Positions 1 to 64,000 of a DNA stretch of 64,000 nucleotides are shown piece by piece. The notes under the pieces were generated by a model that saw nothing but the letters and a program-made list of their open reading frames with translations, made no database searches and had not been told where the DNA came from. The stretch spans positions 1 to 64,000 of the forward strand of contig CAOKHZ010000015.1 of the NCBI GenBank assembly GCA_948468385.1, written 5' to 3'. Origin of the DNA: an uncultured Faecalicatena sp. (GTDB lineage Bacteria; Bacillota; Clostridia; Lachnospirales; Lachnospiraceae). Within the stretch, counting starts at the first letter, position 1. The number at the start of each line of letters is the position of its first letter. Position numbers and translations under genes: made by a program.

Positions 1-2
1 TG

Positions 3-89
3 CTTGAAAGGAACGTTCCAAAGGAGAAGATTCGGCATTATGGGTTCGCGTTCCAGGGAAAACGGGTGTTGATTGGGAGAAGTGGATGA
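3..89 (+). CDS. C-terminal end of an AAA-ATPase-like / PD-(D/E)XK nuclease family protein (partial)
   Basis: Only the last 28 codons are in the window and the gene enters from the left. The tail carries RHYGFAFQGKRVLIG. This closely matches the end of the complete protein at 49483-51195 (RKYGFAFRGKECLIG), so it is very probably a paralogue: an AAA ATPase-like domain followed by a PD-(D/E)XK nuclease fold (DUF1703 type). The substrate is unknown. The call rests on this in-window comparison. A hairpin terminator follows about 75 bases downstream. Confidence 0.7.
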   Translation, partial: LERNVPKEKIRHYGFAFQGKRVLIGRSG

Positions 90-165
90 TTAGTCGCATC
101 TGGTCATATTGTGTGGAAAATGTTTTTGCCTTTCGGTATAACATATAAATCGGAATTCTTGATTG

Positions 166-203
166 AAAAGTCGAATTTGTTACTATGCAGTTCGGCTTTT
201 TTC
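166..203 (+). terminator. probable intrinsic terminator
   Basis: AAAAGTCGAA (166-175) can pair, with one G-T wobble, with TTCGGCTTTT (191-200) across a 15-base loop, and the descending arm runs into a T tract. It lies downstream of the partial gene ending at 89 and upstream of the GH43 gene. Confidence 0.5.
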
Positions 204-325
204 TGTTATAGTGAGTGATAATATTTGCATGTAAACGTGGACATAGGAACTCCGCCCGACCAGGCTCGAGAGAACCTCGCCAAGTGTTCATTGCAAGTGC
301 TCATAGTAGGAAAAGGAGAGCGGTC

Positions 326-1375
326 ATGTATCATTCGATAAAGCCCGGCCAGGTGTGGCTGGATACGAACGGGAAGCGCATTCAGGCGCACGGTGGTTCC
401 GTCATGTATATCGACGGGGTGTATTATTGGTATGGGGAAAATAAGGAAAAAACCGTCGGGGACGGGGCATGTTGGCATTGGGGCGTGCGTTGTTACACCT
501 CGACGGACTTGTACAACTGGGAGGATAGGGGGCTGATTATCGAGCCGGATTTGACAAATGAGGATTCCGGGCTGCACCCGCGGCAGATGATGGATCGGCC
601 GCACATTATTTATAATAGGGACACGGAAAAGTTCGTCTGTTGGTTGAAAATTATGAAAAGAAACGGGGAGCAGACGGAAACGGTGCTGACGGCAGATTCA
701 ATTCTCGGGCCTTACACTGTGGTAAGAGAGAATATAAAGCCATTAAATATGAGCGCGGGAGATTTTGATTTGGCGGTGGCGCCGGATGGCAAGGCGTATT
801 ATTACTTTGAACGGGTGCATTCGGAGACGATTTGTGCCGACTTGACGGCGGATTACACGGACGTGACGGGGTATTACAGCACACATTTCCCACGTATTTC
901 CCCGCCGTACGTGCGGGAGGCGACGGCGCATTTTTATCGGAAAGGAAAGCATTACCTGATTACGTCGGGGACGACGGGCTACATGCCAAACCCGTCCGAG
1001 GTAGCGATTGCCGATACGTGGCACGGGCCTTTTGCGGTACTGGGGAACCCGCATCCGCAGGATGAAAGCCATACCTCGTACCATTCGCAGGTGTCATCCG
1101 TATTCAAAGTCGAGGGAAAGAAGGACTTGTACATTGCAGTGGCTGATAGGTGGCTACCAGAGCACATGGATTGGAAATACGAGGAATATGCCGCGGAGTT
1201 CGCGAAAATGTTTGACCCGGATTATACGGGCGAGCGTGTGTTTGACCCAAAGTTTGGGAATGACTCGGTGCGCAATACTTCGATAGCCGACTATGTGTGG
1301 CTTCCGTTTCGTTTTGACGGGGAGATGGCTTATCTGGACTGGAAGGACGAGTGGAGAATCGAGGATTATGAGTAG
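326..1375 (+). CDS. GH43-family glycosidase (1,3-beta-galactanase-like)
   Basis: A 349-residue protein without a signal peptide, so probably cytoplasmic. The N-terminus has the W-D-x-x-G-x-x-I-x-A-H-G-G and YYWYGE pattern of the GH43 branch that includes exo-beta-1,3-galactanases. RPHIIYN and ATAHFYRKG blocks follow, as expected for a five-bladed propeller. I chose ATG 326 because AAAAGGAGAG lies just upstream; the open frame itself extends back to 215 without a ribosome-binding site. The GH3 gene starts 57 bases downstream, so the two probably form an operon cleaving oligosaccharides inside the cell. The family is fairly secure; the sugar specificity is inference. Confidence 0.75.
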   Translation: MYHSIKPGQVWLDTNGKRIQAHGGSVMYIDGVYYWYGENKEKTVGDGACWHWGVRCYTSTDLYNWEDRGLIIEPDLTNEDSGLHPRQMMDRPHIIYNRDTEKFVCWLKIMKRNGEQTETVLTADSILGPYTVVRENIKPLNMSAGDFDLAVAPDGKAYYYFERVHSETICADLTADYTDVTGYYSTHFPRISPPYVREATAHFYRKGKHYLITSGTTGYMPNPSEVAIADTWHGPFAVLGNPHPQDESHTSYHSQVSSVFKVEGKKDLYIAVADRWLPEHMDWKYEEYAAEFAKMFDPDYTGERVFDPKFGNDSVRNTSIADYVWLPFRFDGEMAYLDWKDEWRIEDYE

Positions 1376-1432
1376 AAAATGCCAGACAAAGAAGAAGCAT
1401 GGGACATATTTATGAAAGGAAGGGCATTGAAA

Positions 1433-3916
1433 ATGGAAAAATATTTGGACGCGGCATTGTCGCCGGAGGAGAGGGCGGACGATTTGCTTGGCAGGATGAG
1501 TCTGGACGAGAAAATGGCGCAGGTTTGCGGCATGTGGCTGATTCCCGATCATATGGATGGAATGCGCGAGGCGGCGAGGCATGGCATCGGCCAGGTGAGC
1601 ACGCTGTGGATGCGCAGCATGAAGACGCTTGACGAGGTGGTGGGTTGGCAGCGCAAGGTACAAGAGATGGTGATGGAAAATAGCGAGCACCATATTCCGG
1701 CGGTATTTCATATGGAAGGTCTATGCGGCTCGTTCATCCAGGATTCCACCAGCTTCCCGTCAGGAATCGGCCGGGCCTCCTCATGGGATCCGGAGCTGGA
1801 GAAGAAAGTGGGCGAGGTGGTCAGCCGTCAGGAACTGGCGTGCGGCATCACCCAGATTCTGGCACCGGTGTTGGACATTTCCCGGGATTCCCGGATGGGG
1901 CGGCAGGGCGAGACCTACGGAGAGGATCCGACGTTGGCGGCGGCGATGGGAACCGCTTATACGAAAGGTATTCAGGAAAATGAAGTGGCCGGGCGCAAGG
2001 CGGAGTCCGTGGCAAAGCATTTCCTGGGATTTCATAATTCAGCAGCGGGCATTCACGGCGCGAATAGCGAGATTGGCGACCGGCTGCTGAATGAAGTGTA
2101 CGGAAAGCCGTTCCAGGCGGCAATTACCAGGGCGAATTTGCGGGGCGTGATGCCGTGTTATTGTTCCTTGAACGGGGAGCCGGTGTCGTCCTCAAAAAAG
2201 GTTTTGACCAGACTTCTTCGAGACGAGATGGGATTTGACGGGGTCGTGACGGCGGATTACGGTTCCGTAAATAATGTATATGGTGCCCAGCATGCGTGTG
2301 AAAGCCTGACAGAAGCCGGAAAGGCATGCATGGAGGCGGGCGTGGATGTCGAGCTTCCAAGCCGTGAGGCGTATAACGAGGAATTGAAAGAGTGGTTTAT
2401 GGATGGTCGGGCGGACATGGCCGTGCTTGACCGGACGGTGCGCCGTATCTTGCGGGCGAAATTTCGCATGGGCTTGTTTGAGCATCCGTTCGCCCTCGAC
2501 GGGGACGAGTTGCGGAAGGTCTTTAACAAGGAAGAGGATTTGCGGGTCACGAAGCAGTCGGCGTTGGAATCCTTGGTTCTTTTGAAAAATAACGGTGTGC
2601 TGCCGATTGCTAGAAGTGTGAAGAAAATTGCCGTGGTCGGCGCGCAGGCGGCCAACGCCCGCATTTTCTTCGGCGGTTACACGCACCTGAGCATGGAAGA
2701 GGGCAATCATGCGGTCGCCAATTCCATTGCCGGCCTGGAGTCGGGCAGCGTGGAAGGAAAGAAAATGCTGACCGTGCCGGGCACGCAGATTCAGAGCGAC
2801 GAGACAGAAGAATTTGATGCCATTTTACGTCAGCAGAAGCCGGAGTGCAAGAGTCTGTTGGAAATGCTGCGGGAAAAACTGCCCGACGCGGAAATAAGCT
2901 ATTCTTATGGGTATGCGATTGCCGGGGATGACCTTTCCCACATCGGTGAAGCGCTGGAGGCGGTGAAAAATGCCGACGTGGTCATTATGACACTGGGCGG
3001 TAAGCATGGGACTTGTTCCGTGGCTTCCATGGGTGAGGGCGTGGACGCGACCGACATCAATCTGCCGGTATGCCAGGACACGTTCATCCGTGAGGCGGCA
3101 AAGCTTGGCAAGCCGATGGTTGGTGTGCATTTTAACGGCAGGCCGATTTCCAGCGATGCGGCGGACGAATGTCTGGATGCGATTCTGGAGGCGTGGAATC
3201 CGGCAGAGGCGGGAGCCGAGGCGATTGCGGAGGTGCTTTTGGGCGAGTACAACCCGGGCGGAAAGCTTACCGTGTCCGTGGCCAGAAATGCCGGGCAGAT
3301 TCCGATTTATTACAATCATCCGCATGGCTCCGCCTGGCATCAAGGCGAGAGCATCGGGTTCAAGGACTATGTGGACATGCCGCACACGCCGCGCTATTTC
3401 TTTGGACACGGGTTGTCATACACGATGTTCGAATATAAGGATTTGAAGTTGTCGGTGAAGGGGAAGGAGTCATCCGCATGCAAGACGGCCGATGCATCTT
3501 GTGCCGATAAGCGTGGCGCGGCCGGAGCGGGAGGCACCGTTGAGATTGACCCGCAGGGAGCGGTTGACATCGAGCTGACAGTGGAAAATACGGGAAAATG
3601 TGACGGCGACGAGGTGGTGCAGCTGTATCTGTGCGACCGTTTTGCCAGCGTGTCCAGGCCGGTCAAGGAACTGGCAGGATTTGCCCGCGTACATCTGAAT
3701 GCGGGAGAGAAGAAACGCGTCGCATTTACCGTACAGGCGAGCCAGACGGCATTCTTGGATCGCGAGATGAAGTGGAAGATTGAAAAGGGCGAAATCGAGG
3801 TGCAAGTGGGAAGCTCGTCGGAGGACATACGCCTGACGGATACGTTTGTCATCAAGGAAAATGCGTGGATAGAAGGAAGAAAACGGGCATTTTATGCCGA
3901 GGTCGAGGTTGGGTGA
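1433..3916 (+). CDS. glycoside hydrolase family 3 (beta-glucosidase/xylosidase type)
   Basis: An 827-residue GH3 enzyme. The (beta/alpha)8 domain carries RMGRQGETYGEDP and KHFLGFHNS. The nucleophile motif is VVTADYGS, with the Asp at about residue 275. The alpha/beta-sandwich domain follows, and a fibronectin-III-like C-terminal domain ends the protein (ELTVENTGKCDGDEVVQLY). No signal peptide, so it probably hydrolyses imported oligosaccharides. ATG 1433 is preferred because GAAAGGAAGG lies 8 bases upstream; the frame opens at 1379. It follows the GH43 gene on the same strand, which suggests joint action on a hemicellulose or galactan side chain. Exact substrate unknown. Confidence 0.88.
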   Translation: MEKYLDAALSPEERADDLLGRMSLDEKMAQVCGMWLIPDHMDGMREAARHGIGQVSTLWMRSMKTLDEVVGWQRKVQEMVMENSEHHIPAVFHMEGLCGSFIQDSTSFPSGIGRASSWDPELEKKVGEVVSRQELACGITQILAPVLDISRDSRMGRQGETYGEDPTLAAAMGTAYTKGIQENEVAGRKAESVAKHFLGFHNSAAGIHGANSEIGDRLLNEVYGKPFQAAITRANLRGVMPCYCSLNGEPVSSSKKVLTRLLRDEMGFDGVVTADYGSVNNVYGAQHACESLTEAGKACMEAGVDVELPSREAYNEELKEWFMDGRADMAVLDRTVRRILRAKFRMGLFEHPFALDGDELRKVFNKEEDLRVTKQSALESLVLLKNNGVLPIARSVKKIAVVGAQAANARIFFGGYTHLSMEEGNHAVANSIAGLESGSVEGKKMLTVPGTQIQSDETEEFDAILRQQKPECKSLLEMLREKLPDAEISYSYGYAIAGDDLSHIGEALEAVKNADVVIMTLGGKHGTCSVASMGEGVDATDINLPVCQDTFIREAAKLGKPMVGVHFNGRPISSDAADECLDAILEAWNPAEAGAEAIAEVLLGEYNPGGKLTVSVARNAGQIPIYYNHPHGSAWHQGESIGFKDYVDMPHTPRYFFGHGLSYTMFEYKDLKLSVKGKESSACKTADASCADKRGAAGAGGTVEIDPQGAVDIELTVENTGKCDGDEVVQLYLCDRFASVSRPVKELAGFARVHLNAGEKKRVAFTVQASQTAFLDREMKWKIEKGEIEVQVGSSSEDIRLTDTFVIKENAWIEGRKRAFYAEVEVG

Positions 3917-3937
3917 GAGAAAGAACTGAGTACTATC

Positions 3938-3965
3938 AGAAGGCTATGCGTTGGCGTAGCCTTCT
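3938..3965. terminator. hairpin between convergent GH3 and MATE genes
   Basis: AGAAGGCTA (3938-3946) and TAGCCTTCT (3957-3965) are perfect 9-base arms with a 10-base loop. It sits between two convergent genes, so it may terminate both. The T tract is poor on either side, so efficiency is uncertain. Confidence 0.5.
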
Positions 3966-4042
3966 GTGTTACTAAGGGGCATGAGGCTTCGCTTCCCACG
4001 GAGTCGGAAGGAAATATCGGGAAAGGGGTGAGGAGAATGCCA

Positions 4043-5371
4043 TCACCGTATTTCCCGATAGAGCCCATGACAAAACAGCCCGATGGCAAGTATCGCGGTC
4101 AGCATGTCGGAAATCGACTGTGCGAGCAGGACGCCGGTATAGCCGAAAAGCCTTGACGCGAGCAAAATGACAAGCGCGAAGATCGCCCCTTGTCGGGAGA
4201 AGGATAAAAGGAATGCTCCTACGGCCTTTCCGGTAGATTGGAAGGTGCAGGTCGTGACAAGGACGACAGCGATAAATATCATTCCAATCTGCTGCATGCG
4301 TAGCATGAAAACACCCATGTCAATAAGGGCGGCATCCGGGGTGAACATGCGGATTAAGACGGGCGCGGCGAGGGAGAGCGTGATGGCGAGCAAGGCCGCC
4401 ATGCAGCATTCAAAGCCATAGCAAAAACGCAGGATTTCTTTTAGCCTCGTTTTGTTTTTCGCTCCATAATTGTATCCAATCAGGGGTTGTGCCCCGAAAG
4501 CAAAGCCAATTAAAATCAAGACGGCAATCAGGTTTACCTTCATCACGATTCCCATCGCGGCCACACGGTCATTTCCATAAGGGAGCAGGAAACGGTTGGT
4601 CAGGGCAATGCCGATGCTCTGCATTAGGTTGGTGATGGAGGCGGGGATGCCAATCGCCATCATTTGTCCGATTTCTGTGAGGGTGATGGAAAAGCCTTTT
4701 GGATGAATGGATAGGCGTTTGCTTTTGGCCAGCAAAAACCAGATAAAAAATAAATCTGCGCCAATGTTTCCGAGTACCGTGGCAATGGCCGCCCCGGCGG
4801 CACCCAGCCCCAGCACGGAAATGAAAATCGGATCCAGGATGATGTTGAGAACCGCGCCGAGTATCGTTCCGGTCATGGATGCCGTCGCAAAACCTTCCGT
4901 CCGCAGCAGGTTAGAGGGCGTGTATGACACGATGATAAATGGCGCGCCGAGGACGATGAAGGTGAAATATTGCGAGGCGTATGCAAACGTGTCGGCATCG
5001 GCTCCAAGAAGCTGTAAAATCGGGCGGCGCAACAACAGCAAGACTGCCATTACGAGGATTCCGCAGAAAAGTGCCGCGTAAAAGCAAAATACGCTAAGCC
5101 GCCTGCCGTCGTCGTCCTTTTTTTGTCCGAACAGGCGGGAAATGACAGAGCTTCCGCCTAAGCCGAAAATGTCGCCGAGGGCAATCATCAAGGTGAAAAC
5201 GGGCGCGCCTAAGGACACCCCGGCAATCAGGTCCGTGTTGCCAGTCTGGGCGATAAAATAGGTGTCTACCATGTTGTATACAAGGGAGATGACCATGCTG
5301 AACACGACCGGCAGGGCAAATTTAAAATATGCTTTGTGGACGGGAGCGGTTTCAAATAATTCGTTTTGCAT
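4043..5371 (-). CDS. MATE-family multidrug efflux transporter
   Basis: A 442-residue integral membrane protein with about twelve hydrophobic segments in two homologous halves. The N-terminal segment (FALPVVFSMVISLVYNMVDTYFI) and the paired GLGGSSVISRLFG and IGFAFGAQPLIGYNYGA motifs are typical of MATE Na+/H+-coupled drug exporters of the DinF/NorM superfamily. The length is normal. It is transcribed divergently from the Crp/Fnr-type gene at 5557, with two strong inverted repeats in the shared upstream region, so that regulator probably controls it. The substrate cannot be told. Confidence 0.88.
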   Translation of the reverse strand: MQNELFETAPVHKAYFKFALPVVFSMVISLVYNMVDTYFIAQTGNTDLIAGVSLGAPVFTLMIALGDIFGLGGSSVISRLFGQKKDDDGRRLSVFCFYAALFCGILVMAVLLLLRRPILQLLGADADTFAYASQYFTFIVLGAPFIIVSYTPSNLLRTEGFATASMTGTILGAVLNIILDPIFISVLGLGAAGAAIATVLGNIGADLFFIWFLLAKSKRLSIHPKGFSITLTEIGQMMAIGIPASITNLMQSIGIALTNRFLLPYGNDRVAAMGIVMKVNLIAVLILIGFAFGAQPLIGYNYGAKNKTRLKEILRFCYGFECCMAALLAITLSLAAPVLIRMFTPDAALIDMGVFMLRMQQIGMIFIAVVLVTTCTFQSTGKAVGAFLLSFSRQGAIFALVILLASRLFGYTGVLLAQSISDMLTAILAIGLFCHGLYREIR

Positions 5372-5390
5372 TTTTTATTCCTTTCTGATT

Positions 5391-5414
5391 GTTACTTTTC
5401 TTGTGAAAAGTAAC
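5391..5414. promoter_or_regulatory. inverted repeat in front of the MATE gene
   Basis: GTTACTTTT (5391-5399), a 6-base spacer, then AAAAGTAAC (5406-5414) form a perfect inverted repeat 20 bases upstream of the MATE start codon. The six-base spacer is usual for Crp/Fnr operators. A role as repressor site or 5' UTR hairpin is inferred. Confidence 0.45.
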
Positions 5415-5461
5415 TTCTGATTTTGGGTTGCGTAATGATTTTAGCATATTTTCTTGCGAAT

Positions 5462-5483
5462 TATTGTGACATATGGCACAATA
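5462..5483. promoter_or_regulatory. Crp/Fnr-like palindromic operator candidate
   Basis: TATTGTG (5462-5468) and CACAATA (5477-5483) flank an 8-base centre containing CATATG. The 22-base dyad has the length and TGTG/CACA logic of Crp/Fnr-family sites. It lies between the divergent MATE and Crp/Fnr-type genes, so autoregulation and control of the pump are plausible. Confidence 0.5.
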
Positions 5484-5556
5484 GAACAAAAGTTACTAAA
5501 TGGTCGTGATTTTTATAGGGAATAATGGATTGCGCGGTGAAAGAAGGAATCGACGT

Positions 5557-6192
5557 ATGAAGCGGATACAAGATGAAGTGTTGTTGAATTCTTATTTGGA
5601 GCGATATCAAATTAAAAAGATATTTGACACGAAAAAATTACCCTTTCAGCTTTACCAGTATGACAAGGGTGAAATTCTAAATAATATTCACAATGCGTCC
5701 GCTTTTTTGCAATTTGTCGTTGAGGGAACCATTCGAATTTATTCCGTTCGGGAAGACGGAGGATATTATCCGGTTTGTTTGGTAGACGAATTTACGTTAT
5801 TTGGGGACGTGGAATTCTGCGAGGAGGTTTCCCTGCCGATGGTGGTGGAAGCGACAAGGCGCGTGACGTGTGTCGAGATACCGTTGTATGAATGTCGGGA
5901 AATGCTTTTGCGTGACAATACATTTTTGCGTTTTTTGTTACATTCCGTCGTACATAAAATGGCCTTGTTTGTGAGGTCGGAGGCGTCATTTTCTAGTTTG
6001 GAGGAAAAGCTGCTCCATTACATGCAGGCGGAATGTCCGGGACAATGTTTCCAAGGCGTGGAAAAGACGGCATCACGTCTGCGTTGTAGCAGGCGGCAGC
6101 TGCAGAGACTGTTGAAATCCCTGATGGAGCAAAACCTCATAGAAAAAACGGGGAAGGGAAAATATCGGCTTGTCTATATTGACGATATATGA
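5557..6192 (+). CDS. Crp/Fnr-family transcriptional regulator
   Basis: A 211-residue protein with an N-terminal cyclic-nucleotide-binding-like beta roll (about residues 20-130, including FVVEGTIRIYSV and LFGDVEF) and a C-terminal winged helix (SRLRCSRRQLQRLLKSLMEQNLIEK split by the turn, about 165-200). No Cys cluster typical of Fnr is seen, so the signal is unknown; YeiL-type regulators are the closest style I recognise. ATG 5557 is chosen because GAAAGAAGGA lies just upstream; the open frame begins at 5500. It is divergent from the MATE exporter, its probable target. Confidence 0.8.
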   Translation: MKRIQDEVLLNSYLERYQIKKIFDTKKLPFQLYQYDKGEILNNIHNASAFLQFVVEGTIRIYSVREDGGYYPVCLVDEFTLFGDVEFCEEVSLPMVVEATRRVTCVEIPLYECREMLLRDNTFLRFLLHSVVHKMALFVRSEASFSSLEEKLLHYMQAECPGQCFQGVEKTASRLRCSRRQLQRLLKSLMEQNLIEKTGKGKYRLVYIDDI

Positions 6193-6240
6193 TAGAATCC
6201 TATGTGAAGTAGCCGTGTTGCAAGGTGGTAAGCCTCCCTA

Positions 6241-6394
6241 AGGAACTGTCACAAAAAAATTGTGTCAAATATCGCAGGATAAATCCACATAGCCTAGGCG
6301 GAAGAAAGAGGCGTAGCGGGCTCGGTGATTGATGACAACAACGGCTATGTGAATTTAGACAAGATAGTATACAGTTTATTTTGTGACAGTTCCT
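6241..6394. mobile_element. MITE-like element with 16-bp perfect terminal inverted repeats
   Basis: AGGAACTGTCACAAAA (6241-6256) is exactly inverted at 6379-6394. A second inner pair, TAAATCCACATAGCC (6280-6294) against GGCTATGTGAATTTA (6343-6357), lets the 154 bases fold into one long hairpin. There is no ORF. The position between two genes, the size and the termini fit a miniature inverted-repeat element. No certain target duplication is visible (flanks TA and AA). It could instead be a large terminator-like structure. Confidence 0.5.
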
Positions 6395-6468
6395 AAACTT
6401 GAAAGAGAGGGGGAGGAGGTGTATATGAGTACATACGAAGGGTTGACAAAGCAAAGGAGAGATAAGCG

Positions 6469-7338
6469 ATGCAGGAGTTGAAACCAATCAAAGAAGGTAA
6501 AGTACGTGAGATTTATGACAATGGCGACAGCCTGATCATGGTGGCGACGGACAGAATCAGTTGTTTTGACGTGATTTTGAAAAATGAGGTAACAAAGAAG
6601 GGCACCGTGTTGACACAGATGTCCAAGTTCTGGTTTGACATGACGCAGGACATTTTGCCAAACCACATGATTTCCGTGGATGTAAACGACATGCCGGAGT
6701 TTTTCCGCCAGGAGAAGTTTGACGGCAACAGCATGATGTGCCGGAAGCTTGAAATGCTTCCGATTGAGTGTATCGTGCGCGGTTACATTACGGGAAGCGG
6801 CTGGGCGAGTTATCAGAAAAATGGAACGGTGTGCGGGATTACGCTTCCGGAAGGGTTGAAGGAATCCGACAAGCTGCCGGAACCGATTTATACGCCGTCC
6901 ACGAAGGCGGAGATTGGCGACCACGACGAAAATATTTCCTATGAGCAGAGCATCGAGCATTTGGAGAAGTATTTTCCGGGAAAGGGACAAGAGTATGCCG
7001 AGAAATTAAAGGATTACACGATTGCACTTTATAAGAAATGTGCGGAGTATGCCCTTGAAAAGGGAATCATCATCGCGGACACGAAGTTCGAGTTTGGTCT
7101 GGACGAGGAAGGCAACATCGTCCTCGGGGACGAGATGCTGACACCGGACAGTTCACGTTTCTGGCCGGCGGACGGGTATGAGCCGGGACATGGGCAGCCG
7201 TCGTTTGACAAGCAGTTCGCGCGCGACTGGCTCAAGGAAAACGAGGGGCATGACTGGACGTTGCCGCAGGACATCGTGGACAAGACGATTGAGAAATATT
7301 TGCAGGGATATGAGATGTTGACGGGAAAGGTATTATAG
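6469..7338 (+). CDS. purC: phosphoribosylaminoimidazole-succinocarboxamide synthase (SAICAR synthetase)
   Basis: A 289-residue PurC. It joins CAIR and L-aspartate using ATP, a step of de novo purine synthesis in the cytoplasm. The N-terminus KEGKVREIYDNGD, then VATDRISCFDV, the IVRGYITGSGW block and the signature IIADTKFEFGLDEEGNI / DEMLTPDSSRFW are all intact. Length is normal for the longer PurC form. AAGGAGAGA lies about 8 bases before the ATG. No other purine gene or purine riboswitch is nearby, so it is a detached pur gene here. Confidence 0.97.
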   Translation: MQELKPIKEGKVREIYDNGDSLIMVATDRISCFDVILKNEVTKKGTVLTQMSKFWFDMTQDILPNHMISVDVNDMPEFFRQEKFDGNSMMCRKLEMLPIECIVRGYITGSGWASYQKNGTVCGITLPEGLKESDKLPEPIYTPSTKAEIGDHDENISYEQSIEHLEKYFPGKGQEYAEKLKDYTIALYKKCAEYALEKGIIIADTKFEFGLDEEGNIVLGDEMLTPDSSRFWPADGYEPGHGQPSFDKQFARDWLKENEGHDWTLPQDIVDKTIEKYLQGYEMLTGKVL

Positions 7339-7359
7339 AGGAAAAGGTGCAGTGAATAT

Positions 7360-7393
7360 CGGCGGGCATAAGGAGAGTTCTTTATGCCTGCCG
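7360..7393 (+). terminator. hairpin after purC
   Basis: CGGCGGGCATAA (7360-7371) pairs with TTATGCCTGCCG (7382-7393), one G-T wobble, 10-base loop. It is followed by TTGTTGT rather than a full T run, so it is a plausible but weak intrinsic terminator for purC. Confidence 0.5.
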
Positions 7394-7429
7394 TTGTTGT
7401 ATACGGAATCATAAGGAAGAATAGGGTTT

Positions 7430-7450
7430 CCAAAGGGGCTTGCCCCTTGG
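7430..7450. repeat. short GC-rich hairpin
   Basis: CCAAAGGGGC and GCCCCTTGG are near-perfect arms around two bases. It stands alone between purC and the degenerate XRE gene. A terminator or a fragment of a dispersed repeat is possible. Confidence 0.35.
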
Positions 7451-7494
7451 CACACGACTTTGCTTGCAAGTGTAGTGTGTTATGGATTTTTCTC

Positions 7495-8053
7495 TCATAA
7501 TTGAAATGGGCGGGAAGCCATTTTAAGGCTTTCCCGCCTTGGTTGCCTGTCAGCAAAGGCGGACGGGACTGTCAACGGCGGTGCTTGCTCCGGGTCGCTG
7601 TCCTCGCTGGCGGCTTCATTAACGGTCTGCAACAATCCTTTCAGCGGGTTGTCCTCTGGGACGCTGAAAAAATCCTACCTGTGGGCTTCCCGCAGGTCAA
7701 GGGCTATGCCGTTTATGTCCTGCTGTATCACATGGCGGCAAAAGCTGTCATCGTCAATGTGGGCGGTGACAAGCTGTCTTAACTGCGGGTCGGTCAACCC
7801 GGGATTGTACTGCTTCATAATCGTTGCTCTCATGGTGTCTACTATGGCGTTTACGGCCTGCACCTGCTTCACCGCCACGCCGTAAAACTTCGCCAGCCTG
7901 AATAAGGGCATAGTGGCTGATGTCCTTGAAGTCGTCCGCTTCATAACTGCCCAGCGCAGATTTGGGGAGGTGCGTCTGCTCCGCAAGCTGTTCCAGCGTC
8001 AAGCCACGCTCCGCACGCAGGTCTTTCAATCGTTCTGGTATGGATAAAGACAT
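7495..8053 (-). pseudogene. broken XRE-family regulator of an integrative element
   Basis: Starting at the ATG complementary to 8051-8053, the product begins MSLSIPERLKDLRAERGLTL and contains a clear helix-turn-helix (LEQLAEQTHLPKSALGSYE). After HYALIQ the frame is lost. It resumes in another frame as LAKFYGVAV, then QYNPGLTDPQLRQLVTAHIDD and DLREAHR, where an in-frame TAG (about 7675) interrupts. The coding signature continues after it (DFFSVPEDNPLKGLLQTVNE). As I recall the intact family, these are ICE-encoded XRE regulators of about 250 residues, so the centre is also deleted. A clear scar of a former conjugative element. Confidence 0.7.
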
Positions 8054-8139
8054 TTTATTGCCCCCTTGTCTGTTCTATAAATGAGAAGCTATTTATATAT
8101 CAATTTCTGGGAGTGCATAATTCCGAAAGGGGAGATTTT

Positions 8140-8865
8140 TTAATATGGAATCCCTGACCCCTTATAGACAGCCAGCACCCTATCATACCATTCATCACGG
8201 TAATCCACCTGGCATCCCTCGCAAAGCATATTAACCTCATCGGCAACACTCTGTGCCAATTCTTCATTTGCACAGTAGCCTGACACAATTTTTTGAAGGA
8301 GACCCCTGAGATACTCAAGATTAGAGCGGACAGAATCTGGAAAGTTTTCCGATGTCTTGCATGCGTCAATCTTGCGTTTTGCCTTATCATATTCTTCCTG
8401 ATATTTTCCTGTTTTCCGATTTTTAAGCAGTTCCTCAATTCCTGCCCCGTCTAATTCCCCAAACACATCAGGCTTGTCAATACAGGTTCTAAGACGATAC
8501 CAAAGCCCGGTCGCTGTTTCCTTAATCGGCTCAAATCCGTTCGCTGTCAAGTATTCATCCAATAGGTCAAAAAAGAGCCACAAGGCTTTCTCGTCATCCG
8601 GCTCATGCATAGGAATGATGGATGAATAACCTCTTGCATCATGAATCCCATATTTTGTCTGCACAAAATCATGAAATGTCCAAGGCAGGATGCAGTGGTC
8701 ATCGCCCAAACCAAGCGTATGCAAAGCTGCCCTGTAACCGTCCAAAAAACTGGTAAGCCGCTGAAAGGAATTTGCCGCCAAATACATGCCCGGACGAGCT
8801 CTAAGCATGCTCAGAAAATCCCGCTCATCACCCGATATGTCTCTGAATCCCTCACCACTGCGCAT
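8140..8865 (-). CDS. hypothetical protein next to a colicin-immunity homologue
   Basis: A 241-residue soluble protein of no family I can name. The N-terminal part has RARPGMYLAANSFQRL followed by a FLDGY helix, a layout I have seen in small accessory proteins of toxin/immunity loci. The rest is mixed helix with a charged middle (KYQEEYDKAKRKIDAC). ATG at 8865 is preferred because AGGAGGG lies 5 bases upstream. The start overlaps the end of the upstream immunity-like gene by 14 bases, so the two are probably translationally coupled. A second immunity protein is a guess from context only. Confidence 0.6.
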   Translation of the reverse strand: MRSGEGFRDISGDERDFLSMLRARPGMYLAANSFQRLTSFLDGYRAALHTLGLGDDHCILPWTFHDFVQTKYGIHDARGYSSIIPMHEPDDEKALWLFFDLLDEYLTANGFEPIKETATGLWYRLRTCIDKPDVFGELDGAGIEELLKNRKTGKYQEEYDKAKRKIDACKTSENFPDSVRSNLEYLRGLLQKIVSGYCANEELAQSVADEVNMLCEGCQVDYRDEWYDRVLAVYKGSGIPY

Positions 8866-9121
8866 GACTGCCCTCCTCAATTAAATACCCCTTTATCGCC
8901 AAGTCGACAATTTCATCAACGGTTGGCTCATGAGGCAGACCAGCCAATTCTGGATAATAGATTAAATCGCTCCCGCCCGGATGGTTGATTGATTTCTTGA
9001 ATTTCATCACTAATGCATGATGTTCTTCCTCTGTCAATAACCTTCTGGTCTTTTTATCATGCACGTTCATAATTGTTTCCACTAAATCAACAAGTTCTTC
9101 CCGGGATAGTTTCTGTTCCAT
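8852..9121 (-). CDS. colicin/pyocin E-type immunity protein homologue
   Basis: An 89-residue protein resembling the Im2/Im7/Im9 family (Pfam Colicin_Pyocin), which binds and blocks HNH DNase or RNase toxins. The family hallmark is a four-helix protein with HPxGSDLIYYP; here HPGGSDLIYYPELAG is present at about residues 47-61. It is preceded by a helix with VETIMNVHD and followed by HEPTVDEIVDLAIKGYL. GGAGG lies 8 bases before the ATG. No toxin gene is seen nearby, so it may be an orphan that protects against rivals' toxins. The motif match is strong; function is inferred. Confidence 0.75.
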   Translation of the reverse strand: MEQKLSREELVDLVETIMNVHDKKTRRLLTEEEHHALVMKFKKSINHPGGSDLIYYPELAGLPHEPTVDEIVDLAIKGYLIEEGSHAQW

Positions 9122-9150
9122 AATAGCGACCTCCGTTTTTCATTCCATTT

Positions 9151-9408
9151 TTATTTGTTCCCTGATACAGAAGAAATCAACATTTCCAATTCGCAGATTC
9201 TTTCCCGCTCCACTCCCTCGGCATATTTTAAAGGGCTTGTTACGCCTGAAACTTCCCCATGCAAAATCCGGGAAAGCAGATTCCGCACGGAATCATCAGC
9301 CAAAGCTACTGCTTCTTTCAAATGTGGAAACGCCATATCGTCCACAATCAAATAGCGTAGGCTATCGCATAGCCCGTATTCCTTTCCCCGCCCGGGAACA
9401 TCCGGCAA
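9151..9408 (-). pseudogene. unknown small protein, probably 5'-truncated
   Basis: The frame encodes GLCDSLRYLIVDDMAFPHLKE and ends 29 bases before the immunity gene, suggesting one operon. The only start is a TTG at 9408, but protein-like sequence continues upstream in frame (SIIRFHGKDGALYLLSHLPD) to a stop near 9475, with no start codon. The plus-strand recombinase fragment overlaps this end, so the natural N-terminus was probably removed by that rearrangement. I do not recognise the family. Confidence 0.45.
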
Positions 9409-9426
9409 ATGTGATAACAGATATAG

Positions 9427-9696
9427 TGCGCCGTCTTTTCCGTGAAACCGAATGATGCTTCGGATAACTTTTCAGTGGGCAAGCAATATCTCCGCTGCAC
9501 AAAGCGGCTGGATAACAAGAGTTGTCCCGGCTGTGGGAAAATCATCACTTCGGAACTGGAAGCAGTCACTTATCAGCAAATGGTGAAAAAGCTGGGCAGC
9601 TACAAGACACTGACGGGCAGGAAGAAAGCGGCAAAGGCAAACCCGAAAATCGCCGCTCTGCAAGTGGAGCTTGCCCATGTAGACAGCGAGATTTAG
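9427..9696 (+). pseudogene. C-terminal fragment of a large serine recombinase
   Basis: The frame carries QYLRCTKRLDNKSCPGCGK, a zinc-ribbon-like stretch of large serine recombinases, followed by a Lys/Ala-rich helix (GRKKAAKANPKIAALQVELAHVDSEI with its central part) as in their coiled-coil tail. The catalytic domain is absent and no start codon with a ribosome-binding site exists. With the broken XRE gene 1.4 kb away it marks a lost Tn1549/Tn4451-type or phage-like element. Confidence 0.5.
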
Positions 9697-9721
9697 CGGA
9701 CAAAAAACAGAACTGCCCTAA

Positions 9722-9766
9722 AAGAAAGCACCGACATATCAGGTTGATATGTTCCAGTGCTTTCTT
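9722..9766. terminator. strong hairpin between recombinase remnant and hydrogenase
   Basis: AAGAAAGCAC (9722-9731) and GTGCTTTCTT (9757-9766) pair perfectly, with an inner CATATCA/TGATATG stem. It is followed by TGTTTG. It lies at the 3' side of the hydrogenase gene, which ends at 9805 on the minus strand, and of the plus-strand recombinase remnant. Confidence 0.55.
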
Positions 9767-9816
9767 TGTTTGAATCAATTGTTCCGTTGCTTTCCTTGCT
9801 TAAATCAATTACTCCG
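9757..9816. repeat. imperfect tandem repeat, two copies of about 29 bp
   Basis: The pattern TGCTTTCTTTGTTTGAATCA-ATTGTTCC is repeated at once as TGCTTTCCTTGCTTAAATCA-ATTACTCC. The first copy includes the descending arm of the hairpin at 9722-9766. It reaches the stop region of the hydrogenase gene. Confidence 0.55.
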
Positions 9817-11271
9817 GTGCATGGAGAATTCGTATTTGCTGTATTCTGCCACGGTATCCGTCACGAGACGGTCATCGGCCCTTCCGAGTTGTTTGTCACG
9901 CTCGCGCTTGAACGCCCGCTCTTCCTGAATGTTGCCTGGGCCGGCCACGCAGCCTCCCGTGCAGGCCATTCCCTCGATGAAGTCCTCGGGAAGCTTTCCG
10001 GCTTTTAACAACATAAGTGCCTTGCGGCATTCGGCCGCGCCGTTGCACTGCCTTACGTTCAGGCCGCTGGTGCCACCGTGTTCTATGTATGCCTGCTTTA
10101 CGGCCTTGGTCACGCCGCCGGAATTGGAATAATTTTTCGCGTGGATGCTGCCGTTTTGCGTCTCTTCCTGAGTGACGGGTTCGAGCTTGATGCCCTTGGC
10201 GCGGAGCATGGCGCGGAATTCTTCAAAGGTCAGAACCAGATCCGCGTTTTCTCCTTCCTTGTCCTGCACTTGTCCGGCCTCGCTCTTTTTCGCAATGCAA
10301 GGCCCGATGAAAATGCAGACTGCACCGGGATGCATGGCCTTGACGAGCCTTGCCGTCGCCGCCATCGGGGAAACCGTGGTGGAAATGTGGTCGGCAAGCT
10401 CCGGGAAATGGCGGCGAATCAGATGTACGAACGCAGGGCAGCAGGAAGTCGTCATCTTTTTGCCCGCCTCATGCGCCTCGGCCCATTCCTTGGCCTCGGA
10501 ATCCGATACGAAGTCCGCCCCAATCGCCACGTCCACCATGTCCGTGAAGCCCATCTTTTTCACGCCCTTGCGAATAGATTCCATCGTGATGTCCATGCCA
10601 AACTGCCCCTCCGCCGCCGGAGCCACCAACGCGTATACCGGGCGGCCGCCCTTCAAATGTTCGATAACCTCAAGCATGCGGGAACTGTCAGAAATCGCGC
10701 CGAATGGGCACTTGCTGATGCAGGAACCGCAACGGATGCATTTTTCGTCGTCAATCCATACCCTTCCGTCCTCGTCCGCCTGAATCGCGTCCACTGGGCA
10801 GGCGCGGCGGCAAGGGCGCATGATGTCCACGATCGCGTTGTAGGGACATGCGTCAAAGCACTGGCCGCATTCCTTGCATTTTTCAGGGTTGATGTAAGCC
10901 TTGTCGCGTGCCATCGTGATGGCACCGAACTTGCACGCCTGCATGCACTTCTTGCCCATGCATTTCTGGCAGTTGTCCGTCACCGTGAAACGGGTGATGG
11001 GGCAGTTCTCACAAGCCGATGGCAAAATTTTCACCGTGTTGTGGCATGGCTCGCCATTGGCCGGGTTGATATTTTTCGCGAGCATGATTCGCTCGCGTAC
11101 GATTTCCCGTTCCTTGTGGATACAGCAACGGAATTTTGGCTTGTTCCCGGGAAGGATTTCATAAGGCAGGGCGGTCTCTATCCTATGCAGGTTCCCTTCA
11201 AAAGCGGCCTTGGCGACTTGGTAGAGCACCTCGTCCTTTACTTCTCCAATAGTATTGTTCTCGTGTAACAT
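9805..11271 (-). CDS. hydA: monomeric [FeFe]-hydrogenase, group B-like
   Basis: A 488-residue iron hydrogenase that reduces protons with ferredoxin electrons in fermenting cells. The N-terminal half holds Cys clusters for [4Fe-4S] centres, including CENCPITR, CQKCMGKKCMQACKFGAI, CKECGQCFDACPYNAI and CIRCGSCISKCPFGAI. The H-cluster motifs follow: TTSCCPAFVHL (L1), FIGPCIAKKSEA (L2) and MACTGGCVAGPG (L3). TSCCPAF instead of the group A TSCCPGW form points to group B. AGGAGG lies 6 bases before the ATG at 11271; the open frame extends to 11319. HydE is encoded 34 kb away; HydF and HydG are not in the window. Confidence 0.9.
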   Translation of the reverse strand: MLHENNTIGEVKDEVLYQVAKAAFEGNLHRIETALPYEILPGNKPKFRCCIHKEREIVRERIMLAKNINPANGEPCHNTVKILPSACENCPITRFTVTDNCQKCMGKKCMQACKFGAITMARDKAYINPEKCKECGQCFDACPYNAIVDIMRPCRRACPVDAIQADEDGRVWIDDEKCIRCGSCISKCPFGAISDSSRMLEVIEHLKGGRPVYALVAPAAEGQFGMDITMESIRKGVKKMGFTDMVDVAIGADFVSDSEAKEWAEAHEAGKKMTTSCCPAFVHLIRRHFPELADHISTTVSPMAATARLVKAMHPGAVCIFIGPCIAKKSEAGQVQDKEGENADLVLTFEEFRAMLRAKGIKLEPVTQEETQNGSIHAKNYSNSGGVTKAVKQAYIEHGGTSGLNVRQCNGAAECRKALMLLKAGKLPEDFIEGMACTGGCVAGPGNIQEERAFKRERDKQLGRADDRLVTDTVAEYSKYEFSMHRSN

Positions 11272-11837
11272 ACATTGCCTCCTCTCATGTGGCGGATACG
11301 ATACGCTGTGACAACTCACGGCCCCGGTGCTTTCGCGCGGCGGGACACATGGTTTTGTGAATCGTAATGATACATTTCCTCAAAATCGTTTTTATTTTAA
11401 CATATTTTTGGCCAGAGGACAATATGATGCCTGCCCCATTTTTTCTAATATTTTTTAGTCACTTTTTATAGCTGTTGGACGGCGGCTCATGGAAAGTGCC
11501 TAGGCAGGAAAAAACTGCAGAAATGTCAGATGATTTCAACTTGGATAAACGGGCAAAGTGTGGTATAAATAGGGCAGATGGGAATCACGCTCCCATCCGT
11601 GTACCTTTCAATTATACATAACGCCAGGGCGCGGACGGCTTGTTTCCTCATAAAGGGGTTTTTGCGTGCAAGGCCGTCCGAGGCTCACGGCAGGGAGGCA
11701 ATGAATGATAAAAAGGAGAAGGATGAAGATGATGAAATACGTTTGAATATAAAATTTTCTTGAGCTCTGCAAAAAGTGGGGTGTGTAGTGTTTTAAATGG
11801 AAGTAAAATTGATATATCAGGAATCTGAGGATGGTTT
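11272..11837. other. 566-bp non-coding stretch between hydrogenase and XRE gene
   Basis: No convincing gene. It holds the minus-strand 5' region of the hydrogenase, one copy of a promoter-containing repeat (11502-11570), a hairpin of CGGACGGCTTG (11632-11642) with CAAGGCCGTCCG (11669-11680), and a 13-codon ORF at 11705-11746 with GGAGG 6 bases upstream. That peptide is very basic (MIKRRRMKMMKYV) and may be only the stub of a lost gene. Confidence 0.5.
11502..11570 (+). promoter_or_regulatory. repeated promoter element, copy 1
   Basis: TTGGAT (11541-11546), a 17-base spacer and TATAAAT (11564-11570) form a good sigma-A promoter. The bases upstream (GCAGGAAAAAACTGC, an inverted GCAG/CTGC, then AAATGTC and GATTTCAAC) recur with the same spacing at 13614-13681. 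Conservation upstream of the -35 suggests a shared regulator site. Confidence 0.5.
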
Positions 11838-12404
11838 CTAGTGAAGAAACCATCCTGATATGGTATAAATATCTGATATGACACAAAGGACGATGACTAA
11901 ATAAAGCCAGCCGGAATGGAGGGCTTTTTTCTTTATAAGAAACAATGCAACCAGGCATAAAACAAGATTTAATGGGGAAAATACCCTGGCTATAAGTAGA
12001 ACGACAACCATCAATGTAGCGAGAATAAAGAGTTCTTGTTGGTTGTAGGTCATTCTTTCTAAAGGGGAGAAGCGTTTTTGACTTTCAGTGTCTGGTGAAT
12101 TTTCATTTTCTGATGGAGTGGATTCAACCATCGGAGACAAATCCGGCAAAGGAGACAATGAGGGTTTAACGGTTTCTGGTGGAGAAAGGACGTTCAGAAA
12201 ATTATCAAGCGGAACATTGTAAAGCGTGCTTAATTGTCGTAGAGCCAGAATGTCTGGCAGACTTTTCCCTTGTTCCCAGTTGGAGATGGTGGTAGCGTGC
12301 ACGTCCAACACTGTAGCCACGCTACTGATTTTGGCATTTTTCTCAGTTCTTAAGTCAAATAGAAATTTGCCAAAAGTTTGCATGTTGTCTTCTGTCGTAG
12401 CCAT
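11838..12404 (-). CDS. membrane-anchored XRE-family regulator
   Basis: A 188-residue protein. Residues about 8-65 form an XRE helix-turn-helix (FGKFLFDLRTEKNAKISSVA, then TTISNWEQGKSLPD). A Pro/Ser/Glu-rich linker follows (about 75-115), and two to three membrane segments make up the C-terminus (LFILATLMVVVLLIARVF and on to LYLVIVLCVISDIY). Its N-terminal half resembles the next gene upstream (12484-13191), so the two are tandem paralogues. Such anchored regulators may sense the membrane or a partner protein. The target is unknown; the promoter repeats on either side are candidates. Confidence 0.75.
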   Translation of the reverse strand: MATTEDNMQTFGKFLFDLRTEKNAKISSVATVLDVHATTISNWEQGKSLPDILALRQLSTLYNVPLDNFLNVLSPPETVKPSLSPLPDLSPMVESTPSENENSPDTESQKRFSPLERMTYNQQELFILATLMVVVLLIARVFSPLNLVLCLVALFLIKKKALHSGWLYLVIVLCVISDIYTISGWFLH

Positions 12405-12483
12405 GTCACTAATTTTCCTTTCATGCTAGTATGAAAATGTTCAAATAATATTTACAGCGTTTCATGTTTATAAAGGTAAGAAG

Positions 12484-13191
12484 TTAAGATAAAGCACCAT
12501 AAAGTAGGGAAGAATTGAAAGATGACGCTATCTTTTCGACTTCACCATACCCAAAATGAAAAAATAATTCATCAAGAATCCAATATGTTCCATAGCAATT
12601 AAATATCAGGCATAGAATACCTATAACATCCAATATCCGGTTTTGGATTCCCAGCCGTTTTTTTAACATAAAGTAAGCAATACAAAGCGGCAATCCGACA
12701 AGAGGGTAGGTGGTGGAAAAAAGAAGTACGGCGGCAATCAGAATATGGGCGAACATGACAAAATTTTTCATCTGCGTTTCTTGTTCTTTTATCAGGTGTT
12801 CTTGTTTGCTAATTAAAGTTTCCCTTACTTTCAGAAGCCGTTCTTGTTCGTCCCGCTTTTGCTCTTCCCATTCCACTTTTCTTCGTTCCAATTCGGTCGC
12901 TTTTCTGGAGCGGGTACACACTGCCTCCACTGGGATGGACGGATTCAGGAAATCTTCCATGGAGATCTTGTATAAGTCTCGTAATTTCAATATGTAAGGA
13001 ATAGAGGGGACACAAACTCCTTGTTCCCAACTGGCAAGGGTCTGCCGACGGACACCAATTTTGTCAGCAAAGGCACATTGCGTCTGGCAATGAAATTCTC
13101 GCAATTGTTTCAGGCGCGTTCCCAAAACTTCTTTGGATAATCTGGATTCTGCTTCTAAAGGCAATGCCTTGGCAGTTTCGTTTTTTGTCAT
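12484..13191 (-). CDS. membrane-anchored XRE-family regulator with coiled coil
   Basis: A 235-residue protein. The XRE helix-turn-helix is at about residues 24-80 (LGTRLKQLREFHCQTQCAFA, RRQTLASWEQGVCVPS). A long charged coiled coil follows (about 95-140, ELERRKVEWEEQKRDEQERL) and then three to four membrane segments. The gene is followed by a paralogue 79 bases downstream on the same strand. A perfect 15-bp inverted repeat lies 26 bases before the ATG, a likely operator for autoregulation. The signal and targets are unknown. Confidence 0.75.
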   Translation of the reverse strand: MTKNETAKALPLEAESRLSKEVLGTRLKQLREFHCQTQCAFADKIGVRRQTLASWEQGVCVPSIPYILKLRDLYKISMEDFLNPSIPVEAVCTRSRKATELERRKVEWEEQKRDEQERLLKVRETLISKQEHLIKEQETQMKNFVMFAHILIAAVLLFSTTYPLVGLPLCIAYFMLKKRLGIQNRILDVIGILCLIFNCYGTYWILDELFFHFGYGEVEKIASSFNSSLLYGALS

Positions 13192-13216
13192 TTGTACGCT
13201 CCTTCAAATGTTTATA

Positions 13217-13253
13217 TTATAGCAAACGCATTAAATTTATGCGTTTGCTATAA
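13217..13253. promoter_or_regulatory. perfect 15-bp palindrome upstream of the XRE gene
   Basis: TTATAGCAAACGCAT (13217-13231) and ATGCGTTTGCTATAA (13239-13253) are exact inverted arms around a 7-base AT loop. It sits 26 bases ahead of the start at 13191. It is either an operator for a dimeric regulator, probably the XRE protein itself, or a leader hairpin. Confidence 0.55.
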
Positions 13254-13783
13254 CGCCTATACAATTTACGCTCGTGCTAGCGTGGATATAATGTAAACGA
13301 AGTTATAAGACCATTCAAGGTTACATTTGTGGCAAAAAATAAATAGAAATCAATTGGCTTTCATTTATAAAAAGCTTGAGTTGTATTTTCGACTTGGAAA
13401 AGTATACCATAAAATGGGGGGATGAGCAACTTCCTATTTGAAAAAAGTAAAAATTGAACTTTAAAGCTACTTTTTGGGAGGGCTTTATAGTTAAAATGTC
13501 CAATGGTGAAGTGAGATTTGTGAGGAGTCAACAGTGTGATTAGGATGTTTCCATACCTGAAAAGTAAGTATAAGAGTACTCGGAAAGTAAGAATCATACA
13601 TTTGAACGGGTGAAAGCAGGAAAAAACTGCAAAAATGTCGGGTGATTTCAACTTGTGAAAAGGGGAAATGTGTGTTATGGTTTGTTGCAAGGAAGATTCT
13701 GTAAGCATCCTTAAAATATAGTGTAAATTTCAAAAAGAAGGAGCTAAAAATGTAAAATAAGAAGCTAAAAAAAATGATGGCAG
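13254..13783. other. AT-rich non-coding stretch
   Basis: No supported gene in either strand. It includes a second inverted repeat (TTTACGCT...GTAAA near 13266-13300) with a TATAAT on the plus strand, and the second copy of the promoter repeat at 13614-13681. Confidence 0.5.
13614..13681 (+). promoter_or_regulatory. repeated promoter element, copy 2
   Basis: TTGTGA (13653-13658), a 17-base spacer and TATGGT (13676-13681) match the spacing of copy 1. The upstream GCAGGAAAAAACTGC, AAATGTC and GATTTCAAC blocks are nearly identical to those at 11502-11540. It would drive the permease region starting at 14026, through a gene remnant. Confidence 0.5.
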
Positions 13784-13930
13784 GTGAATTGGCAGGATAA
13801 TGCGTATTACACCATGGTACTTTCATCGGATGGCAATGCGAGGGGAATTTCCGAAATTCAATTAACACCGATACCGTATAATAGGTCATCCTTGGCTCAA
13901 CAGGTATCGCAGATTTTGGAAGAGGAGTAA
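13784..13930 (+). pseudogene. C-terminal remnant of an unrecognised gene
   Basis: A 48-codon open stretch encodes DNAYYTMVLSSDGNARGISE and ends in SSLAQQVSQILEEE, which reads like real protein. Upstream there is AGAAGGAGC followed at once by ATG TAA, so the natural start is lost. I do not recognise the family. It lies between the repeated promoter and the permease gene. Confidence 0.3.
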
Positions 13931-14025
13931 ATCTCGTTTGATGGTATGACGTGGAAATGAAGAGGGGGCGGGGGTGCGCGAAAAGCGCACTCCTTGTCCG
14001 GGGTTCGGAGGAAGGGACGTTGCGT

Positions 14026-16137
14026 ATGAGGAAGATGGTGATGAGCCATGAGGGCATGTATTTGTTTAAGAACAAGATAATATTGGTGGCTTTGGCGTTG
14101 TGCATGATAACGCCGATTTATTATATGGCATCCCAGATGCGCTATGATGTGAACGGTTATTGGACTTTTACCGATTATATCAGGGCTCGACACTTTTACG
14201 TTTGTCTGGCATTTGCGGCGGTTAGTTATTATTGCTTTGCGGCCGCTTCCGAAAACCACTGTGGGGAGGTGGTGGATGCCATCAGGCGCAAGCGGTATGT
14301 GTGGAATCAGCGCATGATTTCGACGGTACTGGGAATGGCGGCATTTTATAATGTGATTTGTATCGTGATGTTTATTGTTTGTTCTTTGAAAAAGGACGGC
14401 ACTTCTTATTTTCTTTCTTATTTTTGGTGGGATTTTGCATGTAACATTCTCCTTCCCATGCTGGTCTTTATTGGAATGGCGTATTTGGCGGCGCAGGTCA
14501 GCCGTTACTCACAGGTCAGGGCGATTTCCATGATGATTATTTTTTTCTTATTATGTAGTTCATTGAAAGAACAATTGGTTTGGCAAAAGAAACCGGAAGG
14601 ATTTCCGATAGACCGTATCCTGCAAGTGATATTTACTCCATTTTATTTGTTTTATAGTGGAAACTGGGAGACTGATAAACAGTATGGGGCGCAGGGGGAT
14701 TGGGGAAGGATATTTTGGCAATTGTTTTGGCTCGTTTTGTTCATGACAGCGGCATTTTTCCTGCATGTCCGGGAGAATGGAAAACTGGAGGAAAAGAGGA
14801 AACTACGAAATAGACAGATTTTCGGAGTGGGTGCGGTGTGTACGGTGTTGCTGTTTGTGGAGGCATGTATCCCGGAGAGCAAGTATCGGTTGGAAGAGTC
14901 CTGGAACGGCGTGTTCCAGGATTCGAGGATGACGTATTTTGACGTGGTATATGAGCGTGGGATGGAAAATGTGGGGACGAATTTTACAGTCACTTCGTAT
15001 GACTTGGAAATCGATATTGAACGAAGGTTAAATGTTGATGGGACACTTCATGTACGGGCGAAGGAGGGGGAGTGTCAGGAACTTGTTTTTACCTTATATC
15101 ATGATTACAAGGTAAAAGAGTTGACTGCGGACGTTCCATGCATGTGGCGGCAGGAAGGTGACTTGATTTATTGTACGTTTGAATCGCCGGTTTCGGAGGC
15201 GGATGTAAAAATTCGTTATGATGGGTTTAGCAAGCGGTTTTATTCCAGTGCGCAAGGAATCATGCTGCCAGGATTTTTCCCATGGTATCCGATGGCGGGA
15301 GAACATCCGATTTCGGTACACTATGATGAATATTTGGCGGGGCAAGGGTATTTTCCCTATAACCGGGTGGATGAGGCGAAGTTTACGGTGTCGCTGGATG
15401 TCCGTTGTGAAAGTGTTTCCAACTTGGAATTGGTAAGTGAGTCGGGGTGGAGAAAGGAGTATAAGGGAACAGGTGACAGTTTGACGCTGCTTGGCGGGAA
15501 ATTGGTGCGGGTGGAGGATTCCAAGGTGCAGGACGTTCTTCCGTTATCATTCTCTCAAAAGTCGGACGTGGCGGCGAACGTGGCCGACAAGGAACAAATG
15601 TGGAAGGACATGGTGGACGTCGTGGAAAATCAGTTTGGAATTGACACGGGGAACGCTGCCGGGAAAAAATTGATTTTCGGTTCGTGGGACTTGTCCAGAA
15701 CTTCTGTCAATAATGGCATCGTTGAGTTTGACGATTATGTGTTGGCCGCGCAGAATGAGTTTTATCTGGGAAATTATTTGCATTATTTGTTAACGGAAAG
15801 TGAGCGGGTTTCCCCATTGCTGCTGATTTTTGACGGAGCCGTTTGTATGATGTATGAGTATACGTCTGCGGAATACGTGATGGATAGTATGTTGATGGAG
15901 GTGAAAAATTATAATTACGTGCAAGAAATCCAGAAGGGGGAGAACGCGGTTTTATTTGACATCGCACCGCTTGAGGCGGCGGTGGAGCATGTTGACAAAA
16001 CTACGTTGATGCACGAAATCACATGGTATTTGCTTGAGCAGGACGAGATTGGGACGGACGAGGCGTTTTTTGATTATTTGGAGGAAAAGTACGGTTATGA
16101 AGTGGTGCCGGAGAATGTGCCAGAGGTAAATGAGTGA
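14026..16137 (+). CDS. ABC-2-type membrane protein with large extracytoplasmic M1-like domain
   Basis: A 703-residue membrane protein. The first 270 residues hold about six hydrophobic segments in an ABC-2 permease-like layout, and a seventh follows a basic loop (GVGAVCTVLLFVEACIP). The last 400 residues are polar and face outward: they begin like the N-terminal beta domain of M1 aminopeptidases (YDLEIDIERRLNVDGTLHV) and include PGFFPWYPM. No HExxH zinc motif is present, so it is probably not an active peptidase. GGAGGAAGGGA precedes ATG 14026. The ATPase at 16205 and membrane protein at 17144 probably complete the transporter. Confidence 0.65.
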   Translation: MRKMVMSHEGMYLFKNKIILVALALCMITPIYYMASQMRYDVNGYWTFTDYIRARHFYVCLAFAAVSYYCFAAASENHCGEVVDAIRRKRYVWNQRMISTVLGMAAFYNVICIVMFIVCSLKKDGTSYFLSYFWWDFACNILLPMLVFIGMAYLAAQVSRYSQVRAISMMIIFFLLCSSLKEQLVWQKKPEGFPIDRILQVIFTPFYLFYSGNWETDKQYGAQGDWGRIFWQLFWLVLFMTAAFFLHVRENGKLEEKRKLRNRQIFGVGAVCTVLLFVEACIPESKYRLEESWNGVFQDSRMTYFDVVYERGMENVGTNFTVTSYDLEIDIERRLNVDGTLHVRAKEGECQELVFTLYHDYKVKELTADVPCMWRQEGDLIYCTFESPVSEADVKIRYDGFSKRFYSSAQGIMLPGFFPWYPMAGEHPISVHYDEYLAGQGYFPYNRVDEAKFTVSLDVRCESVSNLELVSESGWRKEYKGTGDSLTLLGGKLVRVEDSKVQDVLPLSFSQKSDVAANVADKEQMWKDMVDVVENQFGIDTGNAAGKKLIFGSWDLSRTSVNNGIVEFDDYVLAAQNEFYLGNYLHYLLTESERVSPLLLIFDGAVCMMYEYTSAEYVMDSMLMEVKNYNYVQEIQKGENAVLFDIAPLEAAVEHVDKTTLMHEITWYLLEQDEIGTDEAFFDYLEEKYGYEVVPENVPEVNE

Positions 16138-16204
16138 CGTGGGTACTCTTGTAAATTGGGGCATAAAGAGTTTTCGAGAGAGTAAAAATGGGAAGGGAAA
16201 ATAA

Positions 16205-17131
16205 ATGATTATCGTAAAAGATTTGAAAAAGAATTATGGAAAAAAATGTGCGCTTAAGGAAGTGTCCTTTTCCGTATTCAAGGGCGTTATCGGGGTGTTG
16301 GGGCCGAACGGCTCTGGCAAGACGACGCTCTTTCGGATTCTGGCGGGGATTCTTGGTCAGTCTGGCGGGGAGATTCATTTTCAAGACAAAGACGGGGTGT
16401 CGGTATTGGCTGATAATTTCCGCATCGGGTATATTTCGCAGGCGTTTGGCCTGATACCGGACTATACGCTGTGGGAGCACATGGAATATTTTGCCTGCCT
16501 GAAAGGAATGGAAAAGGGAGAGTGGCAGACGGAAATCGAACAGGCGCTGGAGGCGGTGCATTTGTCGGATGAGAGGAAGACGAAGTGCCGAAAACTGTCA
16601 GGAGGCATGGTGCGTAGGGCGGGCATTGCGCAGACCCTTTTGGGCAAGCCGGATCTGATACTTTTGGACGAGCCGACGGTAGGGCTCGACCCGGAGGAGC
16701 GATTGCGGTTTCAGGACATTATCCGGGAGAGGAAGGTGCAATGTCCGGTTTTGTTGGCAACGCATTTGATAGAGGACGTGATGGAATTGTGCAATCAGGC
16801 GTTAGTATTGTCAAGGGGTGAGTTGCTTTTTTATGACGGGGTTGAGAAGCTGGCTTCGCTGGCCGAGGGCAGGGTGTATTTGGTTCCAGAAGAAGAGTTT
16901 GCTCGTTGTCGGCAATATGGCATGAAGGTGAAGAACCAGTACGGTGAGGATTCCAAACAACAAGTGCGGTTCTTGTTGTTGGAGGAAGTGAGAAAGCAGG
17001 GAGCGGCGCGAGATCGAAATGCAGGGTGTATGGAAGGGCTTTTTGAGAAATATGAGCGGGTTCCACCGCAGATTGAGGATGGATATTTATATTTGTTGCG
17101 CGCGCAGGAGAAGCGGCAGAGTGCGGGCTGA
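16205..17131 (+). CDS. ABC transporter ATP-binding protein
   Basis: A 308-residue ATPase. Walker A GPNGSGKTT (about residue 37), Q-loop region YISQAFGLIPDYTLWEH, signature LSGGMVRRAGIAQ, Walker B LILLDEPTVGLD and H-loop ATHLIEDV are all present. A C-terminal extension of about 90 residues is not part of the core fold. It starts 67 bases after the large permease and ends 12 bases before a small membrane protein, so the three form one transport operon. Export of a peptide or self-protection is a guess. Confidence 0.9.
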   Translation: MIIVKDLKKNYGKKCALKEVSFSVFKGVIGVLGPNGSGKTTLFRILAGILGQSGGEIHFQDKDGVSVLADNFRIGYISQAFGLIPDYTLWEHMEYFACLKGMEKGEWQTEIEQALEAVHLSDERKTKCRKLSGGMVRRAGIAQTLLGKPDLILLDEPTVGLDPEERLRFQDIIRERKVQCPVLLATHLIEDVMELCNQALVLSRGELLFYDGVEKLASLAEGRVYLVPEEEFARCRQYGMKVKNQYGEDSKQQVRFLLLEEVRKQGAARDRNAGCMEGLFEKYERVPPQIEDGYLYLLRAQEKRQSAG

Positions 17132-17143
17132 AAGGGAACGGGC

Positions 17144-17668
17144 ATGGGAATACGAAAGATAAAGAAGTTGGTTGTCATGACGGCGTGGTGCGTCCATCGT
17201 CGTTGGCCATGGATGGTGGTCATTTTGTTTGGCATGTATGGGATTATGTTGCCCGTTCAGTTGAACATCCTTGAATTTTTCAGTTGGAACATCGTGGTGG
17301 CAGAACGGGAATTTTGGCATGTGGGGGAAGTTTTGCAGTTGCTCTTTGTTGTGTTGCTGCTCTATATGATTTTTGAGCAATTTTATCACCGGGACGTGCG
17401 CGAGGTAGTGGAGGCGGCACATTTCCCGGAAATTGCTATGCCAGTCGTGATATTTGTCATGTTCTTTTTACTGACGGTGCCGGCCGTGGTCTGGTACATG
17501 GAGATTTATCCGAATACGTTGTCGCACATGGAGCGGATTTGGATTATGCAGGTCTTGGCCATCGGTGCGTATTATATAATGCTTCGGATTGGTAAACGAG
17601 TATTGTCGGTTACGTTGGTGGTGGCGGCCGTGGTGGTGGCGTGGGGATATTGTGGACGATTTTTATGA
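17144..17668 (+). CDS. small membrane protein of the ABC operon
   Basis: A 174-residue protein with four to five hydrophobic segments (PWMVVILFGMYGIMLPVQ, LLFVVLLLYMIFEQF, MPVVIFVMFFLLTVPAVVW, and the C-terminal VLSVTLVVAAVVVAWGY). No domain I can name. It directly follows the ATPase gene, so it is probably the second permease subunit or an accessory of this transporter. The 246 bases after it hold no gene I can support. Confidence 0.6.
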   Translation: MGIRKIKKLVVMTAWCVHRRWPWMVVILFGMYGIMLPVQLNILEFFSWNIVVAEREFWHVGEVLQLLFVVLLLYMIFEQFYHRDVREVVEAAHFPEIAMPVVIFVMFFLLTVPAVVWYMEIYPNTLSHMERIWIMQVLAIGAYYIMLRIGKRVLSVTLVVAAVVVAWGYCGRFL

Positions 17669-17914
17669 AAAAGACGGTTTGTTCCGAAAAATGGCGATTT
17701 GTTCGAAAATAGTAGATAATAGGGAAATTCAGGTGATTTCGGTTTCAGCAGCTACGTCTGCAATTATGGATTGGTATTTAGTTGATTCAGGCAAACTCTT
17801 CAAGTGCGGGCGTTATCTGCAACGGGAACTATAAAATTCAACAGTTATCATATGGATGGTTTTACTAGCAAGTTATAATAGGTATAAGTGATGAAGGGAG
17901 CGTGAGTTGTTAAT

Positions 17915-18553
17915 ATGAAAACATTAATAAATTATAAAAGAAAACTAATGCTGCTACTGATTGTTGTAATTGTTATTGCGTCGATATGTTTCATATGGCT
18001 CAATAAAATGCCATATGACGGAGAAGCACAGGTTTCTTATTTAAAAGGATCTTTTGTCATTGATTATAACAATTTGAGTGCAGTAGTTGGAGATGCGGAC
18101 TATGTGTTTGTAGGTGAAGTTGTAAGTGAAGATGGCACGGAGTATAGGGATTATGTGACGGTAGAAACAGAGACGGGAGGATCAAAGGTGGTTGGTGATC
18201 CCTATACGAAATATACGATTATTGTTACCGAAAATATCAAGGGAAATTTAATAACGGAAGAAGCTTTTCCAATTATGAAATATGGTGGAGTATCAGAAGA
18301 TGGCCGTGCATGTTATCTATTTGAGGGCGACGAACTTCCCGTGGTAGGCGGTACATATATCTTTTTTGCTTATGCCCAGGAAGATGGATCATTACTGATT
18401 AGTGGTCCAGTGTCGAATGTGCCTATGGAGAATGATGAGGGAGTGGCCAGAATGAATAATGATGCAATAACATATGAAGAAGTGGTAAATGCATATCAAA
18501 ATCAAATTGATTCAGGACGGAAACGGGCAGTTTCGACATATGAAGAAAAGTAA
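17915..18553 (+). CDS. secreted or anchored protein, paralogue of 20014-20820
   Basis: A 212-residue protein with an N-terminal hydrophobic segment (about 12-29) acting as signal anchor. The exported domain has the line DADYVFVGEV, YTKYTIIVTENIKGNL, GGVSEDGRACYLFEGDELP and GGTYIFFAY. The protein at 20014 repeats it (DADYVFVGKV, YTDYNVAVIQNIKGNLTTQE, GGLTKNGMACCLFSWDMYP, GEEYVFYV). So this is a locally duplicated beta-rich domain of unknown function. It lies between an ABC transporter and a broken C39-like protease, which hints at a secreted-peptide or cell-surface role. Confidence 0.6.
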   Translation: MKTLINYKRKLMLLLIVVIVIASICFIWLNKMPYDGEAQVSYLKGSFVIDYNNLSAVVGDADYVFVGEVVSEDGTEYRDYVTVETETGGSKVVGDPYTKYTIIVTENIKGNLITEEAFPIMKYGGVSEDGRACYLFEGDELPVVGGTYIFFAYAQEDGSLLISGPVSNVPMENDEGVARMNNDAITYEEVVNAYQNQIDSGRKRAVSTYEEK

Positions 18554-18668
18554 TGAAATTTTGGGATTATTGTATAGCTGTTAAAGTGTAAGATGTGAAA
18601 AAAGGTATGATTTGAGGTGTGCAAATATGCATAGCCCCAGATTGTATAAGTCCAAGGAGGATAAATGG

Positions 18669-19824
18669 ATGAAGAAAAAAATGAGATGCTTTACTGCATT
18701 TATAATGATTTTAATGTTGACGGTTACATCAGTATTACCTACATTTGCTTCAGAAATTACTAATGGTAATTCACAAATTGAGTTTACTGAAGATTTGGCA
18801 ATACAAATGGGAGAGCGTTTTGCGAAAGCGATTGTCCCCAATAGTGATATTATCGCGGATAATCCGGTGAAATTTTACGATGAAAATGGTCAGGCTATTG
18901 GATATATTGTAAATTATTATAAAGAAAGCGAATCATACGGGTATGTTATTTTTGACACTACAAATGAGGATTTGATTTCCGAGTATTCGTTTGGTGAAAA
19001 GTCAAAAAGTCCTTATGAGATGATTTGTGGCTTGGATGCTTCTTTATTTAGAAGCGAGAAAAGTGATAATGTACTATATAGGATAGCACCATTTACATAT
19101 GGGATTGTGAATGACGAAGAGAACATTCGAACAAATTACGGCGAAATCGTTGAAAAGGATGCGGTTCTTTCTTTGAGAGAGAATAGATCTAGTAAACCTA
19201 TTACATGGGATACGGTTCTTCTAGATATTAAAGAAGTATATGAGGATTATACATTATCGTCAACGAATCATTTGGATTAGTTTATTTCGTTTGAAGATGG
19301 GAAGATTATGTCCGCGACAGGACATTATGCATGTGCCGTAACGGCATTGTTAGCGTGTGCCGTATATTATAACGCCAGTAATTCCAGTAATTATCAAATT
19401 AATGCAGAGGACTATATGAGTATCTGGGATTTGACAAGAACAACTGTAAGTGGACAAAGGGATGGTATTGTTTTAGGCACGACGCAAGTGGGGTATTATA
19501 GGACCACGATTTGTCGATTTTTGTGCTGGTAAAGGTATTGTCGTGACACAAAAGACAGAATATGGTGCCAAATATGATTTCTTTACTAGTTGTATTGACG
19601 GTGGGAATATGGCGGTCGTTTCTTGTGGTATTATCGAGAGTGGCACAACATCGCGAGTAGGCCATGCGATGGCAGTTGAAGGGTATGCATTGCTTCAAGC
19701 GCGTAATTCGGGAAGAATATTGCATACGTTGATGGTGTATGATGGATGGAACGATAATGTACGATATATGAATTTTGATTTTAATGAATGGACTGAATTG
19801 GATGGGATTGCATTTAGTCGTTAA
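18669..19824 (+). pseudogene. exported C39-like cysteine protease, disrupted by a stop and a frameshift
   Basis: AAGGAGG lies 8 bases before ATG 18669. A signal peptide follows (MKKKMRCFTAFIMILMLTVT...ASE). The reading frame meets TAG at 19278-19280 but stays protein-like in the same frame after it, with GHYACAVTALLACAVYYNAS, where the Cys matches the nucleophile of papain/C39-like proteases. Near 19490 the frame shifts; the other frame gives GPRFVDFCAGKGIVV and then the His motif RVGHAMAVEGYALL and the NDNV stretch. Two lesions make it a probable pseudogene, unless one is a sequencing error or a recoded stop. A propeptide spans about residues 30-200. Confidence 0.65.
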
Positions 19825-19866
19825 GTTTTAGAATGGTCGAGATAAATAGAGTACATGATGAATATT

Positions 19867-19903
19867 GTCGAGCTCTGTTTTTGGGAAGAAATCAGAGCTC
19901 GAC
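19867..19903. terminator. perfect 11-bp hairpin
   Basis: GTCGAGCTCTG (19867-19877) and CAGAGCTCGAC (19893-19903) with a 15-base loop containing TTTTT. No T tract follows, so it may be a rho-independent-like end or a protein-binding dyad after the protease pseudogene. Confidence 0.45.
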
Positions 19904-20013
19904 GTAAATATATTTATATGTAGTTTTTATTATGATTAAAAATGGATTAAGGTTAAAAATTTGGTTTTTGTTGCATTAAGGGATTAGTGCTTTGTTTCTG
20001 AAAGGATGATTGT

Positions 20014-20820
20014 ATGGTGAAGACACACTGGATAGATAAGAAGCGAATGGCGAGGATCGCGGTTGTCTGTATCTTGATGGCGGTTTTATATGCCATATGC
20101 GTAAAGGCGCGTTTGGAGGAAGAAGAGAGGATGCTGGCGGCATCGCGTATCGTGGGAGGTGAATGTGACATCACGTATGACTTGAAAGGGACGGTTGTCG
20201 AGAAGCGTAAAAACGGCGTGCTTTTGATAGCCATAGAAGAACTTTACAAGGAGCGAAGCCCTTTTGAGGAAGACGAAATTTTTGTGGATTGTTCTGGAAT
20301 GCATGCATGGGCGTACGAGAAAGTGGCGGAAGGTCAAATCGTAGGGTTTTCTTTTCGGAAGGATGCTACCCGGGAGGAAATCGTGTCGTTGTTAGATATT
20401 TATCCGGCGGATGCCAGGTATGCAGAAAAATATTATTTTCAGGACGATTCCGCGATGGATTACGATGATTTGGATGCCATGCAAGATGACGCGGACTACG
20501 TGTTTGTCGGAAAAGTACTTGGCGGAAGTCTCACGGTGTATGGCGGTGACGTGACAGTGAAGGACGAGAAGGGGGAAAGCTTGGAAGTGGCAAAGCCATA
20601 TACGGATTACAATGTCGCCGTGATACAAAATATAAAGGGAAATTTGACGACGCAAGAGCCAGTTCGCATGGAGAAACAAGGTGGTCTTACAAAAAATGGC
20701 ATGGCATGTTGTCTTTTTTCATGGGACATGTATCCGATGGAAGGGGAAGAATATGTTTTTTACGTTCGTCAACAAGGGGATGGAAGGCTAATGATTATGT
20801 ACCAGACCCCGCCTTTATAG
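20014..20820 (+). CDS. anchored exported protein with a duplicated-domain paralogue at 17915
   Basis: A 268-residue protein with an N-terminal hydrophobic anchor (about 12-29, ARIAVVCILMAVLYAICV). Residues about 45-130 form an extra domain (ITYDLKGTVVEKRKNGVLLI) resembling an OB-like beta barrel. Residues about 155-268 repeat the domain of the 17915 protein (DADYVFVGKV ... QNIKGNLTTQE ... GEEYVFYV). The MacB-like chimera starts 57 bases later on the same strand. Function unknown; the repeated domain suggests a shared ligand or partner on the outer side of the membrane. Confidence 0.6.
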   Translation: MVKTHWIDKKRMARIAVVCILMAVLYAICVKARLEEEERMLAASRIVGGECDITYDLKGTVVEKRKNGVLLIAIEELYKERSPFEEDEIFVDCSGMHAWAYEKVAEGQIVGFSFRKDATREEIVSLLDIYPADARYAEKYYFQDDSAMDYDDLDAMQDDADYVFVGKVLGGSLTVYGGDVTVKDEKGESLEVAKPYTDYNVAVIQNIKGNLTTQEPVRMEKQGGLTKNGMACCLFSWDMYPMEGEEYVFYVRQQGDGRLMIMYQTPPL

Positions 20821-20877
20821 AAGTGCCATTTCCGCACGGATGTAGAAAGAGTAGAAAAAAGCACGAAGGAGATATCT

Positions 20878-22161
20878 ATGAACATTTTTCGAAAACAATT
20901 TCGGCGCGGTGCCGTTTCAACGGCACTGCTTGTTTTGTTGTTGGCGATTGGCGTGGCGTTTTGTTCCATTGGCGTCTCGGCGTGGCTTACAACGAGGAGC
21001 CAGATTGCGGACATGAAAAAACAGTATACGACCGTCGCGGTTCCTATAGGACAGTCGTGCAATGTATTTAGCAGTGTTAACAGCTTGTTCGGCGTGGCGT
21101 CGGAGGAGAGGTGGACACCCCTGACGGAGCAGGAAGACCATCAATATCCGGGATTATTGGCGGAGGACGTGCGAGGTTTTTTGATGGCGCATGTTTCCGG
21201 CTGCGAATCCGTATCGCCGTATGAGCGCTATGAGCCGGAAGACTATATCAAAAGCTATTTTTATGACGGCAGTAGTTGTAAGTTTGATTCGTATAACAAT
21301 TCCTTAATGGTGTTGGCGCTGCGTTGCATGTCTGTTTCTGATTTGACGGATTCGGATGCGGTTTATGACAGGGCCGTATGGGATGACAGCGGCGAGATTA
21401 TTGGCTACGAAAAGATTTGTGAAAAACAGTATACGGCGGATTTTGTGTTAGAAGAGGCGGTTTGCCGCTTCCCGGGATACGAGACGATTCCGGGGGACGT
21501 TAAAATCTGGTTTAGTTCGTGGCTGTACACGGAGGACGGGCAGATTCCGTTTGAACCGGGAAAAACGTACTTGTTATTCGGGAATGAGGGCGGGGTTACC
21601 ATGGAGTATGGCGACTTGGTAGAGACGGAGGTAGATGGCGAGGTCTATCAAGTGACGGAGGAAGTGTTAAGTGAACAAATCGCGGTGGATAATATAATTT
21701 CCATGGGTAATGTGCTTCCGGATGAGGGAAACGAAATTTTTTCATGGCATTCCATGAAGGATGACGCGGGAATGTCATATCATGTGCTGGATGAGGATTC
21801 CCCGCCGTTTTATGCGGAGTACGAGGGAGACTGGCGGGATTTTTTGCAAAGTGAAGAGGGGACGACGTGGCGGGAGGAAATCATCCCGTGGTGCCGGTTG
21901 AATTATGAAAGCGCATCCGTCATTTTGACGGATAACATAGATAGTTTATGCGCGCTTTCGGCCGGGAGCGAGGTGGTGCTCGCCGACGAGCCTACGGGGA
22001 ATCTGGACAGCGAAAACAGCAAGAAAATCGTGGACATTTTGAAACGGCTTTCTTACGAGGAGGAGCGATGCGTGATCGTTGTGACGCACGACCCGCTGGT
22101 GGCCGGGGCGGCCGACGTGACGTTGCAGATCAAGGACGGAAAGATTGCGGGGAAGAAATGA
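20878..22161 (+). CDS. MacB-like permease N-terminus fused to the 3' end of an ABC ATPase (chimera)
   Basis: A 427-residue in-frame chimera. Residues 1-40 are a single membrane segment in MacB/FtsX style (FRKQFRRGAVSTALLVLLLA) followed by an extracytoplasmic domain to about 355. From about 362 on the sequence is the last part of an ABC ATPase: VVLADEPTGNLDSENSKK (Walker B and D-loop) and VIVVTHDPLVAGAADV (H-loop). Walker A and the LSGGQ signature are missing, and so are the permease's last three membrane segments. A deletion near 21955-21968 most simply explains it. It cannot hydrolyse ATP as written, so it is probably non-functional though open. Confidence 0.6.
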   Translation: MNIFRKQFRRGAVSTALLVLLLAIGVAFCSIGVSAWLTTRSQIADMKKQYTTVAVPIGQSCNVFSSVNSLFGVASEERWTPLTEQEDHQYPGLLAEDVRGFLMAHVSGCESVSPYERYEPEDYIKSYFYDGSSCKFDSYNNSLMVLALRCMSVSDLTDSDAVYDRAVWDDSGEIIGYEKICEKQYTADFVLEEAVCRFPGYETIPGDVKIWFSSWLYTEDGQIPFEPGKTYLLFGNEGGVTMEYGDLVETEVDGEVYQVTEEVLSEQIAVDNIISMGNVLPDEGNEIFSWHSMKDDAGMSYHVLDEDSPPFYAEYEGDWRDFLQSEEGTTWREEIIPWCRLNYESASVILTDNIDSLCALSAGSEVVLADEPTGNLDSENSKKIVDILKRLSYEEERCVIVVTHDPLVAGAADVTLQIKDGKIAGKK

Positions 22162-22196
22162 GCGGGTTCATGTAGAACGGAATACATCCAGAATCG

Positions 22197-22302
22197 GGGG
22201 CTGTCGGGAAATGATAAATCATACACGATATATAGTGTAAACGCTCATGCGCCACATCTATATATTATTCAGAAATACCATTTTCCGACAACCCCTTTTT
22301 TT
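22197..22302. repeat. 17-bp inverted repeat with T tract, long loop
   Basis: GGGGCTGTCGGGAAATG (22197-22213) pairs with CATTTTCCGACAACCCC (22279-22295) apart from two wobble pairs, and seven T follow. The 65-base loop contains a weaker inner AT-rich stem. It could be a terminator for the chimera gene or a small MITE-like insertion. Confidence 0.45.
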
Positions 22303-22871
22303 CATGAGGAAAAGGTGGTGTGCTGTCTCCGGTAGGTCTCTGTGTCCTTTCGTGCCAATTCTTGTTCGACGTGTTCTAATTTCTGCTCGAGCCTTTCAAT
22401 TTTTTCCGCATCTCCCGAGGCGCTGCGTATCTGTTGTTCTAGTCGTTTCTTTTCTTCTTTCAAATGCTCGATTTCCCTATCAACCTTGTCCGTGTTTCCG
22501 GTACATGTTTCCTCTGATTTTGAAGCGTCTTCTGGCTTTTGGGTATCTCTTGATTTTGAAGCGTCTTCTGGCTTTTGTACATCCCTTGGTTTTGGGGTGT
22601 CGTTCGTTTTTTCCGGGTCGTCAAAAATGACTCTGGGCTTTCCGTTTTCATCCTGCTCCAGACGGTATAGACCGATGGGGGCGGCGGGAGGCTCATGAAC
22701 GTATTCATCCCTTGCAGGCGGCATGTTTTCGTTGCTGGACGGGGAAGTTTTTTGAACGTTCAGTTCATTTTCAACTGCCTTTGTTTTTTCTGCCTTCGTT
22801 GCCTGAAAGTTGGCATAATGCTCGTCAATTTCCATGGCGCGGGACGCTATGGAATTTAATGCTGTGGACAT
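22302..22871 (-). CDS. hypothetical charged coiled-coil protein
   Basis: A 189-residue soluble protein. ATG 22871 (MSTALNSIASRAMEIDEHY) is chosen because GGAGGG lies 7 bases upstream. The middle is low-complexity with a repeated KPEDASKS / KSRDTQ pattern (about 100-120). The C-terminal 60 residues form a strong coiled coil (REIEHLKEEKKRLEQQI, IERLEQKLEHVEQEL). Similar small proteins often sit in flagellar-like or cell-envelope accessory loci, but I cannot name a function. Confidence 0.6.
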   Translation of the reverse strand: MSTALNSIASRAMEIDEHYANFQATKAEKTKAVENELNVQKTSPSSNENMPPARDEYVHEPPAAPIGLYRLEQDENGKPRVIFDDPEKTNDTPKPRDVQKPEDASKSRDTQKPEDASKSEETCTGNTDKVDREIEHLKEEKKRLEQQIRSASGDAEKIERLEQKLEHVEQELARKDTETYRRQHTTFSS

Positions 22872-23020
22872 GTGATTTCCCTCCATTCATTTTGTGTAAG
22901 CACGGTGGCCGTGCTTGATGTGCCGTTACGGACAGTATATCATTTTTTAAAGGGGAAAACATAGAATATGCGTGAGATGTAGGATGAAGGCTGTGAAATG
23001 CAACGGGAAATAAATTCTAG

Positions 23021-23248
23021 ATGAAAACAGTCAATGTGCTTGTCACAGTCGGGGAGTATGCAGGGTTTAAGATGGCGGTGTCCTTTGATTCGTTTAACCA
23101 CAAATTTGTGATGAATTTAAAAGGGCAGATTTCCCATAAGCTTGAGATTGGCTCTGATCCTTTCGGAAACATTGCCTGTATCAATCACGCTTTGGAATCC
23201 ATGCCGAGTAGGCATAAAAGATTCATAAAAATTTTGTTGCAAAAGTGA
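23021..23248 (+). pseudogene. fragment of an ICE-type SNF2 helicase/methylase protein
   Basis: The 75-residue frame reads VGEYAGFKMAVSFDSFNHKF, LKGQISHKLEIGSDPFGNIA and INHALESMPSR. From memory this pattern lies in the very large helicase/adenine-methylase proteins of clostridial conjugative elements (E-I-x-x-Y-x-G-F-K-L-x-L-S-F-D-S-F and a following R-I-D-N-A-L). Those proteins exceed 2000 residues, so this is a small leftover. It lies with other element debris next to tRNA-Val. Confidence 0.5.
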
Positions 23249-23323
23249 TGATGAAACCGTACAGTATAAATAGAGAAGTATGCGTAATGCAAAATGAGCC
23301 ATACTAACAAAAGAGGTGTTTAT

Positions 23324-23508
23324 ATGGCAACTTCAAGTATCACGAAGAATTTTATCATATCCGGAGAGAAACAAGTGGAAATGTTTGCCGATGCGGTTGA
23401 AGCATCTGCCAACGATAGAACACCTCGTGTTCCAATCAACGTTACCTAATTTACAAGGAGCGGATGAGATATTAAGATTCATGGAGAAAAGGAAGAAAAC
23501 GAATGTAG
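23324..23508 (+). pseudogene. antitoxin remnant of a GNAT-type toxin-antitoxin pair
   Basis: AAGAGGTG precedes ATG 23324 and the product begins MATSSITKNFIISGEKQVEM. The frame breaks at about 23437-23450 and resumes as NLQGADEILRFMEKRKKTN. The two halves together resemble small antitoxins found before GNAT-fold toxins in Firmicutes. One frameshift inactivates it. Confidence 0.45.
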
Positions 23509-23861
23509 CCAGCAATCGAATTTGCGAAGAAACATCAGGCGGTTACATATCTGGTACTATCACTGGAAGATGCAGAACTGTTAGGTTATTTTTCCATCAC
23601 AATAAAGCCCCTTGTTGTAAAGGCAGAGCCATTCAGCAAAACGGCAAGGCGCAAACTTGCAAGATTCAGTGAGATAGACAAAGGCGAACAGACTTATAAC
23701 CTTGCGGCATATCTGATTGCCCAGCTTGGTAAAAATTTTAATGACAAGGCAAGAGGAAGAATAACAAGGCAGGAATTATTGGAAACTGCCATCAGACAGA
23801 CACAGATTTTACAGTATCAGGCTGGCGGAATGGTAGTATTTGTGGAGCCAGTAGGTTACGA
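23509..23861 (+). pseudogene. GNAT-fold toxin remnant
   Basis: The frame just after a stop at 23506-23508 encodes FAKKHQAVTYLVLSLEDAEL, LGYFSITIKPLVV, NLAAYLIAQLGKNFNDKA and LQYQAGGMVVFVEPVGYE. This matches the acetyltransferase-like toxins of AtaT/TacT style as seen in Firmicutes (Y-L-V-x-S-L-E-D-x-E-L-x-G-Y-F; A-Y-L-I-A-Q-L-G-K-N). Both ends are lost: there is no start codon, and the C-terminus is replaced by an IS-derived tail from about 23862. Confidence 0.55.
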
Positions 23862-23962
23862 GTGCCTGTGTGCCAGTGGTACACGATTAGCGCGAATCGA
23901 AACGGAGTGTAGACCATTGAAGCAAGAAGCCCATTGGCTTTAGACAATGGATAGTTTACAAA
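23862..23962 (+). mobile_element. right-end scar of an IS200/IS605-family (TnpB-type) element
   Basis: The frame runs into CASGTRLARIETECRPLKQE-AHWL-stop, the usual tail of clostridial TnpB proteins as I remember them. Directly after comes GAAGCCCATTGGCTTTAG, ACAATGG and ATAGTTTACA: a hairpin (CCATTG 23931-23936, CAATGG 23945-23950) followed by the TAGTTTACA end typical of such elements. The rest of the element is gone. In intact elements this end also encodes the TnpB guide RNA. Confidence 0.5.
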
Positions 23963-23987
23963 TTTTGAATTTTTTACAAAAAAGTAC

Positions 23988-24015
23988 TTGTATCTGCTTG
24001 GAAAAGTGCTATAAT
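23988..24015 (+). promoter_or_regulatory. promoter of tRNA-Val
   Basis: TTGTAT (23988-23993), 16 bases, TATAAT (24010-24015), 45 bases upstream of the tRNA. A good sigma-A match in an AT-rich stretch. Confidence 0.6.
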
Positions 24016-24059
24016 AGAATCATGTCTGGCGGATGAGACAAGCCGTCAGTCATGATAGC

Positions 24060-24133
24060 GGAAACTTAGCTCAGCTGGGATGAGCGTTCGCCTCACACGC
24101 GAGAGGTCACGGGTTCGAGCCCCGTAGTTTCCA
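24060..24133 (+). tRNA. tRNA-Val (anticodon CAC)
   Basis: A 74-base cloverleaf. Acceptor GGAAACT pairs with AGTTTCC, discriminator A, no encoded CCA. The D stem is GCTC/GAGC. The anticodon stem TTCGC/GCGAG encloses CTCACAC, giving CAC at positions 34-36, which reads GUG. The variable loop is AGGTC and the T stem ACGGG/CCCGT encloses TTCGAGC. Element debris ends just upstream, so this tRNA may have served as an integration target. Confidence 0.95.
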
Positions 24134-24163
24134 TAAACTAAGCGTTATCTGCGAACAGAAACG

Positions 24164-24209
24164 TATGAGAAAAGCCCCGAATGCTTGCATTCAAGGGGCT
24201 TTTCTCATA
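24164..24209 (+). terminator. strong terminator after tRNA-Val
   Basis: TATGAGAAAAGCCCC (24164-24178) and GGGGCTTTTCTCATA (24195-24209) are exact 15-base arms with an inner GAATGC/GCATTC stem. Confidence 0.8.
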
Positions 24210-24274
24210 TGGGGCTGTTCATAGGAACGCAAAAATGACGGAGGACACGATATTGATTGAGAGGGGGCGTTGTG

Positions 24275-24904
24275 ATGCATGACACTGCGGTAGAGATGGC
24301 CAAAAGACTTTTGGTGGATAGCATATGGAAGAGTGCTAATTTGGAAGGTCTGGGAACTACGTTCCCGAAAACGGAGGCAATTCTTGCCAATGCGCCGACC
24401 AACACGAGGACGGAAGAGGTATTATTTGTCATCAACATGAAACGAGCCTGGCAATTCCTTTTGGATAACTTGAACTATGATAATTGCATTGCCTTGTTAA
24501 GGGAATATGATAAAATCGTTGGAGAGTTGTTATTCCATTATGCAGGGGAGATAGGGACGATTCCCGTGCAGATTGGCGGTACGTCATGGGAACCGGAGAT
24601 GCCCCATGCGGGGATTATCATGGACATGTTGGATGAGATTGAGCAAATAGAAGATGTTGAGCAAAAGGCTTTGAAATATTTTTGCTATATTGCCCGTACC
24701 CAGATGTTTATCGATGGAAACAAGAGGGTCGCGCAGCTAATGGCAAACAAGGTCTTGATTGAAAATGACGTTGGAATTTTCCAGATTCCAATTGAGCGGC
24801 TGGAAGAGTTTAAGGGAATGCTGTTGGAGTTCTACGAAAGCGGAGATGACGTGAAAATCATTGCATTCATGAAAGAATATTGTATTCGGCGGGTACGGCA
24901 CTAA
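24275..24904 (+). CDS. Fic-family protein with Gln in place of the catalytic His
   Basis: A 209-residue Fic-domain protein. The Fic loop reads QMFIDGNKR (in ARTQMFIDGNKRVAQLMANK), where the consensus HxFx(D/E)GN(G/K)R has His first; here Gln replaces it. An N-terminal SANLEG (about residues 18-23) fits the inhibitory SxxxE(G/N) helix of class II Fic proteins. Fic enzymes AMPylate target proteins using that His, so activity is doubtful or altered. GTG/ATG 24272-24275 follow GAGGGGGC. It stands alone between tRNA-Val and an Uma2 remnant. Confidence 0.75.
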   Translation: MHDTAVEMAKRLLVDSIWKSANLEGLGTTFPKTEAILANAPTNTRTEEVLFVINMKRAWQFLLDNLNYDNCIALLREYDKIVGELLFHYAGEIGTIPVQIGGTSWEPEMPHAGIIMDMLDEIEQIEDVEQKALKYFCYIARTQMFIDGNKRVAQLMANKVLIENDVGIFQIPIERLEEFKGMLLEFYESGDDVKIIAFMKEYCIRRVRH

Positions 24905-24991
24905 GTGAACCGAGGCGCAAGAATAGGTGCCACTTGCAGAATTGAAAAGAGGAGAATTAGAAAGCGGGAAACTGGAAAACGAAAGGAGTAA

Positions 24992-25206
24992 ATGATGGCG
25001 GTCGCGATGGAATTGGAGGAAATGTATACGATTGAGGATATCTATGCCTTGCCGGAGGGGCAGAGGGCGGAGTTGGTTGACGGATAGATTTACTATATGG
25101 CGTCACCGAGCAGGACACCTTTGAAGAGTTCACGTTTTCGGACAAGGTGAAGGCCGGAATTTATGAGGATTTTGAGATTGATTTCTCGAAGATGGAAACA
25201 GATTAA
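24992..25206 (+). pseudogene. Uma2-family (DUF820) endonuclease-like remnant
   Basis: After GAAAGGAG the frame starts MMAVAMELEEMYTIEDIYAL and PEGQRAELVDG, then TAG, then IYYMASPSR: the N-terminal pattern of Uma2 proteins (YTIEDIYALPEGQRAELIDG-IYYMAPP). The middle is deleted. The C-terminal frame EEFTFSDKVKAGIYEDFEID ends at 25206. A stop and a large deletion make it a pseudogene. Confidence 0.65.
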
Positions 25207-25249
25207 GCATTGTGGATGGCATTTTGTAGGAAAGGTGTTTGAAAAAGAG

Positions 25250-27025
25250 ATGGAAAATACGATTCAGTTGAAAACGGTGAACGAGCTTTTGCCATATTCA
25301 TTCTTTATCCCGTCGTACCAGCGGGGCTATCGCTGGACGCCTTGCGAGGTGCGGGACTTGCTGGATGACATTGATGAATTCGTCCCGAGGGAGATACAAG
25401 GCACGGAGAACAAGACGTGGTATTGCTTGCAGCCGGTCGTGGTCAAGGAGATGCGGGAAGACGCGGATTTTGGCAGATGCGAGGAGTGGGACGTGTCCGG
25501 CAGCGGTGAAATTTCCGAGGCTGGGAAGGTTTACGAGGTGATTGACGGGCAGCAGCGTCTGACGACGATTTATCTCGTTTTGCATTATCTGAACCAGGAC
25601 TTCGTGGAAAAGAGACGGGACAAGTTGTTTTCCATCAATTACCAGACGCGGAAGGAATCCATGGAGTTTTTGAAAAACCCAGACAAGGAGGACGACTCGA
25701 ACATTGATTTCTTCCATATACATAACGCCTACAAGACCATTGAGGAATGGTTTGACAAAAAGGAAGAGGATTCGAGCTTTGACAAAAATGAATATCGGTC
25801 AAAGTTAAAATTTTCGACGAAAGTCATCTGGTATGAGACGGCGGAGGACAACCCGACGAAGGTGTTTACGAGGCTCAACATCGGGAAAATCAGCCTGACA
25901 AACGCGGAATTGATCAAGGCGTTGTTTTTGAACAGTTCGAATTTCCATTCCAGTGATATGGAAAATATGAGGCTTCGGCAATTTGAAATCGCGGGCGAGT
26001 GGGATAATATCGAGTGGGATTTGCAGGGGGACAAGTTCTGGTATTTCCTAAGTGACGAGGATAAGCGGGACAACCGTATTGAGTACATTTTCAACTTGAT
26101 GAACGAGCTGGGCGACAAGGAGGGTTACTCCGCGTTTCGCTATTTTAGCGGGAGGCTTGATGGCTCGGAAGAAAGCTTGAAACGGACGTGGGAAGAGGTG
26201 CAGGGCTATTATCAGCGGTTTGACGAGTGGTTCCACGACCGGGAGCTTTATCACAAGATCGGGTTCATCATCACGGCGGGCATTGCCAAGATCAAGAAGT
26301 TGTACGACGAATCGGCCAAGTTGAAAAAGAGCGAGTTTAAGGCATATCTTGACGATTTGATAAAGGAACATTATCGTGGAATCGACTTGTTTGATTGTGA
26401 TTATGACAGCAAGCATACGAAAGGCGTACTGCTTTTGTATAACATTTTGACCATGTTGCAGAACGAGCATGATTCCTCGTATTTTCCATTTGACGCGTTC
26501 AAGCTGAACAAGTGGAATATCGAGCACATTGCCTCGAAAAAGGACGCGGCATCCGTACCCGGGGCCGCGAGGAGGGAATGGCTCTCGGATGTCTTGTGTT
26601 ATATCGAAAGGAAAGAAAAGAGTGAGAGGGAGCTGGCCCGCCGCGTTCAAATGGTTTTGGATGAAGAAAATTACGAGGACGACGTGTTCAATCCCGTTTT
26701 TGACGACGTCACGGATTATTTTAACCAACATATCAAGCAGGACGTGGAGATTGACGGGATTTCCAACTTAGCGTTGCTGGATGAGAAAACGAACAAGGGG
26801 TATAAAAACGCCGTCTTTCCGTTAAAAAGGAAGTACATCATTGATTTGGACAAGGGCGGCGGTTTCGTCCCATTGTGTACGAAGAACGTGTTTTTGAAAT
26901 ATTTTAGCGATTACCCGCCGAAAATATCGTTCTGGACGCAGGATGACCGGGAAAAATACGAGGAAGACTTAAAAAGGGTATTGGGCGGATATTTGGAGGT
27001 CACGGGTGGCGACGGACACGAATGA
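25250..27025 (+). CDS. DUF262/DUF1524 protein (GmrSD-like), first of a pair
   Basis: A 591-residue protein. The N-terminal DUF262 (ParB-like NTPase-type fold) shows FIPSYQRGYRWT (about 18-29) and VIDGQQRLTTIYLVLHYL (about 97-114). The C-terminal DUF1524 nuclease region has WNIEHIASK, where the usual motif is IEHI-x-P-Q, and SNLALLDEKTNKGYKNAVFP with the N-x-x-L-L-x-x-x-x-N spacing. GmrSD-type proteins restrict modified phage DNA. Start 25250 (MENTIQLKTVNELL) fits other family N-termini, though its ribosome-binding site is weak; the frame opens at 25163. The end lies in a duplicated junction with the next DUF262 gene. Confidence 0.8.
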   Translation: MENTIQLKTVNELLPYSFFIPSYQRGYRWTPCEVRDLLDDIDEFVPREIQGTENKTWYCLQPVVVKEMREDADFGRCEEWDVSGSGEISEAGKVYEVIDGQQRLTTIYLVLHYLNQDFVEKRRDKLFSINYQTRKESMEFLKNPDKEDDSNIDFFHIHNAYKTIEEWFDKKEEDSSFDKNEYRSKLKFSTKVIWYETAEDNPTKVFTRLNIGKISLTNAELIKALFLNSSNFHSSDMENMRLRQFEIAGEWDNIEWDLQGDKFWYFLSDEDKRDNRIEYIFNLMNELGDKEGYSAFRYFSGRLDGSEESLKRTWEEVQGYYQRFDEWFHDRELYHKIGFIITAGIAKIKKLYDESAKLKKSEFKAYLDDLIKEHYRGIDLFDCDYDSKHTKGVLLLYNILTMLQNEHDSSYFPFDAFKLNKWNIEHIASKKDAASVPGAARREWLSDVLCYIERKEKSERELARRVQMVLDEENYEDDVFNPVFDDVTDYFNQHIKQDVEIDGISNLALLDEKTNKGYKNAVFPLKRKYIIDLDKGGGFVPLCTKNVFLKYFSDYPPKISFWTQDDREKYEEDLKRVLGGYLEVTGGDGHE

Positions 27026-27089
27026 AGACGGCGCGAAACGGGAATTGGGTGAATGCTTGGAGGTCACGGGTGGCGACGGACACGAATGA
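27006..27089 (+). CDS. relay mini-ORF 1 created by the junction repeat
   Basis: GTG 27006 follows GGAGGT by 5 bases. The 27-residue product starts VATDTNEDG and ends CLEVTGGDGHE: the head resembles the second DUF262 protein (MAMNTNDN) and the tail resembles the first (YLEVTGGDGHE). Its start overlaps the stop of the upstream gene by 20 bases. Translation is plausible; peptide function is doubtful. Confidence 0.35.
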   Translation: MATDTNEDGAKRELGECLEVTGGDGHE

Positions 27090-27153
27090 AATCGACGCAA
27101 AACGGGAATTGGGTGAATGCTTGGAGGTCACGGATGGCGATGAACACGAATGA
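27070..27153 (+). CDS. relay mini-ORF 2 created by the junction repeat
   Basis: GTG 27070 follows GGAGGT by 5 bases. The 27-residue product starts VATDTNEID and ends CLEVTDGDEHE. It overlaps mini-ORF 1 by 20 bases and the next DUF262 gene by 20 bases, repeating the same coupling. Confidence 0.35.
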   Translation: MATDTNEIDAKRELGECLEVTDGDEHE

Positions 27154-29209
27154 CAACATGACGTTTTATGAATTGATTCAGGAAAAAAGGGTGGAGATTC
27201 CGATTATCCAACGCGATTATGCGCAAGGGCGGGAGGATAACTGGGAAATTTGCCGCAATTTTTTAAAGGCGATAAGGGAAAGCGTGGAAAATGAAAGCGC
27301 GGTGAACCTTGACTTCGTATATGGTAACGTGAAGGGCGACGTGTTTTATCCATTGGACGGGCAGCAGCGGCTGACGACGCTATTTTTGCTGCATTGGTAT
27401 GCCTGCATGAAGGAACGGCCAGAGGATATGGGCATCAGGGAGACGCTCTCGAATTTCACGTATGAAACGCGGATGTCCTCGCGGAGGTTTTGCAAGGCGC
27501 TGATGTCAAACGTCACCGCGATTTTCGCGGATGGGGGGGCGGATGGCCACGCAGCGGGGGTCGCGGCCAGACGGGAGCGGGAACCTAGTGGGGCGATTGA
27601 GGATGCCAAGTGGTTTTTTGCCTCTTGGCGGCAGGACTCTACGATTCGCGCGATGTTAAATACCATCGACATGATTCATGAGCTGTTTTTCGAGGTCGAG
27701 GATTTATGGGGAGCGCTTGTGGAGAAGAAATTGGTCACGTTCCACTTGCTGATATTGGAGGATTTCGGGTTGTCGGATGACTTGTACATCAAGATGAACG
27801 CACGCGGGAGGCTCCTCACCCCGTTTGAAAATTTGAAGGCCGAGATTTTGGACAAGGCTCAGAAGGGCGGCTGGCAATGGGAGGAAGCCCTTCCGCTCGA
27901 GGAGAAATTTTCCTATAAAATGGATCGGGAGTGGACGGACTTCGTTTGGGATGGCTATCGGAAGAACGACCTGGTGGATGAGCCGCACATGAATTTTATC
28001 ACGACGCTGGTCATGTTCCGGGTGGCCAAGAATCCGAAGCTACGGGGAGAAAAGCGCGCGGACGTGATAAGTCAGTTGAATGAAAACCACGCGGATCGAA
28101 AGCTGATTCACTATATTGACGAGAAGACGTTCGAGTATATTTATGAATGTTATGAATTATATGCGAATGCGGTGCATGGAACGGAAACGGCGGAACCAGG
28201 GACACATGGCGTGACTTCAAAGCGGGTGATCCCTGAGCTGACGTTTGACATGTGGCGGCATCGGCCGGAAAAAAATTTGCTGTACCAGATTTTGGTCGGG
28301 AACAGGCCGTCGTACACGCACAAGGTGCTCTTTTACGCGCAGACGGAGTATTTGCTTCGAAACGAGAACGTGGGCGAGGAGAAATTTTTGGACTGGATGC
28401 GGGTGGTGCGAAACATTGTTTCCCGCGCAAATATTACGCCGGACGGCAAGCGTTACGACCTCATCCGAAGTCCGGAGGCGTTTGGCGGCGTGATGGATCT
28501 GGTTCGCGGCCTTGCCCGTGGCTGCGGTGACATTTATCATTATTTGAATACGAATCCGCTGATTCCCGCCTATGCGAAGGAGCAGATGAGGGAGGAGAGG
28601 ATAAAGGCGCGGATTATCTGCGCGAACCCGGCGCACAAACAATTACTGTTTGATTTGGAAGATAATGAACTGTTGCGCGGGAGGATTTTGTTCGCCTTGC
28701 AATGTGCGGGATACCGGTCGGACATCGCGGAGATTGACTTTGTGCGGCTTGCGCAGATTCGTGATGTTTTCAAACGGTATTTTAATAAGGAACTGGAGAC
28801 GGGGGCGGATGAATTCGACCTGCTTCGGCGCGCGATGCTGACCATCGAGGTGAACGGGGAATATTGTTTCTATAAATATTGGTGGTCGTATTGGTATGCG
28901 GGCGATGCCGACAAGCGGAAGCTGTTTCCGGTATTCCGGGAAATGGAGGATTTCGTCGTTTCGAAGTCTTACGGGGAATATTTTGCAAAATTGGTGGGTC
29001 TTCTTATCGATAGGGACTATCAGGAAATCATTGACCATTTCGTGAAACCGGAAAACATGGAAAATTGGCAGTATCGCCTGATTAAAGAAGAGGACTTGCT
29101 GAAGAACTGCAAGTCGAAATATATCGCGATACCGGAAGACGGGACGTGCTGCTACCTTTTGAAAAGCAAGAGGACGACGGACATCGAGGGAAGCCCGAGG
29201 GTGGAGTGA
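27134..29209 (+). CDS. DUF262-family protein, second of the pair
   Basis: A 691-residue DUF262 protein. Motifs are IPIIQRDYAQGR (about 21-32) and PLDGQQRLTTLFLLHWY (about 73-89), with DDLYIKMNARGRLLTPFENLKAE split over about 213-235 as the usual third block. The C-terminal 350 residues are helical and I see no HNH or DUF1524 motif, so it probably lacks the nuclease. ATG 27134 follows GGAGGT by 5 bases inside the third copy of the junction repeat. The neighbouring DUF262/DUF1524 protein is the likely partner; joint DNA restriction is inferred. Confidence 0.75.
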   Translation: MAMNTNDNMTFYELIQEKRVEIPIIQRDYAQGREDNWEICRNFLKAIRESVENESAVNLDFVYGNVKGDVFYPLDGQQRLTTLFLLHWYACMKERPEDMGIRETLSNFTYETRMSSRRFCKALMSNVTAIFADGGADGHAAGVAARREREPSGAIEDAKWFFASWRQDSTIRAMLNTIDMIHELFFEVEDLWGALVEKKLVTFHLLILEDFGLSDDLYIKMNARGRLLTPFENLKAEILDKAQKGGWQWEEALPLEEKFSYKMDREWTDFVWDGYRKNDLVDEPHMNFITTLVMFRVAKNPKLRGEKRADVISQLNENHADRKLIHYIDEKTFEYIYECYELYANAVHGTETAEPGTHGVTSKRVIPELTFDMWRHRPEKNLLYQILVGNRPSYTHKVLFYAQTEYLLRNENVGEEKFLDWMRVVRNIVSRANITPDGKRYDLIRSPEAFGGVMDLVRGLARGCGDIYHYLNTNPLIPAYAKEQMREERIKARIICANPAHKQLLFDLEDNELLRGRILFALQCAGYRSDIAEIDFVRLAQIRDVFKRYFNKELETGADEFDLLRRAMLTIEVNGEYCFYKYWWSYWYAGDADKRKLFPVFREMEDFVVSKSYGEYFAKLVGLLIDRDYQEIIDHFVKPENMENWQYRLIKEEDLLKNCKSKYIAIPEDGTCCYLLKSKRTTDIEGSPRVE

Positions 29210-29250
29210 GGCGATGTCGTGGACGCGTCGTTGTCCAACCTGGTTCGTAT

Positions 29251-29955
29251 CTACACTTGTGAGGGCGGGCAGTGCTGATATTTTTTAAACACCTTGCAAA
29301 AGTAATGGTAGCTGCCATACCCCAGCATGTCGGAGATTTCCATCAGGGAGTAGCAGCGGCGCAGGATGAGCGTTTTTGCCATGTCGGTTTTCATGGTGTG
29401 AACGTAATCCGTGAGGGTCATACCCACCTCCTCATGGAAACATTTGGATAGGTGGGTCTGTTCCACGTCCAAGTATTTAGCCACGCTTGATGTGGAAACG
29501 GCCTGAAACCGCCTCGTGTGAATATATTCCACGGCACGCTGGATGGTGTAGGAGTAGTGTTTTAGATTGTATTTCTTATACTCTTGTTCCAAGCGGTTTA
29601 TCAGGTTGAGGGAAATTTGTTGTAAATTACCAATATTTTTGGCCTTGGTAATCTGCATGAAGGCTTCTTTTTTTAGATTTTCCGTAATGTTGGAGGGCAA
29701 ACCCATGTCTGATAGGATGTTTGCCAAATCATTTGCATGGATTGCCACATAAAGCTTCGCGATTTCAATGTCGGTAAAAGTATAAGGAGCCAGGGTTTCC
29801 ACATAGGAATCTTGAAGAAGGCGTTTATAGTTTTTGAAGTCACCCCGCCGAAGCATTTCCTCTAATGAGACGGTGAATTTCAGGTTGTCTTTCATGAAAC
29901 TTTGTTCCTGCTCGGCTTCAAGAATGTGCTGGCTTGTCACGTAGTCCGTTTTCAT
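29251..29955 (-). CDS. AraC-family transcriptional regulator
   Basis: A 234-residue regulator. The C-terminal 100 residues hold the double helix-turn-helix of AraC proteins (VAKYLDVEQTHLSKCFHEEV, then GMTLTDYVHTMKTDMAKTLI and ISDMLGYGSYHYFCKVFKK). The N-terminal 130 residues are helical, without an evident cupin fold. It is divergent from the GH3 gene at 30125, its probable target, and tandem boxes lie before that gene. It converges on the DUF262 gene with only 41 bases between. Confidence 0.85.
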   Translation of the reverse strand: MKTDYVTSQHILEAEQEQSFMKDNLKFTVSLEEMLRRGDFKNYKRLLQDSYVETLAPYTFTDIEIAKLYVAIHANDLANILSDMGLPSNITENLKKEAFMQITKAKNIGNLQQISLNLINRLEQEYKKYNLKHYSYTIQRAVEYIHTRRFQAVSTSSVAKYLDVEQTHLSKCFHEEVGMTLTDYVHTMKTDMAKTLILRRCYSLMEISDMLGYGSYHYFCKVFKKYQHCPPSQV

Positions 29956-30034
29956 GTCAAATCCTTTCGAATGAGTATTCTGTAATCAAGTTTACCATAA
30001 TAGAACTACAAAAACAATAATTTTGCAACGGTGA

Positions 30035-30079
30035 GATAAAAAAACAAGTTATGATAAAAAACAAGTAATTTACTATAAA
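30035..30079 (+). promoter_or_regulatory. tandem boxes and -10 upstream of the GH3 gene
   Basis: GATAAAAAAACAAGTTAT (30035-30052) and GATAAAAAACAAGTAATT (30053-30070) are direct repeats about 18 bases apart, followed by TATAAA (30074-30079). Repeated half-sites overlapping the -35 position suit an AraC-type activator, probably the divergent regulator. Confidence 0.5.
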
Positions 30080-30124
30080 ATGTAGATGTGAACTTACGGA
30101 AACAAAAATGAGAGGAGATTGTAA

Positions 30125-32404
30125 ATGGAACAATCGTATGAGGTAAAAGTTGTGACACGAAAAAATGACGACGGGCCGACGCTTTGTGTCAGCGAGGCAT
30201 CAGGGAAGGGTTTTATCGAGCGGGAGGGCCTCATGTTCAAGGACTTGGCCGGAGACGGGGTTTTGTACCCGTATGAGGACTGGCGGTTGCCATGTCAAGA
30301 GCGGGCCGAGGATTTGGCGAACCGTTTGAACGTGGAGCAAATGCTGGGGCTGATGCTGCACACGCCGCAGCAAATGCTTCCGGGATATAGTACCCCGTAT
30401 CTTGGAATGGCCACGTATGACGGCAAGAATTTTCAGGAGACGGAAGGAGCCGTTCCGGTTTACGCGCTGACGGATCAGCAAAAGGAGTATGTGAAGGATG
30501 ACTTTATCCGTCATTATCTGTTGTCAGTGACACCGGACGCGCAGGCAAGCGCGATGTGGGTCAATCAAATGCAGGAAGCGGCCGAGGCCGCGCCGTTTGG
30601 CGTACCGGTCAACATAAGTACTGACCCGCGGCATGGCTGCGTTGCCACGGATGAGTTTAATTCCGGCGCGGGGGGAAAGATTTCCCATTGGCCGGAGAAT
30701 ATCGGGATGGCGGCCACCTTCGACGCGGAACTGGAGCGAAAATATGCGGGCATCGTCGCCAAGGAGTATCGGGCGATGGGATTTACCACGGCGCTTTCAC
30801 CGCAGATTGACATTGCGACGGAGCCGCGCTGGGGCAGGTTTTCCGGCAGTTATGGGGAAAGTAGCCAACTTGCGGCCGACATGGCGCGGGCGTATTGTGA
30901 CGGATTGCAGACCACGGCGGGAGGAGTAAGGAGCACGGACGGCTGGGGAAACGAGAGCGTCATCGCCATGGCGAAGCATTGGCCGGGAGCCGGAGCGGTT
31001 GAAGCGGGGCGCGAGGCACATTTTCCATGTGGGAAATACGCGGTGTATCCGGGTGGAAATTTCGAAGATCATATGAAGTCGTTTTTGGAGGGCGCGTTTG
31101 ACTTGAAAGAGGGAACGCGGCGGGCGGCGGCCGTCATGCCGTCCTACATCATTGCCACGGGGCAGGACAAGGAAAACGGTGAGGATGTCGGCATCGCCTA
31201 TAACAAATATTTGATTACCACGTTGCTGCGCGAAAGATATGGATATGACGAGCTGGTGTGCACGGACTGGGGATTGACGGGAGAAATGGGACCGATGGAT
31301 TTGATGATTGGAGCCAAGAGTTGGGGCGTGGAAAACCTAAGCCCGGCCGAGCAAAGCCTGAAAATCATCGAGGCGGGTTGCGATCAGTTTGGCGGGGAAT
31401 ATGACATTGCGCAGTTGAAGGAAGCGTATGCCTTGGGCGAAAAAAAGCATGGTGAGGAATATATGGAGACGCGAATCCGAACCTCGGCGGTACGAATTTT
31501 GCGTAACATGTTCCGGTTAGGGCTGTTTGAAAACCCATACGTGGACGCAAAGCATGCCGATGAATTGGTGGGGACGGCCGCATATTGCGAGGCCGGATTT
31601 GAAGCACAGGTGAAATCCGTCATCATGTTGAAAAATCGGAAAAACGTATTGCCGTTGGCGGAAAAGACAAAGGTGTACGTGCCGAAGCAATATTCCCCTG
31701 CGGCCATGAACTGGATGCGCATGATGGATCCAGAGGTCAACGAGGTACCGGTGGCACGGGACGTGCTTCAGAAATATTTTACAGTCGTGGATACGCCTGG
31801 GGAGGCCGAGGCCGCCCTTGTGTTTATGCGCATGCCCAAGAATACCCGTGTGGGGATGGACAGCGGCTATAGCGCGGCGGACAAGGAAAACGGTGGCAAT
31901 GGTTATGTGCCGATTACCCGGCAGTACCGCCCGTATACCGCAAAGTTCGCCCGGGAAGAGAGCCTTGCCGGGGGCGACCCGCGGGAAGATTTTGTGAACC
32001 GACGTTATAAGGAAAAGACGGTGACCTCCTATCAGGAGGCTGATTTGGACGCGCTTTTGGAGACAAAGAAGGCGATGGGAGAGAAGCCGGTGATTGCCTG
32101 CATTTCCAGCGACGGCCCGATGGTGGTGTCAGAGTTTGAAGCGAAAGCGGACGGCATTTTGATGGGATTTGGCGTGACCTACGAGGCATTTTTGCAATTG
32201 GTTTGCGGCAAGGCCGAACCGTATGGGCTGCTCCCGTTCCAGATGCCCGTGAACATGAGGACGGTGGAGGAGCAGTGCGAGGATAAGCCGTTTGACATGG
32301 AGTGCCATGTGGATAGCGAAGGAAACGTGTATGACTTTGCCTATGGAATGGATTGGGGCGGAGTCATAAAGGATGGGCGGGTGCAAAAATATAAGCACGT
32401 CTGA
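30125..32404 (+). CDS. glycoside hydrolase family 3
   Basis: A 759-residue GH3 enzyme without signal peptide. Motifs in order are STDPRHGCVA (about 160), GFTTALSPQIDIATEPRWGR (about 222-241), KHWPGAGAVEAGREAHF, and the nucleophile motif LVCTDWGLTG with Asp at about residue 381. An N-terminal extension of 50 residues precedes the barrel and the C-terminal alpha/beta domain reaches the end; a fibronectin-III domain is not evident. This sub-type resembles beta-glucosidase or beta-xylosidase enzymes acting on intracellular oligosaccharides. The divergent AraC-family gene probably controls it. Confidence 0.87.
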   Translation: MEQSYEVKVVTRKNDDGPTLCVSEASGKGFIEREGLMFKDLAGDGVLYPYEDWRLPCQERAEDLANRLNVEQMLGLMLHTPQQMLPGYSTPYLGMATYDGKNFQETEGAVPVYALTDQQKEYVKDDFIRHYLLSVTPDAQASAMWVNQMQEAAEAAPFGVPVNISTDPRHGCVATDEFNSGAGGKISHWPENIGMAATFDAELERKYAGIVAKEYRAMGFTTALSPQIDIATEPRWGRFSGSYGESSQLAADMARAYCDGLQTTAGGVRSTDGWGNESVIAMAKHWPGAGAVEAGREAHFPCGKYAVYPGGNFEDHMKSFLEGAFDLKEGTRRAAAVMPSYIIATGQDKENGEDVGIAYNKYLITTLLRERYGYDELVCTDWGLTGEMGPMDLMIGAKSWGVENLSPAEQSLKIIEAGCDQFGGEYDIAQLKEAYALGEKKHGEEYMETRIRTSAVRILRNMFRLGLFENPYVDAKHADELVGTAAYCEAGFEAQVKSVIMLKNRKNVLPLAEKTKVYVPKQYSPAAMNWMRMMDPEVNEVPVARDVLQKYFTVVDTPGEAEAALVFMRMPKNTRVGMDSGYSAADKENGGNGYVPITRQYRPYTAKFAREESLAGGDPREDFVNRRYKEKTVTSYQEADLDALLETKKAMGEKPVIACISSDGPMVVSEFEAKADGILMGFGVTYEAFLQLVCGKAEPYGLLPFQMPVNMRTVEEQCEDKPFDMECHVDSEGNVYDFAYGMDWGGVIKDGRVQKYKHV

Positions 32405-32435
32405 GAAGCTTGTAAAAAGGCGTGAGGCGTACATG

Positions 32436-32471
32436 TCCCCCGGCGAATTAACATGAGTATTGGCCGGGGGA
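32436..32471. terminator. GC-rich hairpin between convergent genes
   Basis: TCCCCCGGC (32436-32444) and GCCGGGGGA (32463-32471) with an 18-base loop, between the GH3 gene and the convergent AAA gene. No T tract is seen. Confidence 0.45.
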
Positions 32472-32480
32472 TGAGGGGGG

Positions 32481-33791
32481 CTAATGATTTAGAATCTCTT
32501 TTATGTTCCAAATCTGATATAGAGGCAGGTTTATGAAAGGCGCATCAATCCGAAATGGTTTTAGGGAAGTTCGAATGGCTACTTCTGGATGATACTTTTG
32601 ACAAAATACTTTCAGGCTTTGGGCGTGGACAACCAGCCCGGCTTTGGCTTCCATGGGAATGATTTTGTTTCGGTAGGAAAATAGGTAGTCCACTTCGGAG
32701 GTGGCACCTTCACTCCAATAATAAATGGTTTTGGCAATTTCTGCGGATTGCAATTCTTGTAACACAAATTGTTCTGTCAAAGTTCCCATGAATTCTTTGA
32801 ATATGGCATCCTTTTCGATGATTACTGACGCGTCGATTTCGCATAGTGCGCACAGTAATCCGACATCCAGCAAATAAAGTTTAAATGCTTTTAAATCCTC
32901 GTAAGCTTTTAGTGGCAGACGGCCTCCGGTTACCAGGCCTACTTTGCGAATGATGCCGCTGTCTTTCAACCAAAGCAGTGCGTCTTCATATTCTCTTGCT
33001 CGGGCTCCCTCCTTGGCAAGGCCGTAGACAAATTTTTTGTTTTCCTTGGCAAGCTGAGAGGGAATCGAGTTCCATACATGATGGATTTTAGGAATGATAC
33101 TTCCGGGTGCATGTTTGGAAAAATCATTTTCATAGGAAGTAAGGAGCCGTTCTTGTTCCGCCCGCACAAGGGTGTAATCCCGTTCTTCCAACCAGGTGTT
33201 AACGACAGAAGGCATACCGCCGATTATGAAGTATTGTTTCAAGTAATCCATATACCTTTCCTGAAATAGTTCCGGCATGGGTTGCGAAGCATATGTTTTC
33301 GTCCAGTCCAATAGAGGTTCTTCGTGATTGGCCAGAAGGAACTCGTAAAAGGAAAGTGGTTCCAGAGTTAAGAAATCAACTTTTCCCACGGGGAAGGACG
33401 TACCCTCGTGGAGTGTGACACCTAGCAGTGAACCGGCACAACAGATGGCATATTCCGGTGCGGCTTCCGCAAAGTATTTGAGAGAGGTAAGTGCTCTGGG
33501 AAGTTCTTGTACCTCGTCAAAAATAATCAATGTGGATTCCGGCCGTATTTTTTTTCCATGGTAAGCGGATAAAAAATCAATGATACGATGCGGTTCTATA
33601 CTGCCGGAAAATACATCTGCGATGGAACCGGGATTTTCAAAGTTGACATAGCAGACATTCTCAAAATATTGCTTACCGAACTCCTTCATAAGCCATGTTT
33701 TGCCAACTTGCCTGGCACCCATGAGGATTAAGGGGAGACGGTTTTTCTTATCTTTCCAATGTTTCATTTTTTCCATTGCGGTACGATACAT
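32481..33791 (-). CDS. AAA-family ATPase with DUF4143 domain, copy 1
   Basis: A 436-residue protein of the AAA_14-DUF4143 family. Walker A GARQVGKTWLMKEFG (about 26-40), Walker B LIIFDEVQELPRALTSLKYF (about 91-110), sensor-like CCAGSLLGV and the DUF4143 core YFIIGGMPSVVNTWLEERD. The C-terminus has SEVDYLFSYRNKIIPMEAKAG, a PD-(D/E)XK-like core (E-V-D ... E-x-K). AGGAGG lies 8 bases before ATG 33791; the frame opens at 33860. The cellular role of these proteins is not settled. A second copy is at 42205, and both share upstream boxes. Confidence 0.83.
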   Translation of the reverse strand: MYRTAMEKMKHWKDKKNRLPLILMGARQVGKTWLMKEFGKQYFENVCYVNFENPGSIADVFSGSIEPHRIIDFLSAYHGKKIRPESTLIIFDEVQELPRALTSLKYFAEAAPEYAICCAGSLLGVTLHEGTSFPVGKVDFLTLEPLSFYEFLLANHEEPLLDWTKTYASQPMPELFQERYMDYLKQYFIIGGMPSVVNTWLEERDYTLVRAEQERLLTSYENDFSKHAPGSIIPKIHHVWNSIPSQLAKENKKFVYGLAKEGARAREYEDALLWLKDSGIIRKVGLVTGGRLPLKAYEDLKAFKLYLLDVGLLCALCEIDASVIIEKDAIFKEFMGTLTEQFVLQELQSAEIAKTIYYWSEGATSEVDYLFSYRNKIIPMEAKAGLVVHAQSLKVFCQKYHPEVAIRTSLKPFRIDAPFINLPLYQIWNIKEILNH

Positions 33792-33892
33792 TTGAGAAAC
33801 CTCCTGACGGCCATTTTGGGAGCGTGCTTTGTCACGCGGCCATAACTGGTAAAGTGACATGTCCCATAAACTTGTTTCTATAATAGTATAAC

Positions 33893-33941
33893 AAAAATCA
33901 CATTTTCACAAGCATGGAATTCTATAAAAATCACATTTTCA
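33893..33941 (-). promoter_or_regulatory. two direct boxes TGAAAATGTGATTTTT upstream of AAA copy 1
   Basis: Read on the minus strand, TGAAAATGTGATTTTT occurs at 33941-33926 and exactly again at 33908-33893, 33 bases apart, followed by TATACT/TATTAT as -10 candidates. The same word is found in front of AAA copy 2 (42089-42163). Confidence 0.6.
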
Positions 33942-33953
33942 TAATCGTGTTTT

Positions 33954-35120
33954 TTATTTTTTCCGTTCCCTATATTGTGTGGGGGTCATCCCGGTCTGTT
34001 TTTTAAAGCACTTGCAAAAGTAGCTTTTGCTGGAGAAGCACAAGGTGTCGGAAATGTTTTGCAAATTAAAATCCGTATAATCGAGCATTTTCTGTGCTTC
34101 TTCCACTCGTTTTCGCGTCAGGCAAGCGGAGAATGTTATCCCGGTTTCCTTTTTAAACAGCATGGAAAGGTAGCCGGGGGACAGGTGAACCTGCTTGGCG
34201 GCACCTTCGAGCGTGATACTGGCGGATAGGTGGTTGTCGATATAAGTTATCACGTCGCGGATTGTGCGGGAATATGAGGCGTTGCGGGACAGCTTCATTA
34301 CGTTTTGCAGCTTTCGCGTGTAGTCGGCCAGAAAGATTGCAAGGTCGGAGATGTTGTGGCAGCTCTCGATTCTCCTTAAATAGGAATCCATCATGGTAAA
34401 TGAAATATGCGCATCGATCCCCTTTTCGATGGCGGAACGTCCCATTATGGCAATGGTGGAGATGATTAAGTTTTTCAGGTTGCGCTCGTCATTGTTGGCA
34501 ATGGTTCCGGCGACGGACAGCCGCTGGTCTAAATTTTGCCAGGACGTGATTAATTTAGTATCCGGCAGCATGGCATTGATACGTTGTTGTTCGTAGTAGT
34601 AGTTATGATGCGTAAATTCAATCTCCATATATTCCAGCAAGGTCTTGTCAATCGGCGTGAAAGGAAGCAGCTCCGCTTCCGGGTTCGAAAAACATCCGTC
34701 GGAAATTTCAAACAAGCGTTCCAACAACCGATAATAGTAGGGAATGTCCATCGCCGCGATATCGGGCAGGGAGGCAAAATAACGATAAAATGCCTTTGTA
34801 TAAATGGCCGGAATCTGATTTTTTTGCATTAATTTTTCCACGGAAAAATCCCGGGATTTGTGCAGGAAGGGACCAGCGAGCAAATAATAGGTATCCCCTT
34901 TCGTCAGCATGTAATGCTCTTGGAGAGCGGTTTTAATATTTTTATACGATGTTTTCATTGTTCGAACTTCGTCTTCCAGATTGAGTTTTCCCATCCATTC
35001 CAACGACGTTTCAACAAGGCCGTGCGAACAAACCATCTGGAACTGGCTATCGTAAACGGTCAGTGGAATATGGCAGGTATGATAAAATAATTCGGTGTTT
35101 TCTTTCCATGTGTCTTTCAT
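33954..35120 (-). CDS. AraC/YesN-type transcriptional regulator
   Basis: A 388-residue regulator. The C-terminal 100 residues are the AraC DNA-binding domain (ITLEGAAKQVHLSPGYLSML, FKKETGITF, LQNISDTLCFSSKSYFCKCF, KKQTGMTPTQY). The N-terminal 270 residues look like a PocR/YesN-style sensory part. ATG 35120 (MKDTWKENTELF) is preferred because GAGGAAAATC precedes it; the frame extends to 35225. It is divergent from the solute-binding lipoprotein at 35353, and is its likely regulator in sugar sensing. Confidence 0.82.
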   Translation of the reverse strand: MKDTWKENTELFYHTCHIPLTVYDSQFQMVCSHGLVETSLEWMGKLNLEDEVRTMKTSYKNIKTALQEHYMLTKGDTYYLLAGPFLHKSRDFSVEKLMQKNQIPAIYTKAFYRYFASLPDIAAMDIPYYYRLLERLFEISDGCFSNPEAELLPFTPIDKTLLEYMEIEFTHHNYYYEQQRINAMLPDTKLITSWQNLDQRLSVAGTIANNDERNLKNLIISTIAIMGRSAIEKGIDAHISFTMMDSYLRRIESCHNISDLAIFLADYTRKLQNVMKLSRNASYSRTIRDVITYIDNHLSASITLEGAAKQVHLSPGYLSMLFKKETGITFSACLTRKRVEEAQKMLDYTDFNLQNISDTLCFSSKSYFCKCFKKQTGMTPTQYRERKK

Positions 35121-35352
35121 GATTTTCCTCGTTTTTATACTGGTTTTTATATTAGTTTTTATACGAATAGGTTGCTTCATGTAAATATTGTCATGAATCA
35201 AAGTCGATTGCTCCATGCGACTCACGCTCGCAATATTTATAGTAAATATGTGGATATATTACAATAGATATGAAGAAATTACCATACTTATTTTGAAAGT
35301 TGTGTTATGTTGTTTTATAGATTGTAAATAGTTTAATACGAGGAGGAAGTTT

Positions 35353-37332
35353 ATGAAAAATAAAACAGTAAAACGAATCTTGTCAGTCGGGTTTGTGGCG
35401 GCAATAACCGTTACCATGCTCGTGGGTTGCGGCGGAAAGGAAAATTCTGCCGATGATGGTGAAGCTGACGGCAGTGTCGATGGTGACAAATTTGCCGGCA
35501 AGAGTACGGCGTTTACCTGGTGGATTAACCAGACGGACAGCAACGGGGAATTTTACGAGTATTATGAGCAATCTCCGGTTGCACAATACGTAAACCAACA
35601 GTATTGGGACGTGGAGAACGGCGGTATCGGTACGGAAGAAACGGGGAGAAAGCTGGAACTTTCTTACCTGGTGCCGGTCACCGGTTCGGAATCGGACAAT
35701 TTTAACACGATGATTGGAACCGGCGAGTATCCAGAAATCCTGGATTTGGCAAGGTCTTCGGAAAGTCCGCAAGCAATGTATGAAAACGGGGTTTTGATGG
35801 ATATTACGGAGTACGTGGAAGCGTATATGCCAAATTATCTGGCACTTTTGGACGCGAATCCGGAACTGAAGCTGTTGGTGCAGGCGGCAGATGAGGAAGG
35901 AAATCCACATTATTACGCACTCTATGCGATCACGGACGGACCAGAGGATCCGTGGGAGGGAACCTGTTACCGCCGTGACTGGGTTGTAAAGTATGCAGAG
36001 CCGACGGAATATGTGTGGGACTGGGAAAGTGACTATGTGAAGGAGAACGGGCATCCAAAGGTGACTCCGCTGGAAAAGGCGATGAAGGAAGAGGAACTGG
36101 AAGGATGGAAGAAAAACGAGGTGACATCCTTTGGCGCGGACGAGGGTGAGAATCCGGCGGAAGATTACACGGACAACGTCATTTTCCCGAGCGGCACAAA
36201 AGACCCGATTACCATTAGTGACTGGGAGTGGATGCTTGAGGCGTTTGACAAGGCAATCGAGGAGCGGGGCTGGGCGGATGACAGCGGGGCTTACGGCCTC
36301 TCAATACCATATTATGGATACAGCGCGATGGGAGACATTACCTCGTCCTTTGGCGGCGGAACCGGTGGTTATTATTTAAAAGACGGAAAGGTGTCTTTTG
36401 ATGCAGATTCTGAGAATTTTCATACGTATTTGGAATGCATGCAAGTCTGGTATAAAAGCGGGTGGCTGGATCAAAACTTTAATACCCGTGCCGCGGACAT
36501 GTTCTTTCAGATAGACACGGCCGGGGTGAACCAGGGGAAGGTAGGCATGTGGTGCGGCATGCTTAGTACCCTGGGAACGGCGATCCGTGTTTCGTGTCAG
36601 AATCCGTCTGACCAGGCGGATGCCTATGTGATGGGAGCCGCCCTTCCAATCAATGACATGTATGGATCGGAGGAGCAGATGTATAAGGAGCCGGACGCCT
36701 TGTATCAAAGCAGTCGGAGGGGCTCTCCGGTCGGCATCACGAACAAAGCGGAGGGAAAGGATTTGGCGGCGCTTTTCACATATCTGGATTGGACTTACAC
36801 GGAAGAAGGCGCGAGAACCATCCGTCTTGGGTTGAGCGAGGAACAATATAAGTCCGTAACATTGGATCCTGACTTGTATGCAGAGTATGACATCAAAACC
36901 GCGTATACGGAAACGACGGACGAAGAAGGAAAACGGGTGCTCGTGGCGACATTTACGAATTCAGATCCTATTTTGGGAGCACTGATGGGACATAGGATGG
37001 ATGTCGGACTCAAAATGAGCGGAAATAACGGGGAATATTCCATTAGCAAGGGTGAGCAGAAGGTAAATTCGGACGCGATGGAGCAATGGACGAAATATCT
37101 GAATACCGGAAATATCATGGATTACAGCAGTTTGCTAAGCTCGGAGGAATCGGAGCGATATAGCAAGATTAACGCGGCCGGGACGGAGTACCAGTCACAG
37201 AACGTGCCGAACGTCATCAGGGGGACGCTGAGCTGGGAAGACTATGTAAAAGGGCTTGATAGCGTTGATTCAGAGACGGCGGTTTCCATGTTGCAAAAGT
37301 ACGTGGATCTGGCAAGTACGGTGGGAGGGTAA
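35353..37332 (+). CDS. sugar ABC transporter solute-binding lipoprotein (long type)
   Basis: A 659-residue exported lipoprotein. Signal peptide 1-24 with lipobox MLVGCGG. The body has the extracellular solute-binding protein family 1 style of long oligosaccharide binders (LplA type), e.g. NTMIGTGEYPEILDLARS and ITISDWEWMLEAFDKA. AGGAGGAAG precedes ATG. No permease or ATPase genes are nearby, so the transporter core must be encoded elsewhere. It is next to a YesN-type regulator and a GH5 endoglucanase, which suggests capture of beta-glucan oligosaccharides. Confidence 0.8.
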   Translation: MKNKTVKRILSVGFVAAITVTMLVGCGGKENSADDGEADGSVDGDKFAGKSTAFTWWINQTDSNGEFYEYYEQSPVAQYVNQQYWDVENGGIGTEETGRKLELSYLVPVTGSESDNFNTMIGTGEYPEILDLARSSESPQAMYENGVLMDITEYVEAYMPNYLALLDANPELKLLVQAADEEGNPHYYALYAITDGPEDPWEGTCYRRDWVVKYAEPTEYVWDWESDYVKENGHPKVTPLEKAMKEEELEGWKKNEVTSFGADEGENPAEDYTDNVIFPSGTKDPITISDWEWMLEAFDKAIEERGWADDSGAYGLSIPYYGYSAMGDITSSFGGGTGGYYLKDGKVSFDADSENFHTYLECMQVWYKSGWLDQNFNTRAADMFFQIDTAGVNQGKVGMWCGMLSTLGTAIRVSCQNPSDQADAYVMGAALPINDMYGSEEQMYKEPDALYQSSRRGSPVGITNKAEGKDLAALFTYLDWTYTEEGARTIRLGLSEEQYKSVTLDPDLYAEYDIKTAYTETTDEEGKRVLVATFTNSDPILGALMGHRMDVGLKMSGNNGEYSISKGEQKVNSDAMEQWTKYLNTGNIMDYSSLLSSEESERYSKINAAGTEYQSQNVPNVIRGTLSWEDYVKGLDSVDSETAVSMLQKYVDLASTVGG

Positions 37333-37535
37333 AAAGCCGGGGCTGTTAAATATATAGTGTCAGAATAAGGATAAAATTAAAATATGCGGAAAGGGCTGCC
37401 GGAAGAGGATTTTTTTACAAAACAAGGCTTTTCATAAAGGTTGCAGTTATGATATGATATTAGGGTCATGATTGCAGGAACAATGAGCAATGCAATAAGA
37501 GTGACATTAGGGAGAAAAAGGTCAGGCATAAATTG

Positions 37536-37565
37536 GTTACTGTTCAGCCCGCGCTGAATTGTAAC
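37536..37565. promoter_or_regulatory. inverted repeat upstream of GH5
   Basis: GTTAC-TG-TTCAGC (37536-37548) and GCTGAA-TT-GTAAC (37553-37565) mirror each other with a small internal mismatch. It lies 32 bases upstream of the GH5 start, so it may be an operator or a leader hairpin. The rest of the 265-base gap holds no gene. Confidence 0.45.
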
Positions 37566-37597
37566 ATAAATTGTGTTGCGAAAGTTAGGAGGAGCCT

Positions 37598-39160
37598 ATG
37601 AAAAACGGCAGGAAATTTATCACCATTATTTTATGTGTATTTTTAGCGGTGGCACTTTGCCTTTCCGCGTGTAAAAAGGCGGATGCACCAGAGGACGACA
37701 AGAAAACGCAGGAGCAGGTAGAGAAGGCCGAAAAAGAGAAAGAGGAAGATAAGGATAGCGACAGCGAGGATAAGGAGGGGCAGGGGCAGGAGGAATCCGA
37801 GGAAGAAAATAAAGATGCGAAGAAATCGGACACCCCATCACCGTCCGTCTGCGGTAAGCTTTCCGTCTCCGGCACACAGCTCGTGGACGAGAATGGCGAG
37901 GCCGTGCAGCTAAGGGGGTTGAGCACGCATGGTTTGGCGTGGTTCCCACAGTATGTCAACGAGGCACTTTTTACCGAGTTCCGCGAAGAATGGAAGGCGA
38001 ACGTCATCCGCCTTGCCATGTACACGGCGGAGTCGGGCGGATATTGCACGGACGGGGACAAAGAAAATTTAAAAAATTTGATTCGAAACGGAGTGGAATA
38101 CGCAACAAAGCATGATATGTACGTGATTGTGGACTGGCACATTTTGTCCGACAACAATCCGAACATGCACAAGGCGGAGGCCATTGATTTCTTTACGCAA
38201 ATGACGAAGGAATTTTCCGACCACGACAACGTGATTTATGAGATTTGTAACGAGCCGAACGGCGGCACGTCCTGGGCGGAGATAAAGGCTTACGCGCAGG
38301 AAGTCATACCGGTCATTCGTGCCAATGCGCCCGACGCGGTGATTTTAGTGGGGACGCCGAATTGGTCGCAGTACGTGAACGAGGCGGCCGCGGATCCCAT
38401 TACCGGATATGACAACATCATGTACACCCTGCATTTTTATGCGGCGACGCATACCGATTCATTGCGAAATACCATGGCGGCGGCCATTGACGCGGGACTC
38501 CCGGTGTTTGTCTCGGAGTACGGCATTTGCGATGCCAGCGGAAACGGCGGGATTGACGAGGCACAAGCCAATACCTGGGTGCAGATGATGGATCAGTACA
38601 AGGTCAGCTACGTGGCGTGGAACATTTCCAATAAAAATGAGACTTCGGCCATCATCCGCAGCGGCGTGGACAAGGTGTCAGGACTTGCATGGGATGACTT
38701 GAGCGATTCAGGACGGTGGCTGTATCAGGTTCTTACCAGAGACGGGAGTGAACCAGGCGGGAATGGCGGTGTGCCGAGCGGGAACGATGCAACGGCAAAC
38801 GGAAACGGCGGCGCGGCGGGCGGCTCGTCAGGAAACGGCAGTTCGAACACGGTCGCGAAGAGCGGCGATATCGAGGCCACGGCCATGCTGGCCAACAGTT
38901 GGGAATCGAACGGCCAAAAGTTTTACCAGTATACGTTGACCATAAAAAATACGTCGAGTCAGGCATGCCAAAGCTGGGCGGTGGACGTGAAGTTCAACGG
39001 CGACATTTCCTTGTCGGACGGATGGAACGGCCAATACTCGGCCGAGGGTGACACGTTACATATATCCTCGGTGGATTATAATGGAAAATTGGACGCGGGC
39101 GGCAGTACGGGCGACGTTGGATTCATTATCAGCGGCAAGGCGGGGCTAGAGATTCAGTAA
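37598..39160 (+). CDS. GH5 endo-beta-glucanase lipoprotein with C-terminal CBM2-like domain
   Basis: A 520-residue secreted lipoprotein. Signal peptide with lipobox ALCLSACKK, a very acidic linker (35-80), then a GH5 catalytic domain (about 85-390). The acid/base Glu is in VIYEICNEPNG (about E219) and the nucleophile in VFVSEYGIC (about E307). A Gly/Asn/Ser-rich linker follows (about 388-425), then a beta-sandwich domain ending the protein (MLANSWESNGQKFYQYTLTI, INSQAC-type spacing, LSDGWNGQYS) resembling CBM2/cellulose-binding domains. GH5_2-type cellulases cut beta-1,4-glucans outside the cell. AGGAGGAG precedes ATG. Confidence 0.9.
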   Translation: MKNGRKFITIILCVFLAVALCLSACKKADAPEDDKKTQEQVEKAEKEKEEDKDSDSEDKEGQGQEESEEENKDAKKSDTPSPSVCGKLSVSGTQLVDENGEAVQLRGLSTHGLAWFPQYVNEALFTEFREEWKANVIRLAMYTAESGGYCTDGDKENLKNLIRNGVEYATKHDMYVIVDWHILSDNNPNMHKAEAIDFFTQMTKEFSDHDNVIYEICNEPNGGTSWAEIKAYAQEVIPVIRANAPDAVILVGTPNWSQYVNEAAADPITGYDNIMYTLHFYAATHTDSLRNTMAAAIDAGLPVFVSEYGICDASGNGGIDEAQANTWVQMMDQYKVSYVAWNISNKNETSAIIRSGVDKVSGLAWDDLSDSGRWLYQVLTRDGSEPGGNGGVPSGNDATANGNGGAAGGSSGNGSSNTVAKSGDIEATAMLANSWESNGQKFYQYTLTIKNTSSQACQSWAVDVKFNGDISLSDGWNGQYSAEGDTLHISSVDYNGKLDAGGSTGDVGFIISGKAGLEIQ

Positions 39161-39300
39161 GAATACAATTATTTGAGTTTGATTTTATGTTACCCGTGAA
39201 AATAACAATTTTATATTTTTTATATAGTTGCATATGATAAAAGGGGATTGCATTTTATACAATCCAGGTGTAAAATACAATCATAAAAGCTGTGAATCAG

Positions 39301-39421
39301 CGGTGGGTTGACACCTAAAATCTGACATGTTTTCCGAACGTAGGTGTCGGAGGTTGGCAGGCAACGGAAAAACCTGATATTTTCGGACAGAGGAGCCGAA
39401 GGTTGGCAGACAACGGAAAAA
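39301..39421. repeat. degenerate tandem repeat of about 48 bp
   Basis: CGGAGGTTGGCAGGCAACGG at about 39348 recurs as CGAAGGTTGGCAGACAACGG at about 39397, 48-49 bases apart, each followed by AAAAA. A weaker first copy seems to start at about 39301. It sits between GH5 and the PBECR4-like gene. Confidence 0.5.
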
Positions 39422-39429
39422 TCAACCGT

Positions 39430-39472
39430 GAAAAGGGAATGTTTGGTGCTGCGGCATGGACGTTCCCTTTTC
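39430..39472 (+). terminator. hairpin before the PBECR4-like gene
   Basis: GAAAAGGGAA (39430-39439) and TTCCCTTTTC (39463-39472) are perfect 10-base arms. It lies just upstream of the preferred start at 39502, which argues against the longer frame from 39403. Confidence 0.5.
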
Positions 39473-39501
39473 TAAGTCAAGTACAATCAGAGGAAGGATT
39501 T

Positions 39502-40170
39502 ATGAATAAAAAAAGAGCGATTCAAATTTTGACAAAAGCGGCAGGGTTATATCACGCAAACCTGGAGAATCAGAAAATTCTTTTTCTTTATGGCATACCT
39601 TCCGAGGTAAGAAAACAGCTTCAAGAAGGAGGCGGAAGTGTATCGTCAATAAAAAGTTATGAAGTCGTATTTCAACGTTTCAATTTTCAGCACTTGACGG
39701 GAGTTCAGATAAACCGTGAAAACGTGGCTTCGGCAAATCACTTTTATGAAAAATGTTTGGATAATCGTCTTATGGAGAATGATTTTAATCTTGCAAAGGA
39801 TGGTTCAACGGAACAAAAATTGGACATATTGGAAAGAATGATGGGGATTAAGAAAAATGTAACCATGATAGGTGAGTTTACAGACAGAGGCCCCCGATTA
39901 TATACAGAAAAGGCGGCGGGGAACGTGTGCGGATGCATAGGATTTGTAAAGGATTATAATACGAACTTGAACGTGCCAAATACACTCTTAAAGAAGGATA
40001 TCAGAGACGTTATCGCTTCTTCGGTACAAAATGTGTATGCCGTGATTTCTAAAGATTATAAAGCGGAAAAGTATTCCATATTGGAAAAATCAGATAAGGA
40101 GTTTAATATAAAAAGCTGTATATTTACAGAAGAAATAGAAAGAATATTAGAGAAAGAAAAGTTTACTTAA
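39502..40170 (+). CDS. PBECR4-like ribonuclease-fold protein
   Basis: A 222-residue protein. The core matches my memory of PBECR4 (phage-Barnase-EndoU-ColicinE5/D-RelE-like nuclease 4): FNFQHLTGVQ (about 65-74), ASANHFYEKCLDNRL (about 83-97), MIGEFTDRGPRLYTEKAAGN (about 130-150), CIGFVKDYN and VPNTLLKKDIRD. These domains are predicted RNases in phage and toxin proteins. GAGGAAGG lies 4-5 bases before ATG 39502. No antitoxin is next to it. It ends at a hairpin shared with the convergent ABC gene. Family call good, activity inferred. Confidence 0.7.
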   Translation: MNKKRAIQILTKAAGLYHANLENQKILFLYGIPSEVRKQLQEGGGSVSSIKSYEVVFQRFNFQHLTGVQINRENVASANHFYEKCLDNRLMENDFNLAKDGSTEQKLDILERMMGIKKNVTMIGEFTDRGPRLYTEKAAGNVCGCIGFVKDYNTNLNVPNTLLKKDIRDVIASSVQNVYAVISKDYKAEKYSILEKSDKEFNIKSCIFTEEIERILEKEKFT

Positions 40171-40177
40171 AAACATG

Positions 40178-40218
40178 AAAATCCTGCGGTGTATGTTTTC
40201 TCCACATCGCAGGATTTT
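40178..40218. terminator. bidirectional terminator
   Basis: AAAATCCTGCG (40178-40188) and CGCAGGATTTT (40208-40218), with an additional GTG/CAC pair inside, between two convergent genes. A/T runs flank both sides. Confidence 0.75.
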
Positions 40219-40249
40219 CTCTCGTTTTGTTTCTTTTCTGGCTTCTCTT

Positions 40250-42010
40250 TTACTTGATTCGATCCGCCATCGTGTAAAATTCGTAATACATGCCCCGAAG
40301 TTCCATAAGCTCCTCGTGATTTCCCTCCTCCACGATTCCGTCCTCCGTCAAAACGAGGATGCGGTCGGAGTTTTTGATGCTGGAGAGCCGGTGGGCAATC
40401 GTGATGGTGGTTCGGCCCTCGGACAATACGTTCAGAGATTTTGCAATGGCAAATTCACTTTCATTGTCAAGTGCCGAGGTTGCCTCGTCCAAAATCATGA
40501 TGGGCGGGTTCTTTAGGAAAACACGCGCGATGCTGATGCGTTGCTTCTGCCCGCCGGAGAGCTTGACCCCGCGCTCGCCGACGTAGGTATCATATCCGTC
40601 CTTCAATTCGCAAATAAATTCGTGCGCGCCCGCCTTTTTCGCGGCCTCAATCGCCTCCTCGCGGGAAGCGGAGGGGGCGCCGTAAAGAATGTTTTCCATT
40701 ACCGTTCCCGAAAACAAGTAGACATCCTGCTGTACGATGCCAACATTTCCGCGCAGGCTTTTCAGCGTGTATTTCTTGATGTCGGTTCCGTCAATGCGGA
40801 TGGTTCCTTCGGTTACGTCGTAAAATCGCGGAATCAGATTGCAGAGCGTCGTCTTGCCGCCGCCGGATGGACCGACGATGGCTAGCTTTTCACCGGGGTG
40901 CACGACGAGGTTTAGGTTGCGGAACACCCGATTGTGGTCATCCGGATATTCAAATGATACATGTTCAAATACAATTTCACCTTGCGGTTTCGGCATGTTC
41001 GTGGCACCAGGTTCGTCAAAAATCTCGATGTCGGCATCCATAATCTGTAAAAACCGTTCGATGCCGGTCATGCCGCGCTGAAATTGTTCCGCGAATTCAA
41101 TGATTCTGCGGATGGTGGCAATGAGTGTCGAGACGTACATTGTGTATGCCACCAAGTCGCCCGCGGTAATCATTCCCTTGTTTAAGAACAAGCCGCCGGC
41201 CACGATTACGACAAGATACATCAGTCCGTCGAAAGCCCGCGTGGACGTGGAAAATGCCGCCATGTATTTGTAGGTTTCTTCCTTGATTTGCAAAAATTTC
41301 TGGTTGCCGTTCTCGAATTTCGCACATTCCATTTCCTCATTTGTAAATGCCTTGACTACCTTTTGCCCAAGCAGGCTGTCCTCGATGCTCGCGTTCAACT
41401 CGCCGATTTGAACGCGCTGCTTGGCGAACGCGCGTTTGCTGCGGCGGCTTAATTTGATGCAGACATAGGCCATCACGGGAACAATGGCAAATACCATCAA
41501 GGTCAACGGAAGGTTGACTGTTGCCAGTATGATAAAGGCGACCAGGGCCTTGATACCCGCGATGAAAAATTCTTCCGGGCAATGGTGGGCGAATTCCGTC
41601 ACGTCGAACAAGTCGTTCGTGATGCGCCCCATGATTTGGCCGACCTTCGTGTTATTGTAATAGGTGTTGGAAAGCTGTTGCAAATGCCGGTATGCGTCGC
41701 GCCGCATGTCTGTCTCCATCTTCGCGCCCATGACGTGGCCGGTGTCGGACATATAATAGTTTGCGAGACATTCCACCACCTTGAGAATCAGGTACAAAAG
41801 ACTCATCTTCCCAATCAGTGCCACGGTGAGGCTGGCAGCATCCTGCAGCCCCGTGTTCGTAATTTGCCGGATAATCATGGGCAACACTAATTCGCAAATG
41901 GTTGTCAATGCCGCGCAAAATAAATCCATCAAAAGGACTGCCTTGTGGTTTTTATAATAAGGGAGGAAACGGCGAAGCAGCCCCCTTGTGCGATATTCTT
42001 GTGTGTTCAT
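40250..42010 (-). CDS. ABC transporter, fused permease and ATPase (MsbA/LmrA type)
   Basis: A 586-residue half transporter that works as a homodimer or with a partner. Six membrane segments span about 20-300. The ATPase follows: Walker A GPSGGGKTT, Q-loop GIVQQDVYLFSGTV, signature LSGGQKQRIS, Walker B IMILDEATSALDNE and H-loop IAHRLSSIKN. Lipid or drug export is the family role; the substrate is unknown. It is single here, with no second half-transporter gene. Confidence 0.93.
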   Translation of the reverse strand: MNTQEYRTRGLLRRFLPYYKNHKAVLLMDLFCAALTTICELVLPMIIRQITNTGLQDAASLTVALIGKMSLLYLILKVVECLANYYMSDTGHVMGAKMETDMRRDAYRHLQQLSNTYYNNTKVGQIMGRITNDLFDVTEFAHHCPEEFFIAGIKALVAFIILATVNLPLTLMVFAIVPVMAYVCIKLSRRSKRAFAKQRVQIGELNASIEDSLLGQKVVKAFTNEEMECAKFENGNQKFLQIKEETYKYMAAFSTSTRAFDGLMYLVVIVAGGLFLNKGMITAGDLVAYTMYVSTLIATIRRIIEFAEQFQRGMTGIERFLQIMDADIEIFDEPGATNMPKPQGEIVFEHVSFEYPDDHNRVFRNLNLVVHPGEKLAIVGPSGGGKTTLCNLIPRFYDVTEGTIRIDGTDIKKYTLKSLRGNVGIVQQDVYLFSGTVMENILYGAPSASREEAIEAAKKAGAHEFICELKDGYDTYVGERGVKLSGGQKQRISIARVFLKNPPIMILDEATSALDNESEFAIAKSLNVLSEGRTTITIAHRLSSIKNSDRILVLTEDGIVEEGNHEELMELRGMYYEFYTMADRIK

Positions 42011-42088
42011 TTTGGGATTCCTCTTTCTTTCAAAAATGGTTATTTTATCAACATATTATAAATAGGAGCGGTAAAAATGTCAAACATA

Positions 42089-42163
42089 GAAAAATGTGAT
42101 TTTTTGCATTAATAGTTCAAGAAAAATGCGTACAAATGGCGTTGTAAACTCAAGAAAAATGTG
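42089..42163 (+). promoter_or_regulatory. three direct boxes GAAAAATGTG upstream of AAA copy 2
   Basis: GAAAAATGTG(ATTTTTT) at 42089, GAAAAATGCG at 42121 and GAAAAATGTG(TTATTTT) at 42154: spacing 32 and 33 bases. The first and third are close to the TGAAAATGTGATTTTT boxes of AAA copy 1. They lie between 42 and 116 bases upstream of the GTG start. Confidence 0.6.
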
Positions 42164-42204
42164 TTATTTTATAAATGATATATTTTGAAAGGAAGGTGTT
42201 TTTC

Positions 42205-43497
42205 GTGGAGCGTAAGGCGATGGAAGACTTGGTTCGATGGAAGTGTAGCGGGGAACGCAAGCCCATGGTGCTTAAGGGGGCACGTCAAGTCGGCAAGACA
42301 TGGCTGATGAGGGAATTTGGGAAACGGTATTATGAAAAATTTTTTTACTTTAATTTCGATGAAGAGGAAGAGTTAAAATCCATTTTTGAAATGAATAAAA
42401 ACCCACAGAGGATTGTCGAATTGTTGTCCTTGATTTCCGGCGAAAAAATTGTTCCGGAAAAGGTCCTGCTTATTTTTGATGAAATACAAGAGTGTCCCGA
42501 GGCTTTGAATTCATTGAAATATTTTCGGGAAAAGGCGAATGAATACCATGTGATTGCGGCGGGAAGCTTGTTAGGGACTTTGCTTGCCACGCCCAAATCT
42601 TATCCGGTGGGCATGGTTAACCTGCTGGATGTCGCCCCGCTTACGTTTGATGAATTTTTGGCGGCGACGGACGAGTCCTTGTATGCGTATTATGACGGGA
42701 TTGAAAAGGGGAATGCCGTGGAGGCGATTTTTCATAGTCGTCTTATGGATGCTTGTCATCATTATTTTATCATTGGCGGGATGCCAGAATGCGTCGCGTC
42801 CTGGATAAAGTACAAGGATCCGGCCAGAGTGTCCAAAATTCAGAGAGAATTGATTGAGATTTATGAGAATGATTTTTCGAAGCATAATGGAAAAGTCAAT
42901 AGTGGGCGCATTCTCATGGTATTTCGTAGCATTGTAAGCCAACTCGCAAAGGCAAATGAAAAGTTCATGTATGGCGCGGTGCGCGAGGGCGGCAGGGCGC
43001 GGGATTTTGAGGAGGCAATCGAGTGGCTCGTTTCGGCGGGGATGTTGAACCGGGTTTACAACGTATCGAAAGCGGAGCATCCGTTGGCAGCGTTTGACAA
43101 ACTGAATCAGTTTAAATTGTTTGTTTTTGACACGGGTCTGCTGAAAACCATGGCAGGAGTAGATAATGGTGCAATTGTATTGAAAAGCGATTACCAGTTT
43201 AAGGATCCGTTGACGGAAAATTTTATCCTTCAGCAATTGAAAGGGCAATTTGAACTGGAACCGCGATACTATTCGGATAAGAACAGTGAAATTGATTTCG
43301 TGCTTCAATACAAGACGGAGATTATTCCAGTGGAGGTCAAGGGCGGGGAGGATAAGTCGGCTCCTTCTTTTAAAAAATACATTGGCAGTCATGATCCGGG
43401 GTATGCACTGCGTTTCTCCAAACGTGCCTATCGTCAGGATGGAAAAATTTTAAATTTGCCGTTGTATCTTGCGGGCAAGACACGGGAATTGCTTTAG
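42205..43497 (+). CDS. AAA-family ATPase with DUF4143 domain, copy 2
   Basis: A 430-residue paralogue of the protein at 32481-33791. Walker A GARQVGKTWLMREFG, Walker B LLIFDEIQECPEALNSLKYF, DUF4143 core YFIIGGMPECVASWIKYKD and the C-terminal SEIDFVLQYKTEIIPVEVKGG with the nuclease-like E-I-D...E-x-K pattern. GTG 42205 is chosen: AAAGGAAGG lies 8 bases upstream, and VERKAMEDLVRWK then lines up with the start of copy 1 (MYRTAMEKMKHWK). The frame extends to 42175. Role unknown, presumably as copy 1. Confidence 0.83.
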   Translation: MERKAMEDLVRWKCSGERKPMVLKGARQVGKTWLMREFGKRYYEKFFYFNFDEEEELKSIFEMNKNPQRIVELLSLISGEKIVPEKVLLIFDEIQECPEALNSLKYFREKANEYHVIAAGSLLGTLLATPKSYPVGMVNLLDVAPLTFDEFLAATDESLYAYYDGIEKGNAVEAIFHSRLMDACHHYFIIGGMPECVASWIKYKDPARVSKIQRELIEIYENDFSKHNGKVNSGRILMVFRSIVSQLAKANEKFMYGAVREGGRARDFEEAIEWLVSAGMLNRVYNVSKAEHPLAAFDKLNQFKLFVFDTGLLKTMAGVDNGAIVLKSDYQFKDPLTENFILQQLKGQFELEPRYYSDKNSEIDFVLQYKTEIIPVEVKGGEDKSAPSFKKYIGSHDPGYALRFSKRAYRQDGKILNLPLYLAGKTRELL

Positions 43498-43513
43498 GAA
43501 CGGTAAAGGTATT

Positions 43514-44245
43514 TCATTGTCGTCGCATTTGCCGCAGGAAGAAGTATACCGCGAGTGCGATGGCGGCGATTGCATAGCCGAGTACCCAGTAAAGGTGTGG
43601 GAAGATGGCGACGTAGTTGCCACCGAGCACGGCCCGTTCTAGCTCCACCGCATGGACAAAAGGAAGGACGTTGGCAATTTTCTTAAAAATGCCGCCCACG
43701 AGGTCGAGGTCGAACCATACGCCGGACAACCAGGCGGTCAGGTTGGTGAGCAACGCCCCGCAGATGCCTCCTACCTGCTTTACGCCAAGCAAGCTGCCGC
43801 AGAGCAGTCCGAGCGCGATGAAGAACAAGGACACGGGGATGATGAACAGCACCGCGTACACAATTGTGACCGTTACGGGCAATCCGAGCGCGATGCCTGC
43901 GATGTAGCAAACCACGCTCTGCGCCGCCGCGATCGGCAAAATCGGCAGCGTGTAGCCGAAAATGAAATCCCGGGCGGTCAGCGGGGTCGTGTAGAGCCTT
44001 TGTAATAATGCGCTTTCCCTATCCTTGGCAATCAGGGTGGCGGAAAACAATGTCATAAAGGAAAGGCCGAACACCGTGATGCCGGGCGTGAGGCTTTGAA
44101 TTTCAAACAAGCTGACCGGGATGTTTGCCTGGATGGCGGAAAGTAAAAATATCAAAACAAGCGGGAATCCCAGGCCGAATCCCAGACTCAAGGGATCGCG
44201 CAAGATTTCCTTTGCAGTTCTTCCAGAAAATGCTAGTAGTCTCAT
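43514..44245 (-). CDS. ABC-2-type permease
   Basis: A 243-residue membrane protein with six hydrophobic segments and a conserved ABC-2 block before the fourth (FGYTLPILPIAAAQSVVCYI). It overlaps the ATPase gene upstream by 4 bases (ATGA), so they form an operon and a drug or polysaccharide exporter. A TetR-like gene 20 bases further upstream is the probable regulator. Confidence 0.85.
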   Translation of the reverse strand: MRLLAFSGRTAKEILRDPLSLGFGLGFPLVLIFLLSAIQANIPVSLFEIQSLTPGITVFGLSFMTLFSATLIAKDRESALLQRLYTTPLTARDFIFGYTLPILPIAAAQSVVCYIAGIALGLPVTVTIVYAVLFIIPVSLFFIALGLLCGSLLGVKQVGGICGALLTNLTAWLSGVWFDLDLVGGIFKKIANVLPFVHAVELERAVLGGNYVAIFPHLYWVLGYAIAAIALAVYFFLRQMRRQ

Positions 44246-44988
44246 ATCACAACCTCGCTTCCTTCATTTATAATTGCCACGAATGCGTCCTCAAATTTTT
44301 CCGTTTTGGCAGTGGCCTTTAATTCCTCGGCGGTTCCCAATGCAAGGAGGTGCCCGTCCTTCATGATGCCAATGCGGTCAGAGAGATTCTCGGCCTCTTC
44401 CATGTAATGGGTGGTCAGGATGATGGTAATCTTGTCTTTGAGAATGCGGATGATTTCCCACAAATCATGTCTGGCGAGCACGTCCAGTCCCAGGGTCGGC
44501 TCGTCGAGGAAAAGGATGTTCGGCTCGCCAATCAGTGCCATGGCGATACTTAATCGGCGTTGCCAACCGCCGGACAACTTCGCGGCTCTTTTATTCAGGA
44601 TTTGTCCCAGGTCGAATTGTTCGGAAAGCTCAGCCGTTTTTCGTTCTTTTTTCTCCTTGGAAAAACCGTGGATGCCGCACATCAGTTCCAGGTTTTCTTT
44701 CACGGTCAGGTTCGGCGCGACAGCGGTTTCCTGCGGTGACACGCCAATACATTTTTTAACGTTGGCCGTGTCCGTTAGAATGCTGTTTCCATTCAGGTAG
44801 GCATCCCCGCTTGTCGGCTTTGTCAGGCAGGAGAGCATCTTAATCGTGGTCGTCTTTCCCGCTCCGTTGACACCGAGCAGGGCAAACAGTTCGCCCTCGT
44901 TTATGGCCAGGTCCAGGCCGTCAACCGCGGTCAGGTCTTTATATCGCTTGGTCAGTTTTTTAGTTTCAATCGCGTTCATTTTAGTCAT
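44242..44988 (-). CDS. ABC transporter ATP-binding protein (drug-export type)
   Basis: A 248-residue ATPase. Walker A GVNGAGKTT, Q-loop VSPQETAVAPNLTV, signature LSGGWQRRLSIA, Walker B ILFLDEPTLGLD and H-loop LTTHYMEEA. Partner is the permease that overlaps its 3' end. The set with a TetR-like regulator is typical of multidrug or peptide export. Confidence 0.92.
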   Translation of the reverse strand: MTKMNAIETKKLTKRYKDLTAVDGLDLAINEGELFALLGVNGAGKTTTIKMLSCLTKPTSGDAYLNGNSILTDTANVKKCIGVSPQETAVAPNLTVKENLELMCGIHGFSKEKKERKTAELSEQFDLGQILNKRAAKLSGGWQRRLSIAMALIGEPNILFLDEPTLGLDVLARHDLWEIIRILKDKITIILTTHYMEEAENLSDRIGIMKDGHLLALGTAEELKATAKTEKFEDAFVAIINEGSEVVI

Positions 44989-45007
44989 TCCCCCATATAA
45001 TAAGCAC

Positions 45008-45556
45008 TTAGTGACCGTCCTTGGGTAACTTACGTGTGAATGTATTTTTTAGTCCTTCATAGGCATCCGTCAGCACCTTGCTGATAAATTCGTCGTCCCA
45101 ATCAAGATACGCGGTGGCAACCATCGTGGCAATGCCGTGGACGTACAGCCACATTTCCAAGTGGAAAAGATAGGCTGCATCCTCGTCTACGCCCAGATTG
45201 TTTTCAATCAGTTTTAATAGCGGCATGACGGATTCGCGGTCTTCCTCTATTTTTTCATGGGAGCGGTCGCGCATGAAAAGCAGCTTGAACAGTTCCCGTT
45301 TTTCCTTGGCAAAACGAATGTAAGCCATGCCGCTTGCTTTGTAGGGCGGGTATTTCCCATTTGCCATGTCCGTTTGTAAATAGGATTCATAGAGGGTGTT
45401 CGCGGCTGACAAGACTTCCCGCTGTACCTCTTCCATGTTTTTAAATAGGCCAAAAATCGGCTTGACGGAGCAGCCGAGCTCTTCGGCCATCGCGAAAGCG
45501 ATTTTAAATGGCCGAATGCCGTTACTATCGCGGCCGCAGGCCGTGAATAGTAACAT
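45008..45556 (-). CDS. TetR/AcrR-like regulator with altered N-terminus
   Basis: A 182-residue form from ATG 45556. The recognition part FKIAFAMAEELGCSVKPIFG matches TetR helices 2-3, and the C-terminal ligand domain is well kept (YPPYKASGMAYIRFAKEKRE, LLFMRDRSHEKI, YLFHLEMWLYVHGIATMVA). Helix 1 looks wrong: expected FTREEI-type sequence is seen only in a shifted frame just upstream (ADFTR, then EEIQQ in another frame). Either the start is unusual or a frameshift damaged it. The open frame continues to 45649. It precedes an ABC exporter, the probable target. Confidence 0.6.
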   Translation of the reverse strand: MLLFTACGRDSNGIRPFKIAFAMAEELGCSVKPIFGLFKNMEEVQREVLSAANTLYESYLQTDMANGKYPPYKASGMAYIRFAKEKRELFKLLFMRDRSHEKIEEDRESVMPLLKLIENNLGVDEDAAYLFHLEMWLYVHGIATMVATAYLDWDDEFISKVLTDAYEGLKNTFTRKLPKDGH

Positions 45557-45753
45557 GTTGTTGTATTTCCTCGTGAAATCCGCTATACTAAAGAGCTGTA
45601 AGAAAAGGACGAGCAAGATGCACAAAGGAAACATGCCGCTTTGCGGCACACATCCGGCGCAGGAAACAAATAAAACATAAGCATTTTACTTGTTTCCTAT
45701 ATTTCCGGCAGTTCTTAAGAGTGTTGATAAGCAGAAAACATAAGGTGGAGAAT

Positions 45754-46911
45754 ATGGAGCAGTATAAACAAGAAAAGAATATGGACATGTTGGGGACTTC
45801 CCGCTTGTCGTTGGGCGAGGGGAAGCATCTGATTGACCGTTTGGAGCGGGAGCACGGCTTGGCGAACCCGGAGATGGCGGCCTTGATTGAATCCAATTGC
45901 CCCGAGTTACGTGATTATGCGAGGGTCAAGGCGCGGGGCATTGCGGATCGACAATATGGCAAGGGCATCTTTATTCGGGGATTGATTGAGTTTACCAATT
46001 ATTGTAAAAATGACTGTTATTATTGTGGGATTCGTTGCGGGAATGCCAAGGCCAAAAGGTATCGTTTGAGCACGGAGGAAGTCATGGCGTGTTGCCGGGA
46101 GGGAGAGCGGTTGGGATTTCGCACCTTCGTGTTACAAGGGGGGGAGGATCCTTATTACACGGATGAGCGGATGGTGGAATTGATACGAAGGATTCGCGCG
46201 GCACATCCGGAGTGCGCGATTACGTTGTCCATTGGCGAGCGGGAGCGGGAAAGCTATGAGCGCTTTTGGGAGGCCGGGGCGGATCGTTACCTATTGCGCC
46301 ATGAGACGGCCTCCGAGTCTCATTATCGGAAACTGCATCCGCACAATTTATCGCTGGAGCGCCGCATGCAATGTCTGAAAAATCTCAAGGAGATTGGTTT
46401 TCAGACCGGGTGCGGGTTCATGGTGGGAAGCCCGGGGCAAACGGCAAGACAATTGGCAGAAGATTTTGCGTTTATCAGGAAACTGCATCCCGAGATGGTA
46501 GGGATAGGTCCCTTCATTCCGCACCATGACACCCCGTTTGCCAACGAGGCGCGGGGCGGTTTGGAACTTACGTTGTACCTTTTGAGCCTGCTTCGCATCC
46601 AGCAGCCGGATTTGCTATTGCCCGCAACCACGGCTCTGGCGACCATCCATCCTCGGGGTCGCGAGATGGGAATCGAGGCGGGGGCCAATGTCGTGATGCC
46701 GAACTTGTCGCCGTCAGACGTGCGTGACAAGTATTCGTTGTATGACGGGAAGGTGTGCACGGGAGATGAGGCGGCCGAATGCAGGGAGTGTTTAGAGCGG
46801 CGTATAGAGAGCGTGGGTTATCATGTCGTGGTCGGCAGGGGCGACCACCGCGGCCATATCAGATGTGGAATGACTCCCGCCACAAGAACGCCGATGGCGT
46901 TCTTGAATTAG
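45754..46911 (+). CDS. hydE: [FeFe]-hydrogenase H-cluster maturase, radical SAM
   Basis: A 385-residue HydE. The radical SAM motif CKNDCYYCG (C-x3-C-x2-C) is at about residues 93-101, preceded by GIFIRGLIEFTNY. Later blocks LQGGEDPYY, TLSIGER, LRHETASESHYRKLHP, GFMVGSPGQT and IGPFIPHHDTPF are typical. HydE makes part of the dithiolate-containing di-iron subcluster with HydG and HydF. GGTGGAGAAT precedes ATG 45754; the frame opens at 45721. HydF and HydG are not in the window; the hydrogenase itself is at 9805-11271. Confidence 0.93.
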   Translation: MEQYKQEKNMDMLGTSRLSLGEGKHLIDRLEREHGLANPEMAALIESNCPELRDYARVKARGIADRQYGKGIFIRGLIEFTNYCKNDCYYCGIRCGNAKAKRYRLSTEEVMACCREGERLGFRTFVLQGGEDPYYTDERMVELIRRIRAAHPECAITLSIGERERESYERFWEAGADRYLLRHETASESHYRKLHPHNLSLERRMQCLKNLKEIGFQTGCGFMVGSPGQTARQLAEDFAFIRKLHPEMVGIGPFIPHHDTPFANEARGGLELTLYLLSLLRIQQPDLLLPATTALATIHPRGREMGIEAGANVVMPNLSPSDVRDKYSLYDGKVCTGDEAAECRECLERRIESVGYHVVVGRGDHRGHIRCGMTPATRTPMAFLN

Positions 46912-46938
46912 GTGAAATCTAGAAAAGAGGTGGGATGT

Positions 46939-47655
46939 ATGAATCTTGGTGACTATAAGGAGTATGTTTCGGCAGAAACCATGATGGGGCCAAATAGTGT
47001 AAGGATATTGGCGGAGCTATTTGACAAATATCCTTTACAGTTTGTTTCTGGTGACGTGATTCTCGACTTAGGATGTGGGACGGGATTGACAAGTATTGTC
47101 ATCGCGAAAGAGACCGGGGCGAAGGTTTTCGCAAATGATTTATGGATAAGTGCAAAAGAAAATGAAAAACGGTTTGCCAAATGGGGTGTTGGAGGGCAAA
47201 TAACGCCTATTTGTGAAGATGCGAGCCATCTTCATTTTGAAAAAAAGCTATTTCGTGCCCTGGTTAGTATCGACTCTTATCATTATTTTGCGGGAAAGAA
47301 GGGATTTTTCCAGGAAAAGATTTTGCCATTTATGAAGGATGACGGAGTGGTTATGATTGGAATCCCGGGTCTGAAGGAGAAATATATAGGCCGTGCCGAA
47401 GAACTTCTTTCCGATTGGCTTGGAAATGATGCCCATATGTTCAAAAGTCCAAAACAATGGAAGGAACTTATCGGTGCCAGCGACAGAATCGAGTCAGTGA
47501 AAACATGGGAAATGGATTGCTTTGACGAAGCATGGGACGATTGGCTTGGAACGAATAATAAATTCGCTCTTGACGATAAACGACACTTTGAAGCAATCAT
47601 TAAACCATATACTTGCTTTGTGGGCATTTATATCAAGATGAAAAAGGCACTGTGA
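46939..47655 (+). CDS. SAM-dependent methyltransferase
   Basis: A 238-residue class I methyltransferase. Motif I VILDLGCGTGLTSIVIAK (about 49-66), then FANDLWISAKEN, ICEDASHLHF and a post-motif RALVSIDSYHYFAGKKGFF. GAGGTGGG lies upstream of ATG 46939. It follows HydE by 27 bases, but a role in H-cluster maturation is not implied. The substrate is unknown. Confidence 0.8.
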   Translation: MNLGDYKEYVSAETMMGPNSVRILAELFDKYPLQFVSGDVILDLGCGTGLTSIVIAKETGAKVFANDLWISAKENEKRFAKWGVGGQITPICEDASHLHFEKKLFRALVSIDSYHYFAGKKGFFQEKILPFMKDDGVVMIGIPGLKEKYIGRAEELLSDWLGNDAHMFKSPKQWKELIGASDRIESVKTWEMDCFDEAWDDWLGTNNKFALDDKRHFEAIIKPYTCFVGIYIKMKKAL

Positions 47656-47748
47656 TACGGAACCGGAGTAGACGCAACAAGGGAAAATCGGTTGAAAAAG
47701 TAATACGGGTGTAATATAATCTATTATAAAAATTAGGAGATGCTTATA

Positions 47749-47796
47749 ATGGCCAAAGAGGCTACTTTACAAGTGATTTTTAATTTCATACTTTGA
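47749..47796 (+). pseudogene. 5' stub of a RelB/DinJ-family antitoxin gene
   Basis: TAGGAGATG precedes the ATG, with TATAAT about 20 bases before it. The 15-codon ORF begins MAKEATLQV, which I know as the start of RelB/DinJ antitoxins (MAKEATLQVRMD), then diverges and stops. The rest of the antitoxin and any toxin are gone. Confidence 0.4.
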
Positions 47797-47827
47797 GGAA
47801 AATTGTATTATGAATGTGTAGTGTCAC

Positions 47828-47959
47828 ATGCGAAAGACTGCTTTTGTTCAGAAATTGCTTGAAAAGTATAAATATCCCTATTTGTCAGGGGGGTGTTTAA
47901 AGCGAAAAATTGGGACGAAACGGAGTGAAAATCGGGATTTGGTGGAGGCGTTGAAATGA
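47828..47959 (+). CDS. small ORF overlapping the hydrolase start
   Basis: A 43-codon frame containing FVQKLLEKYKYPYLSGG ends in ATGA overlapping the next gene's start. It has no clear ribosome-binding site. It may be a remnant; I do not recognise it. Confidence 0.2.
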   Translation: MRKTAFVQKLLEKYKYPYLSGGCLKRKIGTKRSENRDLVEALK

Positions 47960-49023
47960 AGAAAAAAAGAATAATATTGAAAAGCATAAAATGGGCGGTG
48001 TTTGCTGTTTTTATATTAGTAGTTGTATTCTTTTTGGTTAGGGCAATCGGAAAAGCAATTTACAACATAACTCCGGATGGCGGTATTAATGAATCAATGT
48101 ATATTGATGTTAACGGTACAAAACAGTGGATTAATATCTATGGAGAGGATATAGATAATCCTATCTTGCTTTATTTACATGGCGGGCCCGGATCGGCAAC
48201 AAGCGATATTGATTATGCATTTACAAGAAAATGGGCAGACGTATATACCGTGGTAACATGGGACCAACGTAATTGCGGAAAAAGCTACGATGCAGAACAG
48301 AATGATATTGTATTGACACGGGAAATATTTTTGACGGACGGAAAGGAAGTAACAGAGTTTATACTGGATTACCTTTCAAAAGATAAGTTGACGATTCTCG
48401 GACACTCATGGGGGTCGATTTACGGAGCAAATCTGGTACTTGAATATCCAGAATATTATGAATGTTTTATCGGAACCGGGCAGCTTGTTGACTATATAGA
48501 GAATGAAGAGGTTTTCCGGCAGGAGGCGCTGCTATGGGCAGAAGGTGACAAAGAAACTTTAGAATTAGTAAATCAGTTGACTCCTAACAATGTTACTATG
48601 GAACACATTACTGCAAGAAATACAATTATGCGAAAATATGGCTATGATATGATGGCGCATGGTTCTGATTATAATTTATTTGCAACAATAATATTTAACC
48701 CGAATTATTCTATTATTGATTGGCTGGATTATTTCAAAAGAGATATGAGCGTCTATTTGGATTTTTTTGCTTCTGAAGAATTTGCTTCGTTTTCTTTGAA
48801 AGGCAGGATTGATTATCAAATGCCGTTTTATAATATAAATGGAGATAAGGATTATCAAACAAACTATAAATTGGCACAAGAGTATTTCGAACAAGTAAAT
48901 GCGCCATATAAACAAATGTATTTAATGAAAAATATGACGCATGGTTTATTGGAATCAGATTCAGAAGGATTTTCTGAGATTGTTCATCAAATTGCAGAAA
49001 TGGAAAAACAAGATAAGCATTAG
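47956..49023 (+). CDS. membrane-anchored alpha/beta hydrolase (prolyl aminopeptidase-like)
   Basis: A 355-residue protein with an N-terminal membrane segment (about 11-32) that would place the enzyme outside. Oxyanion-hole motif LYLHGGPGSATS, then WDQRNCGKS, and the nucleophile elbow ILGHSWGS. The His near the C-terminus is in MTHGLLE, and an acid is likely in NINGDKDY. The HGGPG motif is typical of proline iminopeptidases and related hydrolases. The gene is more AT-rich than its neighbours, a sign of possible transfer. Confidence 0.8.
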   Translation: MKKKRIILKSIKWAVFAVFILVVVFFLVRAIGKAIYNITPDGGINESMYIDVNGTKQWINIYGEDIDNPILLYLHGGPGSATSDIDYAFTRKWADVYTVVTWDQRNCGKSYDAEQNDIVLTREIFLTDGKEVTEFILDYLSKDKLTILGHSWGSIYGANLVLEYPEYYECFIGTGQLVDYIENEEVFRQEALLWAEGDKETLELVNQLTPNNVTMEHITARNTIMRKYGYDMMAHGSDYNLFATIIFNPNYSIIDWLDYFKRDMSVYLDFFASEEFASFSLKGRIDYQMPFYNINGDKDYQTNYKLAQEYFEQVNAPYKQMYLMKNMTHGLLESDSEGFSEIVHQIAEMEKQDKH

Positions 49024-49126
49024 TAATAGACGTAGTAGATAAGAGATAACTTCCGGTTATGACGTTTTTAATTTAGGTGAATATGGATAGTGATAAGAAG
49101 ATGACGGTGATGGTGGGAGGCGAAGT

Positions 49127-49384
49127 ATGGAGTATGTGTTAGAGTTTATTTTGGAATTCGTCTTTGAGGCCGACATGGAGGCGAGCAAGAGCAGCAAAGT
49201 GCCTAAATATATACGGTATCCGTTGATCGTATTGATATCCTTGTTTTTTGTTTTCGTTATCGGGCTTATAATTTTTACGGGAATCTTATCCTTAAAGGAA
49301 CATGTGATTGCAGGAGTATTGTTGATTTTAATCGGGGTGTTCATGCTTGTGGCGTGTGTCAGGAAGATGAGGAGGAAGGATTGA
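49127..49384 (+). CDS. small membrane protein
   Basis: An 85-residue protein with two membrane segments (YPLIVLISLFFVFVIGLIIF and AGVLLILIGVFMLVACV). The N-terminus is acidic and the C-terminus basic (RKMRRKD), suggesting an inside C-terminus. No family I recognise. GGGAGGCG precedes the ATG. Confidence 0.55.
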   Translation: MEYVLEFILEFVFEADMEASKSSKVPKYIRYPLIVLISLFFVFVIGLIIFTGILSLKEHVIAGVLLILIGVFMLVACVRKMRRKD

Positions 49385-49482
49385 GGAGACGATTCATCGG
49401 CATTTGATTGTCGCGGGGAAGGCTTTGTAAAGAGAAAATGGTAAACGGAAGGCAAAAACTGTATGCCGGGAGGAGGATGCAT

Positions 49483-51195
49483 ATGAATGAGAATCGAGCG
49501 GGGCTTGGATATCAGAATTTTGAAGAGGTGAGGACGAGGCATATCTTTTATATAGACAAGACGGATTTCATTAGGGAATGGTGGGAATATGCGGATAAAG
49601 TCACGCTTATCACGCGCCCGCGAAGGTTTGGTAAGACACTTAACATGAGTACGGTCGAATGCTTTTTTTCGAATAAATATGCGGGCAGGAGCGATTTGTT
49701 CGAAGGGCTTTCTATATGGGAACATAGATCTTCGGATGGAAATTATAAGTATAGGGAAATGCAGGGGACGTTTCCGGTGATATTCTTAAGTTTTGCCAAT
49801 ATCAAGGCGAAAAAATATGCGGATATGGAATACAAGATTACCGAAGTCGTTGCGAAGTTGTATGAGAGAAACAAGTACTTGTTAGAAGGAAACTTGCTGA
49901 GCGAAAATGAGAAGAAATATTATAAGGGCATAGTGCCAGGAATAGGCGGCGAGGTGGTGACGGGAGCCATTAATTCCATGACCGACTTTATGTGTCGCCA
50001 TTATGGAAAGAAAGTGATAATTCTTCTGGATGAATATGATACCCCGATGCAGGATGCATGGGTGTCGGGGTATTGGGACGAGGCAGTGGAACTCTTTAGT
50101 GGTTTGTTCAATGCGACGTTTAAGACGAATGATTATCTTGACAGAGGATTGATTACCGGGATTACGAGGATTGCAAAAGAGAGCATTTTTACGGGAATGA
50201 ATAATCTTGAGGTCGTCACCACGACTTCGGATAAATATGAAACGGCGTTTGGGTTTACGGAGAAGGAGGTGTTTTCTTCTCTTGACGACGTGGGGCTTGG
50301 CGAGGAGAAACAAGAGGTAAAAAGGTGGTATGACGGTTTTACGTTTGGCGGGCATGCCGATATTTATAACCCATGGTCAATCGTATCGTTTATCGGTAAA
50401 AAAGAGTATGACACGTACTGGGCAAACACGAGTGGGAATGGATTGGTTAATTCGCTGGTGAGGACGGGATTGCCAAATATCAAACAGACAATGGAAGGCC
50501 TTTTGCAAGGTGGAAGCTTTGAGACGGAAATGGACGAGAAAATTGTTTTTGACCAGTTAAATGGCAGTCCGGGCGCGGTGTGGAGCTTGTTGCTTGCAAC
50601 GGGATATTTAAAAGTGCTGGATTTTCGACGGGTCGGAGAGCGTAAAAAGAAGGTATATACGTTGGCACTTACGAACATGGAAGTGACAAGCATGTTTGAA
50701 GACATGGTTAAGGGGTGGTTTGAAGGCGGAACAGAAATCTACTATAACGAGTTTATAAATGCCTTACTAAGTGACAATGTCAGGAAAATGAACACGTTTA
50801 TGAACAAGGTGGCACTCAATACGTTCAGTTCTTTTGACAGTGGCAACAAGCCGTCCGAACAAGCGGAACCGGAACGCTTTTATCACGGTTTCGTGCTTGG
50901 AATGGTGGTAAATCTTGCGGATGCATACAAAGTTCGTTCTAACCGGGAAAGCGGCTATGGACGATATGACGTGATGATAGAACCATATGATAAAACAAAG
51001 AAAGCGTTTATTTTTGAATTTAAAGTGTTGGATATGGACGAGGATGAGAAAACTTTAGCGGATACCCTCGTTAATGCCCATGCGCAGATAGAAGAAAAGC
51101 GGTATGAGGAGGAACTTTTGGCAGCTGGATTTGCGCCGGGGCAGATTCGGAAGTATGGATTTGCATTTAGGGGGAAGGAATGTCTGATTGGCTAG
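49483..51195 (+). CDS. AAA-ATPase-like / PD-(D/E)XK nuclease family protein (DUF1703 type)
   Basis: A 570-residue protein. The N-terminal half is an AAA_9-type domain: YQNFEEVRTRHIFYIDKTDF, the P-loop RPRRFGKTLNMS (about 44-55), and Walker B-like VIILLDEYDTPMQDAW. The C-terminal DUF1703 nuclease-like domain has YDVMIEPYDKTKKAFIFEFK (D ... E-F-K) and QIRKYGFAFRGKECLI. GGAGG lies 7 bases before ATG 49483. Such proteins are numerous in gut anaerobes and of unsettled function. The window's first gene is a paralogue judged by its tail. Confidence 0.8.
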   Translation: MNENRAGLGYQNFEEVRTRHIFYIDKTDFIREWWEYADKVTLITRPRRFGKTLNMSTVECFFSNKYAGRSDLFEGLSIWEHRSSDGNYKYREMQGTFPVIFLSFANIKAKKYADMEYKITEVVAKLYERNKYLLEGNLLSENEKKYYKGIVPGIGGEVVTGAINSMTDFMCRHYGKKVIILLDEYDTPMQDAWVSGYWDEAVELFSGLFNATFKTNDYLDRGLITGITRIAKESIFTGMNNLEVVTTTSDKYETAFGFTEKEVFSSLDDVGLGEEKQEVKRWYDGFTFGGHADIYNPWSIVSFIGKKEYDTYWANTSGNGLVNSLVRTGLPNIKQTMEGLLQGGSFETEMDEKIVFDQLNGSPGAVWSLLLATGYLKVLDFRRVGERKKKVYTLALTNMEVTSMFEDMVKGWFEGGTEIYYNEFINALLSDNVRKMNTFMNKVALNTFSSFDSGNKPSEQAEPERFYHGFVLGMVVNLADAYKVRSNRESGYGRYDVMIEPYDKTKKAFIFEFKVLDMDEDEKTLADTLVNAHAQIEEKRYEEELLAAGFAPGQIRKYGFAFRGKECLIG

Positions 51196-51248
51196 TATAG
51201 TTGGATTAATCCTTTAAACGGAAGGAGGCAATTAAGGAGGGAAAAAAC

Positions 51249-51809
51249 ATGATTACCGTTCGCGATGCTACGATGGAGGATGCCGGGCGCATCTTGGAAA
51301 TTTACGATTATTATGTCAAAAACACGGCGATAACCTTTGAATACGATACGCCGTCTCTCGACGAATTCAAGGGGCGGATGGAAAAGACGATGCAGCGATA
51401 CCCATATCTGGTCATTTTGAAAGATGGACGTATTGAAGGGTATGCATACGCGGGTGCCTTTGTCGGCAGGGCGGCCTATGACTGGTCTTGTGAGATGACC
51501 GTTTATCTTGACCATGGTGCAAGAAAGTGCGGGATGGGCCGGAAAATTTATGAAGCCCTGGAACATGCTTTGCGCGACATGGGCATCCTCAATTTATACG
51601 CATGCATTGGCTATCCGCAAAATGAGGATGAATATTTGACAAGGAACAGTGCCGATTTTCATGAACATCTTGGTTTCGTGAAAGTTGGCAAGTTTCATAA
51701 ATGCGGCTATAAATTCGGCCGCTGGTACGACATGATTTGGATGGAAAAAATCATCGGGGAACACGGCGAGGATCAGAGGCCGGTTACGGGGCATTTGCAA
51801 ATATGTTGA
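51249..51809 (+). CDS. GNAT acetyltransferase, phosphinothricin-acetyltransferase-like
   Basis: A 186-residue GNAT. The start VRDATMEDAGRILEIYDYYV, TAITFEYDTPS, EGYAYAGAFVGRAAYDWSCE, and HLGFVKVGKFHKCGYKFGRWYD agree with the PAT/BAR branch that acetylates small amines such as methionine sulfoximine. AAGGAGGG precedes ATG. The acetyl-CoA site GARKCGMGRKIY is present. Substrate not proven. Confidence 0.82.
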   Translation: MITVRDATMEDAGRILEIYDYYVKNTAITFEYDTPSLDEFKGRMEKTMQRYPYLVILKDGRIEGYAYAGAFVGRAAYDWSCEMTVYLDHGARKCGMGRKIYEALEHALRDMGILNLYACIGYPQNEDEYLTRNSADFHEHLGFVKVGKFHKCGYKFGRWYDMIWMEKIIGEHGEDQRPVTGHLQIC

Positions 51810-51886
51810 GTGAGGAATGTGAGGCATTGGATAAAGGCAATGATAATGGGTGCTGGTCGGCAGACATAAGCGAAAAGGAGGAGAAC

Positions 51887-52138
51887 ATGGCATCAGTTAC
51901 ATCTTTAGGATTGGGTAAGACAATGGAAAAGAAGCTTCATTCAGTCGGTATTCATTCGGCCGAGGAATTAACAAAAATTGGTAGTAAACAAGCGGTCTTT
52001 CGACTCAAAGAACGGTATCCAAACACTTGTGTCGTCATTCTTTATCATTTAGAAGCGGCCATTCGTGGTGTTGAGATTAAGCAACTGGATGATAGTTGTA
52101 AAACGGAATTGAAAACCTATTTTAAGCAATCGTTATAG
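51887..52138 (+). CDS. TfoX C-terminal-domain protein
   Basis: An 83-residue helix-hairpin-helix-like protein. LGLGKTMEKKLHSVGIHSAEEL, then IGSKQAVFRLKERYP, CVVILYHLEAAIRGVEIKQLD matches the TfoX_C pattern (L-x-x-V-G-I-x-T-x-x-E-L ... L-Y-x-L-E-A-A-I-R-G). AAGGAGGAG precedes ATG 51887. Stand-alone TfoX_C proteins are common in Firmicutes and their function is unclear. Confidence 0.8.
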   Translation: MASVTSLGLGKTMEKKLHSVGIHSAEELTKIGSKQAVFRLKERYPNTCVVILYHLEAAIRGVEIKQLDDSCKTELKTYFKQSL

Positions 52139-52177
52139 GCTGTCCGAGAGCAACAGAAAGGTTTATGGAGGTATTAC

Positions 52178-52636
52178 ATGCTTACAATTATTTATGGTGA
52201 TGTAGAAGAAAGCATTTATAACACGAGTGTATATTTTAAAAATACGTATGAGCCAGAATGGCTTGAATCAAAACTTGCGAAAAGGATGATTAAGGATGTT
52301 GACGATTCGGATGTTTTAAGTGGAGAATGCATAAACAGCCCGGTCTTGGGACAAATTCCGCCGGAACGATTATCAGGAGGCGTGAAAACATTATTGTTGA
52401 TATTGAACGAGCCGGACAAAGTGTTCAATGCTTCTACATGCGGGGATAATTGTGCAAAATGGATCCTGGAAATTGGGAGCCGGATAGACGTGACCATTAA
52501 TCTCAGGCATATGATGGGGTTTGGGAAAGACACAGAGTTTGAGGTGACAATCAAGAATGGTGGTGAAATTGCGCATTCCATGAAAGAGTTACTTCCTATA
52601 GCCAGTAAGTATTTAAATGCGATGAAACAGGAGTAG
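52178..52636 (+). CDS. DUF4869-like protein
   Basis: A 152-residue soluble protein. The blocks YNTSVYFKNTYEPEWLES, KDVDDSDVLSGECINSPVLG and NASTCGDNCAKWILEIG match what I recall of DUF4869. Function unknown. It ends 6 bases before the P-loop gene at 52643, so the pair is co-transcribed and probably co-functional. Confidence 0.7.
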   Translation: MLTIIYGDVEESIYNTSVYFKNTYEPEWLESKLAKRMIKDVDDSDVLSGECINSPVLGQIPPERLSGGVKTLLLILNEPDKVFNASTCGDNCAKWILEIGSRIDVTINLRHMMGFGKDTEFEVTIKNGGEIAHSMKELLPIASKYLNAMKQE

Positions 52637-52642
52637 GGAACC

Positions 52643-53620
52643 ATGAAGGGAAAGCATAGAGTCATTATAGAAACGAGAAAAGTAAAATATGATTTTTGGA
52701 TAAAAAGAAATATAACCATTCTCACGGGAGATAGCGGGTCTGGAAAAACAGTGTTGATTGATTTCATTCGCGAATATAGAAGATATGGTTCCGATAGTGG
52801 TGTTTCCGTTATATGTGACTGTGATTGCAGAACTTTGGATAATGAAGACTGGGAACGCCGGTTGCAAGAAATTGAGGGAAGCATTATATTTATTGACGAA
52901 GGAAATCGTTTCCTTTATTCAAAGAGGTTTGCAGAACTTGTGCGAAAATCCGATAACTATTTTGTGATTGCGACAAGAGAGAAACTTCCCATGCTCCCAT
53001 ATAGCGTGAATGAAATATATGGTTTCCGCAAATCAGGCAAATTTCATGAAGCAAAACAAACCTATAATGAGATTTACCATTTGTACGGAGAAATATCCGT
53101 GCAGGAGGGGGTTGCACCTCGGCTCGTGATTACGGAGGATTCAAATTCAGGGTATGAGTTTTTCACTGGATTATCAAGTCAGAGAAATATTACGTGTATT
53201 TCTGCAAATGGAAAGTCCAATATTATGAATGTATTGCGGAGGAACGAAACGGTAAGAGGGACAAGACTGATTATTGTAGATGGTGCGGCATTTGGTTCGG
53301 AGATGAAAGAGGTAAGCGAGTATTTGGCAGTGAGGAGCGATGCCGTTCTTTATGCGCCAGAGTCTTTTGAGTGGATATTGCTCTCTGCCAATGTGATTCC
53401 TGATGTAAATGTTTCAGCGGTTCTTAGTCATCCGGAAGCGTATATCGACAGTAAAGAGTATGTCAGCTGGGAGAGATTTTTTACAAAGCTGTTGATGGAC
53501 AAAACAAGAGAAAATTCGGTATGGGGCTATTCGAAGAAAAAGTTACCACAAGCGTATCTTTCACCAAAGGTACTGAGTGCGGTCAGGAAATTTATGAAAT
53601 TGATTGTCTGGGATGAATAA
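52643..53620 (+). CDS. P-loop NTPase paired with DUF4869
   Basis: A 325-residue protein. Walker A ILTGDSGSGKTVLIDF (about 25-40) and Walker B-like SIIFIDEGNRFLYSKRFAEL (about 79-98), then FVIATREKLPMLPYSVNEIY. The C-terminal half has PRLVITEDSNSGYEFF and RLIIVDGAAFGSEMKEV, like a second, TOPRIM-like fold. No membrane segments. The fixed spacing with DUF4869 suggests one complex; its job is unknown. Confidence 0.65.
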   Translation: MKGKHRVIIETRKVKYDFWIKRNITILTGDSGSGKTVLIDFIREYRRYGSDSGVSVICDCDCRTLDNEDWERRLQEIEGSIIFIDEGNRFLYSKRFAELVRKSDNYFVIATREKLPMLPYSVNEIYGFRKSGKFHEAKQTYNEIYHLYGEISVQEGVAPRLVITEDSNSGYEFFTGLSSQRNITCISANGKSNIMNVLRRNETVRGTRLIIVDGAAFGSEMKEVSEYLAVRSDAVLYAPESFEWILLSANVIPDVNVSAVLSHPEAYIDSKEYVSWERFFTKLLMDKTRENSVWGYSKKKLPQAYLSPKVLSAVRKFMKLIVWDE

Positions 53621-53658
53621 AGCGGGGCTAGAAGGACGTGATATGCAGGAGGGGGTCA

Positions 53659-54162
53659 ATGTTTGATAGAGCAATCGTTATAGGCTGTCCGGGGGCGGGA
53701 AAAAGTACGTTCGCAAGACGGCTGAGAGATGGAACTGGTTTGCCTTTATATTACCTTGATAATTTATGGCACAAACCGGATAAAACGACGGTCAGCAGGA
53801 ATGAATTTGATAATAGGCTGGGAGAGATTGTTTTAAGAGATAAATGGATTATTGATGGAAATTATGGCAGGACGCTTGAGACGCGGTTTCAATTTTGTGA
53901 TACGGTATTTCTGCTGGACTTGCCGACAGATGAGTGTCTTGCAGGAGTGGAGTCGCGCATAGGGAAGCCCCGTGAGGACATGCCGTGGGTGGAATCGGAA
54001 TTTGATGAAGAATTCAAGCAATGGATTTTAGATTTTCCACGGAATGAAATGCCCAGGGTTTATGAACTGATTGACAAATACCGAAGCGAGAAAAACATAT
54101 ATATTTTCCGTTCAAGAGATGATATAGAAAACTATTTGGCAAAAACATTTGGAAGGGTATAA
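53659..54162 (+). CDS. P-loop small-molecule kinase, topology-modulation (FlaR)-like
   Basis: A 167-residue adenylate-kinase-like protein. Walker A VIGCPGAGKSTFARRL, then LPLYYLDNLWHKPDKTTV and WIIDGNYGRTLETRF are characteristic of the FlaR/topology modulation family. The lid region is short. GGAGG precedes ATG 53659; the frame opens at 53638. Real substrate unknown. It follows the DUF4869/P-loop pair by 38 bases. Confidence 0.78.
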   Translation: MFDRAIVIGCPGAGKSTFARRLRDGTGLPLYYLDNLWHKPDKTTVSRNEFDNRLGEIVLRDKWIIDGNYGRTLETRFQFCDTVFLLDLPTDECLAGVESRIGKPREDMPWVESEFDEEFKQWILDFPRNEMPRVYELIDKYRSEKNIYIFRSRDDIENYLAKTFGRV

Positions 54163-54166
54163 GAAA

Positions 54167-54450
54167 ATGGATGCAAATATGATAAAGCTGATTGCCATTG
54201 CGGAATGACCATAGACCATGTTACGTGGGTGATGTTTTATGTGGCAATATATGCAACGGTATATTTCTTTGCAATAGATAAAGTCTATCGAGTGTTGCAA
54301 ATGGCGGTTGTTTTCGCAATTCCGATTATTATGACGTATAATGGGCAGAGAGGTAAAAATCAAAGATGGAACAGCGTGATGAAATGGCTGTTTTACATAT
54401 ATTATCCGTTACATCTTTTTGTTATCGGATGGATTCAATATGTGCGATAA
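54167..54450 (+). pseudogene. TraX-family membrane protein remnant
   Basis: ATG 54167 gives MDANMIKLIAIAE and stops; one frame away the coding signature continues as MTIDHVTWVMF, the well-known TraX start (KLIAIIAMTIDH). A central deletion follows, then the C-terminal VVFAIPIIMTYNGQRGKNQR and WLFYIYYPLHLF. So one frameshift and a loss of more than 100 codons. Confidence 0.65.
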
Positions 54451-54474
54451 ATCCCATTTTGGAGGCAGACAATA

Positions 54475-54957
54475 ATGAGCATACAAATCATTTCCGCATA
54501 TAATCAACCTAAAAAAGTTGGAATTCTATTTTCAGAATATACAGATATGTTAATTGAAGGCGATCCTTCATTTCAAAAATATCTTGACATCCAGCATTAT
54601 GACGAGGAACTTCGTCACCTGGAGACAAAATATGGCACGCCGGATGGAAGGTTATATCTCGCTTATTGTGACCAGGAATTAGCGGGCTGTATCGGGTTGC
54701 GAAAGATCGACGTTCAAAATTGTGAAATGAAGCGCCTTTATGTGAGACCGGCATTTAGAGGAAAGGGCATAGGGGCCTTATTGATTGAAACGATTATAGC
54801 GGATGCGAAGGAAATCGGATATTCTTATATGTTATTAGACACTCTCCCTTTTTTACGGAGTGCAATACATATGTACCGGAAATTCGGCTTTTATGAGACG
54901 GAAAGTTATAATGACAGCCCTATGGATACTTCCATCTATATGAGACTTGATTTGTAA
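54475..54957 (+). CDS. GNAT-family N-acetyltransferase
   Basis: A 160-residue GNAT. Acetyl-CoA site VRPAFRGKGIGALLIE (about 95-110), MKRLYV before it and MYRKFGFYETE after it. GGAGGCAG precedes ATG. The substrate is unknown. Confidence 0.85.
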   Translation: MSIQIISAYNQPKKVGILFSEYTDMLIEGDPSFQKYLDIQHYDEELRHLETKYGTPDGRLYLAYCDQELAGCIGLRKIDVQNCEMKRLYVRPAFRGKGIGALLIETIIADAKEIGYSYMLLDTLPFLRSAIHMYRKFGFYETESYNDSPMDTSIYMRLDL

Positions 54958-55009
54958 TGCAAATGTAACCGGCAAGGAGATTGGCAGATCGCATGAGAGG
55001 GATTTAAGA

Positions 55010-55717
55010 ATGAAAATAAGATGCGTATGGGAACATAACGAAGAGGACAGTATTTTGTATTCGGATAATTTTGTCGGGGCTTTTACGAGGGGGAAAAACA
55101 AGGAGGAGGCAATTCGTAAAATGCCCTCTGAAATCATGTCCTATTTGAAATGGAAGGGGGAAACGAATTTTGACGTTCTCAAGGTCGAAATCGTGCAAGA
55201 AAAAGTGTCCGGGCTAACCATTTCGGATGCCGATTCGGATGTCCTTTTTGATGAAGAAAGGAAACCGATGAGCACGGTGGAATATGAGGCGTTGAAGTCG
55301 CTTGCCATGAAATCCGCGCAAGATTTTCTGACGATGTACCAGACGATACCGGATAAGGACAAAAGTTGCTTGCCGGTTAGAAAGACGTTTTATGGGCAAG
55401 TTCCGCGTACGGCATTTGAAATGTATGAGCATACGAAAAACGTCAATGCGTATTATTTCGGGGAAATAGGCGTTTCTGCCAGTAATGAGGGAACCATCGT
55501 GGAATGTAGGAAACGCGGTTTTGAGTTGCTGGAAAAGCAAGCCGGATTTTTGAAAAACACGGTTTGCCTTGGGAACTATGATGAAGAATGGTCATTGAGG
55601 AAAGTACTGCGGCGTTTTATTTGGCATGACAGAATCCATGCAAAAGCGATGTATCGGATGGCGGTGAAAACGTTCGGAGCTGATATTGTACCAAATATAT
55701 TTTTCTTTGATGTTTGA
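55010..55717 (+). CDS. two-domain protein: HicB-like N-terminus and DinB-like C-terminus
   Basis: A 235-residue protein. Residues 1-65 look like a HicB-type fold (DSILYSDNFVGAFTRGKNKE, EAIRKMPSEIMSYLKW). The C-terminal 140 residues are four helices ending in FIWHDRIHAKAMYRMAVKTF, a DinB-like HDRIH metal motif. Between them is LFDEERKPMSTVEYEAL. GAGGGA precedes ATG 55010. Its DinB-like part may bind metal and small thiols. A non-toxin role is more likely than a HicB antitoxin. Confidence 0.6.
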   Translation: MKIRCVWEHNEEDSILYSDNFVGAFTRGKNKEEAIRKMPSEIMSYLKWKGETNFDVLKVEIVQEKVSGLTISDADSDVLFDEERKPMSTVEYEALKSLAMKSAQDFLTMYQTIPDKDKSCLPVRKTFYGQVPRTAFEMYEHTKNVNAYYFGEIGVSASNEGTIVECRKRGFELLEKQAGFLKNTVCLGNYDEEWSLRKVLRRFIWHDRIHAKAMYRMAVKTFGADIVPNIFFFDV

Positions 55718-55737
55718 CGGACGTTACTGTTTGGTTT

Positions 55738-55774
55738 CGAGCCAGTCACCACGCTGACCGGCTCGGAGGATGCA
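55738..55774 (+). repeat. 37-bp intergenic repeat, copy 1
   Basis: CGAGCCAGTCACCACGCTGA-CCGGCTCGGAGGATGCA: a hairpin (GAGCCAGTC/GACCGGCTC). A near-identical copy lies inverted at 62257-62293. Confidence 0.6.
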
Positions 55775-55819
55775 ACTTAATAAAGAAACTATAAATTGAG
55801 TTTTGCGGAGGAGAATAAA

Positions 55820-56071
55820 ATGCAAAAGGTAAAACTTACAATTACTGACAGTTGTTGTCGAAGTGGCTATCTTAAAAAAGGACAAGAATATATTGTTGAA
55901 GATTTATGTCCTCCATTGTGCCATGAATTATGGAATAATATCTATCCTCTTGTTTATGCTTTACAAAATGGAGGCGAATTAGACTACGGTAATGTTCGTG
56001 CGAAAATGTTCGATGTTAAATGTCCGGATGAATCTAGAGTAAGTATTCACGGAGAGGTTATAGAAGATTAG
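55820..56071 (+). CDS. TIGR04076-family protein
   Basis: An 83-residue protein with QKVKLTITDSCCRSGYLKKG at the start, FI/YIVEDLCPP-type turn and LCHELWNNIYPLVYALQNGG, matching the TIGR04076 layout (K-x-G-x-x-F ... W-x-x-I-Y-P-x-V-x-A-L). GGAGGAG lies before ATG 55820. Function unknown. The gene is AT-rich compared with its neighbours. Confidence 0.7.
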   Translation: MQKVKLTITDSCCRSGYLKKGQEYIVEDLCPPLCHELWNNIYPLVYALQNGGELDYGNVRAKMFDVKCPDESRVSIHGEVIED

Positions 56072-56310
56072 TAAATACTTGATTGGTAAGTTGTAAAATC
56101 AAAGTTGTGCACTTTGCCAATGAATTGAATTTGGTGTGACATCCTTGATTTTTCAAGGTTTGTGCTAAGCGAAAACTTTTTAGAACGATTAAAAAGTGCA
56201 TCATTGAACCTGAAAAATGCATATAGTTCACGAAAAATCGCAATCGAGAAATTCATCATTGTATTCCCTCTTTCTTCCGTGCTATGATGACTTCTCATCA
56301 AGTATGCAGT

Positions 56311-56451
56311 ATGAAAAGGGGGATGATTTTGATTGAAAAATATAGTGAAGCACTGGAACTGCTGGATTCTTATGAACATCAAAATATGACCCGTCCGGTC
56401 GGGAACCCTGCCACATACGTGCTTACTTATGAAGAATGCCGGGAATTGTAA
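56311..56451 (+). CDS. small ORF, C-terminal-like fragment
   Basis: A 46-codon frame with KYSEALELLDSYEHQNMTRP, GNPATYVLTYEECREL. It reads as the tail of a larger Fic/RhuM-type accessory protein; the Y-D-H-Q and T-Y-E-E-C-R words are ones I have met at such C-termini. GAAAAGGGGG precedes the inner ATG. The 239 bases before it (56072-56310) hold no gene I can support. Confidence 0.35.
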   Translation: MKRGMILIEKYSEALELLDSYEHQNMTRPVGNPATYVLTYEECREL

Positions 56452-56517
56452 TATTAGGATGTTGGAAGGAACATGTTGGATACATGGGATGAAAGCGGAG
56501 TGAATGAGGAGGATGAA

Positions 56518-57495
56518 ATGGAGAAGTTTAAATGGTGCTTTATCGGGACCGGGACGCTTGCAAGGCAGGTGGCGCGGCAATTGACGGACAGTGGCAGGCA
56601 TGAACTGGTGTCATGTTACACGAGGAACTTTGAAAAATGTAAGGAATTTGCATCAAAGTATCAGTGCAAGGCTTTTGAATCCGCAGAGGAGGCGATCATG
56701 GCGGACGGGGTGGAGGCCGTCTACGTGGTGACGCCTCATAATGCTCATTTCCGATACGTGAAGCAGGCGTTGGAGCTTGGACAACCGGTGTTGTGTGAAA
56801 AGGCCTTTACGGTGGAGGCAGCAGAGACGGACGAGCTGATTGCGATTGCAAGAAGGCGAAATGTTTATCTCGCGGAGGCCATGTGGACCTGGTTTTCCCC
56901 GGCGGCGAACCAGGTGAAAAGATGGATTGACGAGAAGAAAATCGGAAACATTGAGTCCGTAAAGTTTACATATCATATGAAATCGATAAATTACGCGGAA
57001 AGGGTGGCGGATCCGAAACGTGCGGGCGGGGCACTCCTTGACATTACGGTTTATCCGATTACTTACGCATATCGTTTGTGGGGGATGCCGGTGAAGATTG
57101 AGAGTATCGGCAATATTAAAAATGGAATCGATTACGGTGAGGATGTGACGCTTACGTTTGCCAATGGAATCAAGGCGGACATCAGTGCCTCGATAGCAGA
57201 TTTTAAAGGATTTGAAAAAATGTCAATTAAGGGAGACAATGGGGAAATCAGTGCTTTCCTCTATCACGCGATGAACAAGGTTACATGTAAGAAGGGGCCG
57301 TTTAAGAAAGAAGTGTTTTCAGGTCCCGGCCCAAGGATTAATTCATATTTGGACGAGTTTGACACGGTGGCGGACGAGATTCGGCGGGGACTTAAGGAGA
57401 GCGAGAAGGTTCCGCTGTCGGTTACGTCCGATGTCATGCGTATCCTGGATGAGGTGCGAAGTCAGATTGGGTTGGTATATACGGAACTGGAGTAA
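56518..57495 (+). CDS. Gfo/Idh/MocA-family oxidoreductase
   Basis: A 325-residue NAD(P)-dependent dehydrogenase. Rossmann start FKWCFIGTGTLARQVARQL; the EKAFTVEAAETDEL helix with the family's conserved E-K; AEAMWTWFSPAANQV; and GGALLDITVYPITYAYRLWG as the substrate-side motif of the dihydrodiol/xylose dehydrogenase branch. GAGGAGGATGA precedes ATG 56518. Substrate likely a sugar or sugar derivative. Confidence 0.87.
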   Translation: MEKFKWCFIGTGTLARQVARQLTDSGRHELVSCYTRNFEKCKEFASKYQCKAFESAEEAIMADGVEAVYVVTPHNAHFRYVKQALELGQPVLCEKAFTVEAAETDELIAIARRRNVYLAEAMWTWFSPAANQVKRWIDEKKIGNIESVKFTYHMKSINYAERVADPKRAGGALLDITVYPITYAYRLWGMPVKIESIGNIKNGIDYGEDVTLTFANGIKADISASIADFKGFEKMSIKGDNGEISAFLYHAMNKVTCKKGPFKKEVFSGPGPRINSYLDEFDTVADEIRRGLKESEKVPLSVTSDVMRILDEVRSQIGLVYTELE

Positions 57496-57532
57496 GGAAC
57501 TGTTCCTAAGAAGAAAGGAAATGGTGGCAATC

Positions 57533-58009
57533 ATGGAAAGATTGAATGTACGACGTGCAATGGAATCGGATATGGACGTGATTAACAAATTGCTTTATGA
57601 GGTTCATAAAGTCCATAGTGACGTGCGGCCGGATTTGTTTAAAGCGGGAGCGAAAAAATATAATGACGAGGAATTAAGGAAGATTATCGTGGATGACAAT
57701 AGGCCTATTTTCGTCGCGGAAAAGGACGGGGAGGTCTTGGGTTACGCGTTCTGCATACACCAACAATATGTCAACAATCATAACATGACGGATGTGAAAA
57801 CGCTTTATATTGACGACTTATGCGTGGATGAAACCGCCCGTAACGCGCATGTTGGCAGGTTTTTGTACGAATACGTGTTGGATTATGCCAAAAAGCAAGG
57901 CTATTACAACGTGACGCTGAATGTGTGGGCGGATAATGCCGGTGCCATGAAATTTTATGAGAAGCTTGGCCTGAAGATTCAAAAAATAGGGATGGAAAAG
58001 ATATTGTGA
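57533..58009 (+). CDS. GNAT-family N-acetyltransferase
   Basis: A 158-residue GNAT. NVRRAMESDMDVINKLLYEV at the start, LYIDDLCVDETARNAHVGRF as the acetyl-CoA strand and loop, and MKFYEKLGLKIQKI at the end. Start 57533 (MERLNVRR) is the best fit; an alternative ATG at 57521 is too near the AAAGGAA. It lies 38 bases after the oxidoreductase and 47 bases before the racemase. Confidence 0.83.
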   Translation: MERLNVRRAMESDMDVINKLLYEVHKVHSDVRPDLFKAGAKKYNDEELRKIIVDDNRPIFVAEKDGEVLGYAFCIHQQYVNNHNMTDVKTLYIDDLCVDETARNAHVGRFLYEYVLDYAKKQGYYNVTLNVWADNAGAMKFYEKLGLKIQKIGMEKIL

Positions 58010-58056
58010 CGGAGGATCCGACGGGGGAAGACGCATGCAGGAAGGAGAAAGGCGAC

Positions 58057-58749
58057 ATGAAAAAATTAGGATTGGTTGGCGGAACGGGACCAGAATCCAC
58101 GATTGTGTATTATCGTGAATTGAATAAAAGAATCAATGAGGCGACTAACGGAAAAGAATTCCCGGAAATCGTGGTAGAAAGCGTAAATTTGTATAAAGCG
58201 TTGGACATGGTTGCAAATGAGAAATATGGGGAATTGGAGGAATATTTATCAAAAGCGGTGTCCGACCTGGAAGAGTGCGGCGCGGACATTGTCGCGTTGA
58301 CTGCGGGTACGATGCACGTGGTATTTGAAAAATTAGAATCCAGGGCGAAGGTGCCGTTCATAAGCATTCCGGAAGCCGTCGCGGAGTTGGCAGTATCAAA
58401 AGGATATAAGAAGGTGGGATTGCTTGGGACGATTTTTACCATGGAAAAAGATTATTTGAGCAAGGCGTTTGTGAAAAGAGGAATCGAAGTCGTTGTTCCG
58501 TCCGCTGATGACAGAATCTTTGTCAATGAACGAATCTCAAAGGAACTGGAATATGGAATTGTAAAAGAAACGTCTACATGTGAATTGATTTCCATTATTG
58601 AAAAAATGAAAAATGAATCTGGAATTGAAGCCGTGATTTTAGGATGCACGGAACTGCCGCTGGCGTTAAACGAAAACAATTGTCCGGTGGATTGCCTTGA
58701 CATTATGGAAATCCATATCCAGAAACTCGTAGGGTTGATGGCAGGGTGA
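58057..58749 (+). CDS. aspartate/glutamate racemase-family protein (YgeA/L-DER-like)
   Basis: A 230-residue Asp/Glu racemase. N-terminus KKLGLVGGTGPESTIVYY; the first active-site motif reads VALTAGTMHVV, with Thr where many family members have Cys; the second is VILGCTELPLAL with the Cys kept. Thr/Cys pairing is known for E. coli YgeA, an L-Asp/Glu racemase. GGAGAAAGG precedes ATG 58057. Amino-acid racemisation is the likely role. Confidence 0.85.
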   Translation: MKKLGLVGGTGPESTIVYYRELNKRINEATNGKEFPEIVVESVNLYKALDMVANEKYGELEEYLSKAVSDLEECGADIVALTAGTMHVVFEKLESRAKVPFISIPEAVAELAVSKGYKKVGLLGTIFTMEKDYLSKAFVKRGIEVVVPSADDRIFVNERISKELEYGIVKETSTCELISIIEKMKNESGIEAVILGCTELPLALNENNCPVDCLDIMEIHIQKLVGLMAG

Positions 58750-58802
58750 AATCAAGGCTGCCGGAAGGATGAAAAAGTGGGACTAGGAGGTTGGATTCCC
58801 TA

Positions 58803-58874
58803 ATGAAAGCCACCATAGTCGTGGACAATATAAAATATGGCGGAATCCCTGGAGAATGGGGATTGTGCATATAA
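58803..58874 (+). pseudogene. 5' stub of an MBL-fold hydrolase gene
   Basis: AGGAGG precedes ATG 58803 and the 23-codon ORF reads MKATIVVDNI-KYGGIPGEWGLCI. This is the usual opening of metallo-beta-lactamase-fold proteins (GEWGL-x-x-x-I-E). A stop follows and the metal-binding part is absent. Confidence 0.5.
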
Positions 58875-58922
58875 TAGTTTATCAGATTTAGAATGAAGAA
58901 ATTGTGAATAGGGAGGGCTAAT

Positions 58923-59336
58923 ATGCTTAATACGATACCTAACGAAGAGGAAATGATAGATTTAGTTGGAAAATCTCTATATGATGTATGGAATAAGTTA
59001 TGTGCTTTAATTAATGAAAAATATGATATGGATTGTTTGTGGAATAAAGGCGGTAAAGCATGGAAATATGAATATAAATATCGTCGGGGGGGTAAAACGC
59101 TGTGTGCACTATATGCAAGAGAAAACTGTGTGGGTTTTATGATTATCTTAGGGAAAGACGAACGGTTAAAATTTGAAACAGACAGAGAAAATTACTCAAA
59201 AGAAGTTCAAGAAATATATAATGAAGCCCAAACTTATCATGATGGGAAATGGATTATGTTTGAGCCGGTGGATACATCTTTATTTAATGATTTCATTAGG
59301 CTGTTGAGAATTAAAAGAAAGCCAAACAGAAAGTAA
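58923..59336 (+). CDS. DUF3788-like protein
   Basis: A 137-residue soluble protein. LWNKGGKAWKYEYKYRRGGK, TLCALYARENCVGFMIILGK and the YHDGKWIMFEP turn agree with DUF3788. Function unknown. AT-rich relative to its neighbours. Confidence 0.72.
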   Translation: MLNTIPNEEEMIDLVGKSLYDVWNKLCALINEKYDMDCLWNKGGKAWKYEYKYRRGGKTLCALYARENCVGFMIILGKDERLKFETDRENYSKEVQEIYNEAQTYHDGKWIMFEPVDTSLFNDFIRLLRIKRKPNRK

Positions 59337-59405
59337 AGTTACTATTGAATCATATAATTCATGGATTGTTGGGAAGTGGTTGAGATTTTGAGGAGGAAGA
59401 AAGAA

Positions 59406-60401
59406 ATGTATATTGCAAATGAGACGCGTTATGACAAGATGGTATATAATCGTTGCGGGGCAAGCGGTTTGTTGTTGCCGGCAGTTTCGCTAGGGTTGTG
59501 GCACAATTTTGGTTCCAATGCCAGTTTTGAAAATATGATGGATATTTGCCGGACGGCATTCGACCTTGGAATCACGCATTTTGATTTGGCAAATAATTAC
59601 GGCCCGGCTCCCGGGGCGGCGGAGGAAAATTTCGGCCGCATCCTGAAAAAGGGTTTTGGCGTTTATCGAGACGAGCTCGTCATTTCAACGAAAGCCGGAT
59701 ATGACATGTGGCCGGGGCCTTATGGAAACTGGGGTAGCAAGAAATATTTGGTGGCAAGTCTGGATCAAAGCCTTAGGCGAATGGGACTTGATTATGTGGA
59801 TATTTTTTATCACCATCGGCCGGATCCGGAGACACCGCTGGAGGAAACCGCCAGGGCGTTGGATGGAATTGTCAGGAGCGGAAAAGCGTTGTATGTAGGA
59901 ATTTCCAATTACAATAAGGAGCAGACCCTCGCGATTGCCAAGCTTTTCAGCGAAATGGGAACGCCATTTATTATCAATCAGAGAAGATATTCGATGTTTG
60001 TCCGCGATATTGAGAAGGACGGGTTGAAAGAGTATGCGGCGAAGAACGGCATTGGCATTATTACGTTCAGCCCGTTGGCACAAGGGCTGTTGACGAATCG
60101 TTATTTGAACGGGATTCCGGAAAGCAGTCGCATCAGGACGGATGGGCGTTTTCTGAAAGAAGAGGCGGTGAACGAGGAGACGTTAAGAAGAGTGCGCGCC
60201 TTGAACGAGATTGCGAAGGAGCGGGGACAGAGTCTGGCGCAGATGGCGTTGGCGTGGATTCTTCGGGACGGGGACGTCACAAGTGTGCTAATCGGGGCAT
60301 CCAGGGCGAGTCAGGTCATGGATAATGCGGGGATGATAGCAAATATGCAATTTAGTGAGGAAGAGCGGATACGCATAGAGCAGATTTTGGCGGAAGGGTA
60401 A
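59406..60401 (+). CDS. aldo/keto reductase (YghZ-type)
   Basis: A 331-residue AKR. GITHFDLANNYGPAPGAAEE carries the catalytic Asp/Tyr (about 60-70), ELVISTKAGYDMWPGPYG and the YVDIFYHHRPDPETPLEET stretch with the active-site His are typical of L-glyceraldehyde 3-phosphate/methylglyoxal reductases. GAGGAGG precedes ATG 59406; the frame opens at 59361. Detoxification of methylglyoxal is a likely role. Confidence 0.88.
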   Translation: MYIANETRYDKMVYNRCGASGLLLPAVSLGLWHNFGSNASFENMMDICRTAFDLGITHFDLANNYGPAPGAAEENFGRILKKGFGVYRDELVISTKAGYDMWPGPYGNWGSKKYLVASLDQSLRRMGLDYVDIFYHHRPDPETPLEETARALDGIVRSGKALYVGISNYNKEQTLAIAKLFSEMGTPFIINQRRYSMFVRDIEKDGLKEYAAKNGIGIITFSPLAQGLLTNRYLNGIPESSRIRTDGRFLKEEAVNEETLRRVRALNEIAKERGQSLAQMALAWILRDGDVTSVLIGASRASQVMDNAGMIANMQFSEEERIRIEQILAEG

Positions 60402-60427
60402 GATGGTTTGTAGCAAGGGGCGGGAAG

Positions 60428-60455
60428 TTGGCAGAAGACATAAAAGCTATATTAT
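60428..60455 (+). promoter_or_regulatory. promoter of the two-component system
   Basis: TTGGCA (60428-60433), 16 bases, TATTAT (60450-60455), 24 bases upstream of the response-regulator ATG; AAGGTGG serves as ribosome-binding site. Confidence 0.5.
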
Positions 60456-60478
60456 GACCATAAGGTGGAAACTTTACC

Positions 60479-61204
60479 ATGCATATTTTGATTATCGAGG
60501 ACGAAGCGGCGATTCGTCAGGAGTTAAAGCAATTGCTGGAGAATGCGTTGTATCGGGTCACGGCTTTGAATGGTTTTTGGGAGGAGACGGGGGCGGGTTC
60601 CAAGCAGCATGACATCGTATCGGAAATCATACGAGTCGCGCCCGACCTTGTCCTATTGGACGTGAATTTGCCGGAGGAATCAGGTTTTGAGATTTGTAAG
60701 AAATTGCGGACAATTTCGGATGTTCCGGTCATTTTTGTAACCGGCCGCACCGATTCAATGGACGAGCTAAACGGAATGCTAGGGGGTGGGGATGACTATA
60801 TCACGAAGCCGTTTAATCCACCGATTCTGCTTGCCCATATCGCGGCGGTGTTAAAGCGTGCGCATAAGGACAAGGAAGGGAATGGCGAAAAGGATAAGGA
60901 AGGTGTCGGCGGGACGCAGATTTCCTATAAGGACATTGAACTCGACATGGCGGGTGGCTTTGTGCGGTATCAGGGAAAGCGGGCCGACCTTTCCAAAAAT
61001 GAGTTGAAAATCTTGTATTATCTTTTTCGTCATCGAGGAGAAATTGTTCCGCGCGTGGATCTGGTGGAATATTTGTGGGACAACCAGGTATTTATTGATG
61101 ACAACGCGCTCAGCGTCAACGTGACGCGTTTGCGTGGCAAGTTGGCCGACATCGGCATTCTTGATTTTATTGAGACGAAGCGGGGGATGGGGTATCGGAT
61201 ATGA
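60479..61204 (+). CDS. OmpR-family response regulator (BceR-like)
   Basis: A 241-residue regulator. Receiver domain with acidic pocket IIEDEAA, phosphoacceptor Asp in LVLLDVNLPEESG, Thr in FVTGRTD and Lys in YITKPF. A C-terminal winged helix follows (LSKNELKILYYLFRHRGEIV, LSVNVTRLRGKL). The receiver has an unusual 15-20-residue insertion after the first helix (ETGAGSKQHD). It overlaps the kinase gene by 4 bases. Probably controls the ABC genes downstream. Confidence 0.9.
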   Translation: MHILIIEDEAAIRQELKQLLENALYRVTALNGFWEETGAGSKQHDIVSEIIRVAPDLVLLDVNLPEESGFEICKKLRTISDVPVIFVTGRTDSMDELNGMLGGGDDYITKPFNPPILLAHIAAVLKRAHKDKEGNGEKDKEGVGGTQISYKDIELDMAGGFVRYQGKRADLSKNELKILYYLFRHRGEIVPRVDLVEYLWDNQVFIDDNALSVNVTRLRGKLADIGILDFIETKRGMGYRI

Positions 61205-62211
61205 CATTTTTTCGTTTTATAAAGGATAAGGCACTTTTATTATTGGCGCATTTGATAGGAATGGCACTTTTATTTGCATTTTTGCGGTTGACAGCATATC
61301 CTTTGGATGATTGCGTGATTATCCTCGTTTGTTTGGCACTTGCGCTGCTTACGTGGCTGATGGCGCAATTTTTTTCGCGGAAAAAATATTTCGCGGAGCT
61401 TGAGAAAATCACGGAAAATCTGGAGCAACGATATCTTTTAGGGGAATTGATGCCGCATTCCTTCCGCCTGGAGGATGAATTGTATCGCGAATTGATTTGC
61501 AAGTCGAATAAGTCGGTGATTGAACGCATTCATCAGATTGAGGACGCGCAAAAGGAGTATCGCGAGTACATCGAGAGTTGGGTGCATGAAATCAAGGCAC
61601 CGATTACGGCCATTGACCTGGCGTGTGAGAATGCACGTGACGAGCGTGGAAGGCAGATTGCCGCCGAGAACCGGCGGGTGGAAAACGACGTGGACATGGT
61701 GCTTTATTACGCCCGTTCGGACGAGGTTTACAAGGACTATTTGATTGCTGAAACAGATTTGCAGGAAGTTTGCGGGGAAGTACTGATAAAGAACAAGCAT
61801 TATCTGATTCAAAATCATATGCGGGTAGAGGTGGACTGCCCCCACCATGTATTTACGGACAAGAAATGGATCGCCTTCATTCTCGGACAATTGATTTTAA
61901 ATAGTGTGAAATATCGTACCGCTAAAGACGCATATCTTCACATTTTTACGGAGGCCGCCCCGCGCAGCGTACTCTTGATGGTCGAGGACAATGGAATCGG
62001 CATCAGGCCGGAGGAAATTTCCCGGATTTTTGAAAAAGGGTTTACCGGAAGCAATGGGCGAAAGGAAGGGCGCGCCACCGGAATGGGTCTCTACCTATGT
62101 CAAAAACTGTGCAAGAAACTGGGGATTGAGATTCGGGCCGAGTCGGAAACGGGGAAAGGGACGAGGATGGTGTTGGAAATTCCGAGGAGCGACTTTACGG
62201 CGGTGACGTGA
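61201..62211 (+). CDS. intramembrane-sensing histidine kinase (BceS-like)
   Basis: A 336-residue kinase with two close membrane segments (about 10-32 and 36-57) and almost no outer loop, as in BceS-type kinases that sense through their ABC transporter. H-box ESWVHEIKAPITAIDL, N-box ILGQLILNSVKYR, G1 EDNGIGIRPEEI and G2 GMGLYLCQKL. Works with the regulator encoded just before it. Confidence 0.9.
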   Translation: MTFFRFIKDKALLLLAHLIGMALLFAFLRLTAYPLDDCVIILVCLALALLTWLMAQFFSRKKYFAELEKITENLEQRYLLGELMPHSFRLEDELYRELICKSNKSVIERIHQIEDAQKEYREYIESWVHEIKAPITAIDLACENARDERGRQIAAENRRVENDVDMVLYYARSDEVYKDYLIAETDLQEVCGEVLIKNKHYLIQNHMRVEVDCPHHVFTDKKWIAFILGQLILNSVKYRTAKDAYLHIFTEAAPRSVLLMVEDNGIGIRPEEISRIFEKGFTGSNGRKEGRATGMGLYLCQKLCKKLGIEIRAESETGKGTRMVLEIPRSDFTAVT

Positions 62212-62256
62212 TGGGCATTTGATTGTCCGCGGCCGATGGTATTGGTTGGATTTACG

Positions 62257-62293
62257 TGCATCCTCCAAGCCAGTCAGCGTGGCGACTGGCTCG
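62257..62293 (-). repeat. 37-bp intergenic repeat, copy 2 (inverted)
   Basis: Its reverse complement, CGAGCCAGTCGCCACGCTGA-CTGGCTTGGAGGATGCA, differs from copy 1 (55738-55774) at three positions and keeps the hairpin. It lies downstream of the kinase gene. Confidence 0.6.
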
Positions 62294-62312
62294 GGACGAA
62301 ACGGTGTCCATA

Positions 62313-62326
62313 TTACAAAATTGTAA
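62313..62326. promoter_or_regulatory. palindrome upstream of the Bce-type ABC genes
   Basis: TTACAA-AA-TTGTAA is a perfect dyad, about 106 bases before the ATPase start. It is the best candidate for the response-regulator site. The 220-base gap holds no gene. Confidence 0.4.
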
Positions 62327-62431
62327 GCTTCATGAAAGGGAAACGAATACAATCTTGCAACTTAATTTGTTAAAATATTTCACGTATCGCGATAACGGGA
62401 CGGATTTTAAAAATGAAGGAGTGATGATGAG

Positions 62432-63199
62432 ATGCAGGATACGATTCGTGTGTGTGACGTGGAGAAATATTATGGCAGTGGCGGCAATGTGACCAAGGCG
62501 GTCGATCGTGTCAGTTTTGTGGTGCAAAAGGGCGAATTCATGGGAGTGATGGGAGCTTCCGGGTCGGGCAAGACGACGCTTTTGAATATGTTGTCCACGA
62601 TTGACCGCGTGACGGCGGGGCATATTTATTATGGTGACGTGGACATTACGGAGTTGTCGGAAAACAGAATTTCCGAATTTCGCAAGAATAATCTGGGCTT
62701 CGTGTTTCAGGAGTACAATCTTTTGGACACGCTGACCATCGAGGAAAATATCGTGCTGGCCATGGCGATGCACAAGTTAAAGAAAGAGGAGATACAAGCG
62801 CGTTGTGATGAAATGCTTCGTCTTTTGGGCATCGAAAAGGTGCGGGATAAATTTCCATACCAGGTCTCTGGCGGGCAAAAACAGCGTTGTGCTTGTGCAA
62901 GAGCCCTGGCCAACCGTCCACGGCTTCTGCTGGCGGACGAGCCGACGGGCGCACTTGACTCGCGCTCCGCACAGACGTTGCTGGAGACATTCACCCAGAT
63001 GAATACGGAGCTTGACGCTACGATTTTTATGGTCACGCATGACGCGTTTTCGGCCAGCTACTGCCGACGGATTTTGTTTTTGAAAGACGGGAAAATCTTT
63101 CACGAGCTGGTGCGGGGCGGGCGGACGCGGAGGGAGTTTTTGAACGAGATTCTCGACGTGCTGGCGTTGACGGGAGGTGAGTCCTCTCATGTTAAATAA
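62432..63199 (+). CDS. BceA/MacB-type ABC transporter ATP-binding protein
   Basis: A 255-residue ATPase. Walker A GASGSGKTT, Q-loop FVFQEYNLLDTLT, signature VSGGQKQRCACARAL, Walker B LLLADEPTGALDSRS and H-loop VTHDAFSA. The long C-terminal part is usual for peptide-antibiotic exporters. It overlaps the permease start by 11 bases. With the adjacent kinase it forms a Bce-type antimicrobial-peptide detoxification module. Confidence 0.92.
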   Translation: MQDTIRVCDVEKYYGSGGNVTKAVDRVSFVVQKGEFMGVMGASGSGKTTLLNMLSTIDRVTAGHIYYGDVDITELSENRISEFRKNNLGFVFQEYNLLDTLTIEENIVLAMAMHKLKKEEIQARCDEMLRLLGIEKVRDKFPYQVSGGQKQRCACARALANRPRLLLADEPTGALDSRSAQTLLETFTQMNTELDATIFMVTHDAFSASYCRRILFLKDGKIFHELVRGGRTRREFLNEILDVLALTGGESSHVK

Positions 63200-64000
63200 G
63201 CTTGCTTTTCGTAATGTCAAACGTTCTGGCAAAGACTATATGGTGTACTTTTTGACGATGGCGGTCATTACGGCGGTGATGTTTTCGTTCAATACTTTGA
63301 TTTTTTCCGAGGACGCGAGGAAATTGTTCGAGATGGCCATGCTCATGGAGGTCATGCTTTCGTTGGCCACCTTTTTCATCGTACTCATCGTGGCATGGCT
63401 GATTCACTATATGGTGCGCTTTATGTTGGAAAAGCGTAGCCAGGAATTTGGCATTTACCTTTTGATTGGCATGAAAAAGGCGGAGATTTCCAAGCTGTAC
63501 ATGCGGGAAAATCTTTTGCTCGGATTGGTGGCGTTTGTCGTCGGGATAGGTCTGGGTGTTTTGTTCCAGCAGATTTTGATGGCGATTTTCTATAGTATGA
63601 TTCGGCTGGATTTTCATATTCATCTGGAATGGAATATGGGGTGTTTCTTGATGACCGCCGGCTGTTATGCTGGCTGTTATCTGCTGGCGTTATTTCGTTG
63701 TCGGCGAAAATTTCGGAAGATGAATATCCACGATTTGATGAACAGCCGGAGGCAAAACGAGGAAGTGAAAGAGTCCCGTGAACAGCTAAAGAAGTGGTTA
63801 TTGCCGTTGGCGATACTTTTCATCGCATGGTTCGCCGTGTTTCTTTTCACATGTAAAAGTTGGGATTCGGGTACGATTTTGTTTTTTATCATCGGGTTGG
63901 TGCTAACGATTTATTTGTTTTATATGGGGCTTTCAGCATGGGTCATTTGCTACGTGAGAAAAAAGGGCGGGGCGATTTATCATGGGGATGGCTTGTTCTT
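63189..64000 (+). CDS. BceB-type ABC permease (partial, runs off the window)
   Basis: ATG 63189 opens a frame without stop to the end (270 codons). The start MLNKLAFRNVKRSGKDYMVY is typical of BceB/FtsX-like permeases, followed by the first membrane segment, the pair at about 55-75 and 105-135, then AILFIAWFAVFLFTCKSWDS and further segments. The large extracellular domain lies beyond the edge. It senses and removes lantibiotic-type peptides together with BceS-like kinases. Confidence 0.85.
   Translation, partial: MLNKLAFRNVKRSGKDYMVYFLTMAVITAVMFSFNTLIFSEDARKLFEMAMLMEVMLSLATFFIVLIVAWLIHYMVRFMLEKRSQEFGIYLLIGMKKAEISKLYMRENLLLGLVAFVVGIGLGVLFQQILMAIFYSMIRLDFHIHLEWNMGCFLMTAGCYAGCYLLALFRCRRKFRKMNIHDLMNSRRQNEEVKESREQLKKWLLPLAILFIAWFAVFLFTCKSWDSGTILFFIIGLVLTIYLFYMGLSAWVICYVRKKGGAIYHGDGLF

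Follow-up and report, generated by a model that had tools for sequence, protein, structure and literature searches.

A copy-variable 64-bp tandem repeat carrying start sites at the junction of a probable TgvAB-like gene pair in a Lachnospiraceae genus

Two adjacent DUF262 genes, as in the locus analysed here, form TgvAB, the two-protein type IV restriction system of the GmrSD family outlined for Vibrio cholerae (PMC11411939), in which both proteins are required and for which the authors raise an effect of stoichiometry. In one partner, as in the product of the first gene of the present pair, H, N and N residues are conserved in the C-terminal direction, and the TgvB site is described there as H...N...H/N. 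At the level of translation, the closest relatives are the termination-reinitiation junctions treated in PMC6728339, PMC10666635 and PMC12548453, where, as here, an upstream stop lies near an internal SD and a downstream start; overlapping gene pairs are stated in PMC10666635 to encode heteromeric complexes often. A short translated leader ORF ahead of a target gene, to which the probably translated mini-ORFs of this locus are comparable, is the element described for the bicistronic design (BCD) vectors (PMC5995908). Finally, bacterial minisatellites (VNTRs) likewise consist of short tandem units, with copy numbers differing between relatives and with homogenised units, as seen in one of the relatives (L009) described below.

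The gene pair and its repeated junction

The window, that is, the whole stretch of 64,000 nucleotides that was analysed (contig CAOKHZ010000015.1 of an uncultured Faecalicatena sp.), carries on its forward strand two consecutive genes for DUF262/GmrSD_N proteins, the TgvB-like gene 1 (25,163–27,025, with its stop codon at 27,023–27,025; Pfam PF03235, E 1.3e-30) and the TgvA-like gene 2 (27,134–29,209, 691 aa from ATG 27,134; PF03235, E 3.4e-18). The true start of gene 1 is likely ATG 25,250, because the first 29 residues of the longer frame begin in remnant upstream DNA. A deletion of about 340 bp lies upstream of this gene.

Both translations contain the QR and DGQQR motifs that, together with the DUF262 (GmrSD_N) domain, mark the TgvAB/GmrSD family. 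In gene 1, residues H455, N535 and N544, located towards the C-terminus, were the same in all 11 aligned homologues, several of which are incomplete, and are compatible with the H...N...H/N site of TgvB. The match of this protein to PF07510 (GmrSD_C) was under the Pfam cut-off (E 0.073), and its predicted structure had a mean pLDDT of 60, with low confidence at residues 455–460 and 525–537 and in the DUF262 half. No further significant Pfam domain was detected in gene 2, neither protein was assigned a family by NCBIfam, and the nine neighbouring ORFs scanned contained no type I RM domain. With gene 2 starting at 27,134, its conserved region lies about as far along as it does in four homologues (L010, L011, L012 and L030), whose starts were chosen by the analyst. 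By its architecture, the pair is thus TgvAB-like and likely belongs to this family, and an anti-phage role is presumed.

Analysis with TRF revealed a tandem array of 2.9 copies (26,971–27,157, forward strand) that covers the end of gene 1 and the beginning of gene 2, with a period of 64 bp, 86% matches, no indels and a score of 276; 20 versions of the window simulated with a first-order Markov model scored no higher than 61. The earlier note had described a 64-bp unit repeated 2.5 times from position 26,993; the repeat at the junction stands, but its start and copy number had to be corrected, as a diverged copy within the gene 1 tail (EDLKRVLGGYLEV beside EDGAKRELGECLEV) makes the array longer. 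This diverged copy suggests that the unit arose through copying of the gene 1 tail and the gene 2 head together. A search of the same genome with the junction stretch returned a single location, namely this junction, and no match was found in the viral contigs searched. The two internal units of the window differ at 4 of 64 positions, a value close to the divergence of gene 1 between this genome and the relative L008 (5%); therefore, the array is not very recent, and its age may match the split of these two lineages.

Three start sites are carried by the array, each consisting of a GGAGGT motif placed five nucleotides ahead of a start codon: 26,995–27,000 before GTG 27,006, 27,059–27,064 before GTG 27,070, and 27,123–27,128 before ATG 27,134. 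The first two open mini-ORFs of 27 codons plus stop, mini-ORF 1 (27,006–27,089), which overlaps gene 1 by 20 nt, and mini-ORF 2 (27,070–27,153), with overlaps of 20 nt with both mini-ORF 1 and gene 2. This is exactly the layout reported in the earlier note, including the three start sites, the three equal overlaps, the composition of the mini-ORFs (head of gene 2 and tail of gene 1) and the chaining of frames, since every unit restarts; its observation is, consequently, confirmed.

The junction in relatives and across the family

For the genus, 12 genomes were covered, our own included; three of them contain the gene pair, each with the same 64-bp repeat. The two other loci, L008 and L009, belong to genomes G011 and G006, respectively. 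The earlier note had proposed comparing the copy number among related genomes, and the number of start sites does differ over these three genomes (3 in the window, 2 in L008 and 3 in L009), so that tandem units vary in copy number between three species, as in minisatellites; TRF reported the arrays of the window and L009, whereas that of L008, which is shorter, was missing from its output. Within the core TTGGAGGTCACGG-RTGGC, 17 of 18 positions were invariant over the eight start sites, the sole change being the A/G of the start codon, and SD and start were intact at all eight. The copies of L009 are identical to each other (over 2.5 copies) and distinct from those of the window; therefore, units have been homogenised or re-duplicated within that lineage. 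A mutation has removed the shared stop in L008, where the mini-ORF extends to 33 codons and overlaps gene 2 by 38 nt, so the stop/start spacings are −20 at all steps in the window and L009, and −20 followed by −38 in L008.

Outside the genus, 14 junctions of the pair were examined; each had just one start site, none had an array, and the spacings ranged from −8 to +12. These junctions came from 8 of the 12 non-own genomes with a match in a first search (weak matches L018–L021 left out), 4 of 10 in a second one (weak matches L034–L039 left out) and 2 of 16 plasmid records, their starts being set by the analyst from the sequence or the record annotation. The range of −8 to +10 nt used for termination-reinitiation pairs in PMC10666635 includes 13 of them, L017 being at +12, and the junctions of the window, L009 (−20) and L008 (−20 and −38) fall outside it. 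As none of the 14 has an array, the single-copy junction is probably ancestral.

Small arrays were frequent within the sequence scanned for this purpose: 40 TRF rows of period at least 20 in 281,717 bases (the window, 200 kb of G006, L008 and L009), a count that has no comparison genome beside it and in which many rows stem from a few repetitive genes. Among these are arrays within gene 2 itself (L008) and immediately after it (L009). An SD and a start repeated in register were present only in the DUF262 junction rows of the window and L009; in the 200 kb of G006, three arrays at gene junctions (L040, L042 and L043) lacked them.

In addition, two fixed-spacing SD/start patterns were searched in 397 genomes of the family. 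One matched at 15 places and the other at 18, the latter number including two in the window itself. A TRF array covered the pattern match only at the window locus and in two further genomes, G348 (L056/L064; 21-bp unit, 7 copies) and G344 (L078; 33-bp unit, 2.5 copies). As both have units divisible by three and each is enclosed by a longer same-strand open frame, they were taken as coding repeats. At L067, a direct repeat of about 30 bp at a lag of 64 bp was found, with unrepeated flanks. For the two patterns searched, a family-wide habit of duplicating SD/start cassettes was thus rejected, and in this form, such junction arrays are rare in the family.

Origin and translation of the mini-ORFs

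The explanation that we consider reasonably probable is that of a copy-variable minisatellite settled on the coupled junction of a TgvAB-like pair, with the mini-ORFs as a by-product and not as a selected tuner. In a two-gene GmrSD operon of TgvAB-like type, the junction, coupled in translation, would have been copied by a minisatellite-type tandem duplication; later, the copy number would have changed, and one or more lineages of this Lachnospiraceae genus would have homogenised their units. Since the copied unit holds the SD, the start codon and the stop of gene 1, a chain of overlapping mini-ORFs would arise more or less automatically. Ribosomes would translate these mini-ORFs, and those that reach gene 2 would in part start anew at its SD and in part arrive by weak re-initiation along the chain; the net effect on the protein ratio would be small, probably attenuating or insulating.

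Three analyses bear on the by-product character of the mini-ORFs. When every segment of 30–120 nt containing an SD and a start was duplicated in silico at six outside junctions of the pair, the ORF opened at the first start ended at most 25 nt from the next start in 42–69% of the duplications, and within −8 to +10 in 32–66% of them, so that the relay is about a coin toss and not a rare design. In drift simulations, the mini-ORF was still open in 82–64% of the trials after 4–10 random substitutions; openness is, therefore, no evidence of selection, and the open frame was discarded as a proof of it. Finally, the pN/pS of the mini-peptide was 0.88–1.43 in the five comparisons, out of six, that had any changes, each based on only 1–2 synonymous and 3–7 non-synonymous changes, versus 0.06–0.10 for gene 1 and 0.13–0.18 for gene 2 (the latter on a codon alignment). 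A conserved mini-peptide was thus rejected, and within these very few sites, the mini-peptides give no sign of purifying selection.

Regarding translation, the RNA fold energies at the three SDs were equal to those of shuffled sequences (z of 0.82, 1.07 and −0.37), so RNA structure hiding the SDs was rejected. Judged by their sequence, the SDs are strong, and no special fold hides them; fresh initiation is therefore expected at each start, and the mini-ORFs are probably translated. Coupling through them is another matter. According to the review PMC12548453, one E. coli study found that a growing overlap strongly lowers coupling, with none at −25, and its section 6 describes stricter spacing needs in two Firmicutes. 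As coupling falls so steeply in E. coli reporters, a −20 chain should relay poorly, although the coat-lysis pairs of phages fr and MS2, which couple at −38 and −50 in the same review, make coupling at the window junction possible. The flux through the chain was also modelled in a simple way, with re-initiation set to four values. At low or moderate re-initiation, each unit dampened the flux coming from gene 1 and gene 2 approached its own initiation rate, and with re-initiation below 1 and no strong fresh initiation, the coupled flux weakened with every added unit. A gain with copy number was obtained only at a re-initiation of 0.95 with fresh starts. The proposals that coupling is kept across any copy number and that the ratio of the two proteins is tuned are, consequently, not borne out, given this attenuation, the poor coupling reported at −20 in E. 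coli, the last overlap of 38 nt in L008, the linkage that arises by chance, the open frame expected under drift and the peptide without signs of constraint. Overall, the interpretation of the earlier note is partly supported.

A selected expression device, in which ribosomes leaving gene 1 are handed on to gene 2 through the relay mini-ORFs and copy number tunes the ratio of the two proteins, is nevertheless the strongest of the alternatives, even if an unlikely one. The intact SD and start at all eight sites, the start-site number varying among relatives, the need for both TgvAB proteins with the stoichiometry effect raised in PMC11411939, the frequent heteromeric complexes among overlapping pairs (PMC10666635) and the large overlaps bridged in MS2 and fr (PMC12548453) speak for it; against it stand the ease with which the linkage arises by chance, the unconstrained peptide (few sites), the stop lost in L008, the poor coupling at −20 in the E. 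coli reporters of PMC12548453 and the small basis of three genomes with 2–3 start sites. In all three pair-bearing genomes of the genus, two or more start sites have retained their SD and a 64-bp spacing free of indels, although exact repeats are usually unstable; this runs counter to the by-product reading and could mean selection. The age of the array and the large overlaps bridged in the two phages likewise count against that reading.

Rather more doubtful is an extension of the same idea, a frame-neutral contingency dial in which slippage would lengthen or shorten the relay chain and so set the subunit ratio of a phage-defence complex, unlike phase-variable repeats, which switch genes off.

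A further alternative, slightly less probable again, concerns a feature absent from the earlier note, the ATGA present at each relay stop (27,022, 27,086 and 27,150), which provides a second possible restart at −4. The working restart would then be this ATGA and not the −20 GTG/ATG. The ATG of 27,086–27,089, at the stop of mini-ORF 1, is in the frame of gene 2 and would add 16 residues to its N-terminus, and in L008, an ATG at the gene 1 stop itself (ATG 3953) is also in frame with gene 2 and would give the same extension. Only under this alternative would the junction come within the −8 to +10 range of PMC10666635; moreover, −4 is given in the literature cited above as the commonest spacing and one of the most efficient. 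However, in L009, the corresponding frame meets a TGA after four codons, an SD at the proper distance is absent, and the homologues, with their analyst-chosen starts, align well with the start at 27,134.

Finally, an assembly artefact, with the repeat inserted or miscounted by the assembler, is very improbable: the assemblies have many contigs, L008 is a MAG and the count of L009 could be wrong, as its units are identical over 2.5 copies, but the window units show several base differences, which a mere re-joining of one sequence would not produce, and three separate genome records, two of them from congeners, share the 64-bp repeat.

Comparison with known systems

Judged by titles and abstract openings, no natural tandemly repeated coupled junction was found in the literature, which is not a proof of absence. 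If copy number did alter the protein ratio, the locus would be an unusual contingency locus, with a stepwise change of dosage that keeps the downstream gene alive. Even as a by-product, it offers a clean natural case of new small ORFs created when a coupled junction is duplicated in tandem, and it cautions that selection is not needed for a neat relay of small ORFs to appear.

With respect to TgvAB, in the part of its description cited here, the window pair differs in having the nuclease-type gene first, in a GmrSD_C match under the Pfam cut-off and in the absence of a type I RM domain among the nine ORFs scanned around it. Termination-reinitiation pairs, as presented in the sources cited, are enriched for subunits of one complex, and the homologues of the pair outside the genus, at −8 to +12, resemble them; in contrast, the spacing of −20 in the window is outside the efficient range, the junction is repeated, and mini-ORFs intervene. 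In BCD vectors, the stop of the leader overlaps the next start. Such vectors are engineered and, as outlined, have one leader, whereas the window junction is natural and has two leaders, with overlaps of 20 nt. Finally, unlike bacterial minisatellites as described above, the array described here spans a gene junction and holds a start site in each of its units.

Relay stops and repeats at other loci

At every stop of the relay, the chain of mini-ORFs that joins the two DUF262 genes, an ATGA is formed (window positions 27022, 27086, and 27150), and one of these relay-stop ATGs shares the frame of gene 2, both in the window and in the congener locus L008. Two further loci came from the SD/start pattern search of the family genomes. 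Locus L067 showed a direct repeat of approximately 30 bp (~1497–1590), with GGAGGTAAGAGATG present twice at a lag of 64 bp and no repetition in the flanks of the repeat. Locus L078 presented a tandem array of 2.5 copies of a 33 bp unit (1499–1580), contained within an open frame of 223 codons; this is probably a coding repeat, with an SD-and-ATG-like string in its units.

In genome G006, intergenic tandem arrays were found at L040 (17728–17966), L042 (7624–7786), and L043 (9788–9862), the last two with a common unit similar to GAGCTTAGCGAAAAGAACTTCCTT, which perhaps represents a dispersed repeat family.

Inserts in gene 2 and its 3' side

Variable in-frame inserts were detected in gene 2 of the genus (alignment A2, columns ~149–200 and 412–440; L008 5198–5321), one of them being itself a 39–42 bp tandem array, and none was present in the four aligned homologues from other genera. 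In the second congener locus, L009, a 38 bp tandem array (6113–6237) lies directly 3' of gene 2.

Upstream flank of the pair

Both L008 and L009 have a Uma2-family gene on the 5' side of the two DUF262 genes. Its window counterpart appears truncated by a deletion of approximately 340 bp (window 25107–25116 versus L008 1583–2137), whose ends have about 10 bp in common, and the apparent N-terminal extension of the window gene 1 starts within this remnant. Upstream of the pair, both the window (24257–24904) and L008 also carry a Fic/DOC-family gene; it weakly matches the PADLOC candidate PDC-S04, and the region is a possible defence neighbourhood.
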